A DNA stretch of 64,000 nt from Streptomyces griseochromogenes. GTDB lineage: Bacteria; Actinomycetota; Actinomycetes; Streptomycetales; Streptomycetaceae. Numbering within the stretch: position 1 is the stretch's first letter; each line of letters opens with the position of its first letter. The notes beneath the pieces are model-generated. The model saw only the letters and a program-made list of their open reading frames with translations, ran no database searches and had not been told where the DNA came from. This document shows, piece by piece, positions 1 through 64,000 of this stretch. The stretch is from the NCBI RefSeq assembly GCF_001542625.1, contig NZ_CP016279.1, forward strand, positions 5,022,001 to 5,086,000, read 5' to 3'. Position numbers and translations under genes: made by a program.

Positions 1-413
1 TCACCGAAGCGCTCGCCGTACCTGGTGTCGCTGTGCTCGCCGACGCCGTACGCGAAGTGGTAGGTGAACACCCGGTCCACCCAGCCTTTGAGGATCGCGG
101 GCATCGTGTACCACCACAGCGGGAACTGGAAGATGATCGTGTCGGCCCACAGCAGCTTCTCCTGCTCGGCGAGGACGTCCGGGGTGAGCGTCCCGGCGTC
201 GAAGGCCCGGCCCGAGTCCAGGGCGACCTTCAGCGGACTTGAGGCGTCGGGGCCGTAGTCCGCGGCGTCCACGACAGCCTTCCAGTTCATTGCGTACAGA
301 TCGCTCACCCGTACCTCGTGCCCCGCGGTCTCCAATGTGGACACCGCGAGGTCCTTCAGCGAGTTGTTGAGCGACTTCGGCTCCGGGTGGGCGTAGACGA
401 TCAGTGTCTTCAC
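1..413 (-). CDS. NAD(P)H:quinone oxidoreductase, flavodoxin-like fold (partial)
   Basis: The gene starts with GTG at 413, preceded by AAGGAG seven bases upstream, and runs off the left edge, so about 137 N-terminal residues are visible. The protein opens with a beta strand and loop (VKTLIVYAHPEPKS) typical of the flavodoxin_2 / NQO1 family. It carries the family's WADTIIFQFPLWWYTMPAILKGW-type active-site segment near residues 90-112 and a downstream DRVF. Family members are FMN- or FAD-dependent cytosolic two-electron reductases of quinones and other xenobiotics. It is divergent from an MmyB-like regulator 138 bp away, which probably controls it. The exact substrate cannot be told. Confidence 0.9.
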   Translation of the reverse strand, partial: MKTLIVYAHPEPKSLNNSLKDLAVSTLETAGHEVRVSDLYAMNWKAVVDAADYGPDASSPLKVALDSGRAFDAGTLTPDVLAEQEKLLWADTIIFQFPLWWYTMPAILKGWVDRVFTYHFAYGVGEHSDTRYGERFG

Positions 414-551
414 GGGAACTCCTTGGGATCGGGTGCCTTCGATTCTGGGCGCCGGGGCGCCCGGCGTTCAGGGGCTCCTCTTCCATCGGACGGGACTTCC
501 TGGTACTGGCAGGACCACCTTCGCCGGCACCATCGAGGCCATACTGGGGGC

Positions 552-1442
552 ATGGACGATCTTGCGAGCTTCCTGCGGACCCGGCGTTCCCGGGTCGACC
601 CGGCGGCTGTCGGTATCCCTACCGACAGCCGCCGCCGGGTCGAAGGGCTGCGCCGCGAAGAGGTCGCGCACCTGTCCGGAGTCAGCGTCGACTACTACGT
701 ACGCCTGGAGCAGGGCCGCGCGACCCAGCCGTCCGAGCAGGTCCTCGACACGCTCGCCCGCGTCCTCGGCCTCGACGAGACCGAACGCGGGCACCTCTAC
801 CGGCTCGCCCGGCAGCGCCGCCGCCGCACGAAGGCGCCGGGCGGGCGGGTCCGGCCGCAGCTGCTGCGCGTCCTCGACCTGGTCGCCGACGCACCCGCGC
901 TGATCATGGACCACCGCCTGGACGTGCTCGCCGGGAATCGCCTCGCCGGGCTCCTCTACGGCCGGCCGATGCCGGGCCTGAACACCGCCCGGCACATCTT
1001 CCTCGAGGAGGCCGAGCGCGGGCTTTACGCGGACTGGGAGAAATGCACCCTCGACGTGGTCGGGCACCTGCGCCTGGCCGCCGGCAAATACCCCGAGGAC
1101 CCCGGTCTGGCCTCACTCATCGGCGAGCTGGCGATGGGCAGCGAGCGCTTCCGCCGCCTCTGGGCCCGCGCGGACGTGTGCGCCCGCACACATGGCCGCA
1201 AGGCGTACCGGCACCCGCTGGTCGGACTCCTGGAACTGCACCAGGAGAACTTCGCACTACCGGATGAATCGGGCATGGAGTTGCTAGTACTGTCCGCGGC
1301 CCCCGGCAGCCCCGCCGAGGACGGACTGCGCCTGCTCGCGGGCCTGGGCGCGGACAGCGGTGACACGCATCCTGCAGTGAACACCCAGGTCGGCGAGCAG
1401 CTCAACGACGCCCGCCAACCGCCGGGAACGCCTCAGCGCTGA
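552..1442 (+). CDS. Helix-turn-helix transcriptional regulator (MmyB-like ligand-binding domain)
   Basis: This is a 296-residue protein. An XRE-type HTH lies in the N-terminal third (LRREEVAHLSGVSVDYYVRLEQGR at about residues 35-58), followed by the MmyB-like domain with the family's RLAGLLYG, LNTARHIFLEE and KYPEDPGLASLIGEL segments. The ATG at 552 was chosen because the family begins with a short leader of the form MDDLASFLRTRR; the reading frame stays open further upstream. Such regulators are commonly divergent from one oxidoreductase or SDR gene and repress it. That arrangement is seen here with the flavodoxin-fold oxidoreductase ending at 413. The C-terminus, from about 1340, is Pro/Gly rich and unremarkable. 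Confidence 0.9.
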   Translation: MDDLASFLRTRRSRVDPAAVGIPTDSRRRVEGLRREEVAHLSGVSVDYYVRLEQGRATQPSEQVLDTLARVLGLDETERGHLYRLARQRRRRTKAPGGRVRPQLLRVLDLVADAPALIMDHRLDVLAGNRLAGLLYGRPMPGLNTARHIFLEEAERGLYADWEKCTLDVVGHLRLAAGKYPEDPGLASLIGELAMGSERFRRLWARADVCARTHGRKAYRHPLVGLLELHQENFALPDESGMELLVLSAAPGSPAEDGLRLLAGLGADSGDTHPAVNTQVGEQLNDARQPPGTPQR

Positions 1443-1491
1443 CGGCTTTCCAGTCCCGGACCTGTCTACCTGGCCTGCCGCACTGACACCT

Positions 1492-1782
1492 GTGCCGCGC
1501 TCGAATGAACTCGGCGGCGCCGTACGCACCGTCTTCGCTTGCGACTACCTCGCCGATCTTGCGAACACCGTGCTGCACTACGGCAAGGACGGCGCCCTGA
1601 CCGGCCCGGACAAGGAGCACGCCGAGACCAGCATGCTTGCCCTGCACCTGTTCCAGACCAGCCTCGTCCACATCAACACCCTGCTGCTCCAGCAGGTGTC
1701 CCGCCCTGCTGCGGTCGACGGGGCTCCGTGGCGTTCGATCGTGTTCAGGGCACCTTTGATCGGTCAGCATGTTTGCCGGTAG
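1492..1782 (+). pseudogene. Tn3-family transposase (TnpA) remnant
   Basis: The frame encodes GGAVRTVFACDYLAD joined directly to NTVLHYGKDGALTGPDKEHA, then SMLALHLFQTSLVHINTLLLQQV. These blocks belong to the C-terminal part of actinobacterial Tn3 TnpA, but about 20 residues normally between the first two are missing. There is no N-terminal transposase domain, and after about 1700 the frame leaves homology. It is a dead fragment left from a Tn3 transposon. It lies against the 3' end of the STAND-WD40 gene and marks a rearrangement junction. Confidence 0.85.
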
Positions 1783-4700
1783 GGCGCGCCATGGATGTAT
1801 GTGTGCCATTGGGTCCGGGTCAGGCCCGTTCCGGCTCGCTTGCACGCCTGGGCTGCCGTGTGTTCCGGAGCGATGTCATACAGCTGCAGCGGCACGTGTG
1901 CGCTTGATGTGTACAGCGTTCTGTTGTCGGAGCCGAAGGCCACGGCGAGGACGGCCGTACCCGTCGTGGGGAGGGCGGAGCCGAGTTGTCGGCTGGAGTA
2001 CACGTCCCACAATCGCAGTGTGCCGTCCATGCCTGCGGCGGCCAGGGTGCGTCCGTCCGGGGAGAAGGCCAGCGCCGACACGTATCTGGGCTGGCTTTCG
2101 CGGGTCGGGGGCGGGGGGAGCACAGCGAGGGGCAGGTGGGCGTCGCCGTCCCACACGGTGACCCCACCGGACTCGTCGCCTGCTGCCAGATATCTTGCGT
2201 CCGGACTGTATGCGACGGTGGTCGTCGTGCCGGTGGTGAGGGTGCGACGCGTGAGGCGGCCGTTCCGCAGATCCAGGAACTGGCCGTGGTTGGTGGCGAG
2301 AATGCCGCCGCCGGGTTTGACCGACAGCGTTTCACCGCCGGCGGCGATCTCGCGGGTCTTCTTACCACGACGAATGTTCCAGTACTCGATGAACTCGTCC
2401 TTGGGAATCCGGGAGACCAGCAGTGTTCTCCCGTCCGGGTGGAAGACGATGCCGTTGACCGCGGGCCCCTGCGCGCCGGGGATCGTGGAGTCGTACCGCG
2501 TCACTGTCAGCGAGCCGGTGATGCGGCGAGCCCCGACGTCCCAGAGATGCACCTTTTCCGGTGGAACGGATGTTGTCGGATGGCTGATGTCATAGGCGAG
2601 AACGCGCCCGTCCTGCCTGAAAGCCATGTGCACGGGACAGGGAACTGGGGGTCGCGGGGCATCGGCCGGAGAGGGGCAGGGGGCAGGGGGCAGATCTACC
2701 GCGCTTCGGCCACCGTGCGTTTCGCGAAGCTGGATGTCGGCCCCTCCTGTGCCGGTGTCCCGACGGGCGAAGGCGAGTGCACCTGCGTCAGGGCTGAAGG
2801 CGGCCGATACACCTGGCCGGTTCTGCCAGCGGGAGTCCACGACTCCGTCCAAGGACAGGGAACGTACGACGGTCTGCGACCGGTCCGCGAAGTAGCGGAT
2901 CCGGCGTTCTCCCATGTCGAGTCTGAGCTCGCTGACCACCTCGTCGGAGAGGGAATAGCGGAAGACCGGTGCTGCGGGCGCGTCGGTTCGCCACAGCAGA
3001 ATCTCGTCGGCATCCGTGGCAGCGATGAATCTGCCGTCGGGACTGAATGCGAGGCCCTTCAGTCCGTCATGCCGGATCCTGGGCAGTTCCCGGCCTGAGG
3101 CTATGTCCCAGGTGCGGATTCCCGCCGGGCTGCGCAGGACCAGGCGTCGGCTGTCGGCAGCGAACTGGAAATCTTCGTCCGCACAGTTTCTCGCCGTGGT
3201 GACCGGCGCCCACGGGGTCGGTAGTTTCCGCCCCCGCGCGATGTTCCATACCTCCAAGCGGGCGCCGGGCAAGCACAGTGCCATCAGGCGGTCGTCCGCG
3301 CTGACCTGGGCGTCGGGCAGCGGGTAGCTGGTCATCCGACGTTGCTTGAAGAGCTGCTGCTCGAAAAAGTCCGAGACGTCGTACAGCTTGTCCGACCCGA
3401 TATCGGGCAAGCGGTCCTCCATGTGGCGCTCCAGCAAGACCTGCCGGGTCTTCATGTCCCGCAACTGGACTGTCGCCCGTGGTCCTGCGGTGCGATAGAG
3501 CACAAGGATGCGGCCACTTGGGCTGATCTCGCCTCCGTCGTCGGCAGGCAGGCTGCCCCCTGCCACGCGGCCTGCCCGCACATCCCACATCTGCACTGCG
3601 CCGTCCTCGCCCAGCAGGGTGAGTGCGCGAGTGTCGGGGCTCAGCACGCCGACGTGTGCCAGGTGCGTACCCAGCCCGGGGAACGAAGCGCTGCGTCTGT
3701 GGGCGCCGATGTCCCAGGTCGTCACCCGCCTGGCGGTAACGCTGATCAGGGTCCGGCCGTCGCGACTGAGATACCGCACCGCCTCGGGTTCGGTGGCCGG
3801 ATCGGTGAAGGCGTCCTGCTCCTTCTGCACCGCGGCGCTCATCAGCGCCGAGCGGGTCTCGGGGAGGTCGACCAGGTTCCAGGCGGCAATGCTCAGCCGC
3901 ACCGCGGTGACCGGATCCGTCGCACGCAGGCTCTCAGCCAGCGCCGCGACCCGGCGAGCCTCGGTGCGCAGCCGTTCTTGATCCTCGGACTCGCTCTGCC
4001 GCCATGCGATGACACCGGCAAGGAGAGCAAGCACCGCCAGGGCGGACAGTCCCGCCCGCAGCCGGTGCAACCGGCGCGTGGTGCGGGTGGCGGCGTCTTC
4101 TTCCTGCCTGCGGGCGGCGATGCTGGTGGTGAGAAAAGTGTGTTCGAGTTCGGTGAGGTCCGCGCGATGCGCATCGAACCGCTTCTCGGCCGCGGTGAGG
4201 CGCGTGCCGCGGTACAGAGCCCCGGAGTCGCGACCCAGTTCCTCCCAGGCGCGCGCCGCTTCGGTCAGCTTGCGGTGAAGGCGCAGCCGTTCCCGGTCCT
4301 GTTGGATCCAACCGCGGAGCCGGGGCCAGGCGGTGAGCAGGGTCTCGTGGGCCAGGTCGACGGTGCCGTCGTCCAGGGTGAGCAGGCGCGCGCGGGTGAG
4401 GGCATCCAGTACCTGATCCGTTTCCTCGCCGCCGATGTCGTACAACTCCGTATGCCGGGTGGGGCGTCGGGTGTCGGGAGTGCCGTCGCCGGGGGTGACC
4501 AGCCGCAGCAGGAGGCGGCGTGCCGTGCGGGCTTGGTCCTGGGTGAAGTGGCTGTGGACGTCATCGGCGGTCTTGGCGATGGCTCCGGCGAGGCCGCCGG
4601 CTGCTTCGAAGCCGGTGACGGTGAGCGTCTTGCCGCGGCGGCGGCGCCAGGTCTCCAACAACACGTGCGAGAGCAGCGGTAATCCGCCCGGTGCGTCGAC

Positions 4701-5633
4701 GACTTCCTCGATCAGACGGGTGGTCAGCGTCCGCTCCACGGTCAGGCCGGCCATAGTGGCAGGTTTGACGATGGCCTCGCGCAGCTCTTCCCGGCTCATC
4801 GGGCCGACCAGCAGATGGGCGTCGCGCAGTGCGTCGGTCAGATCGCGATCTTCGGCGCAGCGGCCGTAAAAGTCGGCGCGCACGACGATGAGCACCCTCA
4901 AGCGGTTCTCAGGCCGGCATGCGGCCAGGAGCAGGCTGAGGAAGCGGGCGCGCTCCGTGGGGTCCTGGCAGAGGGTGAAGATCTCCTCGAATTGGTCGAC
5001 GATCACGAACGTGTCCGCACCGGCGTCACCGGCGCCGGACTCGGTGTCGCTGGGATCGAACACGTGGGCGTGCGTGCGCGCCGGGCGCTCTCCGGGCGTG
5101 AGGATACGGATCGCGGCCGGACGTAGGCCTGGTTCCCGGGTGTGCTGGAGGGAGGGGACCAGGCCGGCGCGCAGCAGGGAGGACTTGCCGCTGCCTGACG
5201 GGCCGAAGACCGCCACGAACCGGCGGTGACGCAGCAGCTCCAGCAGGTCGGCGGTGAGTTTGTCACGGCCGAAGAACCGGCCGTGGTCCCCTGTCTCGAA
5301 CCGCGCCAACCCCTTGTACGGCGACTCTGTCCCCGTGTCGTCCGTCGCCGGGTCGGAGGCGGCGGCTACCTCCTCCACGGCCTCCGTCCACCGGGCTGCC
5401 CACTCCAACGGGTCGCCCCCACAAGCCCGGGCGTAGGCCAGGACCACCGGCAGCGTCGGCAACTGCTCGCCGGCCGCTGCCTGAGACAGGGTGGTGATGG
5501 AGTACCCCGCCCGGTCCGCCAGCACCCGATAGGTGATCCCGCCCGCCTCGGCGCGCAACTTGCGCAACTCGCAGGCGAACCGCTGCACCGGACCGGCCCC
5601 TGGATCCAACGGCGCCTCACGACGACCCGCCAC
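1764..5633 (-). CDS. HTH - STAND NTPase - WD40 repeat protein
   Basis: This is a 1289-residue multidomain protein. The order is an N-terminal XRE-like HTH (FACELRKLRAEAGG...YRVLADRAGYSITTLSQAAAG, about residues 17-50), then a STAND-class NTPase beginning SPYKGLARFETGD with Walker A GPSGSGKSSLLRAGL and a Walker B-like VIVDQFEEIF. A hydrophobic helix (LRAGLSALAVLALLAGVIAW) follows, and the C-terminal half is WD40 repeats (several WD dipeptides after FSPDGRTLA-type strands). STAND proteins are signalling switches that oligomerise on ligand sensing; in Streptomyces the role of this architecture is mostly unknown. The GTG at 5633 was chosen because homologues begin close to GRREAPLDP and a G-rich RBS precedes it. 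An ATG at 5723 is an alternative. Confidence 0.93.
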   Translation of the reverse strand: MAGRREAPLDPGAGPVQRFACELRKLRAEAGGITYRVLADRAGYSITTLSQAAAGEQLPTLPVVLAYARACGGDPLEWAARWTEAVEEVAAASDPATDDTGTESPYKGLARFETGDHGRFFGRDKLTADLLELLRHRRFVAVFGPSGSGKSSLLRAGLVPSLQHTREPGLRPAAIRILTPGERPARTHAHVFDPSDTESGAGDAGADTFVIVDQFEEIFTLCQDPTERARFLSLLLAACRPENRLRVLIVVRADFYGRCAEDRDLTDALRDAHLLVGPMSREELREAIVKPATMAGLTVERTLTTRLIEEVVDAPGGLPLLSHVLLETWRRRRGKTLTVTGFEAAGGLAGAIAKTADDVHSHFTQDQARTARRLLLRLVTPGDGTPDTRRPTRHTELYDIGGEETDQVLDALTRARLLTLDDGTVDLAHETLLTAWPRLRGWIQQDRERLRLHRKLTEAARAWEELGRDSGALYRGTRLTAAEKRFDAHRADLTELEHTFLTTSIAARRQEEDAATRTTRRLHRLRAGLSALAVLALLAGVIAWRQSESEDQERLRTEARRVAALAESLRATDPVTAVRLSIAAWNLVDLPETRSALMSAAVQKEQDAFTDPATEPEAVRYLSRDGRTLISVTARRVTTWDIGAHRRSASFPGLGTHLAHVGVLSPDTRALTLLGEDGAVQMWDVRAGRVAGGSLPADDGGEISPSGRILVLYRTAGPRATVQLRDMKTRQVLLERHMEDRLPDIGSDKLYDVSDFFEQQLFKQRRMTSYPLPDAQVSADDRLMALCLPGARLEVWNIARGRKLPTPWAPVTTARNCADEDFQFAADSRRLVLRSPAGIRTWDIASGRELPRIRHDGLKGLAFSPDGRFIAATDADEILLWRTDAPAAPVFRYSLSDEVVSELRLDMGERRIRYFADRSQTVVRSLSLDGVVDSRWQNRPGVSAAFSPDAGALAFARRDTGTGGADIQLRETHGGRSAVDLPPAPCPSPADAPRPPVPCPVHMAFRQDGRVLAYDISHPTTSVPPEKVHLWDVGARRITGSLTVTRYDSTIPGAQGPAVNGIVFHPDGRTLLVSRIPKDEFIEYWNIRRGKKTREIAAGGETLSVKPGGGILATNHGQFLDLRNGRLTRRTLTTGTTTTVAYSPDARYLAAGDESGGVTVWDGDAHLPLAVLPPPPTRESQPRYVSALAFSPDGRTLAAAGMDGTLRLWDVYSSRQLGSALPTTGTAVLAVAFGSDNRTLYTSSAHVPLQLYDIAPEHTAAQACKRAGTGLTRTQWHTYIHGAPYRQTC

Positions 5634-5931
5634 ACGCCACCCCCCCGGCCGCTGCCCCTGCACTGGACAGGCCAGGCACGATACGGATGCACCACAACAC
5701 CCGCAAAGATCGCGTCCGGCCATTGTTCGGCCGCCTGACCAGCACTGCCAAACAATGCGTCGGCGGCTGGAATCGGTGCTGCGAGCCCCCGGGAGCCGTT
5801 CGGGTGACTGCCGGACGGCCAGGGGATTCAGTTCACCCGAAATGCCACGGCGCGTTGGAATACGCGCCGTCCGGCGCCAAGGGCACCGGGTCCGGTCCGC
5901 TATCGAGTGACCAGGGGGAGGCCCGGGTGCT

Positions 5932-5959
5932 GTGGGGGCGGACGGGCGTCCGCCCCCAC
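5932..5959. terminator. Perfect GC-rich hairpin (terminator-like)
   Basis: A 12-bp perfect stem (GTGGGGGCGGAC / GTCCGCCCCCAC) encloses a 4-base loop, with no clear U tract. It sits in the 420-bp gap between two divergently transcribed genes, so it does not follow a visible gene. It could be an orphan terminator left from a lost gene, or a hairpin in the leader of the secreted-protein gene at 6055. Nothing else is recognisable between 5634 and 6054. Confidence 0.5.
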
Positions 5960-6054
5960 TGCAAGTACAGCGAGCTCAGTGCCTGCCGTGACAGCGCACC
6001 ATGCTTCACCGCGCATGCGGCAGCCAGACAACTCACACGAACGGAGACATCATC

Positions 6055-6417
6055 GTGCGCATACGAACCCTCCTCGCCGGGGTCACCATGGGCGCTGCCC
6101 TTGTCGCCGGCGGAATCACCGCCCCGGCCCAGGCGGCGTCCGAAACCGCCATGACAACGGCAGCCTCGGATTCCGCCACCGCATCGGGTCAGACCGTCGT
6201 CGTGGCGGAAGCGGGCTGGACCAATGCCCTCAGGGCGGGTGATCCGGTCAGGGACACCTACTACTCGACCGGGTCCGTGCTCTGGCGTACCTCCTCCGCG
6301 GGACAGCCTCTCCATTACTACAGCAAGAAGGTCAACCGGTACGGCAGCACCTGGTACCAGCTCGACTCTCCCCAGTGGGGCTGGATCTACTGCGGGAACG
6401 TCGCGGCACCCTGCTGA
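6055..6417 (+). CDS. Small secreted protein, SH3-like
   Basis: This 120-residue protein starts at GTG 6055, preceded by GGAG. It has a clear Sec signal peptide (VRIRTLLAGVTMGAALVAG...APAQAA, cleavage near residue 26). The mature part contains VLWRTSSAGQPLHYYSKK, WYQLDSPQWGWIYCGNV, and a terminal Cys. The spacing and the pattern (variable loop, then W-Y-x-L, then GWIY) resemble bacterial SH3-type domains of small Streptomyces secreted proteins. Two cysteines near the C-terminus may form a disulfide. Function is unknown; a cell-wall role is inference. It lies alone between the STAND gene and IS256 debris. Confidence 0.75.
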   Translation: MRIRTLLAGVTMGAALVAGGITAPAQAASETAMTTAASDSATASGQTVVVAEAGWTNALRAGDPVRDTYYSTGSVLWRTSSAGQPLHYYSKKVNRYGSTWYQLDSPQWGWIYCGNVAAPC

Positions 6418-6647
6418 CACGCCGGCTTCCTCTGCGCGGCGAGAACGGCAGACCGGCTGCGAACGCCCTGCAGACGCCAGTGGCTGCCATGGCGTCCCGC
6501 TCGGTGGTGTAGCCGGTCAAAGTGGGGGAGTGCCTGGGCGTTTGCCCGGGGCGCCTACCTGATGCGGGTGGCCGCTCCCTGAACAAGGAGCGGGCCATCG
6601 TGCAACTCTCCCTGCTAAAACGCCAGTTCAAGCGGCAGGAGTGCACG

Positions 6648-7110
6648 ATGGCCCTGTCTCGGTCCGACCTGGTACGCCCGCCGGAGTCACTACGCTCGAC
6701 CGATGGAATCGAGCTCGTCCGCAGGGTGGTCGAGCGGATGCTGCAGGAGCTGATCGAGGCCGAGGCTGACGCGCACATCCGCGCCGAGGGGAACGAGTAC
6801 AGCGCCTCACGGACGGCCTTCCGTAACGGGCACTGCGGCAAGACCCTGACCACGCCGGCCGGCGACCTGGACCTGGAGATCCCCACAGTCCGCACCGGCA
6901 GCTTCATCCTGTCGCTGCTGGAATGCCGGCGCCGTATCACCAGGCCCTTTGCGCCGTCATCATGGAGGCGTAGGTGCACGGAGTATCGCCCCGCTCGGGT
7001 CGACGACCTGGTCAAGGCCCTGGGGGCGACACGGGGATCTCCAAGCCCGAGGTCTCGCGGATCTGCGTGGCCATGGACGAGCCTGTGGCAGTCGCCTGGT
7101 CGTCGATGGG
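6648..7110 (+). pseudogene. IS256-family transposase remnant (N-terminal part)
   Basis: ATG at 6648 begins a frame with VERMLQELIEAEADAHIRAEGNEYSASRTAFRNGH and TPAGDLDLEIPTVRTGSF, matching the N-terminal region of Mutator/IS256 transposases. After about 6940 the frame is lost. The expected continuation MEAYVHGVSTRSVDDLVKALG is spread over other frames with an in-frame TAG (MEA*VHGVSPRSG, then GDTGISKPEVSRIC). The catalytic core downstream is absent. It is a truncated, multiply damaged copy and cannot produce transposase. Confidence 0.88.
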
Positions 7111-7164
7111 GGCGTCCAGGCGCTCGGCCACGGTGGTGAGGGCTGTTCCCAGGGGAAGCGTGCC

Positions 7165-7430
7165 CCCGGGGGAGGGGGTGCGGGTCGCCCCGGGTCGGGC
7201 TCCGGTTGACGGTCAGCACCGGTGCTTTGGTCCGGGCTGCGTGGCGGACGAACCGGAGCCCTGACATCACAGTCCGTGCGGAGCCCGGGATCAGGAAGGA
7301 GGCTGCTTCACGGACCAGTTCACGGCAGTGTTCGACCCGCCGTGGCGGAATGGTTTCGCCGAAGTACACCACGTCCGGTTTGAGGATGCTGCCGCAGAAA
7401 GGTCGGCGGACCAGCCTTCACCCCGGCGTA
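7165..7430 (-). pseudogene. Sir2-family NAD-dependent deacetylase fragment
   Basis: On the minus strand a short stretch reads FCGSILKPDVVYFGE, then ELVREAASFLIPGSARTVMSGLRFVRHA and APVLTVNRSPTRGDPH. These correspond to the C-terminal half of the sirtuin catalytic domain (zinc-site/NAD region: LKPDVVxFGE, GSSLxVxSGLRF, VLxVNxxPTRGD). The N-terminal Rossmann half, the catalytic His region and the last helix are missing, and no start is visible. It is a broken gene, probably truncated by the rearrangements that also placed the IS256 fragment beside it. Confidence 0.8.
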
Positions 7431-7542
7431 CGGCCAGGGCCGCGGCGGGCGACGTCCGCACCTGCCACACATGACACCGGGTTGACGCCCGAGCCGAGCA
7501 CCATGGCCTTTCCCTTCTTGATGACCGACTCCGCGAGCATCT

Positions 7543-7952
7543 TCACCAGATGTCCATCAGGTGGGTGGGCCGCGGGATCGAGAACGGCAGCCCGCAGGTG
7601 CGCAGTGTGAGCTCCACCTCGGACTCGAAGCGGAAGAACTCGCCCCGGCGGTCGGCGCGGGCGTTTGCGGTCGAGAAGTACACGAAGTGTTCGGTCGAGG
7701 TGTCCTGCGCGACGCCGATAAGGCGCCGGATGCCCGTGCCCTCAATACCCAGGGGACCGTTCGCTCCCTTGCCGCCACCGACCTGAACGGTGCGGACGAT
7801 CGCCTTGGCGCCGGTAGCGGAACGCACGAGCGACTGTCGGTCGTGCAGATCGCCTGCGACGACCTCGACATCCCCGGCGACCCGCGCCGAGGAGGGGGCG
7901 CGAGTGACGACGCGCACCGCCTGCCCGTCGCTGCGTAGTTGATCCTGGCCAT
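7543..7952 (-). pseudogene. NmrA-like / atypical SDR NAD(P)-binding protein, truncated
   Basis: An ATG at 7952 gives MARIN..., then a frameshift leads into LRSDGQAVRVVTR, ARVAGDVEVVAGDLHD and EHFVYFSTANA, ending THLMDIW-stop. This is the pattern of NmrA-type NAD(P)-binding proteins. The dinucleotide-binding GATGxxG loop that should follow the first strand is deleted, and the C-terminal roughly 100 residues are gone. The family senses or reduces with NADPH; this copy is dead. It is divergent from the AraC-type gene at 8053, which may once have regulated it. Confidence 0.8.
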
Positions 7953-8052
7953 ACTCGCCCCGTACGTCGTCTCCCGCGGCCCGGGAGGGTTCCCCGCGCC
8001 CAGTATCGTTCTTGCTCGCGCCAACGCAACGCATGATTTGGGGGGCGGGCAA

Positions 8053-9027
8053 GTGCTGAAGGAAACAGTTATCCGAAGCGACGATGTGCCGAGGGAGGAT
8101 CGACTGGCCTACTGGGCAGAGTCCGTGGGACAGACGCATGCTCCGGTACGCATGCGAAGCGAGCATGCAGGTGACTTCCATGCCCAGATGCGCGTGCTGG
8201 AACTGGGAACGGTGTCGGTGTGGCCGCAGACCTTCCAGCAACTGATCATCCAGCGCACGCCGAAGCTGATCCGCCGATCCGACCCGGAGCTGTATCACGT
8301 CTCGTTCATCCTGAAGGGGACAGGCATAACCACCTGGGACGATCACGAGAGCGTCTATCAGCCCACTGACCTGTATTTCAACGATTCCTCGTTACCTTGG
8401 GAGATCCGCACGGATGCACACCCTGTGTCCACTGTCAGCCTGGAACTTCCCAAGTCGATCATCCCCTTACCCCGGAGGATGACCAGCCAGATGCTGCCAC
8501 GGCGGATGCCGACACAGGGGGGTATCAGCGTGCTGCTGTCCCAGTTTCTGCTTCAAGTGGTCAAGGACGCCGACACCTACGAGCCCAGCGACGGTGCTCG
8601 GTTGGGAAGAGTCGCCGCAGAGCTGGTCGCTGCCTTGTTCGCACACGCCGTCGAAGATGAATCCCTGGTACCTCCCGACACCCGCAAGCGCACCCTCGTA
8701 CTGCGCATCAAGCACTACATCCAGAGTCATCTGCACGACCCGCACCTGACTCCCACCGCCGTGGCGGCAGCACACCATGTGTCCGTCAGCTACTTGCATC
8801 GTCTCTTCGAAGGTGAAGAAGCCACTGTCGCAGCCTGGATTCGTCTGCGGCGCCTGGAGGCCGCCCGCCGGGAACTGACCGATCCCGCGCTGCGTGCGCT
8901 GCCCATCCACGGCATCGCCGCCCGGTGGGGCTTTCTCCGCGCGGCAGATTTCAGCAGAGCCTTCCGCAACGCCTATGGCCTCGCACCGAACGACTACCGG
9001 CGTGGGCAGGAGCGTCCAGCGAGTTGA
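8053..9027 (+). CDS. AraC-family transcriptional regulator (AraC_binding_2 type)
   Basis: This is a 324-residue protein. The N-terminal two-thirds matches the AraC_binding_2 cupin-like domain (REDRLAYWAESVGQ...; a strand followed by LYHVSFILKGTG). The C-terminal 100 residues form the double HTH domain, with IQSHLHDPHLTPTAVAAAHHVSVSYLHRLF and the signature AARWGFLRAADFSRAFRNAYGLAPNDYR. GTG 8053 was chosen because GGGGGGCGGG lies just upstream and the family starts shortly before this point; the frame is open further back. Usual targets are adjacent genes. The only neighbour is the truncated NmrA-like gene, so the regulator may be an orphan. Confidence 0.93.
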   Translation: MLKETVIRSDDVPREDRLAYWAESVGQTHAPVRMRSEHAGDFHAQMRVLELGTVSVWPQTFQQLIIQRTPKLIRRSDPELYHVSFILKGTGITTWDDHESVYQPTDLYFNDSSLPWEIRTDAHPVSTVSLELPKSIIPLPRRMTSQMLPRRMPTQGGISVLLSQFLLQVVKDADTYEPSDGARLGRVAAELVAALFAHAVEDESLVPPDTRKRTLVLRIKHYIQSHLHDPHLTPTAVAAAHHVSVSYLHRLFEGEEATVAAWIRLRRLEAARRELTDPALRALPIHGIAARWGFLRAADFSRAFRNAYGLAPNDYRRGQERPAS

Positions 9028-9294
9028 CCGACAGCTGACGAAGCTGTTGACGCGGTGCCACCGCCGGCGCCCTGTACTGGAACAACACTCGATGATGTCC
9101 CCGTCCCGGCCCACGCCTTCAGTATCTGACCGCTTCCCCCCTTGCCCCGATGTCGCGCACAGCAGGTTGCCCCCTTCGCGTCACCGACTGTGATGCGAAG
9201 GGCGCGAGGTAGGTGGGAGCGCTGTTCGTCGCGGGATTACCGGCACCCGAACGCCCCTGAGAGCGGCGGTCGGGATGTGCGACAGACATCGGGC

Positions 9295-9332
9295 GGTGCG
9301 GGGCCCAGTCGTCTCCGGCCGAGCCCCGCACC
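9295..9332. terminator. Bidirectional terminator between convergent genes
   Basis: A 10-bp perfect stem (GGTGCGGGGC / GCCCCGCACC) with an 18-base loop lies between the stop of the AraC-type gene and the stop of the small secreted-protein gene, which converge here. Confidence 0.6.
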
Positions 9333-9372
9333 ATGTCAGAACTTTGGACGGGCTTTTGCAGCCGATCGGAGC

Positions 9373-9792
9373 TCAGTTGTAGAAGGTATGGGTGTTGAGC
9401 CAGATGGACTTCTGCCCCTTCTTCTCCAGGTAGCCCCGAACCTTGATCCTCCGATTCTCCTTGAGGTCGAAGGAACAGTCCTTCCACTTGTCGTCCGCAC
9501 CGGAGACGTCCTTGCACCAGCGGTACTTGCCACTGCCGTCGTCGACCCGGACCCCCAGGGCACGGCCGTCGTACGCCATGTCGTTGACGCCGATCTTGTC
9601 ACCGTTGTCGCACCAGTACACCCTTCCAAGGGTGTAGGTCTCACCATTTTCCTTCTGCACGAAGGCTCCCAGGAGACAGTCGGGCTTCGCGGAGCCAAGC
9701 GAGGTGGCCACGGCCGGGGAAGCGGCGGCCGTAGCGAAAGCAGCCCCCGTCACCGCGAGCGCCACAGCAGCCGTGCACAACTTGCGCTTCAT
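9373..9792 (-). CDS. Small secreted protein of unknown function
   Basis: This 139-residue protein starts at ATG 9792, with AAGGA at good spacing. The signal peptide is MKRKLCTAAVALAVTGAAFATAAASPAVA. The mature protein is rich in Lys, Asp and Trp and has four cysteines (CLLGAF, WCDNGDK, WCKDV, DCSFDL) that could make two disulfides. The order CLLGAFV...WCDNGDKIGV...RWCKDV...CSFDL resembles short Streptomyces secreted beta-rich proteins with no assigned function. The gene is isolated, with a terminator-like hairpin just downstream. Confidence 0.8.
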   Translation of the reverse strand: MKRKLCTAAVALAVTGAAFATAAASPAVATSLGSAKPDCLLGAFVQKENGETYTLGRVYWCDNGDKIGVNDMAYDGRALGVRVDDGSGKYRWCKDVSGADDKWKDCSFDLKENRRIKVRGYLEKKGQKSIWLNTHTFYN

Positions 9793-10052
9793 ACACATCC
9801 TTCTCATGCAGGGCGCGCACTCTGCGCGCCCTGACAGCTTTGCTCCCTGCAGGACGTGAAGCGCTAGCAGTCGGTACACATCTGCCTTTGCAGTACGTCG
9901 ACTCGAAATGAGTGAGCTTCTTCAGCGGGGCTACTGATCGAGTGGCGGCGTAGGTGTCCGCAACGCACAAGGACCTCATGCCGTTGCGGTCTGTACGGTC
10001 TTCGGCGTAAGTAACCGGCCGCCGCCCATATCCTGCTGCGTCAAGTCGCTGA

Positions 10053-10345
10053 CGTGCGCACCACCTGCTGGCCCTCATCCGGGCTGATGGCGGCTACACC
10101 GGCAGTCTCGTCGAGTATTGCCTGGCCGCGTTCGCCCCTGTCCTTGCGATCGTCAAACGGAGCGATGACCAGCGGGGGTTCGTAGTGCTGCCCAAGCGGT
10201 GGATCGTTGAGCGGTTCTTCGCCCCCTGATGCGCACCCGCCGCCTGGCAGGTGACTACGAGCGCCGCACCGCCGGCGCCGAGGCGGTGATCTACTGGTCG
10301 ATGACCCTGCTTATGACCCGCCGCCTGGCCCGGCCACACCCTGCG
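10053..10345 (+). pseudogene. IS5/IS4-type transposase C-terminal remnant
   Basis: The plus strand encodes LLALIRADGGYTGSLVEYC, IVKRSDDQRGFVVLPKRWIVERFFA and, after a one-base frameshift at about 10229, MRTRRLAGDYERRTAGAEAVIYWSM. This is the last third of an IS5-type DDE transposase (the W-x-V-E-R-F/T glutamate block). The catalytic aspartates upstream are absent. The stretch 9880-10050 before it holds nothing recognisable. Confidence 0.85.
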
Positions 10346-10854
10346 CGAGCGTGAATCGGCTCGGCTGCTGCTCGGCCAGCCAGCTGCGGGCCACCAGACG
10401 TTTCGCCTTCGACCGCACGGCCTCCACCCGCGCCGGCACTACGTCCATGCCGAACCCTGGTGCCATCTCCTGGCAGGCCAGCGGCGTTTGACCGAGCCGG
10501 GCGCGATCCGCGAGCGCCCTTGAGGATGCGCTGGTAGTCCATCGACAGGACCGACCAGGTCAGCCCTTCCCGCCACACCGGCACCTGAGACTTCGGCTTC
10601 GCCGCATCCCGGGGGCCGACCGCGCGTCCGCATCCCGCGGATCCGGGGCCGTCTCCGTGTCGGCGGTGTTGCCGCAGTCTGGAGCCAGCACCACATCGGC
10701 CCGCCAGCGGGCGATCGCCCACTCCCGCCATTCCTCCTCGGCCGCGGCCAACTCGGCCTGGATGCGGTCGGCCTTCTCCCGCAGACCGTCGACTCGACGA
10801 CGAGTGGCCAGCTCGTGCTGTTCCAGCAGTCCGACGACCGACGGCATCCGCGAG
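10345..10854 (-). pseudogene. Degraded coiled-coil / winged-helix small protein
   Basis: Three pieces in two frames can be assembled on the minus strand: GLLEQHELATRRRVDGLREKADRIQAELAAAEEEWREW (coiled coil), VPVWREGLTWSVLSMDYQRIL, and after a frameshift CQEMAPGFGMDVVPARVEAVRSKAKRLVARSWLAE. Coiled coil followed by a winged-helix-like C-terminus is a pattern of a small Streptomyces protein often found beside transposases. At least two frameshifts separate the parts. Its function is unknown to me. Confidence 0.6.
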
Positions 10855-10856
10855 GA

Positions 10857-11170
10857 GACCGCCGAATCCCTGATGTTCGGCATCGGCCGGTTCCCGGCTG
10901 GCCGCCCCATGGACGGCGAGGGCAAGACCGACGCGACGTTCTGGCGCTCGGGCACCCGCATCCTGCCGAAGGTCGAAGGCCGCGTCCGACACTCCTCATA
11001 CCGGGCCGGGTGGCAGCGCCTGGCCTTCCGCATCGGCTGGCTCGGAGCCGCCGGTGAGGGCGTCCACCTGGCCAGCGGCCACCCGGACACCACCGCCCAG
11101 ACGGTCCAGGACCTCTGGGAGAACCGGGAAGCGACCCTCGCCACACCTCAGCCGGCGTCGTACGGCGGTG
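10857..11170 (+). other. Coding-like stretch, unrecognised, no start
   Basis: From about 10857 the plus strand is open and shows coding-like composition (TAESLMFGIGRFPAGRPMDGEG, YRAGWQRLAFRIGWLGAAGEG, TTAQTVQDLWENREA). There is no ribosome binding site or proper start, because the frame continues from the opposite-strand relic before it. I do not recognise a family. It is probably the 3' part of a gene truncated by the same event that broke the neighbouring relic. Confidence 0.3.
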
Positions 11171-11319
11171 ACGGTTGGTTCCAGACGACGTCACACCGGC
11201 CGATGATCTGCCGGAGCTCGAATGCTCCGGTTGGCGTGTTTCCCGTCTGGCAGGGCGGCTGCAGGTTGGGTGTGCTGGTACATGGATCATGACCAGCACG
11301 ACAGGGCGAGGAGAAACCC

Positions 11320-12159
11320 ATGCCTTACGGCAGTGCATCGAGCTCCGAGGAAGCGACCCGCAGCTACTACGACACCCCGGACGTCGAGGCGTTCTACGAC
11401 GCGGTGTGGGGCGGTGAGGACATCCACACCGGGATCTACGCCCGGGCGGACGAATCGGTCGCGGATGCCTCCCGTCACACCGTCGAGCAGGCCGCGGACA
11501 AGGTGAGCGACCTTGTCTGTGCGGGCAGCTCGGTGCTGGACCTCGGTTCCGGTTACGGTGGCCCGACCCGCTACCTGGCCGAACGCTTCGGATGCCGAGT
11601 CATCGCCCTCAACCTCAGCGACACCCAGAACCAGCGCCACCGCGCCACGAACGCCGAGCGTGGCCTCGACCACCTCATCGAGGTCGTCACCGGGTCCTTC
11701 CACGACATCGCCTGTCCCGACAGCCGTTTCGACGTCGTCTGGTCCCAGGAAGCCTTCTGCCACAGCGGCGACCGCCCCCGCCTGCTCAGCGAAGCCGTCC
11801 GTGTCCTCAAGCCGGAGGGGGCCCTGGTCTTCACCGACTTGATGGCTGCTGAGGACACCCCTGCCGCAGCTCTGCGCGCCGCCGTCTCCCGACTGGGCGT
11901 GGATTCCCTGGCCACGCCGCACTTCTACCGCCGCACACTCGCCGGCCTGGGGCTGTCCCACACCGATTTCGACGACCGCAGCGACCAACTGATCCGCCAC
12001 TACGAGCGCATCACCGAGGAGACACGCCGGCGCGAACAGGAACTGCGCCGCATCATCAGCCCCGCCTACGTCGACAGCCTGCTGGCCAATCTGCCCCTGT
12101 GGGTAGCTGCCGCACGTCGCGGGGAACTGCGCTGGGGCATCTTCCACTGCCGCGCCTGA
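11320..12159 (+). CDS. SAM-dependent methyltransferase (sarcosine/dimethylglycine N-methyltransferase type)
   Basis: This is a 279-residue protein with an excellent RBS (GAGGAG) before ATG 11320. The start SYYDTPDVEAFYDAVWGGEDIHTGIY is characteristic of the sarcosine/dimethylglycine methyltransferase group, which makes glycine betaine from sarcosine. The Rossmann SAM-binding core follows: VLDLGSGYGGPTRYLAERFGC (motif I), DVVWSQEAFCHSGDRPRLLSEAVRVLKPEGALVFTDLMA. The full-length paired enzyme for the first glycine methylation is not in the window. The substrate could therefore be something else, for example a natural-product amine, and osmoprotectant synthesis is inference. It stands alone, flanked by relics. 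Confidence 0.85.
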   Translation: MPYGSASSSEEATRSYYDTPDVEAFYDAVWGGEDIHTGIYARADESVADASRHTVEQAADKVSDLVCAGSSVLDLGSGYGGPTRYLAERFGCRVIALNLSDTQNQRHRATNAERGLDHLIEVVTGSFHDIACPDSRFDVVWSQEAFCHSGDRPRLLSEAVRVLKPEGALVFTDLMAAEDTPAAALRAAVSRLGVDSLATPHFYRRTLAGLGLSHTDFDDRSDQLIRHYERITEETRRREQELRRIISPAYVDSLLANLPLWVAAARRGELRWGIFHCRA

Positions 12160-12409
12160 CAGGGGCGAACCCTGGTGTCTGTGTACGCGGTGAGGCTCTC
12201 AGCCTGTTCTCCATGGTCTGACCTCGAACGATGCCCCGAACGTGATCACCCGTAGGTTGCGTCCGAGGAAGTGGCGCCGCCGCACACATCCTGGTCTGCA
12301 CCGGCAACGGCGGCAGCACGACCACCTTGTGTACCCTCACCGCCCAGCTCGGAGAACCGACGATATGGGGTTCCCGAGGTGATGGAATACGTGGAGCAGT
12401 CCGCGGGCC

Positions 12410-12441
12410 GGAAGCCCCCAGCCGCCCAGTTGGGGGCTTCC
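12410..12441. terminator. Intrinsic terminator
   Basis: An 11-bp perfect stem (GGAAGCCCCCA / TGGGGGCTTCC) with a 10-base loop lies six bases beyond the stop codon of the minus-strand secreted-protein gene at 12447, so it most likely terminates that gene. It may also stop read-through from the methyltransferase gene 250 bp away. Confidence 0.75.
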
Positions 12442-12446
12442 GTCGT

Positions 12447-12902
12447 TCAGACGCCCTTGCCGCAGTAGAAGGTTTGATCGCCCCAGTCGAGGTTGGCGAC
12501 ACAGATCCGCACCTTGTAGCCCTTGTCGTCCCAGTAGTAGCCGGTCGACACGGTCTCACCCGATGCGAGGTGCTCGTCGGAGATCTGGGTGTACGCGCCG
12601 CCGCCGTGCTCGCGTTCGATGTGCATCTCGCAGTGCCAGCGGTATCCACCGCCTCGGGAGGACATGACACCCTTGGCGAACCAGTGGCCATTGCTCTTCT
12701 TCGTGTACACCCATCCCTTGCAGTAGCCGCGGGTCTTGACGGAACTCGGCTCATAACCGTCCGGGTGGACCACAGCGGAATGCGAGGTACCGGACTCCAC
12801 AGCGGGCGTCACAGCGCCGGCAGAGGCGGCGAGACCAAGACTGGCGATACCGGCGAGTGCCGTGGTCGCGGCGAGCGCCGTGACGCTCCTGCGCATGTTC
12901 AT
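12447..12902 (-). CDS. Small secreted protein of unknown function
   Basis: This 151-residue protein starts at ATG 12902 behind GGGAGGG; an in-frame ATG two codons later is possible. The signal peptide is MRRSVTALAATTALAGIASLGLAASAGA. The mature part is aromatic- and Lys-rich with four cysteines (YCKGWVY, WHCEMHIE, RICVAN, FYCGKGV) and ends at the last Cys motif. The CKGWVY...FAKGV...YRWHCEMHIER pattern is similar in style to other short Streptomyces exported beta proteins, including the one at 9373 in this window. Function unknown. A clean terminator follows. Confidence 0.8.
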   Translation of the reverse strand: MNMRRSVTALAATTALAGIASLGLAASAGAVTPAVESGTSHSAVVHPDGYEPSSVKTRGYCKGWVYTKKSNGHWFAKGVMSSRGGGYRWHCEMHIEREHGGGAYTQISDEHLASGETVSTGYYWDDKGYKVRICVANLDWGDQTFYCGKGV

Positions 12903-13419
12903 GCTTCTGTTCCCTCCCGTAGTCGCGGACCGGGGCGCTCAACGCCACCCCGTAACCGCCGACCACGATGGGCGGCCACCAGACAGGAGGGCAAGCGGCG
13001 CCGGGCACATGCCGCCTTCTCGGGACGTCCCACCCTCTGACGTGCAGGAACACGGCGCAAGTGGGCGACCTCGCGGGACACGCAGAGCCGCCTGCCCGTC
13101 TGATGCCCACTGCCTGCCGCTCCCCTTGGAGGGAACCGGCGCAACATGGCTCCCGAAGTGACCGGAGTGCGCGGAGCGCAGTCAGCGGGCCGGGCGGCCG
13201 CTGCGGGTTCGTCGGTGCAGTCGCCGTGGGCGGCTCCCAGTCCGGGAACGCTGGATCCGCTGCTCGGTGAACCCAATTGGTCACGTGGTTCAACTGCGCG
13301 TCCCGCCCGCCGACACGGTGAACGCCAGGGGCCCGCAATCCGTAGTCCACTGCGGCGGTACGGCGGACGACAGCCGATCGCCAGTTCCTCGACCGCTGCC
13401 CAACAAAAAAAGGGGTCCC

Positions 13420-14760
13420 ATGAAACACCGCCGCCCGCGCCACCGTCGCAGAGTGATCGCCAGAGCGGTCGGTACGGCGGGTGTGCTGGCCGTAGCCCTG
13501 GGTGCGGGGATGACGCCGGCGATGGCCGCCGGAAAGACCTCCAAAAAGCCCACTGCCACTGGGGTCTCGCCCGACCAGGACGACACGCCTTGGGCGCCCC
13601 AGAACGACGAGGCGCCGCCGCAGCACAAGGCCGTCCGTCCGGCAGCCGTCACGCCTCGCGCCGGCACGTCCGCTCTCCAGCTCAGTCTGCCCGAGCCGAC
13701 CGGGCGCCACGGCGTAGGCACGTTCAGCCTGCACCTCGTCGACAAGTCCCGCACGGACCCGTACGTGCCTGGCAACAGACCGCGCGAGCTGATGGTGTCG
13801 TTCTGGTACCCGGCCGCCTCGACCCGCGGTCACTACCAGGCGCCGTGGATGCCGTCAGCCTCCGGCGCCCACTTCCTCGCCTCCCAGGGCCTGACGCCAC
13901 AACAGGTGACGTTGCCGAAGACCGCAGGCCATGTCCTCGCCCCGGTCGACACCAAGCTCGGCAAACTGCCCGTCCTGCTGTACTCCAGCGGGCTGCACTC
14001 GGACCGTGCGAGGGGCACCGTGCTCGCCGAGGACCTCGCCAGCCGCGGCTACCTCGTCGTCACCGTCGACCACACCCACGACGCCAACGAGGTGCAGTTC
14101 CCCGGCGGACGGCTCGAGGTCAACACCATGCCGGTCGGCACGCACTCCGCCGACACGCTCAACGTGCGCGCCGCCGACATCCACTTCGTCATCAACCAGC
14201 TCAGTGCGATCGCCAAAGGCGGCAACCCGGACGTCGACCACGCCAGGCTCCCCACCGGTCTGTCGCACCACGTGGACATGTCCCGCATCGGGATGTTCGG
14301 CGCTTCGCTGGGCGGCGCGGCGGTCGACACCGCCATGCAGCTCGACCACCGCATCGCCGCCGGCGTCAACCTGGACGGCCAGTTCTTCGGCTCGGCACCG
14401 AGCAAGAACCTGGACCGCCCCTTCATGCTCTTCAGCTCCGGCACCCACAACCGCAACAACGACAAGTCGTGGCGCACGCTGTGGTCGCATCTGAAGGGAT
14501 ACCGGGTCGACATCCAGCTGCACGGCTCGGCGCATGTGTCGTTCGTCGACGACGAGGCGATGGCGCCCCAGGAGGCGGGCCTGCTCGGGCTCTCCCCGGC
14601 CCAGCTCCAGCAGGTGTACGGCACGATCGACCCCAACCGAGCGATCGAGATCCAGCGCGTCTATCTCGCCGCCTTCTTCGACCAGGAACTACGCCACCAG
14701 CACGGCACCCTGCTCGACGGGCCTGACAAGAAATTCCCGGAGATTTCCTTCGTCCGCTGA
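13420..14760 (+). CDS. Secreted alpha/beta hydrolase (PAF-acetylhydrolase-like lipase/esterase)
   Basis: This is a 446-residue protein. ATG 13420 has AGGGG upstream and is followed by a twin-arginine-rich leader (MKHRRPRHRRRVIARAVGTAGVLAVALGAGMTPAMAA). The frame is open further upstream, but the signal peptide fixes the start. The catalytic domain has the nucleophile elbow GMFGASLGGAA (Ser near residue 295), the strand LVVTVDHTHDANE, and a C-terminal HGSAHVSF supplying the catalytic His. The overall plan resembles platelet-activating-factor acetylhydrolase / chlorophyllase-type esterases of Streptomyces. It probably acts outside the cell on ester substrates; the specific substrate is unknown. 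Confidence 0.88.
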   Translation: MKHRRPRHRRRVIARAVGTAGVLAVALGAGMTPAMAAGKTSKKPTATGVSPDQDDTPWAPQNDEAPPQHKAVRPAAVTPRAGTSALQLSLPEPTGRHGVGTFSLHLVDKSRTDPYVPGNRPRELMVSFWYPAASTRGHYQAPWMPSASGAHFLASQGLTPQQVTLPKTAGHVLAPVDTKLGKLPVLLYSSGLHSDRARGTVLAEDLASRGYLVVTVDHTHDANEVQFPGGRLEVNTMPVGTHSADTLNVRAADIHFVINQLSAIAKGGNPDVDHARLPTGLSHHVDMSRIGMFGASLGGAAVDTAMQLDHRIAAGVNLDGQFFGSAPSKNLDRPFMLFSSGTHNRNNDKSWRTLWSHLKGYRVDIQLHGSAHVSFVDDEAMAPQEAGLLGLSPAQLQQVYGTIDPNRAIEIQRVYLAAFFDQELRHQHGTLLDGPDKKFPEISFVR

Positions 14761-14844
14761 CCGGGGCATCCGAAGAGCGGGGCCCGCATGCGGGGACCGC
14801 CCCTCGGGCGCAGGTGGAAAACGGCACCAGCGGCAACAAAATGG

Positions 14845-14878
14845 GCCGGGCGGCCCTCCCCACAGAGGGCCGTCCGGC
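14845..14878. terminator. Terminator downstream of the hydrolase gene
   Basis: A 14-bp stem (GCCGGGCGGCCCTC / GAGGGCCGTCCGGC, one G-T pair) with a 6-base loop, 85 bp after the hydrolase stop. The rest of the 428-bp gap up to the MFS gene stop at 15189 holds nothing I recognise. Confidence 0.7.
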
Positions 14879-15188
14879 AGTTCAGCGGGTGGGCCAGGAC
14901 GCCGTCCGCCGTCCGCCGCGGAACGCGACGGCGCTCCGTCCACGCTCAACGACCACATCGGCGGGGAGACAGCCGCTCGACTACGGTCCTGACACGCGCT
15001 GTTGGCCGACCCACGTTCTCTGGCCACGTGTGGCTGTGTAGCTGAGGGCGGGAGTCGTTTCGAGGTGAGTGCGGGAGTCGCCTTCTGACCGACCTTGCGA
15101 CGTCGGTCTGTTTTGAAGTCACCCAGGGGCTTGCGGTGGGAGGGGCGAGTGTGCGTATGCCGCAGGAGGCCCGATGGAGATGTCGCGC

Positions 15189-16472
15189 TCAGTCGCCGAG
15201 TTCGTGTAGGTGACGTACGTTCCGCAGCGGTGAGCAGAACACGACGAGCCAGCTGGTGGCGATCAGGACAGCGCCGGTCCAGATCGCGGCGCGTACCCCG
15301 AAGTAGGTGCCGATCAGCCCGGCCAGCAGGGCGCCGACGGAGAGAGCCCCGGTGAGCAGGAACCGCAAGGTGGCGTTCATCCGGCCCAGCATCGCCGCAG
15401 GGGTCACCGTTTGGCGGGCGCTGACCGCAAGGACGTTGGCCATGCCGGTCTGGACGATGGTGACCATCCAGCCTGCTGCTCCCACCCACAGCAGGGGCCC
15501 TGGGGCCATGAGAGCGGTGAGCAGGGCGAAAGGGCTCGTTACCGCGCCGGCGATCCACAAGGCGCGGCCGTGCCCGAGGCGCCGGCCGACAGCGGGCGCG
15601 ACGATCGCGCCGAGGAAACCGCCGATGCCACCGCTCGACAGCACTAGCCCCAGCATTCCGGCCGACAGGTGCAGTTTTTCGGTGAACAGCACCACGAACG
15701 AGACCTGGCACAGCTGGATCGCGAGGTTGGTCACAGCGCCCTTCAGAGCCAGTGCCCGCAGCATCGGATGGCTGAGCACGAAGCGCAGCCCGGCGGCCGT
15801 CTCCTGCCAGAGCCGGGGCCTAGCCGCGGCTGTACGTTGCGGGCTTGGCTCGGTGGCCCGGATCCGCGCGATGCACCATGCCGACCACAGAAAGCCGAGC
15901 GCGTCGGCGACGACAGCTGCCGCCGGCCCGACGAACTGCACCACCAGGCCGCCGATGCCGCGTCCGGAGACATCGGCGGCTTGATTCAGCCCGGTGAGGG
16001 CGGAGTTCGCGGCGACGAGCCGGTCCGCGCCGACGAGGTGGGGGACGTACGACAGATGTGCGACGTCGAAGAAGACTGTTGCTACTCCGGTGAGGAATAC
16101 GACCACATACATCTGGGGAAGAGCGAGTACTCCGCAGGCCCAGGCCACGGGGATCGAGCCGGTCAGCGCGACCCTGCTCAGGTTGGCCGCGACGAGCACC
16201 GTCCGTTTGGGCATGCGGTCCACCCATGCCCCCGCGGGCAGGCCGATGAGCAGGAAGGCCACGGTACCGAGCGCGGACAGCACACCGACTTGTCCCGGCC
16301 CTGCGCGGAGCACGGTCTGCGCGAGCACGGGGAGCGCCAGGAAGCTGACCTGTGCGCCGAGCCTGCCGGCCGCGTCGGCCGTGTACAGAAGCCGGAAGTC
16401 ACGGTCGGTGAGCGCGCTGCGGTGCCGCCGGTCCATGGCGGCGGGTGCGGGCGTGACGAGTGGGCGAGTCAT
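15189..16472 (-). CDS. MFS transporter (drug/metabolite exporter)
   Basis: This protein of about 427 residues is highly hydrophobic with around 12 predicted membrane helices. Typical blocks are LTDRDFRLLYTADAAGRLGAQVSFLALPVLAQ at the start and LIGLPAGAWVDRMPKRTVLVAAN, the A-motif-like loop between TM2 and TM3. It resembles the macrolide-efflux/enterobactin-exporter branch (MFS_3) of the inner membrane. The start is uncertain between ATG 16472 and ATG 16511. The first is preferred because the second would lie only 27 bp from the divergent regulator start. The divergent ArsR-type regulator at 16539 probably represses it. Confidence 0.9.
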   Translation of the reverse strand: MTRPLVTPAPAAMDRRHRSALTDRDFRLLYTADAAGRLGAQVSFLALPVLAQTVLRAGPGQVGVLSALGTVAFLLIGLPAGAWVDRMPKRTVLVAANLSRVALTGSIPVAWACGVLALPQMYVVVFLTGVATVFFDVAHLSYVPHLVGADRLVAANSALTGLNQAADVSGRGIGGLVVQFVGPAAAVVADALGFLWSAWCIARIRATEPSPQRTAAARPRLWQETAAGLRFVLSHPMLRALALKGAVTNLAIQLCQVSFVVLFTEKLHLSAGMLGLVLSSGGIGGFLGAIVAPAVGRRLGHGRALWIAGAVTSPFALLTALMAPGPLLWVGAAGWMVTIVQTGMANVLAVSARQTVTPAAMLGRMNATLRFLLTGALSVGALLAGLIGTYFGVRAAIWTGAVLIATSWLVVFCSPLRNVRHLHELGD

Positions 16473-16538
16473 GGCGCCCGAGGCTGGCGGAGATACCGCA
16501 CGGCTCGCCATAAGCTCAGAAATACCTAAACTCAGCGG

Positions 16539-17495
16539 ATGCTTGAGCTGGAGTTCACCACCGAGGACCTCGCGCTGACCCGCTTGGCGATCTCGCCCCT
16601 GTGGGAGGCCATCGCAAGCCTGCGTGTCCTGACCCTGCAGGAGGGTCACGCGCTGCACGGCCCGTGGCTCGCGGCCGTGCGCCCTCGATTGGCGCGGGCG
16701 CGGCTGGACCTGCGGCCGGTCACCGAAGTCATCACGCCGAGGGTCGCCGCGTTCGTCGCGCCGGCTCCGGTGACCGCGGCACCGGACATCCGGCTCGAAC
16801 TCGCCGCGATGCGTACGCACCCGGTGGAAGGGATCCAAGCCGACCTCGAAGTCCTGGGGCTGCCCCGGTACGCGGATCCCGTCGCAGCGATTGAACAGGT
16901 GGTGACCACCATCGAGGCCTACTGGGAGCTGGCAGTGGCACCGTACTGGCCGCGCATCCGCGCGGTACTCGAAGCAGACGTACGGCACCGGGCATTTCTG
17001 CTGTCCACCGGCGGCAGCCGCCAGCTCTTCTCCGACCTGGACCCCAACCTCCGCTGGGAGGACGGCAGACTCGGGGTCAGGCTGCGCAACAACCTTTCCG
17101 GCACGGTCGAGTTGGACGGGCGAGGCCTGGTCCTCGCCCCGTCCGCCTTCGCCTGGCCCCGAGTGTCACTGCTCACCGCGCCTCCATGGCAGCCACTCCT
17201 GCGCTACCCGGCGCGCGGGACCGCCACCATCTGGGAGTCACGCCCGGCCGTTCCCTCGCACGCACTCGCCCGGGTGATCGGCAGACCCAAGGCGCGCCTG
17301 CTCACCCTGCTCCACGAACCCGCGACCACCACTCAACTTGCCGCGCTCACCGGGCTCACGGTCGGCGGCGCGTCACAGCACCTCACCGCACTTCGGGACG
17401 CGGGCCTAGTGCGCCCCACCCGGATAGGCCGCAGCATCCTGTACGCCCGGACCGAAACGGCCGAGGCACTCATGGCCGAGGCATCCGAACACTGA
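16539..17495 (+). CDS. ArsR-family winged-helix regulator (DUF5937 type)
   Basis: This 318-residue protein begins MLELEFTTEDLALTRLAISPLWEAI, the usual N-terminus of the actinobacterial DUF5937-ArsR family. The central region is predicted helical. The C-terminal 70 residues form a winged helix: RLLTLLHEPATTTQLAALTGLTVGGASQHLTALRDAGLVRPTRIGRSILY. There is little Shine-Dalgarno sequence before ATG 16539, so it may be leaderless or weakly translated. It is divergent from an MFS exporter, the common arrangement in which this regulator represses efflux. No metal-site cysteines are seen, so it likely senses an organic ligand. Confidence 0.9.
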   Translation: MLELEFTTEDLALTRLAISPLWEAIASLRVLTLQEGHALHGPWLAAVRPRLARARLDLRPVTEVITPRVAAFVAPAPVTAAPDIRLELAAMRTHPVEGIQADLEVLGLPRYADPVAAIEQVVTTIEAYWELAVAPYWPRIRAVLEADVRHRAFLLSTGGSRQLFSDLDPNLRWEDGRLGVRLRNNLSGTVELDGRGLVLAPSAFAWPRVSLLTAPPWQPLLRYPARGTATIWESRPAVPSHALARVIGRPKARLLTLLHEPATTTQLAALTGLTVGGASQHLTALRDAGLVRPTRIGRSILYARTETAEALMAEASEH

Positions 17496-17813
17496 TCACG
17501 CCTCAGCCCTGCCCGCCTAACCTGCCGAATGCACCCTCATCCACGCCTTCCCCATCCTGGCTGCCGCTTCCGTCCACACCGACCACCTTCCCCCGGCACC
17601 GACCCCCACGCTCTCCTCACTCACCACAAAGCCGCACCGGTGACGGCTGCCACACGCAGCAGCGACATCACTTCCCACCGACAATGATCTTGAGAACGCG
17701 TTCGCGAGTGACTCCCGAACTCGCGTCGAAACGACATCCACGAATAGGCTCTGGTCCACTTCGTGTGGTCGCGTCACAGTGGGACTGTTGATCTTCGCCC
17801 AATGGTGGTTTTA
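17496..17813. other. Intergenic region without recognisable gene
   Basis: This 318-bp gap lies between the regulator stop and the left end of the IS5 element. I see no convincing coding frame, RNA or strong hairpin. Its right limit is the TTA that is duplicated by the IS insertion (17811-17813). Confidence 0.6.
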
Positions 17814-18666
17814 GAGGTCATCTCATTTGGGGTGTTCGATAGGCTCCAGATGTGGGGATCGTTGAGCGGCTTGTGCCGGATGAGCTGTGGGAGTTGTTCC
17901 AGCGAGTGGTTCCGGAGGCGCCGAGTCGGCCTCAGGGTGGTGGCCGGCGCCGGCACGGCGACCGGGAGGTGTTGGCTGCGATCGTGTTCGTGGCCACGTC
18001 GGGCTGCACGTGGCAGCAACTGCCGTCCGCCTCGTTCGGGCTTTCAGGGCCCACGGCTCACCGGCGCTTCGCCGAGTGGTCGAAGGCCCGGGTGTGGGCG
18101 AAGCTCCATCGCCTGGTCCTCGACGAACTCGGCTCTCGCGGTGAACTGGACTGGTCTCGCTGCGCGATCGACTCGGTGAACATGCGAGCCCTGAAAAAGG
18201 GGACCTGACAGGTCCGAATCCGGTGGATCGCGGCAAGTACGGTTCAAAGATCCACTTGATCACCGAGCGTACCGGGCTGCCCCTGTCCGTCGGGATATCC
18301 GGTGCCAACCTGCACGACAGCCAGGCCCTCGAACCGCTCGTGCGAGGCATCCCACCCATTCGCTCCCGGCGCGGACCGCGCCGACGACGGCCCGCCAAAC
18401 TCCACGGCGACAAAGGCTACGACTACAACCACCTGCGCCGATGGTTACGCAGCCGCGGCATCCGACATCGCATCGCCCGCAAAGGCATCGAGCCCTCCAC
18501 ACGGCTGGGCCGCCACCGCTGGACGATCGAACGCACCATGGCCTGGCTCGCCGGATGCCGCCGCCTCCACCGCCGCTACGAACGCAAAGCCGAACACTTC
18601 CTGGCCTTCACCAGCATCGCCTGCACCCTCATCTGCTACCGCAGACTCACCAAATGAGATGACTTC
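17814..18666 (+). mobile_element. IS5-family insertion sequence, apparently intact
   Basis: The 853-bp element is bounded by 17-bp terminal inverted repeats (GAGGTCATCTCATTTGG on the left; the right end read inward is GAAGTCATCTCATTTGG, one mismatch). It is flanked by direct repeats TTA (17811-17813 and 18667-18669). Size, TNA-type target duplication and a two-frame transposase are all typical of the IS427-like group of IS5. It may still be mobile. Confidence 0.9.
17852..18657 (+). CDS. IS5-family transposase, two frames joined by -1 frameshift
   Basis: The first frame (17852-18208, GTG or ATG start region) encodes the N-terminal DUF4096-like domain and the first catalytic Asp (WSRCAIDSVNMRA). 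It ends ALKKGT-stop. The second frame, -1 relative to the first, continues LTGPNPVDRGKYGSKIHLITE, then HGDKGYDY with the second Asp, and RHRWTIERTMAWLAG with the catalytic Glu, to 18657. The switch lies at an A5G4 run (18194-18202; A AAG GGG), a plausible slippery site for programmed -1 frameshifting. Such IS427-group elements commonly use this. The protein would cut and paste the element. Confidence 0.88.
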
Positions 18667-18702
18667 TTAGTGGTCGTAGGCGGTCAGTGCGCGCATGACT
18701 GC

Positions 18703-18759
18703 CTGGCCACGCATGAACCTGGCACCCCTCATCAGGTCCCTTGGAATCGTTCATCTAGG
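18703..18759. repeat. Left copy of imperfect inverted repeat flanking the methyltransferase
   Basis: About 57 bases from CTGGCCACGCATGAACCTGG to TTCATCTAGG match the reverse complement of 19632-19689 with about seven differences and one gap. Both copies read like the 3' end of one protein family (LAxHxPGxxHQ...stop). The left copy lies between the IS5 right end and the methyltransferase GTG; it has a one-base deletion in that frame. Confidence 0.75.
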
Positions 18760-18767
18760 CTGGCGCG

Positions 18768-19616
18768 GTGACTGATGAGCAGGAGCGGGTGCAGCCGTCG
18801 GGAGTGTGGGCCACGGCGGTGGGGGTGGCCAGGGTGCGGGCGCTGGAGACCGAGCGGGAGAACGCGCTGTTCCGGGACCCACTGGCACAGGCCTTCGCCA
18901 CAGCCGGCGGCCTGTGGCCCTCCTCCCCGCCGCCCGATGACGAGGCCGCGCGACGCCGCCGGCTGGCCGTGTCGTTCTCCATCGTCATCAGGACGAAGTT
19001 CCTCGACGACCTGTTGCAGCAGGCCTCCGCGTCCGGGGTCCGGCAGGTCGTGCTGCTCGGCGCCGGCATGGACAGCCGGGCCTTCCGGATGGACTGGCCC
19101 GAGGGCACCCGGCTGTTCGAGGTCGACACCGCCGCGCCACTGGACTTCAAGGATTCGGTGCTGCGCCAGGAGCGGGCCGTCGCACGCTGCGAGCGGATCA
19201 CCGTCGCGGTGGATCTGCGTGAGGACTGGCCAGCCGCGCTGGCCGCCGCAGGGCACGACCCGGCCGTGCCGACCGTGTGGATCGCCGAAGGACTGCTGAT
19301 CTATCTGCCCGACGACGCGGTGGAGTTGCTGCTGGCCCGGATCAGCGCGCAGTCGGCGGCAGGCAGTCGGATGGGGCTGACGTTGGGCTCGCGCGGCGTG
19401 ATCGAGCGCTTCGGCGCGGACGCCGTGCCGGGATCGGCGGCGTCCATGTGGGTCTCGGAGATGCCCGACGACCCGGTGGGCTGGCTGGCCGGGCACGGCT
19501 GGGAGGCCGACAGCCACACCCTGCGCGAGCGCGCTGCCGCCTACGGCCGCCCGATCAGCACCCCGCCGCAGCGCGAGGAGCGGCCCGGCGCACTGATCTC
19601 GGCGGTCCGCCGGTAG
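18768..19616 (+). CDS. Class I SAM-dependent methyltransferase (TIGR00027/LCMT-like)
   Basis: This 282-residue protein starts at GTG 18768. It begins QPSGVWATAVGVARVRALETERENALFRDPLAQAFA, the hallmark of the actinobacterial/mycobacterial TIGR00027 methyltransferase family. The SAM motif RQVVLLGAGMDSRAFRM follows (motif I region, near residue 90), then RLFEVDT and PTVWIAEGLLIYLPDDAVELLL. Family members are cytosolic O-methyltransferases, some in polyketide or mycolate clusters; most have unknown substrates. No pathway neighbours are present. It is bracketed by an imperfect inverted repeat of about 57 bp and lies right of an IS5, so it may have been carried as a unit. Confidence 0.9.
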   Translation: MTDEQERVQPSGVWATAVGVARVRALETERENALFRDPLAQAFATAGGLWPSSPPPDDEAARRRRLAVSFSIVIRTKFLDDLLQQASASGVRQVVLLGAGMDSRAFRMDWPEGTRLFEVDTAAPLDFKDSVLRQERAVARCERITVAVDLREDWPAALAAAGHDPAVPTVWIAEGLLIYLPDDAVELLLARISAQSAAGSRMGLTLGSRGVIERFGADAVPGSAASMWVSEMPDDPVGWLAGHGWEADSHTLRERAAAYGRPISTPPQREERPGALISAVRR

Positions 19617-19631
19617 AGCGCCTCCCGGTTT

Positions 19632-19689
19632 CCTAGATGATCGATTCCAAGGGGGCCTGATGAGTGGAGCCAGGTTGATGCGCGGCCAG
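19632..19689. repeat. Right copy of imperfect inverted repeat, 3' end of a minus-strand coding relic
   Basis: This is the reverse-complement partner of 18703-18759. On the minus strand the sequence extends the coding-like frame VPLKAARIVAGYLTQQDFADALGVLAAHQPGSTHQAPLESII-stop, from about 19765 to the stop at 19632. I cannot name the family, but third-position composition is coding-like. The rest of 19617-19970 contains no other recognisable gene. Confidence 0.7.
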
Positions 19690-19970
19690 CACGCCGAGCG
19701 CGTCGGCGAAATCCTGCTGGGTCAGGTAACCGGCGACGATCCGCGCCGCCTTGAGAGGGACGTTGCCTGTCGCGGCCGCTACTGCACTCCCTGGACGAGT
19801 ACCTGTCGATAGGTGTCCACCGAGGCCCTGTCATTGGCCAGTACTCACCCATTCGGCGCATAGAAAGTCCTCTTTCTGGCGCAATGATGGCCTCTCCAAG
19901 TCCTCGGATTGGCGGTCCCTCAGGGCCAGTCTTGTTCGCGCCTGATCACACCTGGTGCTGAGGAGACACG

Positions 19971-20147
19971 ATGCCGAGGGCGCGACTACCGTCCGCCGCA
20001 GGAGCGACCCTGCACGATGCCGGATCCGGATACGACTGGGACGCAATCCGTGTGCCCCGCAGCGTCGGCCTCGCCGCCATGGCCATCCTCGGCACCCGGT
20101 GCGGCGCCGTCACCGAAGACCTCCTCAGCGCCGCCGCTGGAAAGTAG
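19971..20147 (+). CDS. Short protein fragment (58 aa), primase-polymerase-associated type
   Basis: ATG 19971 is preceded by GAGGAG at correct spacing. It encodes a 58-residue protein containing GYDWDAIRVPRSVGLAAMAILGTRCGAVTEDLL. This resembles the N-terminus of small actinobacterial proteins of the form WDAVRVPxxxGxxAxxxLGxRxGAVIED, seen near bifunctional primase/polymerase domains. The family is normally longer and continues to a conserved tryptophan region. Here the frame stops where a transposase fragment begins, so it is probably truncated by insertion. Confidence 0.5.
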   Translation: MPRARLPSAAGATLHDAGSGYDWDAIRVPRSVGLAAMAILGTRCGAVTEDLLSAAAGK

Positions 20148-20272
20148 AACGAACACTGGGCTGGATCATGCGTGCCCGTCGCAACGTGCGCGACTATGAA
20201 CGCCTCCCGTAACACAGCGAAGCCCATCTGACCTGGGCACTCATCACCCTCATGACCCGACGCCCCACCTGA
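20133..20272 (+). pseudogene. IS5-type transposase C-terminal fragment
   Basis: The frame reads RRWKVERTLGWIMRARRNVRDYERLP-stop-HSEAHLTWALITLMTRR-stop. The KVERTLGW and RDYERxPxHSEA blocks are the C-terminal Glu region of IS5-type transposases. One in-frame stop splits it, and the catalytic aspartates are missing. It overlaps and probably caused the truncation of the 58-residue gene before it. Confidence 0.8.
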
Positions 20273-20326
20273 AGCCCGGCAGCCCAGAAGGCCTCCGGAC
20301 GACGGTGAGATACCAGCTGGTCGAAT

Positions 20327-20899
20327 CTACGAGGGGAGGTGGCCTGTGAAGACGGTCTGGAAGTACGTGTTCTTGGTGAAGTGTTCAAGGCAGCGGGGGT
20401 CACTCACTTCGAGGGTGAAGCCGGCGGACGTCCCCTCGTCTTCGTCGAGATCGGTGGGGTCGTCCTGGCGGATCTCCCAGGAGACGATGATCTCCTCGGT
20501 GCGGCGTGCGAACTCGGCGGGCTGGGGCCGGAGCATGACGTAGCGCTGTCCGTGGGAGCGGTAGCTCCGTCCTCCGAATTGGTCCTTGTAGCGCTCTACT
20601 ACGTTGACGCGGGGTATGCGTACGTCGGCGGAGCCGTCTTCGAGCCGGTAGCCCTCCTCGTCGACGCGTACCTCACCGCCGCAATAGAGCTCGAATAGCT
20701 CTTTGAACTCGAGTTCCGTTGCGGCGGAGACAGGCCCGGCACCGAAGCCACCGCCCTCCTTCCAGGCATCCATGATGAGCTGCAGGCCGAACACGGGCCC
20801 CTGGGAGAACCCGTAGTTGTCGGGATCGCGGTACTGCACGGTGCCGGTCAGGGTGGCGCCCCGGCGTGCACCGGTGAAGACATCGAAGATGTAGGTCAT
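20327..20899 (-). CDS. Hypothetical protein, 190 aa
   Basis: This soluble acidic protein has no signal peptide. It starts at ATG 20899 (MTYIFDVFTGARRGATLTGTVQYRDPDNYGFSQGP) and is rich in Glu/Asp and aromatic residues (FKELFELYCGGEVRVDEEGYRLEDGSADVRIPRVNVVERY). Secondary structure looks like alternating beta strands. I do not recognise a family. The Shine-Dalgarno sequence is weak. It is single, with transposase fragments on both sides; an immunity-like or phage-derived role is possible but unsupported. Confidence 0.65.
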   Translation of the reverse strand: MTYIFDVFTGARRGATLTGTVQYRDPDNYGFSQGPVFGLQLIMDAWKEGGGFGAGPVSAATELEFKELFELYCGGEVRVDEEGYRLEDGSADVRIPRVNVVERYKDQFGGRSYRSHGQRYVMLRPQPAEFARRTEEIIVSWEIRQDDPTDLDEDEGTSAGFTLEVSDPRCLEHFTKNTYFQTVFTGHLPS

Positions 20900-21131
20900 G
20901 CGCCTGGAGCCTAGTGATCAGGACTGACAACTGCCCTGATGCGGTGGAAGAGTCAGATCAGCGGCTCGATCATCGGGTCTTCGGACTTGAGCGGTGCGTC
21001 TCGTCAGGCACGCTGACTGTTCGTCACGGTGTGATGAGCATGGCGGGACTGGCCCCCGGACTCAGGACGCCCGTGGTCCTGGTTGATCATTTCTGTTCTC
21101 TACTCAGAAGGATCACCGGGGAGCCACGGGC

Positions 21132-22450
21132 TTGGCCAACAATACGACGTTGCTGCTCGGTCTTGACGGGGTGTCCGTCGTGCGGGTGGAGTCACTGGCC
21201 GACGGGACGCGTCGGGTGGACCTGATCACGGTGGACGAGGCGGCACGGGCCTGTCCGTCCAGCGGGGTCTTCGCCTCGCAGGTGAAGGGGCCGGCGGTGA
21301 CCCGGCCGCGTGACATCCCCTACGGGGAACGGGGGCTGGAGTCCTTCTGGCACAAGCGCTGCTGGTGGTGCCGCGAGCCGGCGTGCCCGAGGAAGTCGTT
21401 CACCGAGAGCATCGCCCGGATACCAGCCGGGGCGTGGGTCACTGCCCGGCTGCGGGAGGCGGCCGGGCGCCGGGTGCGCGATGCCGGCTCCACGGTCATC
21501 CAGGCCGCCCGCGACCTGCATCTGTCCTGGCCGACGGTGATGAGCGCCTTCCGTGCATCGGCGCGCGAGGTCGTCGACGCACCGCTGCCCGAGCAGAAGC
21601 TGCTGGGCGTCGACGAGACCCGGTGGGGCAAGACGAAGTGGGAGCAGGTCCCCGACGGCGGCAAGTGGCGTGTGACCCGGGACCGGTGGCACACCGGGTT
21701 CGTCGACGCACTGGGCCACGGGGGGCTGCTCGGCCAGGTCGGGGGCCGTACCGTCGCCGACATCCTGGCCTGGCTGTCCACCACTCCACTGACCTGGCGC
21801 AAGAACATCCGCTACATCGCCATCGACATGTCGGCCACCTACCGCGCCGCGATCCGCACCGGCCTGCCTGACGCCATCGCCGTGGTCGACCACTTCCACG
21901 TCGTCCAGCTCGCCAACAAGCTGCTCTCCATGGTCCGGCGCCGCACCACGCCGAGGTCCGCGGACGGCGCGGACGGGCCACCGACCCGGAGTGGAAGGCC
22001 CGTCGGCGCCTGCTCCGCAACCGCGAGGACCTCACCGACGAACAGTTCACGAGCATGTGGAACACCCTGCTGAGCGAGGGCAGGATCGGACAGACGCTGC
22101 TGACCGCGTGGATCGCCAAGGAGAACCTGCGCAACCTTCTCGCCCTGGCCCGTACCGGGGCCGACCGCCACCAAGTCGGCCAGGCCCGGTGGAAATTCCT
22201 CACGTGGTGCGCAGACTCCGACATCCCCGAAGTGCGACAACTCGCCACCACCATCGACCGCTGGTGGCCCGAGATCGCTGAGTTCCTCGACACCGGACAC
22301 AGCAATGCCAAGAGCGAAGGGATCAACCGCGTGATCAAGCTCGTCGCCCGCGCGGCGTTCGGCTTTCGCAATGCCGTCAACCAACGGCTACGGGCACGCT
22401 GCGTAACCACCCGCCGAGCCCGCGGACTCCTCCGAACCGCTCAGCTTTGA
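21132..22450 (+). pseudogene. ISL3-family transposase with a single frameshift
   Basis: An almost complete ISL3 transposase: N-terminal zinc-binding region (HKRCWWCREPACPRKSF), HTH (VIQAARDLHLSWPTVMSAFR), DDE core (LLGVDETRWGKTKW; YIAIDMSATYRAAI; AIAVVDHFHVVQLANK) and, in another frame, the C-terminal part (WNTLLSEGRIGQTLL...NAKSEGINRVIKLVARAAFGFRN). The frame changes near 21950, where one base seems missing (RRRTT then AEVRGRRGRATDP). Either a recent frameshift or a sequence error; if corrected, the protein would be full length. Its ends are not defined. Confidence 0.9.
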
Positions 22451-22487
22451 CGTCCTGCGTAACCGCCTGGGGGCTACGCAGGACGTC
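22449..22487. terminator. Hairpin terminator at the transposase stop
   Basis: A 13-bp perfect stem (GACGTCCTGCGTA / TACGCAGGACGTC) overlaps the TGA of the ISL3 transposase, with a 13-base loop. It is likely the transcription terminator of the element, or part of its right terminal structure. Confidence 0.6.
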
Positions 22488-22526
22488 GTCGTGTTACCGG
22501 TTGGCCGGGTGCGCTCCGGCGGCCGG

Positions 22527-23031
22527 TCAGTCGGTGGGCGGGGTCCAGTCGGCGGGCAGGCCGGACTGGGAGAGGACTGCGGCGAGGCTGTAGTGGTCCT
22601 CGTCGGAGGTGATCAGGCAGTGGTTCTTCTCGAGGTTGAGGAGGGTGGTCATCGGCACGGCGAAAGGCTTGGGCGCGCCCTTGATGCGGCCCGCGTAGAC
22701 GGGCCTCGACGGTGATGGGGCCCCCGTGGCGGTGGGTGGCGCGCACGGTGACGTGGACGTTGTCGATGGCAGCGTCGGCGCGGGCCTTCCACCCGGTGAT
22801 CTCCTGGCGGCCGTGGAAGGTGATGCCGACGGCCTCGTCGGTGTAGGTGCCGTCGGTGGTGAACCGGTCGCCGAGCGCTTGGGGGTCGGTGCCGTTCCCG
22901 GGGTGGGCTCAGTCGGTGACGATCCTCGGCAGGCGCTGTTCGGCGTCCTGCGCGGCGTAGGCGGTGGTGGCGGCGCTGAGGGCCGCGGCGGCGGTCGGCG
23001 CGGTCACGGCACGGGGCGGGCGAGACGTCAC
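22527..23031 (-). pseudogene. SnoaL-like (NTF2-fold) protein with in-frame stop and frameshift
   Basis: GTG 23031 has AAGGAG upstream and is followed by an Ala-rich leader. The SnoaL core begins RIVTD, then TGA where Trp is expected, then AHPGNGTDPQALGDRFTTDGTYTDEAVGITFHGRQEITGW and AIDNVHVTVRATHRHGGPITVEA. A frameshift leads into VYAGRIKGAPKPFAVPMTTLLNLE...SDEDHYSLAAVLSQSGLP. The intact family has a small alpha+beta barrel used by polyketide cyclases and steroid isomerase-like proteins. Two lesions mean no functional product. TGG to TGA is a substitution, not an indel, so this looks like real decay. Confidence 0.85.
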
Positions 23032-23110
23032 GGTGATGCTCCTTCGGGTGTGGTGGGGGTGCACGTGCGGACGCGAGCGGGGGTGGTCGGCATCCCGGGG
23101 ATGGCGTGTG

Positions 23111-23190
23111 TCAGGGGGAGGGTGTCAGGACGACTTTCCCGATGACGGCGGTGCCGGGTTCGGCCAGGCGCGGGCTCGGCAGCGCACAGA
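23111..23190 (-). pseudogene. Zinc-type alcohol dehydrogenase / quinone oxidoreductase C-terminal scrap
   Basis: About 25 codons on the minus strand (RLAEPGTAVIGKVVLTP followed by a stop) match the last residues of NADP-dependent quinone oxidoreductases (AHRLxESGxAxGKVVL). No other part of the gene remains. Confidence 0.55.
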
Positions 23191-23213
23191 CTGCAGTCAC
23201 GAACGCCCCGCTC

Positions 23214-23370
23214 ATAGGGGCTGTGTGATAGCAGATGAGAGGTGGGGAACCCCCGTCTGCTGGCTCCGGCGGGGGTTCCTGCGTTCGGGGGTGGGCCTGA
23301 TGCGTGGTGTTCGATGCGGTCTTGCTGTGCTCCGGCTCGCCGTTCTCGAAGGCGTAGGGAGGGCAGCGGT
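23214..23370 (+). repeat. Dispersed repeat, copy 1
   Basis: The element starts GTGTGATAGCAGATGAGAGG, then a hairpin AACCCCCGTC...GGCGGGGGTT, then CTGCGTTCGGG and a conserved roughly 90-bp tail through TTCTCGAAGGCGTAGG. It is close to 90% identical to 43188-43345. The start plus hairpin recurs at 38665-38740. It is non-coding as far as I can see; the longest frames are not conserved between copies. Confidence 0.75.
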
Positions 23371-23657
23371 GGCGACGCGGGTGCGGCGGCAGAAGTGCAG
23401 GAGGGCGGGTGACGTACACGGCAGACGAGGGCTGTGGCCTTCACGGGCGCGGATGCACCCGAGGCGAGGGAGCGTGCTCCACGGGTCTTTGCGTGATTGC
23501 GACTGGTCCGCCTGGCGCGTGAGGGCATCAAGCGCCAAGCCGGTGAGGCAAAGCCGCACACTTCTCCGCCCCAAAGATCGTTACGGGGCAAACCTTAGGC
23601 GCGATGGCATAAAGGAGCGGGATCCCCGAAATGAGATCCCGCTCAGCATCTGCCTTG

Positions 23658-23831
23658 TCAGTGCTTGAAAACGTCCTTCGTCTTCTCCTTGGCCTGACGG
23701 GCCGCGCCCTTCGATTTCTTGGCCTGTCCTTCGGCCATCATCCGCTCGTTGCCCACGGTACGGCCGACCGCCTCCTTCGTCTTTCCCGTGGCCTCTTCCA
23801 TCTTGCCCTTTGCCTTTTGCCCTCCGGCCAT
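23658..23831 (-). CDS. CsbD-family stress protein
   Basis: A 57-residue protein starting MAGGQKAKGKMEEATGKTKEAVG, with the CsbD signature (G-K-x-E-E-A-x-G-K...A-V-G-R/N, then a second GQAKKSKGAARQAKEK segment). ATG 23831 follows AGGAGAG. CsbD proteins are small, hydrophilic, Lys/Glu-rich proteins induced by general stress (sigma-B-type regulons). The exact function is unknown. It is too short to be caught by a 60-codon cutoff and is followed by the gvpK remnant. Confidence 0.9.
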   Translation of the reverse strand: MAGGQKAKGKMEEATGKTKEAVGRTVGNERMMAEGQAKKSKGAARQAKEKTKDVFKH

Positions 23832-23918
23832 TTTCGTTCACTCTCCTAGGTCCGTGGGAAAACGTGCACCCATCCCGAGTACCCCCTGTCGGGATGTAAA
23901 ACGGGGTGGGGGGAGTAG

Positions 23919-24071
23919 TCAGCCTGGACGAACAGGTGGGAGAAGTGTTCCGAGCGGGCCGAGGTCCAGATTGAGGTCCTCCATGGTCAGGCCGTAGCTG
24001 CCGCGCAGGTCGGACATGCGGTCGTGGAGGATCAAGAACGCGGCCCCGGTGGACACTGCCGCGACGTTCAT
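23919..24071 (-). pseudogene. gvpK: gvpK remnant (C-terminal 40 residues)
   Basis: The minus strand from 24071 encodes about 50 residues. From about residue 12 they read ILHDRMSDLRGSYGLTMEDLNLDLGPLGTLLPP-stop, almost identical to the C-terminus of the intact GvpK encoded at 33467-33877 (LHDRMSDLCAQYGLTMEDLNLDLGPLGTLLPP). The first 90 residues of GvpK are missing and replaced by unrelated codons. It lies 4 kb left of the complete gas vesicle cluster and on the opposite strand. It is a relic of a second gvp cluster or of a rearrangement of this one. Confidence 0.85.
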
Positions 24072-24213
24072 GGGGGGTGCCGACGGCGGGTTCTGGTGAT
24101 GGCCGACCCCGAAGCCGCGGGCAAACGGGAAAGCCGCCGTATGCAGACGGCGTTTCCGTCATGCCGTCCCGCGTAGTCAAGAACGCGGGTGCCCGAGAAG
24201 CGGCAACCGGCGG

Positions 24214-24372
24214 TCAAGAGGTATCTTCGGTCGGGAACTCGGGCTCGTCTCCATCCTTGGCCTTGGCCCGGACATCTCGCGGTGTGGGCGCGGTGACGTT
24301 CCGCTGCTCCGCGGACCGTTGCCGCGTCTCGTCGTCTACCGGAGGTGTGTCTTTGTCACCAGGTGTGTTCAT
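24214..24372 (-). CDS. Small hydrophilic hypothetical protein, 52 aa
   Basis: ATG 24372 is preceded by GAGAGGG. The product (MNTPGDKDTPPVDDETRQR...) is charged and Pro-rich, without hydrophobic segments, and probably disordered. Such proteins are frequent near CsbD and gas vesicle genes in Streptomyces stress regions, but no function can be assigned. An upstream in-frame ATG would extend it by 15 residues. Confidence 0.55.
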   Translation of the reverse strand: MNTPGDKDTPPVDDETRQRSAEQRNVTAPTPRDVRAKAKDGDEPEFPTEDTS

Positions 24373-24441
24373 GAGGTTCCCTCTCTCGGGTTTCGGGTCG
24401 CAGGCTGTGTCGCTCAACGTGGACGCAGTTGAAGGGGCCTA

Positions 24442-24590
24442 TGCCTTGTGCTGCACGGCGGGGCGTGCGGGGTTACCCTGTTCCGCCGCCTTCGGGTCCT
24501 TTTCGTCGGACTTTGCTCGCACGCCGTCGGCGATGCGCTTGCCGATTGGTTTCGTTGATGTTCGACCGGCACGTGAAGATGTGTTCGAGG
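24442..24590 (-). other. Possible short coding relic
   Basis: A minus-strand frame ends SRAGRTSTKPIGKRIADGVRAKSDEKDPKAAEQGNPARP...HKA-stop. The composition is Lys/Asp/Ala-rich and looks coding, but no credible start or RBS is visible. It may be the tail of a small stress-type protein or chance. Confidence 0.3.
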
Positions 24591-24599
24591 TGCCGGGCT

Positions 24600-25510
24600 G
24601 CCCCAGTCGCCTCTGAGGCGCGGGCCTCGCCGCCCGCTTCCCAAGCGGGCGGAACTCTTCATCGGAGCGCCGGCCCGCAGCGGCGCCGCACTCCTGCCCG
24701 GCACGCGCCGCACATCGGGCAGACAGCCTGGCGTCGGGTCGGGGCCCCACTCGGGACCCACAACGCGAGTGACCCCGAGCAGCCGAGTCAAACGTTGTCT
24801 GGACGACGGATCCTCTTGGATGCAACCGACGGACACGGAGTCGACATGCAACGGCGACGACTCACCGCACACGGCTGACACCGGGCTATCCACCGAGGAC
24901 CTCGTGCGGCCTCGCGAGACTGATGTAGCACTGGACAGCACCTCGCCGGCCGCCGCCGGTCCACCCCGGAGTGGGCGACGGGAAAACCGACCTGAACGCC
25001 ATCGCGGCCAACGGCACGAATACCCCGGCGACGGAACCACGGACCGGGGACTTCGACGAGCGCAAGAAGGTTCGCTATTGCCGCTCGTTCTTCAACCGCC
25101 TGGTGACCACGTGAGGAGCCCGTCCGATGGCCGGCAACGGCAGGGAGACCGAACGGGCGACCTTCATCCCGCAACCGTCAGCGGTCGGTTCGTCGGCCAG
25201 AGAGGGGAGAAGGCCGTGACCGCCGTCGCCACTACCGGTCGCCCGCACCCAGTCCGACGGGGGCAGGGGGCGACGTTTGCGCATGCCGTGCCGGGCAACC
25301 CGTGAACAGGCAACGCACGAGAGAAGATGAAGTGCCGTGACCGCGCAGAAGCCGCTCGTTCGCAGGGCCGAAACGGCCTGGTCGAGGGCCCGTCGCCTCC
25401 GGGGCAGGGCTGTGCGGACTTGCGCCGTCGTGGCGTACGCGAGTGCCGCGCCCGCCACGCACACGAGCGGCGGAGTGAAACGTCGTCAGGGGCGAGGACT
25501 GAGGCGGCAC
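24600..25510. other. Region of about 900 bp without identifiable gene
   Basis: Both strands have long open frames because of GC bias, but none has convincing codon bias, start, RBS or known motifs. A possible short plus-strand frame (GTG about 24971 to TGA about 25113; contains TDLNAIAANGTNTPATEPRTGDFDERKK) has ordinary-looking residues, but I cannot assign it. Treat as non-coding until compared with related strains. Confidence 0.5.
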
Positions 25511-25756
25511 CTAGGCGGGCTTCTGACCCGAACATACTGTCTGCCGGGTAGGTCGGCCCTGTGCCGTGGCCATCACGTCCCAGGCCAGACGGTGCAGTTT
25601 GGTATTGGTGCTTTGGGAGGCCGTGACTTTCCGTGCCTCGTCGGAGCTCAGGCCGAAGGACGCCATGAGGATTGCGCGGACCGGGTCTGTGTCCGGCCCG
25701 GTCCGCATCGCACGCCGCAGCTGTACGACTTCGACCTGCAAAAGCCCGTCGTCCAC
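25511..25756 (-). CDS. ANTAR-domain protein (possibly truncated)
   Basis: A GTG at 25756 opens an 81-residue product: VEVVQLRRAMRTGPDTDPVRAILMASFGLSSDEA...STNTKLHRLAWDVM. This is the ANTAR RNA-binding domain (two helices, usually D-x-A-x-G-I-L-M-x...). ANTAR proteins bind tandem stem-loops in nascent RNA and prevent termination. Here the canonical AW residues after the second helix are changed (SSDEARKVTAS), and the N-terminal sensor domain is lacking. It might be a stand-alone ANTAR protein or the C-terminal remnant of a longer one. Activity is uncertain. Confidence 0.65.
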   Translation of the reverse strand: MDDGLLQVEVVQLRRAMRTGPDTDPVRAILMASFGLSSDEARKVTASQSTNTKLHRLAWDVMATAQGRPTRQTVCSGQKPA

Positions 25757-25803
25757 GCTCGGCCGTGCGGCACATCGACCGTTCCCGTGGAAGGGGTCCC
25801 TCC

Positions 25804-26274
25804 ATGGCTGTCCACCATCGGTTGATCCGGCGTCCCCCGTACGCGGTATGGGCGGTCCTGGCAGATCCGGCCTGTTACGGGGAATGGGTGGTGGGGCCCT
25901 CCCAGTCCGTGCCGCTCGATCAGACCTGGCCCGCTGTCGGATCCAGGCTCGGCTACACCCTGCGGCTGGGGCCCTGGTCGGCCAACGGGGTGACGACTGT
26001 CCGCCACCAGGAATCCGGAAAAGAGCTGGAGCTGGAAGCTTCGTTCAAGCAGCTGGGCACGGCGAGGATCTTCCTCCAGCTCAGGCCGTGGGGCGATGAG
26101 GAAACCCTCGTCATCTGTGACGAGCACCCCCTGCGCGGCCTGGGAGGCACCCTCCACAACGCTGCGAGTGAAGCGTTGCTCCAACTGCGGCACCGGGGCA
26201 TGCTGGCCCGCCTGGCCAGGCTCACGGAACAGGATCCCGTCGAGCAGGATCACGCCGGGGCCCGTCATGCCTGA
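25804..26274 (+). CDS. SRPBCC-family protein
   Basis: This 156-residue protein starts at ATG 25804 with AAGGGG upstream. The START-like fold features are IRRPPYAVWAVLADPACYGEWVVGPS at the N-terminus and GTLHNAASEALLQLRHRGMLARLARLTEQ in the long C-terminal helix. SRPBCC proteins bind hydrophobic ligands (polyketide cyclases, lipid carriers). The last codons overlap the start of a phytoene-desaturase-like FAD oxidoreductase (ATG 26267), so the two are translationally coupled and likely act together on a lipid or isoprenoid substrate. That functional link is inference. Confidence 0.88.
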   Translation: MAVHHRLIRRPPYAVWAVLADPACYGEWVVGPSQSVPLDQTWPAVGSRLGYTLRLGPWSANGVTTVRHQESGKELELEASFKQLGTARIFLQLRPWGDEETLVICDEHPLRGLGGTLHNAASEALLQLRHRGMLARLARLTEQDPVEQDHAGARHA

Positions 26275-27858
26275 CGCCGTGGTGATCGGCGCCGGGCCCA
26301 ACGGGTTGGTGGCGGCCAATGTGCTGGCGGATGCCGGGTGGAGCGTGGAAGTCCTGGAGGCGCAGCAGGAACCTGGAGGCGCCGTGCGCAGCGATCGCGG
26401 TGTCCACCCCGACTACATTTCTGATCCTTTCAGCGCCTTCTACCCGCTGCCCGCCGTGTCCCCGGTCCTGGCCTGCCTGGATCTCGCCGCGGAGGGACTG
26501 CGATGGAGCCATGCTCCGTGTGTGCTGGCCCACCCGCTGAGGGACGGGAGATGCGCCGTGCTGGAGCGCCGTGTGCAGGAGACCGCATTGGGGCTGGAGG
26601 AGTTCGCGTCGGGTGACGGTCATGCCTGGCGGGACATGTACGAGGCGTGGGGCCGTGTCGGGCAGGACCTGGTGCAGGCCATGTTCACGCCCTTCCCGCC
26701 GGTCCGCTCCGGGCTCCGCCTGGCGGCGAAGCTGCGGGCCGCGGGCGGGCTGCGGCTGGCTCGGAAGCTGGCCCTGCCGGTGCGCCGCCTGGGCGATGAG
26801 GAGTTCCGGGGCGAGGGGGGACGGCTCCTGCTGGCCGGGAACGCCTTGCACGCCGACCTGGCCCCGGAGGCGGTGGGCAGCGGAGGATTCCGCTGGCTGA
26901 TGTCGATGCTCGGGCACAGCCATGGCTTCCCGGTACCCGTCGGCGGGGCGGGCGCCCTGACCGCGGCGCTCGTGAGCCGCCTCGAGCACCGCGACGGCGC
27001 TCTGCGGTGCGGGGAGCGCGCCGTGTCCGTCGTCGTACGGGGCGGCAGGGCGATGGGCGTCCGGACGGCCGGTGGCGAGACCGTCAGCGCGCGCCGCGCC
27101 GTGCTCGCGGACACGTCGGCACCGGCGCTGTACCGGGGGAGCTTGTGGGCGAGGAACACCTGCCGTCCCGCCTCTTGCGGGATCTGGAGCGCTTCCAGTG
27201 GGATTTCGCGACCTTCAAGGTCGACTGGGCGCTGACCGGACCGATGCCGTGGACGGCTCCGCAAGCCGTGGGCGCGGGGACGGTCCACGTGGCCGACGGC
27301 ATCGACAGCCTGACCCGGTTCGCCTCGCAGCTCGCCATGGGACAGGTCCCCGACGAGCCGTTCGCCTTGTTCGGACAGATGACGACGGCGGATCCCAGCC
27401 GCTCACCCGTCGGCACGGAATCGGCGTGGGCCTACACCCACGTCCCGCAGCGCATCACCTCCGACGCCGGTCCCGACCGCATCACCGGCGGCTGGGACGC
27501 CCACGAACAGGAAGCCATGGCGGACCGCATCGAGGCCCAGGCGGAGCGGTTCGCGCCCGGCTTCCGTACCCGGATCCTTGCCCGCCGGATCCTGGCCCCC
27601 ACCACCCTCCAGGCCATGAACGAGAGCCTCCACAACGGCGCCATCAACAACGGCACCACCGCCCTGCACCAGCAGGCGGTCTTCCGCCCCGTCCCCGGTA
27701 CCGGCCGACCCGAGACCCCCGTCAAGGGCCTCTACCTCGCCTCCGCGGCCGCCCATCCCGGCGGAGGAGTCCACGGAGTTCCCGGAGCGAACGCCGCCCG
27801 AGCCGCGCTACGGCCCAACGGACTGCACACCCTCCTCCACCGTGCACAACGGCTCTGA
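26267..27858 (+). pseudogene. FAD-dependent oxidoreductase (phytoene desaturase-like), frameshifted
   Basis: ATG 26267 opens an N-terminal dinucleotide-binding motif (VVIGAGPNGLVAANVLADAGW...VLEAQQEPGGAV). A substrate-binding middle part and the C-terminal FAD clamp (YLASAAAHPGGGVHGVPGANAARAAL) follow. The frame changes at a G5 run (27135-27139): upstream frame reads ADTSAPALYRG, downstream reads GELVGEEHLPSRLLRDLERF. The corrected protein would be about 530 residues, the family's usual length. All key motifs are intact, so this is either a very recent lesion or a homopolymer error. It is coupled to the SRPBCC gene before it. Confidence 0.88.
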
Positions 27859-28047
27859 ACCGCCTGGCAGCACAATTCCTGGCGTGGTTGTGATGGGTGG
27901 TTCGGGGCGCCGCTTCGGCATCCGGAACCACCAGGTCAGACTGCGTACGACCGCACTGCGGCCATACGCCGGGCTGTGAGAGTCCGGGAACACCAGCCGA
28001 CCCTCCGGGCAGGTCGCGCCGAGGGAAACCGCTTGTCCCGGGCCGCG

Positions 28048-29007
28048 TCAGCGCTCGTTCTCGTCGGCCTCTTCGTCGTACTCGTCCTCCGGCTCCTCTT
28101 CGTCGTACTCCTCTCCTTCTTCTTCGTCGGACGCCTCGTCATCTTCTTCGTCGTACTCCTCCTGGTCCTCGTCCTCCCCTGCCGCTTCCTCCTCTTCCAG
28201 CGCCTCCTCATGGCTGCGGACCACCTCGCTGTCGCGGATCTCCCCGCGCCAGCCCTCGACTTCCTCGTCGGCGAACGTGACGTAGCGCTGGAAGTTCTTG
28301 AAGTCCAGCCGCAATCGGCGGCCTTGGGCGCGCCACAGGTTGCCGGTCTTCTCGAAGAAGCCCGAGGGGTAGTACTCGACGACGAGCACGATGCGCGTCA
28401 GGGTGGGCGTGAGTTCGTGAAAGCTGACACACCCGTGAGTGGTGCCTTTCGCGCCCTCGGAGTTCCACACGATGCGGTCGTCCGGCACTTGCTCCTCAAC
28501 TGTCGCCTTCCAGCCGCGAGTCGAGGGGCCGACCTTGACCTTCCAGGTGCTGGCGGCCTCGTCGTTCTTGGACACACTGCGTACGCCTTTGGTGAAGCCG
28601 CTGAACTCCTCGTACTGGGTCCAGTAGTTGTACGCCGTGCGGATCGGGACCCCCACGTCCAGTACTTCGATGATGTTCATGACCTTGGTGCTGCCGGCCT
28701 TGCCACTGCCTCCTCCGCCGAAAACGCTCTTGACCTTGCCCATCACGCTGTCCTTGAGCCCCTTGGCCTTCTCACCCACGAATGCCTTCAGCGGGGATTC
28801 GCCATGGAGAATCCGACTGCCGACGCCGGCGAGTGTTCCCCCGTTCTCGGCCACATCGAGAAGCTGGTCGGTGACATCCCCCAACTTGTCCCCTGCCTTG
28901 TCGACGAGATGTCCCATCTGAGCGCCGAGGTAGTCGACGAACTCTTCGCGCAGCAGGTCCAGACCCGAACTCTCTTCGTGGTTGGTGTCACGCACTTTGC
29001 CGGCCAT
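28048..29007 (-). CDS. gvpZ: Gas vesicle-associated SRPBCC protein (GvpZ-like) with acidic tail
   Basis: This 319-residue protein has three parts: an N-terminal helical part (residues 10-90: LDLLREEFVDYLGAQMGHLVDK, VTDQLLDVAENG), a central SRPBCC domain (residues about 110-255: EVLDVGVPIRTAYNYWTQYEEFSGFTKGVRSV) and a C-terminal tail of about 60 residues that is nearly all Glu/Asp. The order GvpY-like, GvpZ-like matches the Y-Z pair of S. coelicolor-type gvp clusters, so the name is by context and architecture. ATG 29007 has GGAGG before it and follows the gvpY stop by 3 bp. It probably acts in gas vesicle assembly or ligand binding in the cytoplasm. The direction is opposite to gvpO-K. Confidence 0.82.
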   Translation of the reverse strand: MAGKVRDTNHEESSGLDLLREEFVDYLGAQMGHLVDKAGDKLGDVTDQLLDVAENGGTLAGVGSRILHGESPLKAFVGEKAKGLKDSVMGKVKSVFGGGGSGKAGSTKVMNIIEVLDVGVPIRTAYNYWTQYEEFSGFTKGVRSVSKNDEAASTWKVKVGPSTRGWKATVEEQVPDDRIVWNSEGAKGTTHGCVSFHELTPTLTRIVLVVEYYPSGFFEKTGNLWRAQGRRLRLDFKNFQRYVTFADEEVEGWRGEIRDSEVVRSHEEALEEEEAAGEDEDQEEYDEEDDEASDEEEGEEYDEEEPEDEYDEEADENER

Positions 29008-29010
29008 GGC

Positions 29011-29865
29011 CTACCTCCGCCGCGCGGTCGTCTTCTTGGCAGCGGTCTTCCGCGCCGGAGCCGTCTTCCGCGCCGGGGCCGTCTTCCTGGCCGGAGCCTT
29101 CTTCGCGGCCGTCCTCTTCGCGGAAGTCTTCTTGGCTGCGGGCCTCTTCGCGGCGGCCTTCTTGGCGGGACGCGGAGACTTCTTCGCAGTCTCCTTCGCC
29201 GGTGCCGCCTTCTTGGCGGGGGGCCTGTGCGCTGCGGTCTTCTTCGCCGTGGCCGCCTTCCTTGCAGGAGCAGCCTTCCTGGCGGCCGCCTTACGGGGAG
29301 CGGGTGCGCCCGGGCGCTTCCGCGCCGTGGTTCCCGTCCGCCGACGGCGACGCTGCGTCGGTTCCTCCTCGGCCTCTTCCTCTTCGGGTTCCTCCTCCTC
29401 GGGCTCTTCCTCCAGTTCGTCCTCCGGCTCTTCTTCCTCCGATTCCTCCGCTCCCTCTTCCGCTTCTTCTTCCTCCTCGTAATGCCCCTCGCCCTTCTCC
29501 TGCTCCTCTTCGTACTCGTCTTCGTCCTCTTCGTACTCGTCCTCGTCCCTTTCCTGGCCAATGCGCAGCGTCCGCTCGTGGAGCGAGTCGGCGAGGTCGG
29601 AGAGGCGTCGATCGGCAGCAGCTGCCAGGGCTTGGCGGCCGGCGCCCAGCAGTTCGCCGCGCACCTGCTCGTTCAGTTCGGCGACCCCTGGAACATCACC
29701 GATCTTGCGGAGTCCTGTCGTCAGCAGCTGCTGGGGGTCGAGCCCAAAGCGGCGGCCGGCAAGGTAAGTTGCCATGGCGAAGGCAAGGCGCGCTTTCTTC
29801 GTGCGTCCGAGCACATAGCCCGCTGCGACGGCGGCGGCGAGGCTGACCTTGGTCGTGTCGTTCAT
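29011..29865 (-). CDS. gvpY: Gas vesicle protein GvpY-like, acidic then histone-H1-like tail
   Basis: A 284-residue protein starts at ATG 29865, with GAAGGGA upstream. Residues 1-95 form the conserved domain (TKVSLAAAVAAGYVLGRTKKARLAFAMATYLAGRRFG, then helices to DSLHERTLRIG). Residues about 98-160 are almost entirely Glu/Asp with some Gly/Tyr. Residues about 160-284 are Lys/Ala/Pro-rich repeats (AKKTxAKR, PARKTAPARKTA), like histone H1 or the C-terminus of HupS. A clean acidic block next to a basic block is unusual. The N-terminal segment has a Gly-Tyr-x-Leu-Gly hydrophobic helix. Function in gas vesicles is unknown; the name is by context. Confidence 0.8.
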   Translation of the reverse strand: MNDTTKVSLAAAVAAGYVLGRTKKARLAFAMATYLAGRRFGLDPQQLLTTGLRKIGDVPGVAELNEQVRGELLGAGRQALAAAADRRLSDLADSLHERTLRIGQERDEDEYEEDEDEYEEEQEKGEGHYEEEEEAEEGAEESEEEEPEDELEEEPEEEEPEEEEAEEEPTQRRRRRTGTTARKRPGAPAPRKAAARKAAPARKAATAKKTAAHRPPAKKAAPAKETAKKSPRPAKKAAAKRPAAKKTSAKRTAAKKAPARKTAPARKTAPARKTAAKKTTARRR

Positions 29866-30127
29866 GAGCGATTCCCTTCGCAAAGGGCAGGTGAAAACGC
29901 CCGCGTCCGGACTAACGCCCCGGTCCCGAACCCGCGATGGAGGCAGAAGGCGGATCGCACGCACCGTGCCTCACAGCCCGCTATGTCACTGACACACCAT
30001 GCAATCACCGGGCAGGCCGCCGCGAAGTCATCCACGCTGGGGCGATATGCATGCCTATGTGATGAAAGTATAGGGTTCGTGGGTGGGACATGGCGCCCGC
30101 GCGCCCGCTCCGACCACCGGAGAGATC

Positions 30128-30478
30128 ATGGCCGCACCAGAACCCCGAAGGCGATCCAGCGGTCGGAGCCACGGCTCCGACGGGGACGGCACGAGCGGTT
30201 CCCGTCGCCGCTCCGGCAAGGGCAACGCCGGCTGGGCCATGCGCTCCGCTGTCGGACAACTTCAGGAGTTGCTCGGTCGTGCTCCCGAGTCCGTCTCGGC
30301 ACTGAAACCGACCGAAACTGGTTGGGAGGCCGATGTTGAGGTACTCGAATTGGAGCGCGTCCCCGAAACCACCAGCGTGATGGCCACCTATCGAGTGACG
30401 CTCGACGAGGAAGGCGATCTGGTGGGATACGAACGGAAGCGCCGCTATACGCGTGGCCAAATCGACCGGCGGGGCTGA
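30128..30478 (+). CDS. gvpO: Gas vesicle protein GvpO
   Basis: A 116-residue protein. The N-terminal 45 residues are Ser/Arg/Gly-rich. The remainder is the GvpO domain: [74 protein letters not shown] 30128 is preceded by GGAGAG. GvpO is required for gas vesicle formation and lies first in Streptomyces clusters. It begins the plus-strand operon and is divergent from gvpY (262 bp between starts), so the two directions share a control region. Confidence 0.95.
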
Positions 30479-30506
30479 GACACCACAGCCGGTGAAGGGA
30501 GGCACC

Positions 30507-30983
30507 ATGACAGTGGTGCCGCAAAGTGGAGGCGGTGTCGCTCGCGGTGGCGGCAGCAGCAGTAGCCTCTACGACGTCCTGGAACTCATTCTTGACCGCG
30601 GGCTTGTCATCGACGTGTTCGTCCGCGTGTCGCTGGTGGGGATCGAAATCCTCAAGATCGACATTCGCATCGTCGTGGCCAGCGTCGACACCTATCTGCG
30701 TTTCGCCGAGGCGTGCAACCGCCTTGACCTCGAATCCGGGAGGAAGGCGCCCGCCCAGTTGACCGACATCGTCGGAGACACGGTCGAGAGCGGAGCGAAA
30801 GGCAAGTCCAAGGGGGCCCTCTCCGGCGCGGCGGAAGCGGTCACCGATTCCCTCAAGGGGATCACCGGCCGTGACGACGCCGAAGAAGAAGAGCCCGAGG
30901 AAGAAGGCGAGGGCAAGGAAAGGGAACCCGTGGAGAGGCGACGGCGGCCGGTTCGGCGCACCTCCCGACGTGAGCGCGAATGA
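30507..30983 (+). CDS. gvpA: Gas vesicle structural protein GvpA with charged C-terminal extension
   Basis: A 158-residue protein with the major gas vesicle shell domain: [51 protein letters not shown], the classic hydrophobic amphipathic wall unit. A Gly/Ser-rich N-terminal leader of about 20 residues precedes it. An extension of about 80 residues follows, with an acidic stretch ([12 protein letters not shown]) and then an Arg-rich end ([19 protein letters not shown]). Cyanobacterial GvpA has about 70 residues, so the tail is a Streptomyces-type addition. ATG 30507 has AAGGGAGG upstream. It forms the ribs of the gas vesicle. Confidence 0.95.
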
Positions 30984-31010
30984 GGCTCGCCGCGCGAGAA
31001 GGAATGAGCC

Positions 31011-31724
31011 ATGGCCGTATACATCTACTCCATCACCGGCAAGCAGCATCCGCTCCGCCTCGACGGTCTCAACGGCGTCGGTGAACCCCCGGCGGGCTTG
31101 CGGACAGTGACGGCCGGACCGCTGTGTGCTGTGGTGAGCGATGCGCCAGAGGATCTACGCCCCAAGCGCCGCGACGTCATCGCGCACCAGGCCGTACAGG
31201 AGCGCCTCATGGCCGACGGCACCGTGCTCCCCATGCGGTTCGGCCTTATCGCCGAGAACGACGAGGCCGTCCTGGTGGCCCTGGAGCAGAATGCCGCGGA
31301 CTACACGGACCGGCTTCAGGCACTGGAGGGGTGCAGCGAGTACCACCTCAAAGCGTCGCAGGACGAGGACGCACTGCTACGGCAGATCCTGCGGGAGTCG
31401 GACGTGGCACGAGAGCTCAATGCCGAGATCCGGGGCGGCTCCGCCGCCCCCGACGCATCGCTGCGACTCGGTGAGCTGGTCGCCCAGGAGGTACAGACGC
31501 GGCAGGAGGCGCTGGCGGCGGGTGTGGTCGAAGCACTGCGTCCCTTCGCCCGGACGCTTGAATCATCCCAGCCGACGGGTTCGGATTTTCTCAACGTGTC
31601 GTTCCTGGTGACCGAGGACCGGGAAGAGGCGTTCCTCACCACGGAGTTGAGCGTCGCCCATCAGATGGGCGACGACGTCGACTTCCGGCTCAACGGCCCC
31701 CTGCCGCCCTACAGCTTCGTCTGA
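31011..31724 (+). CDS. gvpF: Gas vesicle protein GvpF (GvpL/F family)
   Basis: A 237-residue protein. Family features: MAVYIYSITGKQHPLRLDGLNGVG start, VVSDAPEDLRPKRRDVIAHQAVQERLMADGTVLPMRFG (the most conserved block), then a helical hairpin with VAQEVQTRQEALAAGVVEALRPFARTLE, and the C-terminal FLNVSFLVTEDREEAFL...PYSFV. GvpF/L proteins accompany shell assembly. The RBS GAAGGA precedes ATG 31011, 27 bp after gvpA. Confidence 0.95.
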   Translation: MAVYIYSITGKQHPLRLDGLNGVGEPPAGLRTVTAGPLCAVVSDAPEDLRPKRRDVIAHQAVQERLMADGTVLPMRFGLIAENDEAVLVALEQNAADYTDRLQALEGCSEYHLKASQDEDALLRQILRESDVARELNAEIRGGSAAPDASLRLGELVAQEVQTRQEALAAGVVEALRPFARTLESSQPTGSDFLNVSFLVTEDREEAFLTTELSVAHQMGDDVDFRLNGPLPPYSFV

Positions 31725-31734
31725 AGGAGTTCTC

Positions 31735-31977
31735 ATGGGCCTGTTCACCCAACTCGTCACCCTTCCCCTGGCCCCCGTGCGCGGCGTCGTATGGGTCGTG
31801 GAGCGGGTCCGGGAGGAAGCCGAGAACCAGTACTACGACCCCGCACCGGTGCACCGCGAACTCGCCGAGCTCGAACGTCTCCTCGTCGCGGGGGACATCG
31901 ACGAGGAGACGTTCGACCAGCGCGAGGACGAACTGCTCGACCGGCTGGAGGAGATCCGTGCCTACCGGCAGGGCTGA
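31735..31977 (+). CDS. gvpG: Gas vesicle protein GvpG
   Basis: An 80-residue protein beginning MGLFTQLVTLPLAPVRGVVWVVERVREEAENQYYDPAPVHRELAELERLLVAGDIDEETFDQREDELLDRL. This is the standard GvpG pattern: N-terminal Pro-rich amphipathic piece, then charged helices. AAGGAG lies before ATG 31735. It is required for gas vesicle assembly as part of the GvpF/G/L-type machinery. It is followed directly by gvpJ, where S. coelicolor-type clusters have gvpY and gvpZ. Confidence 0.95.
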   Translation: MGLFTQLVTLPLAPVRGVVWVVERVREEAENQYYDPAPVHRELAELERLLVAGDIDEETFDQREDELLDRLEEIRAYRQG

Positions 31978-32016
31978 CGCTCCTGATCCGGCCCGAGGGA
32001 ATTCGAGGCCGCAACC

Positions 32017-32424
32017 GTGACTGAACCCCTGGCCAACAGGCTTGGTTCCTACCCGTCCCGAGCGGCGCCGCCCTACGGACAGGGCTCCTCCGCCAATCTC
32101 GCCGACATTCTTGAACGAGTACTCGACAAGGGCATCGTCATCGCGGGCGACATACAGATCAACCTTCTCGACATCGAGCTGTTGACCATAAAACTGCGCC
32201 TCCTGGTCGCCTCCGTCGACAAAGCGAAGGAAATGGGTATCGACTGGTGGGAGCACGATCCCGCGCTCTCCTCCCGGGCCAGCGGTGAACGGTCACTGGC
32301 CGAGGAGAACCGCCGGTTGCGGGCCGAGATCGATACTCTCCGCCAGGGCAACGCCCTCCCCGTGGAGGAGGAAGCGCCCCGGGTCACGGGCGGCCGTCGC
32401 CGGGGAAGTGCTCGCGATGAGTGA
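32017..32424 (+). CDS. gvpJ: Gas vesicle protein GvpJ (GvpA-like)
   Basis: A 135-residue protein from GTG 32017. A GvpA-like domain (SANLADILERVLDKGIVIAGDIQINLLDIELLTIKLRLLVASVDKAKEMGIDWWEHDP) is followed by a charged coiled-coil-like C-terminus (SLAEENRRLRAEIDTLRQG) and a basic end. GvpJ is a minor shell protein, probably at cone tips. It overlaps gvpL by 8 bases. Confidence 0.93.
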   Translation: MTEPLANRLGSYPSRAAPPYGQGSSANLADILERVLDKGIVIAGDIQINLLDIELLTIKLRLLVASVDKAKEMGIDWWEHDPALSSRASGERSLAEENRRLRAEIDTLRQGNALPVEEEAPRVTGGRRRGSARDE

Positions 32425-33241
32425 CCTGCTGACGTACGCGTATGCGGTGGTACGCGCCGCCGGGGGATTGCAGGAGGCGGCCGCTCCGCTCCGGGGCGTC
32501 GCCGACGCCCCGGTCGGCCTCGTCACCGACACCGGCGTCGTTCAGCTGGGGCTCGTGGTGAGTCATGTGCCGGCGCAGGACTTCAGGGAGGACGCTCTCA
32601 AGCGGCATCTCGAGGACCTGGAATGGCTGGAGGCGGTGGCCCGAGCCCACCACGGCGTCATCGAGGCCCTGGCCGAGCGCACCACCGTCCTTCCTCTGCG
32701 CCTGGCGACCGTCTACCTCGACGACCAGCGGGCCCGGGAGGTCCTGTCAGCCGGGCGGACCGTGTTCGCCGAGCGCCTGGCCCGGCTCTCCGAACATGTC
32801 GAATGGGGGGTCAAGATCTATGTCGAGCCGTCCGAGGTCCCCGCGGCCCCGGCCGTTCCGGCTGCGGACCTGACCCCCGGGCGCGCCTATCTGCGGAACC
32901 GCCGGCAGCAGCAAAGTGTTCGCGACACCGTCTACCAGGCTGCGCAGAAGGCCGCCGAGCGGGTGGAGACCGCGGGCCGCAAGCACGCGGCCGACCGGGT
33001 CCGGCACCGAGTACAGCAGGGTTTTCTCGCCGAAGCGGCCGGCAGCGCCGCCGGCGAGAACGTGGTCAATGACGCCTACCTTGTGCCCCTGAATCGTTGC
33101 GACGACTTCCTGGCCGACGTGACGCGCGCCGCCGACGGGCTGGACGGGGTACGGGTCGAGGCCACCGGCCCCTGGGCTCCGTACTCCTTCGCCATGCCAC
33201 CCGGTGAATCCGGCGGTACCGCGGAGGGAGCGCCCCCGTGA
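32417..33241 (+). CDS. gvpL: Gas vesicle protein GvpL (GvpL/F family)
   Basis: A 274-residue protein with MSDLLTYAYAVVRA, then the conserved VARAHHGVIEALAERTTVLPLRLATVYLDDQRAREVLS, and the C-terminal VVNDAYLVPLNRCDDFLADV...APYSF. It is a second GvpF/L protein distinct from that at 31011. ATG 32417 was chosen because GGGGAAG lies upstream and it overlaps the gvpJ stop. A GTG at 32408 would add three residues. It overlaps gvpS by 4 bases at its end. Confidence 0.93.
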   Translation: MSDLLTYAYAVVRAAGGLQEAAAPLRGVADAPVGLVTDTGVVQLGLVVSHVPAQDFREDALKRHLEDLEWLEAVARAHHGVIEALAERTTVLPLRLATVYLDDQRAREVLSAGRTVFAERLARLSEHVEWGVKIYVEPSEVPAAPAVPAADLTPGRAYLRNRRQQQSVRDTVYQAAQKAAERVETAGRKHAADRVRHRVQQGFLAEAAGSAAGENVVNDAYLVPLNRCDDFLADVTRAADGLDGVRVEATGPWAPYSFAMPPGESGGTAEGAPP

Positions 33242-33477
33242 TCACGCCTGGCCCGCCACCGGAAGCGGAGCGCCTGCCCCAGCGGCAGGTCGCTCTCATC
33301 GATCTGCTGGACCGGCTGCTGACCGGTGGGGTCGTCCTCACCGGTGACGTCGTGCTGTCCATCGCGGACATCGATCTGGTACGCGTCTCGCTGCGTGCCC
33401 TGATCGTTTCCATCAGCGAGCAGAACCCCTCGCCATGGACGAGCACCAGCCCGCTGCGCGGCGACCATGACAGCTGA
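33238..33477 (+). CDS. gvpS: Gas vesicle protein GvpS (GvpA-like)
   Basis: A 79-residue protein from GTG 33238, with QRQVALIDLLDRLLTGGVVLTGDVVLSIADIDLVRVSLRALIVSISE. It is a short GvpA-family unit (hydrophobic beta-hairpin and helices) with no long tail. Stop and start overlap gvpL and gvpK, so translation is coupled. Confidence 0.92.
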   Translation: MITPGPPPEAERLPQRQVALIDLLDRLLTGGVVLTGDVVLSIADIDLVRVSLRALIVSISEQNPSPWTSTSPLRGDHDS

Positions 33478-33877
33478 GGGCGGGAGCCGGCCGCCGTGCC
33501 GCGCCGACGAAGTTGCGGAGGCCGCCGCACGCGCCTTCCGGCTGCTGCCCGCAGCCCCACGCGACCTGGACCCGCCGGCCGGAAAAGGCCCACGTTCCCC
33601 GGCTCGGCGGATCAGCTCCGACCGCGACACCGTCGAACGGGACCTCCTCAAGCTCGTCCTCACCCTCGTGGAACTGCTGCGCCAACTCATGGAACGACAG
33701 GCCCTGCACCGCGTCGACCAAGGAGACCTGACCGACGAACAGGAAGAACGCCTGGGCGCGACACTCATGCTCCTCCACGACCGCATGAGCGACTTGTGCG
33801 CCCAGTACGGACTGACCATGGAGGACCTCAACCTGGACCTCGGGCCGCTGGGCACACTGCTTCCGCCCTCCGACTGA
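33467..33877 (+). CDS. gvpK: Gas vesicle protein GvpK
   Basis: A 136-residue protein with ISSDRDTVERDLLKLVLTLVELLRQLMERQALHRVDQGDLTDEQEERLGATLMLLHDRMSDLCAQYGLTMEDLNLDLGPLGTLLP, the full GvpK pattern. It is last in the gvp operon. Its C-terminal 40 residues recur as a fragment at 23919-24071. The downstream 180 bases have no gene. Confidence 0.94.
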   Translation: MTAEGGSRPPCRADEVAEAAARAFRLLPAAPRDLDPPAGKGPRSPARRISSDRDTVERDLLKLVLTLVELLRQLMERQALHRVDQGDLTDEQEERLGATLMLLHDRMSDLCAQYGLTMEDLNLDLGPLGTLLPPSD

Positions 33878-34061
33878 ACTCCCGGCCGTATGCGGCAATA
33901 CCGCTGTCCACGCGGTGGATCTAGGGTGTCGAGGACGTGCCACAGCTCACTCGGTGACCGCCGAGGGGCCGAAACGAGACAGCGCCTGAGCCGACCGGAG
34001 CCGAGTCGGGCGCCGTACGACAGGTCAGAGGGGTACCCGCACCGTAGGGCGTGTGGGTCGG

Positions 34062-34217
34062 TCACCAGTAGTGGCGTCGACCGGCGACAGCGTGTCCCAT
34101 CGAGCCGAGGATCCACAGGACGGCGCCGACGACCAGCAGGATGATCCCGATGGTCCACAGGATGGATATCCCGGTGAGGAAGCCGACGACGAGCAGAATG
34201 ATGCCTAGGACGATCAT
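34062..34217 (-). CDS. Small hydrophobic membrane protein (DUF6131-like)
   Basis: A 51-residue protein from ATG 34217, with GGGGAGA upstream. Two predicted transmembrane helices: MIVLGIILLVVGFLTG and WTIGIILLVVGAVLWILG, then GHAVAGRRHYW. Such short proteins are common in actinobacterial stress operons and carry no known activity. It appears to be the last gene of the minus-strand Asp23/AmaP operon; the preceding stop (34306) is 88 bp away. Confidence 0.8.
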   Translation of the reverse strand: MIVLGIILLVVGFLTGISILWTIGIILLVVGAVLWILGSMGHAVAGRRHYW

Positions 34218-34305
34218 GATGTCTCCCCTGGGGAGTGGTGTCGGTGCCCCTGTGAACTGCGAGAGAGCGCAAGGGCGGTGGACACGGGGATGGTCGGTCT
34301 CCTTC

Positions 34306-34914
34306 TTACTCCGCGCGGTGCGGTTTGTGGCCGGCGACCTGCAGGCGGACCTCGGTGGGCATGCCAGGGGTGCCGGTGGACCGACGGGCGGTTCGGAGCG
34401 GGCCCTCGCACAGGACATCGAAGACGGTGCCGGGGGACGCCTGAGGGGTGAGAATGAGTGCGACGCGGGTGCGGGGGTGGGCAGGGCGTCCGGTGATGCG
34501 TACGGCCGCGTGCTCGACCGCCGGCAGGGCGCCGGCTTCGGTCGCGATCGCGTCGCTGAGCGCGCTGTCGCGCAGCTCGACGCCCTCCTGCGGGGGTGTG
34601 CCACCGACGGGCAGTGCTCCTGGGTGGCGTCGGCGAAGTTGGGCGAGCAGCCACCACAGGGCGAGCAGGGCGACGAGGACGAGGCCGGCGATGACCGCGG
34701 GCCACCACCACCAGCCCTGGCTGCTCCAGCGGGCTCGGTCGGCGGAGCCGAGCAGGACGTCGTCCGGGGTGGTCAGGGGCCAGCCGGTGGGCGGGACCAG
34801 ATCGTGTCGCCGGTAGATGTCGAGCCCGGCGAAGAGGACCAGCAGACCGCCGCCGAGCAGTACCAGTCCGGCGAGGGCCAGAAGACTGCGGTTGAGTACG
34901 GGTCGCGGCGTCAT
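34306..34914 (-). CDS. amaP: Alkaline shock response membrane anchor protein AmaP
   Basis: A 202-residue protein. Two predicted membrane helices (LLALAGLVLLGGGLLVLFAG and WWWPAVIAGLVLVALLALWWLL) flank a short loop, and a cytosolic C-terminal domain (ELRDSALSDAIATEAGALPAVEHAAVRITGRPAHPRTRVALILT) follows. In Staphylococcus, AmaP anchors Asp23 to the membrane. The gene order Asp23, DUF2273, Asp23, DUF6286, AmaP is the standard Streptomyces version. ATG 34914 is preceded by GGAGCACGCACC. Confidence 0.88.
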   Translation of the reverse strand: MTPRPVLNRSLLALAGLVLLGGGLLVLFAGLDIYRRHDLVPPTGWPLTTPDDVLLGSADRARWSSQGWWWWPAVIAGLVLVALLALWWLLAQLRRRHPGALPVGGTPPQEGVELRDSALSDAIATEAGALPAVEHAAVRITGRPAHPRTRVALILTPQASPGTVFDVLCEGPLRTARRSTGTPGMPTEVRLQVAGHKPHRAE

Positions 34915-34944
34915 GGTGCGTGCTCCGGTCCAGGGGGTTTTCGC

Positions 34945-35625
34945 TCAGTGGGTGCGTTGCCGCACTCGTACGACGATGCGGGGAGGGCGGACGAGGGCGA
35001 GCTGGTCGCGCTCGTGGTCAAGGGCGGCGGTGAGGTCGTCCTTCACCTGGTGGGGGTCGCGGAAGCGGACGTCCGCGCGGGCTTTCACGCGGTGGCGGCG
35101 CACCCGGACGCGGGCCTTACTGACCCCGGGTACCCGCATGGCGGCGTCGCGCAGCACATCGGCGGCGCCGTCTCGGTCCAGGCAGGCCCGCAGCCCGGGC
35201 GCGGGGGAGCGCAGGGGCAGCCAGTGGCGTAGGCCGGGAGTGAGTGCCAGCACGAGCAACCAGATGCCGACGGCGGCGGCCACGGAGGCTCCCGTGAGCA
35301 TCCAGATGTCGTCCACGGGGCGGGTGGCCAGTTCGTCGGCCAGGTGCCTGCGCCAGGCTGCCGCAGGGCGTCCCGCCCGTACGGCGACGACGTCGATCAG
35401 CGCCGCGCCCGCCGCCACGAGAACCACCGAGGCGACCAGTGCGGCCGGAATGCGGCGCGCGGACCACGGTCGGTGCGCCCGGTGTCGTCTGTCGTCTTCA
35501 CCGGCCTTGAGGTTCGAGCTGGACACCTTGCGTTCGGTTGGATCGGGCTCCTTCGCCGGCGGCACTGTGGCACGGTGCGCGGACGGCGCGGAGCTGGGGC
35601 CGGGATGACCGGAATCGGGTGTCAT
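34945..35625 (-). CDS. DUF6286 membrane protein
   Basis: A 226-residue protein. The N-terminal 50 residues are hydrophilic and disordered. Two hydrophobic helices follow (IPAALVASVVLVAAGAALIDVVA and MLTGASVAAAVGIWLLVLALTPG). A C-terminal domain contains VPGVSKARVRVRRHRVKARADVRFRDPHQVKDDLTAAL, a beta-rich fold like that in AmaP. It is always found between Asp23 and AmaP in Streptomyces. Function unknown, probably part of the same envelope complex. Confidence 0.85.
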   Translation of the reverse strand: MTPDSGHPGPSSAPSAHRATVPPAKEPDPTERKVSSSNLKAGEDDRRHRAHRPWSARRIPAALVASVVLVAAGAALIDVVAVRAGRPAAAWRRHLADELATRPVDDIWMLTGASVAAAVGIWLLVLALTPGLRHWLPLRSPAPGLRACLDRDGAADVLRDAAMRVPGVSKARVRVRRHRVKARADVRFRDPHQVKDDLTAALDHERDQLALVRPPRIVVRVRQRTH

Positions 35626-35677
35626 CGCGATCCCCCTTTCTGAACGACGTGCCCGGCGATCCGGGCCGCGCGGCCGC

Positions 35678-36085
35678 TCACCGGACCCGCCCCCGGCTCG
35701 CGTCGGCGGCGGTCACCAGCCGCCGGACGGTGAGGAGGACCTCTCCCACCCTCAGGCCGGTCAGCTGAGCCACCCGTTCGGCGACGTCGCGCTGGATCCG
35801 CTCGCAGACCTGGGGGATGTCGGTGGGGTAGGGCAGGTCCATGGTCAGGTGCAGGCGCACCGATCCGGTACGGACGGCCGCAGAGGCGTGGGGTGCCGTT
35901 GGCCCGTCCCGGTCGGGCGGTAGGGCGGCGCGCCGGGACTGGGCCGTGCGCGCGGCCCGGGCGGCGATGCGGGCGACCACCCTGTCCGGGATGACGGTGG
36001 CGCCCCGCTCGGCCGGGGGCGGCAGGCCGACGGCCGGTGCCGGCGGGCTCGCCCCGTCGTCGGGGGAGCCGGGCCGGGTGTTCAT
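35678..36085 (-). CDS. Asp23/Gls24-family envelope stress protein
   Basis: A 135-residue protein with the Asp23 fold: a short beta strand ATVIPDRVVARIAARAA, then VRLHLTMDLPYPTDIPQVCERIQRDVAERVAQLTGLRVGEVLLTVRRLV. The N-terminus is Pro-rich. ATG 36085 overlaps the TGA of the preceding DUF2273 gene (ATGA), so it is translationally coupled. Asp23 proteins bind the AmaP membrane anchor and support envelope stress tolerance. Confidence 0.88.
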   Translation of the reverse strand: MNTRPGSPDDGASPPAPAVGLPPPAERGATVIPDRVVARIAARAARTAQSRRAALPPDRDGPTAPHASAAVRTGSVRLHLTMDLPYPTDIPQVCERIQRDVAERVAQLTGLRVGEVLLTVRRLVTAADASRGRVR

Positions 36086-36252
36086 CGCTGTCTCCGCGCA
36101 TGGAGGTCGAGGTCGCCCTGCACGACAAGGCCGACGATCAGCCCCACCGTGCCCAGGACGAGAACGAGCAGGAATGCCCAGAAGCCGCCGAAGTAAGCGG
36201 CGAAACCCAGGGCCATGCCGGCCGCGAGGCCCGTTGTCGCTGTGTTCATCAT
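36082..36252 (-). CDS. DUF2273-family small membrane protein
   Basis: A 56-residue protein (MMNTATTGLAAGMALGFAAYFGG...LVLVLGTVGLIVG) with two hydrophobic helices and a basic end. It overlaps the Asp23 start by 4 bases. DUF2273 proteins regularly lie between Asp23 paralogues. It is short, so easy to miss; the start is ATG 36252 or the next codon. Confidence 0.85.
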   Translation of the reverse strand: MMNTATTGLAAGMALGFAAYFGGFWAFLLVLVLGTVGLIVGLVVQGDLDLHARRQR

Positions 36253-36335
36253 GCGCTCACCCGTCTCGCGAGGGTCCCTCTCGCCGTGATCACCCGCTCA
36301 GGCCCGAAGACACGGCGCGGTGGTCACGTCAGCGG

Positions 36336-36827
36336 TCACCTCACGCGGCCCTCCTCCGGTTCGTTCTGCTCCTCCTCGTCGTCGGGCAGGTGGACGTCGT
36401 CGACGGCGATGTTCACCTCGACGACCTCCAGTCCCGTCATCCGCTCAACGGCGTTGATGACATTGGTGCGTACGCCGCCGGCGACATCGACGATGGAGAC
36501 GCCGTACTCGACGACGACGTCGAGGTCCACGGCGGCCTGCCGCTCGCCGACCTCGACCTTCACCCCCCGCGTGACGGCCCCTCCTCCGCCTGCGCCGGGG
36601 ACGCGTTCCCGCATGGCGCCGAAGGCGCGGGCCATCCCTGCTCCCAGGTTGTAGATGCCCGGTACCTCACGGGCAGCCATGCCCGCGATCTTGGCCACCA
36701 CCCCGTCCGCGATGGTGGTCTTCCCCCGAGTCTCGGCCGGAGCCCCGGCCCCGGTACGGCCCTTCAACGCGCTCACGCCCGCCTCGGGCCGACTGCCCCC
36801 GCCGACGCTGGTGATGTTGTCCGTCAT
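36336..36827 (-). CDS. Asp23/Gls24-family envelope stress protein
   Basis: A 163-residue protein. The core (KTTIADGVVAKIAGMAAREVPGIYNLGAGMARAFGAMR, then VKVEVGERQAAVDLDVVVEYGVSIVDVAGGVRTNVINAVERMTGLEVVEVNIAVDDVHLP) is the canonical Asp23/Gls24 domain, followed by an acidic end. ATG 36827 was chosen (GAGG upstream); another ATG 69 bp upstream is possible. It is first in the operon of Asp23 and AmaP genes and is divergent from the ECF sigma factor gene. Confidence 0.9.
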   Translation of the reverse strand: MTDNITSVGGGSRPEAGVSALKGRTGAGAPAETRGKTTIADGVVAKIAGMAAREVPGIYNLGAGMARAFGAMRERVPGAGGGGAVTRGVKVEVGERQAAVDLDVVVEYGVSIVDVAGGVRTNVINAVERMTGLEVVEVNIAVDDVHLPDDEEEQNEPEEGRVR

Positions 36828-36918
36828 GGCGTTCGCCTCGGTCGGTCGGTCAGGCACCGGTGCGGCACCCGTCAAAATGTTGGACATATCGGGCGGCGCG
36901 TTTCTCACGCGCATCGAA

Positions 36919-36934
36919 TGTGATGTGCATCACA
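36919..36934. promoter_or_regulatory. Crp-type palindrome TGTGA-N6-TCACA
   Basis: TGTGATGTGCATCACA matches the E. coli CRP and Streptomyces Crp half-sites exactly (TGTGA, six bases, TCACA). It is centred 56 bp before the sigma factor start codon and about 100 bp before the Asp23 start, in the intergenic region shared by both. That a Crp/Fnr-type protein binds here is inference. Confidence 0.6.
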
Positions 36935-36982
36935 GATTGCCTGTCGGGTACCCGGACGGTCCGAGCCTTGCGCGGGAGCGCC

Positions 36983-37603
36983 ATGATCAAACGCACTGCT
37001 TTCCCACCGCCGGAACGCGATCTGCCGGAACGCGATCTGCCGGAACGCGATCTGCCGGAACGCGACGTGCCGGACCGGCTGCTGGCCGTACGGGCGGCCG
37101 AGGGTGACGAGGACTCCTTCGCCGTTCTCGTCCGACGGCACGGCCGGCCGCTCCTTGCCTTGGCTCGCTGCATGCTTGGCAACCCCCAGGATGCCGAGGA
37201 GGCCGTTCAGGACGCCTTCGTCAGCGCCTGGCGCCGGTTGCCGGAATACCGCCACAGCGCGGAGTTCCGTACCTGGATGTACCGCATCACCGTCAACCGC
37301 TGTCTGACCATTCGTCGGCGCCGGCCGCCGCCCCTCTCCCTGAACAGGGTCGTCGAACCCGCGACGGGAGACGCCTGGAGCCAGCCCGCCCGGTCCGCAG
37401 AGCAGGACGCGGCCATCGCCGCCCTGTCCCGCGCGCTCGCCGAACTGGACGACGGGCAGCGGATCTGCTGGATCCTGAGAGAAGTTCAGGGCCTGCCTTA
37501 CAAAGACATAGCCCACGTGACACGCACCAGCGAACAGACAGTGCGCGGCAGACTGTTCAGGGCACGCCGATCCCTGCAGGAGGCGATGGGCCCATGGCGC
37601 TAG
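36983..37603 (+). CDS. ECF-family RNA polymerase sigma factor
   Basis: A 206-residue protein. Region 2: LLAVRAAEGDEDSFAVLVRRHGRPLLALARCMLGNPQDAEEAVQDAFVSAWRRLPEYRHSAEFRTWMYRITVNRCL. Region 4: LSRALAELDDGQRICWILREVQGLPYKDIAHVTRTSEQTVRGRLFRARRSL. ATG 36983 has GGGAG upstream. The N-terminus contains a 15-bp tandem repeat (37011-37070, four units of ERDLP-type). It is divergent from the Asp23/AmaP operon and its stop overlaps a zinc-motif Asp23 protein gene, so it probably controls these envelope genes with that protein as antagonist (inference). Confidence 0.93.
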   Translation: MIKRTAFPPPERDLPERDLPERDLPERDVPDRLLAVRAAEGDEDSFAVLVRRHGRPLLALARCMLGNPQDAEEAVQDAFVSAWRRLPEYRHSAEFRTWMYRITVNRCLTIRRRRPPPLSLNRVVEPATGDAWSQPARSAEQDAAIAALSRALAELDDGQRICWILREVQGLPYKDIAHVTRTSEQTVRGRLFRARRSLQEAMGPWR

Positions 37604-38265
37604 ACGACCCGCACACACGGCCTCCCGAACCGCCCGGAGCCGACGGGCCCCGACCCGGCCCGGCCGCCGCCGACGTGCCCCCGTTCGCGGGCGATGAGGC
37701 ACTGCCCTGTGGCCGCCTCCTCAGCCGGGTCTGGGAACAGGCGCAGGACGCGGCACCGGCCACGGACCCGCACACGGTGTCCTGTCCTCACTGCCGTGAG
37801 GCCGTCGAGGGACTGGCCACGGTCAACGCCGCCACGCGGGTGCTGCGCGCCGAGGACCCTCCCGGCCTGCACGCAGTCGCCGGCCGCGTCATGGAGGTCG
37901 TCAGGGCCGAGGTCCGGCTTGGGCGGCTGCTGCCCCTGGCCGACCCGGACCGGGACCTGCGCATCGCCGAGAGCACGGCGGCGAAGGTACTGAGGCAGGC
38001 CGCGGACACCGTCCCCGGCGCGAGCGCGGCGACCTGCCGGCTCGTGCCCGAGGGCGACGGCACCGACGTGCGGGTGACCATGACCCTGGCCGCCGCCCTC
38101 GACCGCCCGCTGCCCGACCGGGCCCATCAGGTACGCATAGCAGTCTTCCACTCGGCCGGACAGGACCTGGGGCTCGCCGTGACGGCCGTCGACATCACCG
38201 TGGTCGGCGCACTGGAGCCGTGGCCGCCCCTGACTGTCGGCCACCCCACGGGTGGTGTCACGTGA
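37594..38265 (+). CDS. Asp23-like protein with N-terminal HxxxCxxC (zinc anti-sigma-like) motif
   Basis: A 223-residue protein starting 10 bases before the sigma factor stop (ATG 37594), so strongly coupled. Residues 39-70 contain LPCGRLLSRVWEQAQDAAPATD and then HTVSCPHC, i.e. His60-x3-Cys64-x2-Cys67, the pattern of zinc-binding anti-sigma (ZAS) domains. From about residue 90 it resembles Asp23/Gls24 (VMEVVRAEVRLGR, then a long beta strand VRVTMTLAAALDRPLPDRAHQVRIAVFHSAGQ). Both annotations exist for relatives. The role as anti-sigma factor of the upstream sigma gene is inference from coupling and motif. Confidence 0.85.
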   Translation: MALDDPHTRPPEPPGADGPRPGPAAADVPPFAGDEALPCGRLLSRVWEQAQDAAPATDPHTVSCPHCREAVEGLATVNAATRVLRAEDPPGLHAVAGRVMEVVRAEVRLGRLLPLADPDRDLRIAESTAAKVLRQAADTVPGASAATCRLVPEGDGTDVRVTMTLAAALDRPLPDRAHQVRIAVFHSAGQDLGLAVTAVDITVVGALEPWPPLTVGHPTGGVT

Positions 38266-38630
38266 TGACCGCCACCGGCACGACCGCGCTCCTCGGCGTC
38301 GCGGCCGATGCAGCCCTCGCGGTTCCCGGCGTGGCCGGCCTGCAACCCCGCCTCGCCCACCGTCTCGCGGCAGCCGCCACCACCCGGGCCGACCCCATGC
38401 CTCACCGCACGTCGCCCGAGGCGGGCATCCGCGCCGACCGGGCGCCGGACGGTTCCGGATGGCACATCGAGGTGCGCTGCGTCCTGACCGAGGGCCGACG
38501 GGCACTGGACATCGCCCGCGACGTCCACGACCGGGTGCGCACCGCCGTCATCTCCCACCTCTCCGCCCCGGAGCCGGTCACCGTTACGGTCACGGTGACC
38601 CGTATCGCCGCCCGGTACGACGCGGCATGA
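38262..38630 (+). CDS. Small Asp23-like protein
   Basis: A product of about 121-122 residues starting at GTG 38262 or ATG 38265; both overlap the previous stop. It contains ALLGVAADAALAVPGVAGLQPRLAHRLAAAATTRA and the strand SGWHIEVRCVLTEGRRALDIARDVHDRVRTAVISHLSA, the Asp23-type arrangement. It is the third gene of the sigma factor operon. Function unknown, probably in the same envelope-stress complex. Confidence 0.75.
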   Translation: MMTATGTTALLGVAADAALAVPGVAGLQPRLAHRLAAAATTRADPMPHRTSPEAGIRADRAPDGSGWHIEVRCVLTEGRRALDIARDVHDRVRTAVISHLSAPEPVTVTVTVTRIAARYDAA

Positions 38631-38664
38631 GCACCGTGGGCGACGGCCCCACGAACCGTCAGCG

Positions 38665-38740
38665 GTGAGATCGGCGTGATAGCAGGTGAGAGGTGAGGAT
38701 CCTCCGTCGGCTGATGCCGATGGGGGCTCTGGATTTGTGC
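38665..38740 (+). repeat. Dispersed repeat, copy 2 (partial)
   Basis: GTGATAGCAGGTGAGAGG followed by an imperfect hairpin (CCTCCGTCGGC...GCCGATGGGGG) matches the first half of the repeats at 23214 and 43188. The remaining part is not shared; an IS5-type transposase relic follows instead. Confidence 0.65.
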
Positions 38741-38769
38741 CCTGGTCGAGAAGGGCGCGGGGCCCGCCG

Positions 38770-38880
38770 CAATCAAGCGTACGCATTGCGCGCAATGGCA
38801 TCGAGTCCAGCGAACGATTAGGGCGACGCCGGTCGGTCATCGAGCGACGGTGTGACGTCGTTGGCGTCGAGGAGGAGTGA
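38770..38880 (+). pseudogene. IS5-type transposase scrap
   Basis: The frame reads VRIARNGIESSERLGRRRSVIERRCDVVG, corresponding to the Arg-x-Gly-x-Glu block with the catalytic Glu of IS5-family transposases (IARxGIExSxRLGRxRWxIER). A few codons only; the conserved Trp is replaced by Ser. The stretch 38881-39088 has no clear gene. Confidence 0.65.
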
Positions 38881-39088
38881 CCTGTCAGGGCGTAGCGGCA
38901 AAGCGTGGTGTGGCCGCCTGCTCTCCTGAAGTGAGCCGCCCAGGGTGATGATGTGGGCGGTCACGTACGAGCCGTCGTTCGAGTCGGAGGGTGAAGGAAC
39001 ACGCTCAGGCCGTAGGCAACGGCTGCTCACACAGCAGTGGCGGGGCGCATTGAGCTGCAGCCCAGCCGAGCAAGAACACATGAGAACT

Positions 39089-39250
39089 TCACCATGGCAC
39101 GACTCCGTTGTCGTCGAACATCTGACCAGTGGGGCCGTCGTCGGGAAGAGCCGCCAACCGGATGGCGATCGCCGCGCCCTGCCTCAGGGGTCTGAGTACC
39201 GTGCCGCGCGGCGTCCAGTCGGGCGGCGATGATCGCGACGGTCTCAGCGT
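39089..39250 (-). pseudogene. SDR-family C-terminal relic
   Basis: The minus strand ends RQGAAIAIRLAALPDDGPTGQMFDDNGVVPW-stop, the characteristic C-terminus of short-chain dehydrogenases of the carbonyl-reductase-like group. The upstream part (LDAETVAIIAARLDAAR) lies in a different frame. The catalytic region is absent. A second, intact SDR lies at 41757. Confidence 0.75.
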
Positions 39251-39316
39251 CCAGCCCCTGGCACCGCGGAGCCCTGGCACCGCGTCCGAGGGCTGATCCC
39301 GGGGACCGGGTTGAGG

Positions 39317-39880
39317 TCACAGCAATCGGTCGACCAGCCCGTCGACGTAGTCCGGGGTGAGCTCCATGCCGAACAAGACGCGGATATACATCGGGGCCAG
39401 GATGTGGTCCAGCACGCCGAACGCGTCAGGTGCGTGCTCGCCACGTTCGCGGGCGCGATCGAGCATGCACTGCAGTTGCCGGGTGCGTTCGGCGCGGAGG
39501 TCGTCACGCGCCTGCTGACCCTGCTGGCCATTGCTGGACAGGGCGACAGCCAGGCGCACCAACAACAGGCCGTCGGGTCCGGTGATCTCGCGGGCCACTT
39601 GGGCCGCGTACGTGCGCAGGTCGCCGGCCAGGCTCCCGGTGTCGGGCATCGGCGACTGCGCGTTGAGGCGGGTGAGCGCCACGTCGGTGAGCAGGGTTTC
39701 CAGGCCGCCCCACCGGCGGTAGATGCTGCTGTCGGCTACGCCCGCACGGGCTGCGACCTCGCCGACGGTGAAGTTGCCGTAGCCGCGCTCGTTGATCAGC
39801 TCGGTGACGGCCCGGTGCACCTCCGCGCCGACGCGGGCGCTGCGCCCGCCGGGCCGCCGGGCTCGCTGTCGCTCGTTCAT
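39317..39880 (-). CDS. TetR-family transcriptional regulator
   Basis: A 187-residue protein. The N-terminal HTH is VHRAVTELINERGYGNFTVGEVAARAGVADSSIYRRWGGLETLLTDVALTR. The C-terminal helical domain is TetR_C-like (ending LFGMELTPDYVDGLVDRLL). It is divergent from the DHA2 MFS exporter at 40027 and probably represses it and itself. A candidate operator (39892-39912) lies next to its start codon. Confidence 0.93.
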   Translation of the reverse strand: MNERQRARRPGGRSARVGAEVHRAVTELINERGYGNFTVGEVAARAGVADSSIYRRWGGLETLLTDVALTRLNAQSPMPDTGSLAGDLRTYAAQVAREITGPDGLLLVRLAVALSSNGQQGQQARDDLRAERTRQLQCMLDRARERGEHAPDAFGVLDHILAPMYIRVLFGMELTPDYVDGLVDRLL

Positions 39881-39891
39881 GCCCCCACCTT

Positions 39892-39912
39892 AACGCAGTC
39901 GAGACTTGCGTT
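39892..39912. promoter_or_regulatory. Putative TetR operator (AACGCA-N9-TGCGTT)
   Basis: Perfect 6-base arms with a 9-base spacer, 12-32 bp upstream of the TetR start codon. A further half site (CTAACGCAGCC) occurs at about 39939-39949. Typical for an autoregulated TetR with divergent target. Confidence 0.5.
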
Positions 39913-40026
39913 TGTGAGGCAATCCTCCTTACAGTCGCCTAACGCAGCCACCGGCTGCTTTAGAGCGCCCGGAGGCTGACCACGTCGGCCGTGGAGAGGC
40001 GCAACCAACGATTGAGAGGAATCCCC

Positions 40027-41496
40027 ATGGCTGCATCGCCCGCGGCCGTAGGCAGTCGGCCAAACCGGGCCGTACTGCTCACGGTGACCTGCCTGGGCCA
40101 ATTCATGGTCCTGCTCGACAACACGATTGTTGGAGCAGCGCTGCCCGATATGCAGCACCGGCTGCACACTCAGCTGACCGGTCTGCAGTGGATCGTCGAC
40201 GCGTACGTACTGCTCGTCGCCATGCTGCTGCTGTCCGGCGGTGTCTTCGCCGACCGGTTCGGCCGCAAGCGGGTGTACCTGACAGGCGTGGCGGTGTTCA
40301 CCACCGCGTCGGTGCTGTGCAGCCTCGCGCCTTCGGTCGGCTGGCTGGTCGCCGGCCGGGTGCTGCAGGGCATCGGGGCCGCGGCGCTGAGCCCTGCCTC
40401 GCTGGCCCTGCTCGCCGCCGCCTATCCCGTGCCGCAAGAACGAATCAAGGCGATCGGGCTGTGGGCCGGATTCAGCGGAATCGGTCTGGCCGCGGGCCCC
40501 GTGGCCGGCGGCGTGCTGACAGACGCCTTCGGCTGGCCCGCCATCTTCCTGGTCAATCTGCCCATCGGCGTGGTCCTTCTGCTGGTCGGTCTGCGCAGCC
40601 TTGAAGAGGCCCGCAATCCGAGCGCCCCCCCGATCGATATCCCGGGGACGGTGCTGTCCGTTCTGGGGGTGGGGGCGCTGACCTACGGGCTGATCGAGGG
40701 TGGCGCCCGCGGCTGGACGTCGCCGGTGATCCTGGTCAGCTTCACCGCCGCGGTGATCCTCCTCGCCGCCTTCGTCGCCGTCGAAGCGCGTCGTTCCGCT
40801 CCGATGCTGCCGCTGCGGCTGTTCCGGCAGCGGCTGTTCACCGTGTCCAACACCGCCATGGTCGTGGTGGGGTTCGCGCTCATGGGTTCGTCGTTCTTCT
40901 TCTCCCAGTTCTTCGTGTACGTCCAGGGCAGCTCGATCCTGCGCGCCGGCCTGCAGACCCTGCCGGCATCCCTCGCCATGGTGATCGTCAGCCCGTACGC
41001 GGGCCGGCTCGCCGCCCGGCACGGCTTCCGAATCGTGGTTACCACCGGCCTGGCCCTGGCCGGCCTGGGACTGCTGGCGCTCGGCATGGTGCACGCCGAC
41101 ACCGGCTACGGGAACGTGTGGTGGCGGCTGGGAGTCGTCGGCATCGGCTTCGCCCTGGCCATGTCCCCACTGACGGGAGCCGCCATCCAAGCAGTCAGCC
41201 CGCAGGAAGGCGGCCTCGCATCAGGCATCAGCAGCACCACCCGGCAGATCGGCGCGGTGCTCGGCGTGGCGGTACTCGGAGCCATCGTCCGCACCCGGCA
41301 ATCCGGCGGCGCCTCCTTCGAGACCGGCCTCAACAGCGCCTTCCTCGCTGCCGGCACCGTCACTTTGGCCGCCGCCGTGTTCACCGGCCTGTGGCTGGCG
41401 AGGTCCAAGTCCGCGCAAGGCTCCGCGGCGCCGCAACGTTCCACCGATCCAGGTGCGGTCACCACCTCGAACGAGGCATCAGCGAACAGCCGTTGA
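40027..41496 (+). CDS. DHA2-family MFS multidrug transporter
   Basis: A protein of about 489 residues with around 14 hydrophobic helices. Motifs: MVLLDNTIVGAALPDMQHRL (TM1 D-x-T-I/V-V-x-x-A-L-P), GLQWIVDAYVLLVAMLLLSGGVFADRFGRKRVYL (motif A), GAAALSPASLALLAAAYP (motif C-like). ATG 40027 is preceded by GAGAGGAA. It exports drugs or metabolites across the membrane by proton antiport. The regulator is the divergent TetR. Confidence 0.93.
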   Translation: MAASPAAVGSRPNRAVLLTVTCLGQFMVLLDNTIVGAALPDMQHRLHTQLTGLQWIVDAYVLLVAMLLLSGGVFADRFGRKRVYLTGVAVFTTASVLCSLAPSVGWLVAGRVLQGIGAAALSPASLALLAAAYPVPQERIKAIGLWAGFSGIGLAAGPVAGGVLTDAFGWPAIFLVNLPIGVVLLLVGLRSLEEARNPSAPPIDIPGTVLSVLGVGALTYGLIEGGARGWTSPVILVSFTAAVILLAAFVAVEARRSAPMLPLRLFRQRLFTVSNTAMVVVGFALMGSSFFFSQFFVYVQGSSILRAGLQTLPASLAMVIVSPYAGRLAARHGFRIVVTTGLALAGLGLLALGMVHADTGYGNVWWRLGVVGIGFALAMSPLTGAAIQAVSPQEGGLASGISSTTRQIGAVLGVAVLGAIVRTRQSGGASFETGLNSAFLAAGTVTLAAAVFTGLWLARSKSAQGSAAPQRSTDPGAVTTSNEASANSR

Positions 41497-41520
41497 CGGC
41501 GACACCGACCTTGGCCGGGA

Positions 41521-41787
41521 GACGTCCCGCCGGACGCCGTAGCGACCCTGTGGCAACGCGCCGTCGACCGCGGTGATGCCTCGCCCGACACCGACGTGGA
41601 CGACGTCATCGACATCCTCTTCGGGCCACTCATCTTCCGCAGGCTCACCGGACACTACGACCTCACGGACGAGCACGCCGAGAAGCTCGCGCGCACTGCA
41701 CTCGACGGGCTTATGCGCTCCACCGTCCGACACTTCCGATTCCAACGGAGAGACACATGTCCCGCACGTTTCTCATCACCGGCGTGA
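41521..41787 (+). pseudogene. TetR C-terminal domain fragment
   Basis: The frame encodes DAVATLWQRAVDRGDASPDTDVDDVIDILFGPLIFRRLTGHYDLTDEHAEKLARTALDGLMR, a C-terminal TetR_C ligand domain, without the HTH. It ends 30 bases inside the next gene. It is probably the relic of the original regulator of the SDR gene, removed when the MFS gene moved in. Confidence 0.75.
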
Positions 41788-42605
41788 GCAGCGGCCTCGG
41801 CCGCGCCTTCGCCACCGCCGCCCTCGAGGCCGGCCACACCGTCATCGGCACCGTTCGGAACCCGGACCAGATCGCCGCCTTCGAGCAGTTCGCTCCGGGC
41901 CGCGCTCACGCACGCGTGCTAGACGTCACCGACACCGATGCCATCGCGCCGGCCGTCGCAGCGGTCGAGAGCGAGGTGGGCCCCATCGACGTACTCGTCA
42001 ACAACGCTGGCTACGGCGTCGAGGGCACCTTCGAGGAAACCCCGCCCGACACCTTCCGCCACCAGTTCGACGTCAACGTCTTCGGCGTCATCGCGGTCAC
42101 CCAAGCCGTTCTGCCCCGCATGCGCGAGCGCCGTGCCGGGCACATCCTGTTCGTGACCTCCATGGGCGGTCTGCGCGCGTTCCCCGGTCTGGCCGCTTAT
42201 CACGGCTCCAAGTTCGCCGTCGAGGGCATTGCGGCCACGCTCGCCCCAGAGGTCGCACCATTCGGCATTCACGTCACGGCGATCGAGCCCGGCTCCTTCC
42301 GCACCGACTGGGCCGGCCGCTCCATGCACCGCGTAGAAAGCACCATCGCCGACTACGACCCGATCTTCGCCCCGATCCGCGAACGCCGCCTCGACATGCG
42401 CGGTCAGCAACTCGGCGATCCCGCCCAAGCCGGCCGCGCCCTGCTCGCCATCGTGGAGGCCGAAAAGCCGCCGACCCACCTCATCCTCGGCAGCGACGCC
42501 CTCCGCCTCGTCGCCGACGCCCGCTCCGCCTTCGATGCGGAGACAGCCGCCTGGAACGAGCTGTCGAAGTCCACCGACTACCCCGACGGGGAACAGATCG
42601 CGTGA
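41757..42605 (+). CDS. Short-chain dehydrogenase/reductase (SDR)
   Basis: A 282-residue protein, classical SDR: TFLITGVSSGLGRAFATAALEAGH (TGxxxGLG), VLVNNAGYG (NNAG), then TSMGGLRAFPGLAAYHGSKFAVEG (Ser...Tyr-x-x-x-Lys catalytic residues) and IEPGSFRTDW. A typical oxidoreductase of the NAD(P)-dependent alcohol/ketone type. The start codon ATG 41757 follows AACGGAGAGACAC, a good RBS. It is close to the MFS exporter and may modify or detoxify the same compound, which is inference. Confidence 0.95.
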   Translation: MSRTFLITGVSSGLGRAFATAALEAGHTVIGTVRNPDQIAAFEQFAPGRAHARVLDVTDTDAIAPAVAAVESEVGPIDVLVNNAGYGVEGTFEETPPDTFRHQFDVNVFGVIAVTQAVLPRMRERRAGHILFVTSMGGLRAFPGLAAYHGSKFAVEGIAATLAPEVAPFGIHVTAIEPGSFRTDWAGRSMHRVESTIADYDPIFAPIRERRLDMRGQQLGDPAQAGRALLAIVEAEKPPTHLILGSDALRLVADARSAFDAETAAWNELSKSTDYPDGEQIA

Positions 42606-42632
42606 GAGCCGCTGGGCGACTCTGACGCGTAA

Positions 42633-42833
42633 ATAAGGTCGAGGGTGACGCGGAAGCCGAGTTCGTTGAGCCGGGAGACGGCTCGGCGTGCGGCCCGTTC
42701 GGGATCCCGCCGGGTGAAGTAGGCGCCGCCCAGGTCGTGGTAGGGCAGGTCGTTGCTGAGCATGTGCCAGATCGCAGTGATGATCGAGTGCTCAACGGCG
42801 ACCAGTGCCTTGATCGGGTCCCGGCGGGAGGTC
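42633..42833 (-). pseudogene. IS110-family transposase C-terminal fragment
   Basis: Minus strand reads KALVAVEHSIITAIWHMLSNDLPYHDLGGAYFTRRDPERAARRAV, the C-terminal signature of Streptomyces IS110 transposases (ALVAVEHSIL.AIWHML). The RuvC-like DEDD half and the Ser-recombinase-like core are missing. Confidence 0.8.
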
Positions 42834-42837
42834 AGCC

Positions 42838-43181
42838 GTGGTGGGTATCGGTCCGGACACGGCCGTCACTTTGCTGATCAGGTGGGGGACAATCCGGAAC
42901 GCTTGGGCAGCGAGGCGTCCTTCGCGACGCTGTGCGGGGTCAGTCCTGTCGAGCGTTCCTCAGGCAGTCGGCAGTACCGGCGTCTCAATCGTGGCGGCGA
43001 CCGGCAGGCCAACGCCGCTCTGCACCGGATCGTGCAGAGTCGCCTGCGCGTCGACCCGCGTACCCAGGACTACTACGAACGCCGCAGCAAGGAGGGGAAA
43101 ACCCGTGGCGAAATCGTCCGATGCCTCAAACGCTACGCTGCCCGGGAGGTCTTCCACCTGGTCAGGCCCACACAGCCATAA
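42838..43181 (+). pseudogene. IS110-family transposase C-terminal fragment, frameshifted
   Basis: Plus strand: VGIGPDTAVTLLI, then in a different frame DNPERLGSEASFATLCGVSPVERSSGSRQYRRLNRGGDRQANAALHRIVQSRLRVDPRTQDYYERR. This is the IS110/IS116/IS902 C-terminal block. A frameshift after LLI separates the two. It converges with the fragment on the left; together they are the junk of two elements. Confidence 0.85.
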
Positions 43182-43187
43182 CCTCCA

Positions 43188-43345
43188 CTGTAGGGGCAGT
43201 GTGATAGCAGGTGAGAGGTTAGGAACCCCCGTCGGCTGGCTTCGGCGGGGGTCTCTGCGTTCGGGGATGGGCCTGCTGCGTGGCGTTCGACGCGGTCTTG
43301 CTGTGCTCCGGCTCGCCGTTCTCGACGGCGTAGGGGTGGCCCGGG
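43188..43345 (+). repeat. Dispersed repeat, copy 3
   Basis: GTGTGATAGCAGGTGAGAGG, hairpin AACCCCCGTCGGCTGGCTTCGGCGGGGGT, then CTGCGTTCGGGGATGGGCCTGCTGCGTGG and the tail to about GACGGCGTAGG. It parallels 23214-23370 closely. It follows an IS110 relic. Confidence 0.75.
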
Positions 43346-43465
43346 GTACCGCGAGGCGTATGCCAGGCAGTGCGCGAGCGTGTGTTCGGGAAGGCGTCGG
43401 CGCGGAGGGGGGCGACGGGGGAGTGCCGTACTGCTTGGGTGCCCGGGCGTATAGCCGAGCCTCGG

Positions 43466-44179
43466 CTAATCGGGATCCTTGACGAGCAGCCTGACCTCGT
43501 ATCGGTCCCACATGCGAGCGAACTCTGGGCTTATGAGGAGAAGTTCACCTACCAGGCGGGTCAGGTCGGGGTCGCTGGGGTCGGTGCCGGCCAGGGTGCG
43601 CAGCTGGGCCATGCCGCCGCGGATCTGGTTGTGCCAGTCGTCGGCGAACGGGTCGCGGGCGGCGGGGCGGAGGAAGGCGTAGCGGGTGATGTTCCGTTTG
43701 CCGACGGGCCAGTCCTCGATGCCGGGCAGCAGGCGCAGTCCGCTCGGATTGCGGGCCGGCAGGTCGTTGGTCCGGCTGACCACGTACGTGGGGCCCGGCC
43801 GCGGGTTCTCCAACAGGAGCCGGACGCCTGGCCGTTTACTGAGCGGGAGGGGGCTGCTTGTGGCTCGGCGGGGCTGCGTGCGGTGAGCACGGCGAGGCTG
43901 CGCAGGTGCTCGAGTTCGTCCTGCTCCAGTCGCAGCGCGGGCCAGGGAGTCGATCACGGACGGGCTGGGATGCCTTTCCCTGCCCTGTTCCAGGCGCTTG
44001 TAGTAGTCGATGCTGATGCCGGCGAAGGTGGCCAGTTCCTCGCGGCGCAGTCCGGGCGTGCGCCGCCGTCCGGGCTGCGCCGCGAGCCCGGCCTCGGCGG
44101 GGTTCAGCCGTGCGCGGCGGGCGCGCAGAAAGCGCCCCAGCTCGGTGCCCCCGCTCGTAGTGGCGCGCTCACGTCTCAT
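43466..44179 (-). pseudogene. MmyB-like HTH regulator with compensating frameshifts and short C-terminus
   Basis: ATG 44179 opens an XRE/HTH protein (TSGGTELGRFLRARRARL...GLRREELATFAGISIDYYKRLEQGRERHPS). After SVIDSLARA the frame departs (ATGAGRTRAPAQPRR...), returns at RPGVRLLLENPRPGPTYVVSRTNDLPARNPSGLRLLPGIEDW, and ends VRLLVKDPD-stop. The expected middle (ALRLEQDELEHLRSLAVLTARSP) is in another frame. The protein would be open but about 30 residues are nonsense and the normal C-terminal 70-80 residues are missing. Possibly non-functional, or indel errors. Confidence 0.75.
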
Positions 44180-44495
44180 GCTGTCCAGTGTGACCGTGTG
44201 CTGACCTGCGGGGGAGGCTTGTGGGGGCCCTGTCACGCCCCGGAACGGTGCTCCCCGGCACCCTGGTCCGCAGGACGGACTGCGAGTCTTCCGACTCGAC
44301 CGCACCGGGGAGTATCGCCGAACGGCGAGAGGGGCGGCAGGTGGTCGGTGTGTGTTCGCTGGCCTCTGAGGATCAGCTGTACCGCTGGTTGCGCGTTTGG
44401 CGAGGCTGGAGATCAAACCACCCCTACGTGGCGGGACGCATGAACCGCAACTACCCACTGACTACATGAACCAGACGTCCTCCAACAAATCACCG
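44180..44495. other. Intergenic region
   Basis: 316 bp between two minus-strand genes with no recognisable gene. A 15-codon plus-strand frame and a few hairpins are not convincing. Probably promoter for the HTH gene plus spacer. Confidence 0.5.
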
Positions 44496-45164
44496 CTAGC
44501 TCCTGCCGTCCGGTTCTTCGGACGGCGCCCCTTCGGCCGGCGGCCGGATCAGCGTCCCGATGCCGGCGCAGAGCAGGTCCAGGCTGCGGGTGAACCTTTC
44601 GTCCGGCCCGTGCGCGGCCGCGGCGGCCACCGTCCAGGGGAAGCTCCGGTGCAGGGCGGCGACGTCCTCGGCGGTGACCGGCACCGCGGGTGGATCGCTC
44701 TGTTCCTGGAGCACGTAGCCGGTGACGTGGCTGAGCACGGTGTCGGCGGCGGTTCCGCAGTGCTCCGGGGGCACGCCGGCCTCGGCGAGGGTGGCGAGCA
44801 GCCGTTCCATCAGCGAGAGCGCGCCGGGGCTGAGGGTCTTCGGGCTGCCTGCGAGCATGATCGCCCCGCCGGGGTGCTGCCGGATGCTCTGCCGCAGGGC
44901 GACGGCCTGCGCCGTGACCCGCGCCGGCCAGCCTGCCTGCGCGGGCAGTCCGGCCAGGGCGGCGGTGCCGGCCTCGTACGCCTGCCGGACCACCCGGTCG
45001 GCCATCAGCTGGAGCAGCGCGGCCTTGCTGGGCACGTGGTAGTAGAGGCTGCCGGCGTGCACGTCGAGCCGGTCCGCGACCTGGCGCACGGAGAAGCCGT
45101 GGTAGCCGGTCTGGGCGAACACTGCCATCCCCGCGTCGATGATCCGGTCTGCGGTCAGCTTCAC
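44496..45164 (-). CDS. TetR-family transcriptional regulator
   Basis: A 222-residue protein. The HTH: DRIIDAGMAVFAQTGYHGFSVRQVADRLDVHAGSLYYHVPSKAALLQLMADRVV. The C-terminal part is a TetR_C-like helical ligand domain. It is divergent from the rhomboid-like/serine hydrolase operon. A perfect 19-bp palindrome (45192-45210) between them is the probable operator. Likely a repressor of both directions. Confidence 0.94.
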   Translation of the reverse strand: MKLTADRIIDAGMAVFAQTGYHGFSVRQVADRLDVHAGSLYYHVPSKAALLQLMADRVVRQAYEAGTAALAGLPAQAGWPARVTAQAVALRQSIRQHPGGAIMLAGSPKTLSPGALSLMERLLATLAEAGVPPEHCGTAADTVLSHVTGYVLQEQSDPPAVPVTAEDVAALHRSFPWTVAAAAAHGPDERFTRSLDLLCAGIGTLIRPPAEGAPSEEPDGRS

Positions 45165-45191
45165 GGCCGTAGTCTAGCGACCGGCGCTAGC

Positions 45192-45210
45192 TTTCAAACA
45201 CTGTTTGAAA
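45192..45210. promoter_or_regulatory. Putative TetR operator: TTTCAAAC-ACT-GTTTGAAA
   Basis: A 19-bp perfect inverted repeat 28 bp upstream of the TetR gene start and 68 bp before the rhomboid-like gene. It is A/T-rich compared with its surroundings. Its length (8-bp arms) is that of TetR-type operators. Confidence 0.65.
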
Positions 45211-45277
45211 ATTCCTCGGGTGGCGCTAATGTCATGATCAGCAAAATCGCACGCGGCTCGGAGGGGGGGTGGTGACG

Positions 45278-46087
45278 ATGGACATCCTGCTGTTCAACGT
45301 GACCACGGCGGCACTGATGGTGCTGATGTTCAACGGCGGTCTGGCCCTGGTCGGCCAGAGCACACTGGGTCGGCGGCGGATCCCCTGGGCGGCCGTCGGC
45401 CTGACCGGGCTCGCGCTCGCCGGGGTGGCCCTCCAGCTCTGCTGGTCGGGGGCGATGGGCGCGCTCGACGCGGATCCGTCGAAGTCCGGCTGGTGGCGCG
45501 TGGTCACCTCGGTCTTCATGCAGAACGGCGGCTTCGGCGGGGCGGCCTGGAACATCGCCACTCTTGCCGCCGTCGCGGCCTTCGCCGAATGGTTCTGGGG
45601 TGCACCGCTGACGCTCGGCCTGTTCGCCGCAGGCATCCTGCTGCCGGAGCAGATCGACAAGCTGTGGGGCCAGACCTCCCACAGCACCGACCCCCGCAAC
45701 TTCGCCGGCAGCTCCGGCGCCACCTACTTCCTGGGCGCGACGCTGGCCGCGGCCCTGCTGCTGCGCGGCGGCGCCGACGAGAACTCCGGCAAGGCTGCCG
45801 GCCAGGGTGCCGAGCAGGGCCCCGACGACGAGGCCGCGAGCCGCGGCAAGGCCGTCCGCAAGAACCGGCTGCTCGCGCTCGGCGTGCCGGTGCTCGGGCT
45901 GGCGATGTGGTTCGCGCAGGAGAATGGGCACGGGCTGGTTTCCTGCTACGGCTTCGCTCTCGGGGCACTCGCCTGGGCCGCGTTCCGCACCGTCCTGCAC
46001 CCGGACCGCGACCTCCGGCAGCCGCCGCGCACGACGGTCGCCTCGCTGACCGGGCTCGTCGGCCGACGGACCCGCAGCGCCGGCTAG
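45278..46087 (+). CDS. Rhomboid-like multi-pass membrane protein
   Basis: A protein of about 269 residues with 6-7 hydrophobic helices. It contains FAGSSGATYFLGATLAAALLL (GxSG-like with possible active Ser at the beginning of a helix) and later NGHGLVSCYGFALGALAWAAF (possible active His). A charged linker (KAAGQGAEQGPDDEAASRGKAVRKNR) separates helices. The combination suggests a rhomboid-like fold, but catalytic function is not secure. ATG 45278 follows GGAGGGGGG; GTG codons at 45269 and 45272 are alternatives. It is followed 60 bp later by a serine hydrolase gene on the same strand. Confidence 0.7.
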   Translation: MDILLFNVTTAALMVLMFNGGLALVGQSTLGRRRIPWAAVGLTGLALAGVALQLCWSGAMGALDADPSKSGWWRVVTSVFMQNGGFGGAAWNIATLAAVAAFAEWFWGAPLTLGLFAAGILLPEQIDKLWGQTSHSTDPRNFAGSSGATYFLGATLAAALLLRGGADENSGKAAGQGAEQGPDDEAASRGKAVRKNRLLALGVPVLGLAMWFAQENGHGLVSCYGFALGALAWAAFRTVLHPDRDLRQPPRTTVASLTGLVGRRTRSAG

Positions 46088-46147
46088 CCGGCAGACCCCC
46101 GCCCCACCCCACCCGCGCAATTCCACCGTGACCACGAGGGAGGCAGC

Positions 46148-47665
46148 ATGTCGGAAAACCTGCGCCGGGAAGTGTCGAAGCTCGTCGACCAGGAGGTGGC
46201 CAAGATCCTGGAACAGACCGACCGCGACGTGGCCCGTACGGTCAACCGTGCGCTGGGCGTGAGCGACGGCGCCCCGGCGTTCGACACCGCCCGCTGGCAG
46301 GCCCGGCTCGGCGAGCTCCTCGCCGCCCACCACATCCCCGGCGCCGCCCTGGCCGTGCTCGCCGACGGCGAGATCCACGAACTGGCCGCCGGCGTCCTGC
46401 ACACCGGCACCGGCGTCACGGTGACCCCGGACTCCGTGTTCCAGATCGGCTCCGTCAGCAAGGGTTACACCGCCGCCATGGTGGTCCTGCTCGCCGACGC
46501 CGGGAAGCTGGACCTCGACGCGCCGGTCGCGGACGTCCTGCCGGACTTCGCGGTCGCCGACGCCAGGGCCACCCGGACGATCACGCCGCGTCAACTGCTC
46601 AACCACACCAGCGGCATCGAGGGCGACTACGTCAACGACACCGGCCGGGGCGACGACTGCCTGGCCCGCTACATCGAGGGCGCGCGGACCGTCGGCCTGA
46701 CCAACCCGCCCGGCGTCACCATGTCGTACTCCAGCACCGCCTACAACGTCCTCGGCCGGATCGTCGAGGTGGTCACCGGCCAGACCTGGGACGAGGCGCT
46801 CAAGGAGCTGCTCCTCACCCCGCTCGGGCTGGAGCACACCATGACCCTGCCCGAGGAGGTGCTGCGCTTCCGCGCCGCCATGGGGCACATGGGCGAGCCG
46901 GGCGAGCCCCCCGTCCCCACCCCGCTCTGGAACATGCTGCCGCGCTCGGCCGGCCCGTACGGCGGGATCAGCGCGACCGCCGCCGACGTGGCCCGGTTCG
47001 CCCGGGCCTTCGTGGACGGCGGCACCGCGCCGGACGGCACCCGGGTGCTGCCGGCCGCCGTGGTCGACGCGATGCTGACCCGCGAGGTCGAGATGCCCGA
47101 CCAGTGGTTCCTCGGCGCCCACTGGGGCCTGGGCTGGGGCCTGTTCGAATGGGACGGCGCGCGCGGCTTCGGCCACGACGGCAGCACCTTCGGCCAGCTC
47201 GCCTACCTGCGCGCCATCCCGGAGAAGGGCCTCGCCATCGCCCTGCTCACCAACGGCGGCGGCGCGGCGCCCAAGGTCTTCGAGACGCTCTGCCGCGAGC
47301 TCTGCGCCGAACTCGCCGGGGTCACCATGCCCGGGTTCGCGCCGGCCACCGAACCCCTGGCCGTGGAGACGGAGCCGTTCCTCGGCAGCTACAAGCGCGA
47401 GGGCTTCCTGATGACCATCGCCGACGGCGACGGCGACGGCGGCCCGGGCACGCTGCGGCTGAGGTACGAGGGCGCGGACGGCCTGGCGGGCACCTTCGAC
47501 CCGCTGGTCTGGCACCTGACCCCGGTCTCGCACACGCCGGCGAAGACGGTGTTCGCCGGCCGCCGCAACGAGAAGGACGCCTGGATACCCGTGGTCTTCT
47601 ACACCCTCCCCGACGGCAGCCGGTACGTCCACTTCGGCGTCCGGGCGACTGCCAAGTCCGCCTAG
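46148..47665 (+). CDS. Beta-lactamase-related serine hydrolase
   Basis: A 505-residue protein. After a helical N-terminal piece (RREVSKLVDQEVAKILEQ), the beta-lactamase/transpeptidase domain has VFQIGSVSKGYTAAMVVLLADAGKLDLDAPV (SxxK: Ser-Val-Ser-Lys), TPRQLLNHTSGIEG, VTMSYSSTAYNVLGRIVE (Tyr-x-x motif) and FGHDGSTFGQLAYL (HxG). It hydrolyses esters or amides, probably in the cytoplasm as no signal peptide is seen. A C-terminal lipocalin-like region follows. ATG 46148 has GAGGGAGG upstream. Confidence 0.93.
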   Translation: MSENLRREVSKLVDQEVAKILEQTDRDVARTVNRALGVSDGAPAFDTARWQARLGELLAAHHIPGAALAVLADGEIHELAAGVLHTGTGVTVTPDSVFQIGSVSKGYTAAMVVLLADAGKLDLDAPVADVLPDFAVADARATRTITPRQLLNHTSGIEGDYVNDTGRGDDCLARYIEGARTVGLTNPPGVTMSYSSTAYNVLGRIVEVVTGQTWDEALKELLLTPLGLEHTMTLPEEVLRFRAAMGHMGEPGEPPVPTPLWNMLPRSAGPYGGISATAADVARFARAFVDGGTAPDGTRVLPAAVVDAMLTREVEMPDQWFLGAHWGLGWGLFEWDGARGFGHDGSTFGQLAYLRAIPEKGLAIALLTNGGGAAPKVFETLCRELCAELAGVTMPGFAPATEPLAVETEPFLGSYKREGFLMTIADGDGDGGPGTLRLRYEGADGLAGTFDPLVWHLTPVSHTPAKTVFAGRRNEKDAWIPVVFYTLPDGSRYVHFGVRATAKSA

Positions 47666-47731
47666 CCAGCCCGTGCGTCGGCGGGGCTGACCGACGGGAC
47701 GATCCGGGGCGACGCCGGTCATCTGGAAAGG

Positions 47732-48635
47732 ATGCGGGACTGGTTCGGCCGCCCGTTGTGGGAGATGGAGCCGCCGGACGCTGACGCGTACTTCGGCAAG
47801 GTCATCCGTGACGCGACTCCCTCACTCCGGGCTGGCCGAGCAGGAGCCATCAGCGTGCTCTTCGATTTTCTGGACCTACGGCACCGGGCCGAGCTCAGCC
47901 AGCTGACTGGTCGACAGGTGGAATGCCCGCTCGATGAGATGAACCGCCCGCGCGCGACCATCACGCCGCAGCTGCGCATCCCGCCGAACGGTGACGAGGT
48001 CGAGCAGCTCTTCGCGGGGTGGCGTGAAGACCTGGCGAGCTGCCGCAAGTCCGCTCCGGCCGCGCGGAACCATGCCGTCGCACGCCTGTCTGCCGATGTC
48101 GGCCTTCGGATCAACGAGGCCCGGATACTCGACCTGGACGACGTCCGCTGGGACCTGGGCAGGTTCGGAAAGCAGAACGTGCGCTTCGGCAAGGGCTCGC
48201 GGCGCTCCGGTCCCCGCCAGCGGATGGTGCAGCTGATCAACGGCGCGGACCGCAGCCTGCACCGGTAAGTCGAAGACGTCTGGGGGCACTTCGGCGCCGA
48301 CCACACCCTTCCCGGAGCGGCGCTGTTCCCCTCCGAACGGCGCACGGTCTCCGGCCGGGCCGGTGCCGACGGTGTTCCGCACCTCGCTGGCCCAGGCCAC
48401 CACCCGTCACCTCCCTGCCTGGGCCGGGAAGCTCACCCCACACGTCCTGCGGCACTTCTGTGCCTCCCAGCTCTACCTGACCGGGATGGATTTGGTCGCT
48501 GTCCAGAAGCTGTTGGGCCATAGCTGGATCGCGACGACGATGCGCTACATCCATGTGCACCACACGCACATCGAAGACGCCTGGACGGCCGCCCACCAGC
48601 GCGCCGAAGACCGCTGGAAGGGACTGACCCGATGA
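47732..48635 (+). pseudogene. Tyrosine recombinase with nonsense and frameshift mutations
   Basis: N-terminal part (WFGRPLWEMEPPDADAYFGKVI), then catalytic residues: SADVGLRINEARILDLDDVRWDLGRFGK (the R of the Arg box), and, after an in-frame TAA at 48266, LTPHVLRHFCASQLYLTG (HxLRH) and LLGHSWIATTMRYIHVHH (Tyr). A frameshift near 48360 switches to the frame of the second half. All RHRY residues are still encoded, but the reading frame is cut by a stop and an indel. The enzyme would catalyse site-specific integration/excision. Confidence 0.85.
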
Positions 48636-48964
48636 AGTGGAACCTGAGACTGGCCGCGGCTCATCGGGAGATCTGAAAGGCGACCGAGTTGCAGAGGCTC
48701 CTCGCGGAGCACGGTCTTGTGATCAGTGCCGGGAAAATGTCCGGTCCGTGGTCGAGCACCCCAGCCAGCATCAAGCTCTCCGACCTCGAAGTGATCTGTG
48801 TAGCTCCGGGCTGCGGGATCACCGAGATCATGGCGCCCGAGCCGGAAAACGTCACCCGCACCACGAGCGAACAATCGCCCACGGCCGAGGCGGTCGGACA
48901 GGTTGGGCCCGCGTCGGCGGTAGTGCCACGCTCACGCGGCGGCCGATCGCTGCCGCCGCGATGA
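48632..48964 (+). pseudogene. XRE-type helix-turn-helix regulator with in-frame TGA
   Basis: MKWNLRLAAAHREI-TGA-KATELQRLLAEHGLVISAGKMSGPWSSTPASIKLSDLEVICVAPGCGITEIMAPEPE. The TGA at 48674 replaces a codon expected to encode Trp. The rest is a clean XRE-type HTH with the family's continuation. Its start overlaps the recombinase end, so they formed an operon. Confidence 0.8.
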
Positions 48965-50232
48965 CCTGCCCGGTCCGCTCGGCGCCGTTGCCGGTCCGCA
49001 CCGGGCTGGGGCGTCGGCGCGTCTACTGCTCCAACGCGTGTAAAAGCCGGGCCTATCGGCGCGGTCACGCCGGCCGATCCCAGGCGGCGTTGAAGCGGCC
49101 CGAGCCGACAGGGGAGGGCATGTTGGGCGTAGCCCGGAAGTACGCCGTCGGGCTGGGCGAGGAACGCGGCGACCGTTTACGTGCATCGCGATGTCCACCA
49201 AGCCCTGGGCCGGCTGCTGACCGGACTGCCGGACGGCGATCGCGTCAGCCACGTCGAACTGCGGCATCGGCTGTCCGGGACCGGCCTGCCGATGCGACAC
49301 ACCGCCGAGGTCCCCGCCGCTCTTCTGCACGACGACCGGGCACCAGCCGCCAGGGACAGGATCGAGCGGCGCACCGCCGAGCTGCCCGACGGCTTCGTCT
49401 CGGATGTCCGCGGCTGGCTCCTCTGGCTGCTGGACGGCGACGCCCGCACCCGCCCCGGGCCCTGGGCACCCTGCACTCCTACTTCGGCGCCGTCCGGCCG
49501 ATCGTGGAGCGATGGGCCGAGCACTGGTCCCAGCTGCGGGAGATCACCCACGAGGACGTCACCGATGCGGTCACGGGTCTCCGCGGCAGCCAGTACACCT
49601 CCGTCCTCACGGCCCTGCGGTCCCTCTTCCTCTACGGCAAGAAGTACAAGCGCGTCTTCACCAACCCCATGCGGGGCATCCGCGTCGGCCGCCGTCCACC
49701 AGGGCCCGTCATGCCGATGTCCGAGGACGAGATCGCCCACGTCCAGACCACCGTCCAGACGCCAGCCGCCCGACTGGCCGTCGCCCTGGCAGCCGTGCAC
49801 GCCGTCCGGGGCGAAGTGATTCGAGCCTTGCAGCTGGACGACCTGGACTTCCAGCAGAACCGCATCACCCTCGACGGCAACACTCAGCCGATGGGTTCCC
49901 TCACCCGCGCGGCCCTCCGAGCCTGGCTCGGCGAACGGCACACCCGCTGGCCCGAGCCCTCAACCGCCATGTTCCGGTATCCCGGCAGACCGCGCTCAGC
50001 ACCGACCCGGTCAGCGCGCACTTCCTCAGACACCAGCTCACGAAGCACGGCGTCAGCCTGGACCGCGTCCGCGCCGACCGCGTCCTGGGCGAAGCCCTCG
50101 CCACCGGAGCTGACCCCCCTGCACCTGGCCGCGATCGTCGACATCTCCGAGACGACCGCCGTGAGGTACGCGACCCTCGCCCACCAGCTCCTCAAGGAAG
50201 ATGCGCTCGGGAACGAGCAGCACCCGGCCTGA
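48961..50232 (+). pseudogene. Large integrase-like protein, multiply frameshifted
   Basis: Begins TCPVRSAPLPVRTGLGRRRVYCSNACKSRAYRR (zinc finger-like), then in other frames HQALGRLLTGLPDGDRVSHVELRHRL and GTLHSYFGAVRPIVERWAEHWSQLREITHEDVTDAVTGLRGSQYTSVLTALRSLFLYGKKYKRVFTNPMRGI, a SAM-like/core-binding phage integrase N-terminal domain. It then encodes VSAHFLRHQLTKHGVSLDRVRADRVLGEAL and LTPLHLAAIVDISETTAVRYATLAHQLL. Three or more frameshifts. The third member of the recombinase/XRE/integrase trio. Confidence 0.8.
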
Positions 50233-50247
50233 CCCAAAATGATTCAG

Positions 50248-50269
50248 ACGTTCCTGAATTCAGGAATGT
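50248..50269. promoter_or_regulatory. ArsR/CmtR-type operator palindrome
   Basis: Perfect core TTCCTGAATTCAGGAA (50251-50266) extended to 20/22 positions (ACGTTCC...GGAATGT). It lies immediately before the ArsR start, so it would overlap the transcription start. Typical of a metal-sensing ArsR repressor. Confidence 0.65.
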
Positions 50270-50284
50270 ATGTACTGTCGAGGG

Positions 50285-50620
50285 GTGCGGACCGTTGCCT
50301 CCGACATCGACGTGCTGGCCCGCTTCGGCCGCGCGCTCGCCGACCCGATCCGCTGCCGTCTATTGCTCGCCCTGCGCGACGCCCCCGCCTACCCCTCCGA
50401 CCTCGCCGACTCCCTCGGCATCTCCCGCACCCGGCTGTCGAACCACCTGGCCTGTCTGCGCGACTGCGGCCTCGTCGTCACCGTCCCCGACGGACGGCGG
50501 ACCCGCTACGAACTGGCTGACGAACGCCTAGGCCATGCGCTGGACGATCTGCGCACGGCCGTGGTCGCCGTTGAGAGCGACCGGACCTGCACGGACGCCG
50601 AGGAGAAAGGCTGGTGCTGA
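50285..50620 (+). CDS. ArsR-family metal-sensing repressor (CmtR-like)
   Basis: A protein of about 111 residues from GTG 50285 (an ATG at 50270 is in frame). Winged helix: RFGRALADPIRCRLLLALRDAPAYPSDLADSLGISRTRLSNHLACLRDCGLVVTVPDGRRTRYELADERLGHALDDL. The C-terminus has RTCTDAEEKGWC, with Cys residues for a Cd/Pb-type site together with DCG. The operator overlaps the start. It overlaps the CDF transporter ATG. Confidence 0.92.
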   Translation: MRTVASDIDVLARFGRALADPIRCRLLLALRDAPAYPSDLADSLGISRTRLSNHLACLRDCGLVVTVPDGRRTRYELADERLGHALDDLRTAVVAVESDRTCTDAEEKGWC

Positions 50621-51344
50621 TGGCCGCAGACATATCCACATCCCTCGGGCCCTCCCCGGCCCGCTGCGACGCCCTCACCCGCCGGATACGGTTCCTGGTG
50701 GCCGCGACCATCACCTACAACGTGATCGAGGCCGTCGTCGCGATCACCGCAGGCACCCTCGCTCCTCCACCGCCCTGATCGGCTTCGGCCTCGACTCGAT
50801 CATCGAAGTGTCTTCCGCCGCCGCCGCCGTCGCCTGGCAGTTCTCAGCCCGCGACCACGCCGTCCGCGAGGCCCGGGAGAAGACGGCCCTGCGGATCATC
50901 GCCGTCTCCTTCTTCGCGCTCGCCGCATACGTCACCGTCGACGCCCTACGAGCCCTGGCGGGCACCGGCGAGGCCCAACGCTCCGTTCCCGGCATCGTCA
51001 TCGCCGCCCTCTCCCTCGCTGTGATGCCGTTCCTGTCCGCCGCTCAGCGTCGCGCCGGCCGGGAACTCGGCTCAGCCTCAGCCGTGGCGGACTCCAAGCA
51101 GACCCTGCTGTGCACGTACCTCTCCGCCGTGCTCCTGGTGGGTCTGGTCCTCAACGCCACCCTTGGCTGGTCCTGGGCCGACCCCATCGCGGCCCTGACC
51201 ATCGCCGCCATCGCGGTCAAGGAAGGACGCGACGCCTGGCAGGGCAAGGTCTGCTGCGCAGTACCCGCAGCCGCAGCAGTGCCGGACGCCGACGCTGAAG
51301 CGGACACCTGTGGCTGCCACTCCGGATGCGAGTGCTGCAACTGA
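50620..51344 (+). pseudogene. Cation diffusion facilitator (CDF) transporter, frameshifted
   Basis: ATG 50620 overlaps the ArsR stop. TM1: IRFLVAATITYNVIEAVVAITAGTL. The frame then changes around 50757-50766 (ACCCTCGCTCC, one base missing compared with ALASSTALI) into SSTALIGFGLDSIIEVSSAAAAVAW (D-x-x-x-E metal site). TM and C-terminal domains follow, and finally CGCHSGCECCN, a Cys/His-rich metal-binding tail. A working gene would export Zn/Cd/Co. The indel could be a sequencing error because the rest is intact. Confidence 0.9.
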
Positions 51345-52254
51345 CCTCCACCAGACAGCAGAAGGCCGGGCAGACGCTGGGTCTTCTGCCGTTCGAGTGT
51401 CGGGCGCAGAGTAGATGTCATTGAGCCGCAGGGTTTTGTCAGTGCGCAGTGTCCTCGGCGCGGGATTGCGTCGGCGAAGCTGATTCCGATCCTCGGTGCT
51501 TAGGACGGTGCCAATCGCTCGCCTGTGGAGTCTCGGGTGCTCTCGATGGTCGGGTTGGCGCCCCAGTGCCCGGCCCGGCCGGGGGCCGACACTGCCAGGG
51601 ACGCCGCCTTCGCCCGTTGTTGGCTACGTCGTGGCTGAGATCGGGGGGTGATCACTCGGGTGAGTGATGGGGAATGAGCCGTGACTCTGGTGCAGGTGCC
51701 GGGAGTCCGCTGCCGCAGGATGGGCTGGCTGCGAGGGAAAAGGCGTCAGACAGGTGTAATGCGGGACGGGGGGTGACGCCTAGCGGCCGCTGGGCGAGCC
51801 CCGGCTTTTGCGCTGGACGGAAGCGGGTGCGTTTCTTCTTGAGGGACCCGATGACCTGTGCATCTACAAGAATGTGCAGCTCGCCGACCCACGAGGCAGC
51901 CTGCGCTGCCGCGCGGACGCTCTGGGCCTCGGCGGTCGTCGAGCAGGTCAAACGGCTGCGTCCCGCCAAAGGAAACACACCCGCCAAAGGAAACACACCC
52001 GACGGAAGCGATGAGGCGATCTTTTCGCCGCCCTGGTGTGTTTCCGGCCGTCGCGTGGTGTTCGAGTGAGGTCGGACGCGGCTGCGGACAGGTTTTTCCT
52101 GCGGGCGCCCGTTGCCCGTCCGCCGCGCGGTCGCGGCGGCCCTTCACAGAGTGGGCGGCTGCGCAGGCTGCCGCGCCGGGGTGGCCTTTCCGGCGGTCGT
52201 GGCGCGCGTCCAGGCCCATCGTTTGTGTTCGTCGACTCCGCGAGAGGATCCCCG
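51345..52254. other. Gene-poor region with an 18-bp direct duplication
   Basis: No convincing gene on either strand. At 51962-51997 the 18-mer CCCGCCAAAGGAAACACA occurs twice in tandem. Frames around it (e.g. WASAVVEQVKRLRPAKGN) hint at a transposase remnant but I cannot confirm it. Confidence 0.5.
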
Positions 52255-52731
52255 ATGTCGGTCCGAAAGTCGTCTCTTCCCATGCTCTTGGGCACTTCGT
52301 TGCTGGTCGCCGTTGCGCTATCGGCGTCGGCCACTACGGCCAGCGCGGCCCCGGTACCGGGGCCGGAGAAAGCCTGCTCCATCGAGGACTTCCGCACGGA
52401 TGACGGTTGGAAGCAGATGAGCTCAAAGGTTGAGCTGTGCGCGTCCACTGACGGTAAGACGTTGAACTATGGGCTGGCATCGGCGAGGTGCTTCATCTCA
52501 AACCCGATCTCTCCGTGGAGCGAGCTCCCCGAGTGCAGTGTGATGTGGTCGCACCTACTCAGCGTGTCCAAGAACGGCGCCCCGTTGGATGTAAAAGAGC
52601 TGCGCTACGCGGGGCCTGGCACCTACCGCTTCACTCTGCGCCTGCACGTCGAAGGCCACTCGTCGAACGGTGACGTCGACACCTGGGTCGATGGTGAGCC
52701 TACGTACAAGCTGAACCTCACCACGCCGTAG
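52255..52731 (+). CDS. Small secreted protein of unknown function
   Basis: A 158-residue protein, ATG 52255, with GAGAGGAT upstream. Signal peptide: MSVRKSSLPMLLGTSLLVAVALSASATTASA. The mature part has four cysteines (ACSIED, LCASTDG, RCFISN, ECSVMW) and a beta-rich character (YRFTLRLHVEGHSSNGDVDTWVDG). It is similar in style to the small secreted proteins at 9373 and 12447. Function unknown. Confidence 0.82.
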   Translation: MSVRKSSLPMLLGTSLLVAVALSASATTASAAPVPGPEKACSIEDFRTDDGWKQMSSKVELCASTDGKTLNYGLASARCFISNPISPWSELPECSVMWSHLLSVSKNGAPLDVKELRYAGPGTYRFTLRLHVEGHSSNGDVDTWVDGEPTYKLNLTTP

Positions 52732-52929
52732 GAAACGACGAGCCCGTCCTGTCGGGGACGTACCCACAACGGATGCGGGAGCGGCTAGAGGTAACGTCCT
52801 CCGGAGCTGATCGGCCTCCTCGGAGTAGCCCATCGCTGGGCGATGCAGACAGGCACGACACAGCGATGGGCGTGCAGCTGTGCGACCGAACCGGTCCCGA
52901 CACGACGGCCGGTGTACGGACCAATGCCT

Positions 52930-53467
52930 CCATGCCCCCAGCACAGCCCGCCCGAGCAACTTCTCTTGCCGTTTCCCGCGAAAACACCGCAGATGAAAGC
53001 GCCGACCGCGACGCCCTCACAGCCGACCACCTCGCGCCCGCCCTGTCCTGGTCCGCACCCCGGCTCGATGCCGCACTCGACCACGCCCGCACCCACCCCG
53101 ACGTCGCCGGCGCACTCGTCCTGCGCCGTGTCCCGCCCGATGGATACACCGCCACACCCCGGCTCGACGTCCTCCGCCCAGACCAGGACGACGCCATCGT
53201 CGGCCGCAAGAACCCCCGCCCTTCCGTACGCGGTTGCATCCAGCCCATTGAGGCCGAGGTCCTACTCCGCGTCTGAGCCGACCGCGGTATTAACACCGGC
53301 GACGCGCCCAGCGGCAGGCTCTCGAAGACCTCGCCGCCGCCGACATGGTCACCCCCGGCGACACCGTCGATCAGCTCCACGACAACGTCGTGTACAGCCT
53401 GCGGATGCTCTCCGAGCCGCCACCGGAAGGCACCGATAGCCCTTCCGCGCTACCGCGTCCGTACTGA
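52930..53467 (+). pseudogene. Degraded hypothetical protein
   Basis: A coding-like stretch reads SRENTADESADRDALTADHLAPALSWSAPRLDAALDHARTHPDVAGALVLRRVPPDGYTATPRLDVL, then loses frame. The end QLHDNVVYSLRMLSEPPPEGT-...-PRPY-stop lies in another frame. This looks like one protein of a Streptomyces hypothetical family (DNA-binding-like, with LxxHHLAxAL start) broken by frameshifts. Confidence 0.5.
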
Positions 53468-53792
53468 CACGGACTCTGCGTCGCTACTGACGAAACTCTG
53501 CGCATCCCGCTGACACCAACCCTGCGTCCGACATCGAGCCCCTGCGGGGCCCCGGACAACACGGACCGACCGTCAGACAGCCGACGCAACGTCACCAGAC
53601 GAACCCAAGCTCCGAGCACCGTGCAACCACCGGTACGAGCCCGCATTCCAGGCTCACCGCCAGGCCGCGCCACCGCGCCGGGCGAGGGCGGAACGCGCAG
53701 CACGGGAGGCCGGGACAGCGGCCGTTGTTCCGCATCCTGCACCTCTGCGCACGACGGCCTGATCACGGTGATGGTCTGTGAGACCAACCCCG
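53468..53792. repeat. Region with three 23-bp-period degenerate repeats (53464-53527)
   Basis: CTGAC starts at 53464, 53487 and 53510 (exact 23-bp period), each followed by a variable 5-6 bases and CYCTGCG. The sites resemble arrays of transposase-binding sites in transposon ends. The rest of the 325-bp gap to the IS630 relic is featureless. Confidence 0.45.
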
Positions 53793-54791
53793 TTACTGAC
53801 GTTTGAGGTGTGATGTCGTCAAAGTGAGCCCGGTGCCGGCGAGGCATCCGTCGATGAGGTCGGGCCGGTATTGGACCTGGTGAAGGCCTCGTCGCAGGGT
53901 GCGCATCAGGTGGGTGGGGTCGATGAAGGCGGTGTTGGCCTGGCAGCGCCTTCGCAGGAGGGACCAGACGCCCTCGACCTGGGTTGAGCTGTGGTGCGTA
54001 GGGCGGCAGGTAGCGGACGGTGATCCAGTCGTGGGCGTCGATGAACTCGTGTAATCGGCGGTCGCGGTGGACGTTGAGATTGTCCCAGACCAGGACGATC
54101 GGCCTGCCGAGTTGCTGGTGGGCTGCGACTAGCAGGTCGCGGTGGTCCGTCCAGGCGAAGCTTCGGCGGCCGCCGGCCTTGTGGTCCGCATGGACGATCG
54201 GCCGATAGATCAGCCGTGAGCGCTCGCCTGTCTTGTAGCAGGCCAGGGCGGCGATGGACATTCGGCGCTGGGAGCGCCCGCGGACGCGGGCGATCGGGGT
54301 GTTGCCGCGGTGGGACCAGGTGCGGGCGGTGGGCGGCGTCATCGAGAAGCCGGCTTCGTCCTCGAAGACGAGGTAGGCGTCGAGTGCCGCCGCGGTGCTT
54401 CCGCGGATGGCCAGGTCTCCTTCACCCATCCGGCTATGGCTGGTGGCTCCAGCCGTGGCGTCGTAGTATCTGCGAGATCCCCGAGAGGGTGAACGACTTG
54501 TGGAACCGCCGCCCGATGAGCGTCTTGATCCGGGCCAGGGGCCAGGTCCGGTCCGGACGGCTGTGCGCCACGGCGCCCTTGGCCAGCTCGACTTCCAGCA
54601 CGGCGAACAGCGTGTCGCTCAGCTTCGGCGTTGAAACCGGTCCAGCGGATCGCAGCCCCTAGGCGCCGACGTCCTGCCAGGCCCGTCGCCACCTCTGCAC
54701 CGAACGCACGCTCACCCGTAAGTCCTTGGCGACCTCCGCGTTGGCGGCACCTGCGGCGAATTGCTCGGAGGCCTCCATCCGGATCCGCTCA
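53793..54791 (-). pseudogene. IS630-family transposase, frameshifted
   Basis: Assembled over at least three frames: HTH start AAGAANAEVAKDLRVSVRSVQRWRRAWQDVG, then ALVHSRP-type linkers, then DDE core VFEDEAGFSMTPPTARTWSHRGNTPIARVRGRSQRRMSIAALACYK (first Asp), ADHKAGGRRSFAWTDHRDLLVAAHQQLGRPIVLVWDNLNVHRDRRLHEF (second Asp) and PPYAPQLNPV (Glu region frame-shifted), ending SHLKRQ-stop. Several indels. It is fused at its 5' end to an integrase C-terminus. Confidence 0.85.
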
Positions 54792-54794
54792 CGA

Positions 54795-55095
54795 GTGCTG
54801 CGGTTGATCAGGGCCTCGGTCTCGGCCAACTGCCCCTGAAGGGCACTCTGGTGGGAGGCGGCGGCGACAAAGACCGAGCAGGTCAGGCAGACGTTTCCCT
54901 TGTCGCAGGCCTGCAGGGGCGACAGCACGCACCAGCCGTGGAGCAGGAAACGGTCGGCTCGGTTGAACAGGTGGAGGCTGTCGTGGTCGTCGCGCGAGAA
55001 GATGATGTGGGTGCCGTCCGCCTGGAGTTTCGCAGCGGCCAGGAACGCCTGCTCGGCGTGCTCTTCGTGGGCGGCGACGTAGTGCATGGGGCGGT
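54795..55095 (-). pseudogene. Phage-type integrase C-terminal fragment
   Basis: Minus strand encodes EEHAEQAFLAAAKLQADGTHIIFSRDDHDSLHLFNRADRFLLHGWCVLSPLQACDKGNVCLTCSVFVAAASHQSALQGQLAETEALI. This is the C-terminal zinc-binding region (CDKGNxCLTCSVF) of Streptomyces integrases of the Gram-positive type. The catalytic domain upstream is lost; the gene continues directly into the IS630 relic. Confidence 0.75.
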
Positions 55096-55374
55096 GTTCA
55101 GGAGAACGGGAGGCACCCGGCGGCTGACCTTGCTTCCGAGCGTTGTCCCGATCCATCTTCCGATCATGTCCTCGGACAGACCTGAGCTGTCCGCCAGGGC
55201 GGGGCCTCGTCATCGGGGACGTCCCAGGAGGCGAAGTGGAACGGCACCCCGAGGCGGTCGGCCCAGGCACGGTCCGCTTCAACGGGGCGGCGGTGCCCGG
55301 CCAGGGGGCCGGGACGGTGGTAGACGGTCGCCAGGTGCCTTCTTTGAACGTTGTCAGTACGCCCCGAACGACCA

Positions 55375-56184
55375 TCAGTACGCCCCGAACGACCAGAAGA
55401 CGCCGACCTCGTCGTCGGTTACCGCGATCAGGCCCAGGTCCTCGAGGAGGTCGAGGCCGTTGTGGTACTCGGAGGTGAGGAAACCATGGGATTCAGTGCC
55501 CTGGAGGCCCGCTGCGAGGAAGTCCGGGGCGGGGTCAGAGGCGGCGGTTGTCGCGTTGGTCCAGTAGCGCGCGGTGGGCCCGTACCGGTCGAGCAGGGTC
55601 CGGGCATCCGCGAGCACGGCGTCCCGGTCCGGGCGGGAGCGGACGGGGGCGGGTTCCGACTGCCATTCCTCGGCCATGATGGCGAGCGCGGCGACTGCCG
55701 CCTCCGCCTCCAGGCGGTACAGGCGGCCGGGCAACTCTGATGTGTCCGGGGGGTCGAAGGGGTACGCAGGCACCGTGTGGCGGGCGGCGTTGGTGCGGTC
55801 CCAGTCCAGTCGGACCCAGCCCCGGGGGTCAGGGACCGACCGGTGCAGCACGGCGCGGACGTCGTGCGCCCAGTCCTCGTACCGCCGAGGGCCGGTAGCC
55901 GCGAAGGTGTACGTGTCGTTGAGCAGCCGCAGCGCCGCCGCGTTCCAGGGACAGCGACGGTAGCGGAACTCTGCAAGCAGACCGCCGACTTGACGGGCAA
56001 AGGCGTCCTTGGGCTCGCGGGGGATGCGCCGGAGCTGGTCGAGGGCCCAGTGGACCGGCTCGCCTCCTCCTTCCGCTGCAAGGCGGACCGGCCCCGGCGA
56101 GAGCGGGAGGTCCGTTCCGTCCCATAGCGCCTCCAGGTACGCATCCAGCAGGTCCAGGGCGGTCTGATCGGCAGGCAGGGGCAT
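55375..56184 (-). CDS. Hypothetical protein, 269 aa
   Basis: ATG 56184. Soluble, mixed alpha helices: TALDLLDAYLEALWDG, WALDQLRRIPREPKDAFARQVGGLLAEFRYRRC, then LYRLEAEAAVAALAIMAEEWQSE, and the end GLDLLEDLGLIAVTDDEVGVFWSFGAY. No signal peptide or known motif that I can identify. A 21-bp unit containing the stop codon is duplicated just downstream. Possibly an immunity or regulatory protein, but this is speculation. Confidence 0.6.
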   Translation of the reverse strand: MPLPADQTALDLLDAYLEALWDGTDLPLSPGPVRLAAEGGGEPVHWALDQLRRIPREPKDAFARQVGGLLAEFRYRRCPWNAAALRLLNDTYTFAATGPRRYEDWAHDVRAVLHRSVPDPRGWVRLDWDRTNAARHTVPAYPFDPPDTSELPGRLYRLEAEAAVAALAIMAEEWQSEPAPVRSRPDRDAVLADARTLLDRYGPTARYWTNATTAASDPAPDFLAAGLQGTESHGFLTSEYHNGLDLLEDLGLIAVTDDEVGVFWSFGAY

Positions 56185-56357
56185 CTCGCCACTTTAAGCC
56201 GTCTCCTTCGGACCATGCCGGACCAGGGTGATCGGCGAGACGCTCGCTGCGGCTACGATGCGGAGGCGCGACGACACCGTGCGTCAGCTGCCCGAGGAGA
56301 GCACGGTGCCGTCGAAACTCGGTTCTGGCACAGTTTTTGGGGAGCGGTCGCGGAGCG

Positions 56358-56954
56358 TCACTGAAGCAGGATCATCTTGCGGAGCAGTCCGAATCCGGCC
56401 CGCCCATAGAGCTGCCTCTTGATCTTCTTGATGCGGTTCACGGCGCCCTCTGGGCCGCCAGAGCTCCATACGAGGGTGAGTCCGGCGGTGACGGCGTCGA
56501 TGTCTCGAAGCAAGTGGAGTGCGAAGCCGGTGAGGCCGGGGAGTTGGCTGGCGTCGACAGCGTCGATCCAGGCGGGGAGCATGGCGCCGCGGCGGTGGAT
56601 CCCATGGGCTCGGTTCAGCAGGTGCTGCAAGCCGACTGGTCCGTCGAGCCCGACGTACTCGGCGAGTTGCCAGCCGTTCTTGCGGCCGACAGGACCGAGC
56701 AGTCCACGGACGTAGTCCCGCATCCGCCGCCGCAGATCGACCCGGCCGAACCGGTGACCGACCCGCAACAGCACCTCCTCAAGTTCCAAAGCCCAGACAC
56801 CAGGCTTCACATCGTCTTGCATGATCAGCACAACGGCGATCGAGGGCCGCCGGTCACGAACTTCGCCCACATGACGAGATGTCAGCTGAGTATGCTCAGA
56901 AACCAGCCACTGACCAGCGGCAATAGCGAAGTGCAACTGGAGTACTAGCGGCAT
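56358..56954 (-). pseudogene. In-frame chimera: IS701 N-terminal fragment fused to ISL3 C-terminal fragment
   Basis: A 198-residue minus-strand frame joins two unrelated transposase pieces. Residues ~58-115 (ELEEVLLRVGHRFGRVDLRRRMRDYVRGLL...KNGWQLAEYVGLDGPVGLQHLLNRA) are an IS701 N-terminal domain; residues ~125-198 (WIDAVDASQLPGLTGFALHLLRDIDAVTAGLTLVWSSGGPEGAVNRIKKIKRQLYGRAGF) are an ISL3 C-terminus. The junction is near 56600. An IS701-like end (CTAG-TACTCCAG) lies at the right. A product of illegitimate recombination; unlikely to transpose. Confidence 0.8.
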
Positions 56955-57200
56955 CGCCGGCGGGCTCAGGGCTCAGGACCGCCTCCTGGCTGCTGGCGAC
57001 ACCGGCTCGCGGCATCAGGCTCAGGCCGGTTGACGTTGGGGTTGCTGTGCTCGGCGATGCGTGCTGCGATGGAAGTAGTCCGAGAGGCTATGCGAACACA
57101 CAGGCCGGGACGAGGGCCATAGGGTGTCTCCTCGCCGGAGCCGATGACGGCGCATGCGCCATCCATGTCTTGTGACGCTGAGCAGAACCAGAGGCAGACC

Positions 57201-57707
57201 ATGTCTTCCATCGACGACAAATGGCAGACAACCCAGTGGATCGGTCCTCCGGTGGATGCCGGTGGAGGAATCAACGAGGGCCCCAATCCTGACGGTCGCG
57301 GCCGTTCACGCGACTTCCAGAACGGAACGATCGAATGGTCGCCGCAGACCGGTGCCCACGAAGTGCACGGTGCGATCCGCGACCACTATGCGCAACTCGG
57401 CGGACCTGGGTCCTTCTTGGGCTACCCGCTGACGGATGAGACCGGAACTCCGGACGGCATCGGGCGCTACAACCACTTCGAATACGGTTCGATCTACTGG
57501 ACACCGGACACCGGTGCCCACGAAGTCCACGGGGCCATCCGTGAGTACTGGGCGCAGCACGGATGGGAACGCAGCAAGTTTCGGTACCCGCTTTCGGACG
57601 AGGTCGGCCCGTCCCCCGCATACCGGTACAACAGGTTCCAGGGAGGGATCCTCAACTGGACCCCGGCCGGCGGTGTGCACGAGGCGGTCCCCATTGACGA
57701 CGGCTAA
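57201..57707 (+). CDS. LGFP-repeat protein
   Basis: A 168-residue protein with ATG 57201. Three LGFP-type repeats: IEWSPQTGAHEVHGAIRDHYAQLGGPGSFLGYPLTDE, IYWTPDTGAHEVHGAIREYWAQHGWERSKFRYPLSDE, and LNWTPAGGVHEA. LGFP repeats typically attach secreted proteins to the envelope. No signal peptide is seen, so it may be intracellular or start elsewhere. The IS5 element lies 14 bp after its stop codon. Confidence 0.9.
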   Translation: MSSIDDKWQTTQWIGPPVDAGGGINEGPNPDGRGRSRDFQNGTIEWSPQTGAHEVHGAIRDHYAQLGGPGSFLGYPLTDETGTPDGIGRYNHFEYGSIYWTPDTGAHEVHGAIREYWAQHGWERSKFRYPLSDEVGPSPAYRYNRFQGGILNWTPAGGVHEAVPIDDG

Positions 57708-57720
57708 TAGGACTCCGTTA

Positions 57721-58818
57721 GGGCCTGTGTGATGTTGTGATCAGCCAGTTGCCTTCAGGAGGTCGGTGATCCAGATCATCGAGGCGCGGAGGTGGAGGCC
57801 GGCGAGGTAGCTCTCGGGCGTCTTGTCGTATCGAGTCGCGATGCCCCGCCAGGCCTTTAGCTTGTTGATCAGGCGCTCGACGGTGTTTCGCTCCTTGTGG
57901 AGATCGACGTCGCGGCGTGTGGGGCGGCCGCCCCGGCTGCCCTTCTTCTTCCGGTTGACGGCTTGGTCCTTCTTCTCCGGGATGACTGCCTTGATGTACC
58001 GTTTCCGCAGGTAGGAGCGGTTAGCGCGGGATGAGTAGGCCTTGTCCGCAGCGACCGCACCAGGCCGGGTTCGGGGTCGGCCGACGGGTAGACGGGCACG
58101 CACCTTCTCCAGCACGGGGAGAAACGGCGGGCTGTCTGCAGCCTGTCCTGCGGTCAGTACGAGGCATATCGGACGGCACTTGCGGTCTGCGGCGAGATGA
58201 GCCTTGCTCGTCAGCCCATCACGGGATCTGCCGAGCAGGGCTTCCTTCAAGCGGAGCTTGTGTCGCCGCCTGATGTGCCGCCGTGCTTCCCGCCCGGGGA
58301 TGTCACTTTCGTCCTGCCCGTTCTGTTCCGGCGGGCCGCCCCTTTTTGCCGGGCCTGCTCCTGCTCGGCAGCGGCTTCCTCAAGGGCGTCCATGATCTCC
58401 TTGCCGATACGCATCCCGGCGGTGTCGTGGTGGGCGCGGGTGGTGGTGGAATCCACGCTGACCAGGGACAAGTCCGTCTTCCCCTTGCGGGCGGCTTCGG
58501 CGATCACACCTTCCGGCAGTGCGGTGAAGACGCCGGCGTCCCTCCACACCCGGAAGCGGCCGTAGACCGTCGGCCACGGGCCGAACTCGCCGGGCATCTC
58601 CCGCCACTGGCTGCTGGTGCGGAACCGCCAGATCACCCCCTCGAACTGCTGCCGCAGCCGCTTGGGGTGCGGACCGAACCCGCCGATCGGCAGGTAGGAC
58701 TCGATGAACTTCCACTGCTCGTCGGTGAGTTGCCTACGCGTCACATCCAGTGACCTACCGGATCCACCCCCTGTACGGGAACGGAACCAAAAGAGTGATC
58801 ACAACATCACACAGACCC
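57721..58818 (-). mobile_element. IS5-family insertion sequence (second type), apparently intact
   Basis: A 1098-bp element. Ends: GGGCCTGTGTGATGTTGTGATCA left and the reverse of TGATCACAACATCACACAGACCC right, one mismatch in 23. Flanked by TA on both sides (57719-57720 and 58819-58820). Contains a two-frame transposase. It differs from the IS5 at 17814. Confidence 0.88.
57741..58744 (-). CDS. IS5-family transposase, two frames joined by -1 frameshift
   Basis: First frame (58744-58247): MTRRQLTDEQWKFIESYLPIGGFGPHPKRLRQQFEGVIWRFRTSSQWREMP, and VSVDSTTTRAHHDTAGM with the first Asp, ending GGDTSSA-stop. Second frame (to 57741): HLAADRKCRPICLVLTAGQ, VAADKAYSS (second Asp), ERNTVERLINKLKAWRGIATRYDK (Glu). 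The switch likely occurs at a C CCG GGC sequence around 58285-58292. Full-length fusion of about 330 residues would be an active transposase. Confidence 0.85.
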
Positions 58819-58975
58819 TAATTCAATCATTGGTCGTGGGGTCGTGGGCGCGGCAAGTCCGCTCAGGAGATCGAGGCCTGCGGGGGCGGAGTCCAGGGGA
58901 CGGTGACCGCGATATCGTGGAGGGCCACTGACGACCATCCCATCCCATGATCTGGCAGGAGATCCTAATTGTTGA

Positions 58976-60046
58976 TCAGGGGGAGGGGAATTTTTCGTCG
59001 TACTCGCCAACGACGTTGTAATTCCGAGCCAGACCGAGGTCGTGCAGTTGAGAAATCTTACTCTGAGGGATGCCGCCCAGTGGAGTGGGGATGTCCGTCC
59101 GGTTCTTGTCTCCCTCGTTTCCGAAAGCGTAGCGTTTCCAAATTTGAACGCGAACAGTCGTGATCTTGTGACCACTCGCATCGTAAGTCTGCGTCGATGA
59201 AACTCGGTATTGGACGTCATGGAGCGCCCAGTACCAGTCGAGGTTGTCCTGACCCTTGATTTCCACATTGTGCCACCCGCTGTCGAAAGGGCCATCTTTC
59301 GCGCGGGCCGCAGCAAGGGCGGCGTTCACCTTTATGGCATACTCCGACGACGGACAATCCCTTAGAATCTGCATGGGGTCCACTTGGTAGTCGCTTCCCA
59401 CATTGTCGAGCCAATGTTGAAGCATAGCGGCGGCATTAGCGAAGTGGTGTACATCACCCAGGTAGTATCGAGCGGCCATCCGGAGGTCGTCGTGGAGTTT
59501 TTGGTCCCCTGGAGTCACCCAATTCGCGCGCGAGCCCCAGACCGGCCCATCGTGCCCTTCGACCCATTTGGGGAGCGGGTCATCCGGACTGTATGCCTCG
59601 CTTGTGCGCGGATCGAATGACCATTTCTCCTTCTCATAGTTGTTCTGAATTGCTTTGTCGTCCGAGGTGATGATAGCGAGCAGAAGAGATGGCGGCCCGT
59701 CCGAGGTGCGGTGATCAGGGTAATGCACGTTACCCGTAGTCCCGCCCGCTTCTTCGAAGGCTTTGCCAACGATTCGGACTCGTTGATCGGTCAAGTATGC
59801 CGCCCGCACCTGCTTGATTATTTCCGCCTCCAAGCTTCCTCTCCCATATTTCCGTTCACCTACGAGAGCCATGACCCGGCTCACATCTATGTTCACTCCG
59901 TCTGGTTTGGGTCGAGCGCCGTAGAAGAAAGCATCCAACGCGCTCTGGAGGTTACGCCGAACCCAATCCTGTAAATCTCGCGCCGGGCCCACGCAGCTAT
60001 CGGAATACAGGTAGAGATCTGCCGGGACGGCAGAAACATCACTCAC
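58976..60046 (-). CDS. Hypothetical protein downstream of WXG100 gene (putative ESX substrate/effector)
   Basis: A 356-residue protein, GTG 60046 with GAAGGG upstream. N-terminal helical region (DLYLYSDSCVGPARDLQDWVRRNLQSALDAFFYG), middle (YGRGSLEAEIIKQVRAAYLTDQRVRIVGKAFEEAGG), then a C-terminal part rich in W/Y/H (NVEIKGQDNLDWYWALHDVQYRVSSTQTY). A YYLGD (Y-x-x-x-D) motif occurs near residue 194. Its base composition is lower in GC than the neighbours. No family recognised; role as a type VII secreted effector is inferred from the partner gene. Confidence 0.6.
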   Translation of the reverse strand: MSDVSAVPADLYLYSDSCVGPARDLQDWVRRNLQSALDAFFYGARPKPDGVNIDVSRVMALVGERKYGRGSLEAEIIKQVRAAYLTDQRVRIVGKAFEEAGGTTGNVHYPDHRTSDGPPSLLLAIITSDDKAIQNNYEKEKWSFDPRTSEAYSPDDPLPKWVEGHDGPVWGSRANWVTPGDQKLHDDLRMAARYYLGDVHHFANAAAMLQHWLDNVGSDYQVDPMQILRDCPSSEYAIKVNAALAAARAKDGPFDSGWHNVEIKGQDNLDWYWALHDVQYRVSSTQTYDASGHKITTVRVQIWKRYAFGNEGDKNRTDIPTPLGGIPQSKISQLHDLGLARNYNVVGEYDEKFPSP

Positions 60047-60058
60047 TTGAAAGGCCCT

Positions 60059-60361
60059 TCAGTGAGCACCGCGATTTACCGAGCGCGCCTCGGCGGTGAG
60101 GTCAAGGACCGCACCCTTGATCGCCGAAATTTCTTCCTTGAGCTTCGTCAAATCTCTCTGCTCGGAACGGAACGCCCCTTCGAAATCTGAGCGTCTCGCT
60201 CCCTGCCAAACATCGCATGGGTTCGCGCCGAGCAGTTCCCGCCTCTTGTTTGTGCGGAGTTCGATCACCGCGCCGATTTTTGCATGCAAGGCCGTCAGTA
60301 CCCCGACGAGGTTGTCAGCTGCAGCCCAGTCGTAGTTGACATTCTCGTACGGTTGCCCCAT
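60059..60361 (-). CDS. WXG100-family-like small protein (ESX/T7SS)
   Basis: A 100-residue protein starting MGQPYENVNYDWAAADNLVGVLTALHAKIGAVIELRTNKRRELLGANPCDVWQGARRSDFEGAFRSEQRDLTKLKEEISAIKGAVLDL. Two helices flank a W-Q-G turn (WQGARR), the WXG100 layout and usual length. It precedes a 356-residue partner by 12 bp. WXG100 proteins are secreted through ESX-type systems. No secretion machinery genes are in the window. Confidence 0.7.
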   Translation of the reverse strand: MGQPYENVNYDWAAADNLVGVLTALHAKIGAVIELRTNKRRELLGANPCDVWQGARRSDFEGAFRSEQRDLTKLKEEISAIKGAVLDLTAEARSVNRGAH

Positions 60362-60719
60362 GGCGATCCTCCTGGTTGCCGGGAGAGACATCTGCGATCA
60401 CGCGAACACATGTCCGTCAGAGCCGCCACCAATTCCTGCATGCCTCGCCGTGAGGATCGCAGAACTTGAACGCCAAGTCCTTGACGCGTAGTGCAAAGGT
60501 GTTGACGATGAGTGCATGATCGGTGGCATGAATCCAGGGCCTTGGGGAGAGTCTTGATCGTCCGGTTTGGTCACGGGGTTCGGTGGCGGGCGAGGACGGT
60601 TTCGGGTTGGGCTTGAGCACGTTCGCCGCTGGCGATGTTGGCCCAGCCCGCCCGGTGGAGGGTGGGGCGGGCCAGGTCGCGCGGGGCGCTCATGACGGCG
60701 GGGGTGTGAGGGCGGCACC
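60362..60719. other. Region without identifiable gene
   Basis: 358 bp upstream of the WXG100 gene. A short minus-strand frame (PWIHATDHALIVNTFALRVKDLAFKFCDPHGEACRNWWRL-stop) looks partly coding but has no start. Could contain the promoter of the WXG100 operon. Confidence 0.4.
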
Positions 60720-60925
60720 GGTGCCGCCCAAATCGCGCGTCGCTTACGGCCTGGACGCCTCCAGCGGCAAGGTGCTGTGGCAGCTCCCAGTCAAGCAGGC
60801 CGACCGTATCGCTCCCAAGATCACCACAGCCTGGCACGGCCGCGTCTACGGTGGAACCGACCACGGTGCGATCGCCCTGGACGCCCGTAACGGCAAGGAT
60901 CTCCTGGCTTCGTTCACTTCAAGTA
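60720..60925 (+). pseudogene. PQQ-like beta-propeller fragment
   Basis: SRVAYGLDASSGKVLWQLPVKQADRIAPKITTAWHGRVYGGTDHGAIALDARNGKDLL: a pair of PQQ-type propeller strands (LDASSGKVLW). No remaining start or end. Truncated relic. Confidence 0.65.
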
Positions 60926-61017
60926 GCAGCGTTTGTCCATCGGTTTGGGTGGCGACGGGCGGTCGGCGGGGCCGTGGATGTTCACGAGAAATGAAGTATC
61001 AAAGCCCGTCCTGACGC

Positions 61018-61206
61018 GGATACGCCACCGAGGCGTGCGCAGCGGCACTGGGCTGGTTCGCCGACGCACTTCCCGGCGAACCAGTGGTACTCGCCACCCA
61101 GAGCGCCAACGAGCGCTCGATGCGCCTGGCGGCGAAGCTTGGCTTCATCGAGGTAGAGCGGTTCGAGGCCTACGGCGCTGAGCAGTGGTTCGGCATGTGG
61201 TCCCGG
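61018..61206 (+). pseudogene. GNAT acetyltransferase C-terminal fragment
   Basis: YATEACAAALGWFADALPGEPVVLATQSANERSMRLAAKLGFIEVERFEAYGAEQWFGMW: the acetyl-CoA region and end of a RimJ/GNAT protein. N-terminal part missing. The insertion of the IS701 element follows. Confidence 0.7.
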
Positions 61207-61320
61207 TCGCGCTGTCCGAGTGAGGTCGTGCTTGGCGGTGTCCGCACTCATCGCGATGGAGCCGGGCGAGCGCGAGGAGATCAATCGAGGTTCAAGGATG
61301 GGTTCTCAGTGGGCATTTAG

Positions 61321-62704
61321 TACGCCAGTCAGAAATCGTTGCCTGAGCTGGTCCGCTTCGTTGGTCCGGGCATGGTGGGGATGGATGAAGCCGGTTTGTG
61401 GGCTGCGGAGTTGGACTCGGTGTTCGGACGGGTCGCGGGCCGGTTCTCAAGAGTGGGTCTGCGGTGGCGGATGCGGGACTACGTGCGCGGGCTGCTGGCT
61501 CCGGTGGAGCGGAAGAACGGCTGGCAGTTCGCCGAGTACGCAGGCCACCGCGGACCGGCGGGCTTCCAGCATCTGCTGAACGGTGCGTCCTTGGACGCTG
61601 ACACAGTCCGGGACGACGTCCGGCAGTACATCGCCGAGTGCCTCGGCACCCGAGATGGAGTCCTGATCGTGGATGACACCGGCTTCCTGAAGAAGGGCAC
61701 CACCTCCGTCGGCGTGCAGAGGGAGTACTCGGGCACGGCCGGCCGCACGCAGAACTGTCAGATCGGAGTCTTCGCCGCTTATGCCTCGGCCAAGGGCAGG
61801 GCACTGGTGGACCTGGAGCTGTATCTGCCGAAGTCGTGGGCCTCGGATACGGACCGGTGCCGAGTGGCGAAGGTCCCTGGCGGCAGCGGGTTCGCGACGA
61901 AAGGTGAGCTGGCCCGGGCGATGATTCTGCGGGCCCTGGCCTCATCTCTCTGCCGATCGTCTGGGTGACGGGCAACTGCGCCTACGGGCAGGAATGGCGC
62001 ATGCGTCGCACCCTAGAAGAAGCCGGTGTCGGCTACGTCCTGGCGGTGCCGAAGTCGCAGCAACTGCATGCTCCCTTCGGCCGTATCGACCAGGCCATCG
62101 CCGATGCCCCCGACGAGGCATGGGAACGTCATTCCTGCGGCGACGGCGCCAAAGGCCCGCGTCTTTATTACTGGGCCGCCGCCCGTCTGCCGGCGATCAG
62201 CGTCTTCGACGGGGATCAGCCAACTCACCAGCGGTGGGTACTGGCCCGCCGCAGACTCGCCGGCGCGGACGAGATCGCCTACTACCTCGCCTACGCACCA
62301 GGCGGCACCAGCGTCGCCGACCTGGTCCGTGTCGCCGGCTCGCGCTGGGCGATCGAGGAAGCCTTCCAGGCCGCCAAGAACGAATGCGGCCTCGACCAAT
62401 ACGAGGTCCGCCGTTACCCAGGCTGGTCACCCTGGCCATGCTTGCCCACGCGTTCCTGGCCGTCGTCGCTGCCCCGACAACCGAAAGGGGGGGGCGGCAG
62501 AAACGACACCACCAGCACCATCCGCTTCACGGTGGCAGAGATCCGCAGACTCCTGGACACTCTCCTACCCCGCCCCACACCCCGCCTCGGACCAGTCACC
62601 CACGCCCTGAACTGGTCCCTCTGGCGCAGACAGCACCAGGCCATCACCCGCCGCTGCCACTACCGAAGAAGAACCAGCTCAGGCAACGATTTCTGACTGG
62701 AGTA
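61321..62704 (+). mobile_element. IS701-family element
   Basis: A 1384-bp element with long terminal inverted repeats: TAC(G/T)CCAGTCAGAAATCGTTGCCTGAGCTGGT at both ends (about 33 bp, one mismatch). It is flanked by TTAG (61317-61320) and CTAG (62705-62708), close to the YTAR target of IS701 but not identical. Transposase is frameshifted. Confidence 0.85.
61339..62696 (+). pseudogene. IS701-family transposase, frameshifted
   Basis: First piece: AELDSVFGRVAGRFSRVGLRWRMRDYVRGLLAPVERKNGWQFAEYAG, then VLIVDDTGFLKKGTTSVGVQREYSGTAGRTQNCQIGVFAAYASAKGRALVDLELYLPKSW (first Asp). After a shift near 61945: LPIVWVTGNCAYGQEWRMRRTLEEAGVGYVLAVPKSQ, RWAIEEAFQAAKNECGLDQYEVRRY (Glu). Further changes near 62420 and at a G run at about 62490. 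Several indels, so either dead or sequence errors. Confidence 0.88.
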
Positions 62705-62773
62705 CTAGTAGGGCTTGGTCAGCTTCAGTCGTGAGTGGTGTGTCTGGTGGGCTGCGGGTGTCGTTGTGATGGT

Positions 62774-64000
62774 GTGACATCTGGGGAGATGGCCGAGGTC
62801 CGGGAGGACCTGGAGGCGTTCACGGCGGAGTTGTTCGACGGGTTCTTCCGTGCTGACCAGCGTCGGTGGGGGCAGGTGTACGTGCGCGGACTGCTGCTGG
62901 ACGGACGGCGCAAGTCGGTGGAGCCGATGGCGGCGAGGCTGGGTGAGGACGGCAACCGGCAGGCTCTGGCGCACTTCGTGACGACCAGCCCGTGGAATCC
63001 GGCGCATGCGCAGGCTCGCCTGGCCTGGAAGATGCAGGACGCGATCGGGCCGGAGGCGTTGATCGTTGATGACACCGGCTTCCTCAAGGACGGGGACGCC
63101 TCGGCGTGCGTATCCACGCAGTACACCGGAACCGCTGGCAAGGTCACCAACTGCCAGGTGGGTGTGTCGCTGCACCTGGCCCACGACCGTGCCTCGGCCG
63201 CAATCGGCCGGCGGCTGTTCCTGCCCGCCTCCTGGGATCCCGTCTCCCCGGAGGCGGATCCGGCCAAGGTCGCCCGCCGCAAGCGGTGCGGTATCCCCGC
63301 TGGGTCCGGTCATGTGGAGAAGTGGCAGCTGGCCCTGGACATGATCGACGAGGCCCGCAGCTGGGGCGTCGACGTCCCACTGGTCCTCGCCGACGCCGGA
63401 TACGGCGACGCCACCGCCTTCCGCCTGGGCCTGGAGGAACGCAAACTCACCTACGCCGTCGGCATCTCCTCCCGGCTCACCGCCCATCCGGCACACGCGC
63501 GGCCAATCACCCCGCCCTACCAGGGCACCGGCGGCCCGCCGGTGGCGACGTATCCGGACAAGCCGATGACGGTGAAGGAACTGGTCATTCAGGCCGGTCG
63601 GCCAGCGGCCCGGCCGGTGTCCTGGCGCGAGGGCTCCCAGCCGGGAAAGGGCCGCAGCGGCCTCAAGCGCATGTACTCCCGTTTCGTCGCCCTGCGCATC
63701 CGTCTCGCCGGACGCGAGATCCGCCAGGCCACCAAGGGCGCGGAACTTCCCGAGCGGTGGCTGCCGGCCGAATGGCCCGCCACCGAGAGCGAACCGGTGC
63801 AGTTCTGCCTGTCCAGCCTGCCCTCCGGCATGCCCCTGGCCACGCTGGTCCGCCTGGCCAAGCTCCGCCGGCGCATCGAGCACGACTACCGGGAGATGAA
63901 ACAGGCCCTGGGACTTGCCCACTTCGAAGGCCGCACCCGGCAAGGCTGGCACCACCATGTCACCCTCGTCTCCGCCGCCCACGCCTTCTGCACCCTGCAA
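62774..64000 (+). CDS. IS701-family transposase (partial, cut by window end)
   Basis: Open from GTG 62774 (an ATG at 62789 is alternative) to the window end, 409 residues. Blocks: EVREDLEAFTAELFDGFFRADQRRWGQVYVRGLLLDGRRKSVEPMAARLG, ALIVDDTGFLKDGDASACVSTQYTGTAGKVTNCQVGVSLHLAHD (first Asp), VPLVLADAGYGDATAFR (second Asp), LAKLRRRIEHDYREMKQALGLAHFEGRTRQGWHHHVTLVSAAHAF (Glu). Uninterrupted in this window, unlike the neighbouring copy. It may be an intact element that continues beyond 64000. Confidence 0.9.
   Translation, partial: MTSGEMAEVREDLEAFTAELFDGFFRADQRRWGQVYVRGLLLDGRRKSVEPMAARLGEDGNRQALAHFVTTSPWNPAHAQARLAWKMQDAIGPEALIVDDTGFLKDGDASACVSTQYTGTAGKVTNCQVGVSLHLAHDRASAAIGRRLFLPASWDPVSPEADPAKVARRKRCGIPAGSGHVEKWQLALDMIDEARSWGVDVPLVLADAGYGDATAFRLGLEERKLTYAVGISSRLTAHPAHARPITPPYQGTGGPPVATYPDKPMTVKELVIQAGRPAARPVSWREGSQPGKGRSGLKRMYSRFVALRIRLAGREIRQATKGAELPERWLPAEWPATESEPVQFCLSSLPSGMPLATLVRLAKLRRRIEHDYREMKQALGLAHFEGRTRQGWHHHVTLVSAAHAFCTLQ

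Follow-up and report, generated by a model that had tools for sequence, protein, structure and literature searches.

Gene organization of the locus

The locus described here lies within a 64-kb window (the whole 64,000-nucleotide stretch of Streptomyces griseochromogenes DNA that was analyzed) and comprises three consecutive forward-strand genes opposite an Asp23 operon that runs on the reverse strand. The first gene, an open reading frame (ORF) from the ATG at 36983 to the stop codon at 37601-37603 (36983..37603, + strand), encodes an ECF-type sigma-70 family sigma factor of 206 aa with Pfam matches to Sigma70_r2 (5.2e-18) and Sigma70_r4_2 (1.8e-12), and its relatives in the PDB are sigma factors such as SigH, RpoE, and SigW. 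The second gene (37594..38265, + strand) encodes a predicted anti-sigma factor of 223 aa, hereafter the 37594 protein, in which an N-terminal CHCC module is followed by an Asp23-like domain. The third gene (38265..38630, + strand), whose start overlaps the stop codon of the second as TGATG, encodes a small protein of 121 aa that is weakly Asp23-like (Pfam Asp23, E = 8e-4; 20.3 bits versus a cut-off of 28).

The arrangement of the first two genes is as the first-pass annotation had placed it, with the ATG of the 37594 gene sitting 10 bases before the end of the sigma stop codon. This overlap measures 10 bases in 59 of 96 loci surveyed and 4 bases in 35, with no start found in the other two. An overlapping, sigma-first gene order is usual for anti-sigma pairs. 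Within the sigma gene itself, four near-perfect 15-base repeats (37010-37069) give the sigma N-terminus a run of PERDL-type repeats, which are absent or mostly absent in the aligned sigma orthologues.

The same annotation had described a complete divergent Asp23/DUF2273/AmaP operon, and such an operon is indeed present, although its DUF2273 and AmaP members score below the curated cut-offs. Reading away from the sigma gene on the reverse strand, it consists of asp23 (36336..36827; Pfam Asp23, 102.9 bits), a gene for a DUF2273-like small membrane protein (36082..36249; Pfam, 19.4 bits against a cut-off of 25.4, E = 0.0011), a second Asp23-family gene (35678..36085; Pfam Asp23, 34.1 bits), a DUF6286 gene (34945..35625; Pfam, 108.7 bits), and a gene for an AmaP-like membrane anchor (34306..34914; NCBIfam AmaP, 46.5 bits against a cut-off of 55, E = 3e-12). 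The asp23 start at 36827 is probable: it is conserved in the upstream alignment, and a longer ORF from 36914 would engulf the promoter described below. All 65 of the sigma-holding loci longer than 9 kb carry an Asp23 relative on the opposite strand, and all carry a DUF2273 relative as well; the same 65 loci hold the DUF6286 gene in 61 cases, the AmaP-like gene in 60, the second Asp23 gene in 57, and the third gene in 49.

Beyond the AmaP-like gene lies a gene for a small DUF6131 membrane protein (34062-34220), and a set of gas vesicle genes (32017-33877; two of GvpA/J type, GvpL/F, and GvpK) adjoins the Asp23 operon. A functional link to gas vesicles was ruled out, the genes of that cluster being matched in 2 to 4 of 65 related loci.

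A complete set of putative zinc ligands in the 37594 protein

The first-pass annotation had pointed to His60-x3-Cys64-x2-Cys67 in the 37594 protein, and these residues are in place (codons 37771..37794, + strand). They are, however, three of four ligands: the fourth, Cys39 (LPCGRLLSRVWE; codon 37708..37710, + strand), had been overlooked and is the counterpart of RsrA Cys11 in a profile alignment. Together, the four residues belong to a zinc anti-sigma-like module that spans about residues 35-109.

Across 70 aligned homologues, Cys39 is conserved in 69, His60 in 65, Cys64 in 69, and Cys67 in all 70. This set was thinned at 85% identity, reaches down to 22% identity to the 37594 protein (which stands for its own locus), and represents 70 of 73 retained sequences, three incomplete ones having been left out. 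The wider set from which it derives drew on 75 loci from GTDB genomes and on a class-wide scan of 394 genomes, 58 of which matched at E <= 0.001, many of them through the Asp23-like part only. A protein search returned 364 homologues, the closest named ones from Streptomyces, and in the 54 sequences aligned from the best 120 of these 364, Cys39, Cys64, and Cys67 are invariant, and at least 90% retain His60. A chance motif can be ruled out because ligand conservation extends to homologues as distant as about 22-30% identity. The five exceptions at His60 (loci L022, L095, L096, L101, and L106) all retain the sigma factor, and in L106 two of the cysteines are gone as well. Four of them, L095, L096, L101, and L106, are distant homologues from one family (f36), each with altered zinc ligands beside a retained sigma.

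When the N-terminal profile was compared with 28 RsrA sequences, the alignment covered 65 columns and placed each of the four ligands opposite its counterpart (P = 8e-5; probability 61%), against 16 columns and a probability of 18% for a zinc-ribbon control, FmdB. These alignments used 28 of 30 RsrA loci and 21 of 25 FmdB loci, six truncated sequences having been dropped. Masking of Cys and His reduced the RsrA probability to 1.6%, and the similarity therefore resides mainly in the ligands.

Family models and structures gave a more diffuse picture. The NCBIfam generic anti-sigma model was the commonest family match, found in 7 of 69 members (best E = 2.5e-4). The whole 37594 protein had one anti-sigma family match, at E = 0.3, and none of the anti-sigma models of Pfam and NCBIfam was matched by its N-terminal piece. 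Of the 38 Pfam families matched by the 69 members, the 25 listed include no anti-sigma family, the matches being weak ones to zinc ribbons, domains of unknown function, or unrelated families. Against the PDB, the N-terminal profile gave 21 matches, which include three anti-sigma factors of solved structure: 3hug_B (E = 0.0017), labeled a probable conserved membrane protein in its entry and which we take to be RslA, RsiW (E = 0.083), and DdvA (E = 0.32). Many of the others are eukaryotic zinc fingers, which are matched by way of their cysteines and in some cases have better E-values. An AlphaFold2 model (mean pLDDT, 82.5; pTM, 0.54) places N-terminal helices at residues 43-51, 59-63, 65-86, and 92-109, and no anti-sigma domain was among the matches listed when the PDB was searched by fold using the N-terminal domain by itself. 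Given the complete CHCC set, an identity of the 37594 protein as an RsrA-type redox/zinc anti-sigma factor is plausible from its sequence.

The Asp23-like domain and its linkage to the sigma factor

The Asp23-like domain reported by the first-pass annotation is real but remote. The 37594 protein reaches 12.7 bits against PF03780, below the cut-off of 28, and we therefore call it Asp23-like rather than filing it as Asp23; among eight homologues scanned, the one from L102 alone passes that cut-off, at 35.4 bits. The AlphaFold2 model shows an alpha/beta fold over residues 112-207.

We then counted linkage among 108 ORFs that scored at least 40 bits in the profile search, a set in which some genes are repeated (L002 and L080 hold the same gene, as do L001 and L004, and some class-scan loci resemble repeats of GTDB loci). 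A sigma gene lies directly upstream in 97 of them, and the HxxxCxxC motif, whose loss from orthologues the first-pass annotation had regarded as fatal to its proposal, is kept in 92 of these 97, leaving five in which a sigma is present but the motif is incomplete. In L070, near a contig end, one further ORF carries the motif with no visible sigma. The other ten were scored as having neither, and comprise a truncated copy with no visible sigma (L052), an apparently broken-frame copy beside a sigma (L097), the fusion in L091 described below, and six distinct sigma-less paralogues, one of them present twice. All six paralogues lack HxxxCxxC altogether, their matches starting at profile position 79 or later, past the ligands; the zinc module thus goes with the sigma factor.

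A second Asp23 operon of the same genome (L004:7192-9108) is sigma-less and has a divergent Asp23-like gene without the zinc module, one of the six paralogues, the product of which shares 38% identity with the 37594 protein over 129 columns of the Asp23-like part. We considered whether this paralogue is a fusion of the second and third genes. Its first half matches as just described, but the second half matches weakly (E = 0.004), and hence we do not claim such a fusion.

A different fusion was found in Thermobifida. In L091 (1501-2478), the sigma sequence continues without a frame break into the Asp23-like domain, forming one ORF with both Sigma70_r2 and Sigma70_r4_2, the product of which is identical to a 326-aa protein of Thermobifida alba annotated as an RNA polymerase sigma factor. 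A second Thermobifida genome carries a fusion that is 71% identical (L191:1501-2457), so that fusions occur in two of the four genomes of the genus that were scanned, the other two having no fusion match at E 1e-20. Four other matches to the fusion query had about half coverage; at 184-227 aa, these sigma factors lack the length of a fusion. Both single-chain proteins lack the CHCC ligands and keep the last helices ahead of the Asp23-like domain. The fusion is evidence that the sigma factor and the Asp23-like domain act jointly, and that zinc can be dispensed with; judged from these sequences, the zinc part of 37594-type proteins is dispensable in places. The Thermobifida fusion also offers a natural single-chain version for structural work.

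Conserved regulatory DNA between the sigma gene and asp23

An upstream alignment of 36 close loci revealed an intergenic stretch that is variable except for three conserved elements. The first is an ECF-like promoter that faces asp23, GTGAG-N17-TGTCCAA (36880..36908, - strand; -35 at 36904-36908 and -10 at 36880-36886). Among the 39 close loci, many of which are close relatives and not independent, 35 have it, in 28 distinct versions, and a second group has it in 6 of 10 loci. In 10 of 33 loci of a third group it faces the sigma gene instead, mostly in the form GTAAC-N16/17-TGTCCAA, and L084 and L093 have one copy each way, the asp23-facing copy of L093 being found with a relaxed pattern only. 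These opposite orientations across lineages are a stronger point than the close-locus counts. The AAC at -35 is usual for ECF promoters.

The strict pattern occurs in 53 of 96 upstream windows (set from estimated sigma starts), compared with one match in 1,766,378 strand-bases of background from these loci, and it occurs in 1 of 1,920 simulated windows. Three further loci (L045, L087, and L090) have a similar site just outside the upstream window, beside the sigma start, which brings the count to 56 of 96 loci with the element and 40, mostly distant ones, without it. Within the loci surveyed, the element occurs only beside a sigma or asp23 gene; it is absent from all six sigma-less Asp23 loci, and the strict motif is also absent from the Thermobifida fusion loci. 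This footprint suggests that the sigma factor is tied to the Asp23 operon, as the first-pass annotation had guessed, presumably through recognition of the element by the sigma.

Two other promoter hypotheses were set aside. A simple pattern for the classical GGAAC-type ECF promoter was found, scattered, in 6 of 95 upstream windows. A large regulon was likewise rejected: a broad pattern gave 13 matches in the 10.8-Mb genome, compared with 3 for a reversed control, a crude gene check placing some of the matches within long ORFs and others close to potential genes, and a narrower pattern, which misses the asp23 site, gave 5 genome matches versus 10 for the control.

The remaining two elements overlap one another upstream of the sigma gene. 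One is a CRP-like palindrome, TGTGATGTGCATCACA (36919..36934, on neither strand in particular), which is the sole TGTGA-N6-TCACA match in the 64-kb window, where 0.03 were expected. Its core is found in 36 of 39 close loci and in 3 of 56 upstream windows outside the close group, with no match in 409,453 background bases; genome-wide, allowing up to two mismatches, nine rows were obtained besides the window's two, and none with the control. The palindrome is also consistent with GTG-N8-CAC, the motif that PMC10033298 quotes for GlxR. The other element is a SigB-like promoter of the sigma gene, GCAT-N15-GGGTAC (36927..36951, + strand), conserved in 30 of 39 close loci, with about 0.01 matches expected per window. 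SigB-type promoters are described as having a GNNT -35 and a GGG-type -10 (PMC8346170).

A candidate envelope-scaffold switch and its alternatives

The first-pass annotation had proposed that an Asp23-type protein serves as a redox or zinc anti-sigma factor. In an extended form, we consider this probable: the 37594 protein would be a zinc/redox anti-sigma factor, its Asp23-like half would link it to the Asp23 scaffold, and the sigma factor would drive asp23. Specifically, the N-terminal CHCC module is predicted to bind and block the ECF sigma encoded directly upstream, while the C-terminal Asp23-like domain would join the 37594 protein to the divergently encoded Asp23/AmaP-type envelope scaffold. 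The sigma might then be freed either by oxidation, involving Cys39 with Cys64/67, or by capture of the Asp23-like half on the Asp23/AmaP scaffold. Once free, it would transcribe the asp23 operon from the GTGAG/GTAAC-N16/17-TGTCCAA element, the footprint of which is visible in the upstream alignments. The sigma gene would in turn be fed by a SigB-family sigma factor and a CRP-like regulator, acting at the two candidate sites described above. The redox or zinc part of the original proposal survives in part: the CHCC set fits it, but 5 of 70 homologues have altered ligands and the Thermobifida fusion has lost them, and 'redox or zinc' therefore cannot be the whole mechanism.

The same two observations bear on a reading in which the anti-sigma is real, zinc is purely structural, and the signal enters not by redox but through the Asp23-like domain, as the state of the Asp23/AmaP scaffold. 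The five homologues that keep the sigma with altered ligands, and the fusion that retains the sigma and the Asp23-like domain while dropping the ligands, are what this reading would lead one to see. Weighing against it is Cys39, the counterpart of the RsrA redox cysteine (PMC4960319), which is kept in 69 of 70 homologues and is thus no less strict than the CxxC pair. We regard a purely structural zinc as a real though tentative possibility.

In another reading, the Asp23-like domain, not the zinc module, could be the core regulator, sensing whether the Asp23/AmaP scaffold is free or assembled, with the CHCC module acting as a redox veto in most lineages and the Thermobifida protein representing a collapsed single-chain switch. 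Such an arrangement seems to us rather unlikely, but if it were true, the sigma would measure and restore its own target and thereby act as an envelope-scaffold homeostat.

A third alternative departs from anti-sigma function altogether, making the 37594 protein a co-transcribed Asp23-like target or positive partner with a zinc knuckle, and no inhibitor, of a sigma that is controlled only at transcription. The strong candidate transcriptional inputs, namely the SigB-like promoter and the CRP-like site, would suit such control, and no family model confidently names the 37594 protein an anti-sigma factor. We nevertheless judge it improbable, given that the zinc module is found only with the sigma and has an RsrA-like ligand order, that the gene order is overlapping and sigma-first, and that an anti-sigma role has been predicted in print (PMC8999054). 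Equally improbable is recognition of GTGAG-N17-TGTCCAA by another regulator or sigma rather than by this ECF sigma, for although the close-group -35 lacks AAC and the link between sigma and element is one of correlation, the element appears in both orientations across lineages, only beside the sigma or asp23 gene, and not at the six sigma-less Asp23 loci.

Comparison with known systems

Like the Asp23-AmaP system of Staphylococcus aureus, in which the two proteins are encoded in one operon and have an envelope function, the divergent genes described here form a single operon. In S. aureus, Asp23 is a membrane-tethered polymer that AmaP attaches to the membrane, and deletion of either asp23 or amaP strongly induces the cell-wall stress response; the available text of that report describes no sigma partner (PMC6954212). 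The N-terminal half recalls SigR-RsrA of Streptomyces coelicolor. RsrA binds zinc through Cys11, His37, Cys41, and Cys44, of which Cys11 is needed for redox sensing (PMC4960319), and the same Cys...His-x3-Cys-x2-Cys order is present in all 28 RsrA sequences and in the 37594 protein. RsrA, however, is far shorter, at 105 aa, and no Asp23-like domain is described for it in the accessible part of the same source (PMC4960319). The two-part architecture has a parallel in ChrR of Rhodobacter sphaeroides (ECF11), a soluble anti-sigma factor with an N-terminal ZAS domain and a C-terminal sensor, although the C-terminal domain of ChrR is cupin-like, whereas that of the 37594 protein is Asp23-like (PMC8999054).

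The closest precedents are the groups ECF286 and ECF292, for which an Asp23-family anti-sigma factor has been predicted (Casas-Pastor 2021, as reported in PMC8999054), with WP_003983642.1 of Streptomyces rimosus and WP_036395736.1 of Mycolicibacterium cosmeticum given as respective examples (PMC8999054). The idea of an Asp23-type anti-sigma factor is therefore not new. In those groups, the ECF sigma adjoins a soluble Asp23-family protein that is its predicted anti-sigma factor, and an ECF sigma likewise adjoins the 37594 protein here, with the reservation that the latter is only Asp23-like; the account of ECF286 and ECF292 in the text of PMC8999054 available to us mentions no CHCC module, promoter, or Asp23 operon. 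Within the literature searched, mostly outside subscription journals, we found no experimental study of a pair of ECF sigma and Asp23-type anti-sigma; an Asp23-type protein with all four CHCC ligands was not encountered there either, and neither were the Thermobifida fusion, the promoter element, and the two candidate inputs to the sigma gene. With a sigma factor, a predicted anti-sigma factor, and a conserved asp23 promoter, the system presents a testable loop for setting the amount of Asp23 scaffold in actinobacteria, and the promoter element, along with the SigB-like and CRP-like candidate inputs, makes the prediction already published for ECF286 and ECF292 directly testable.
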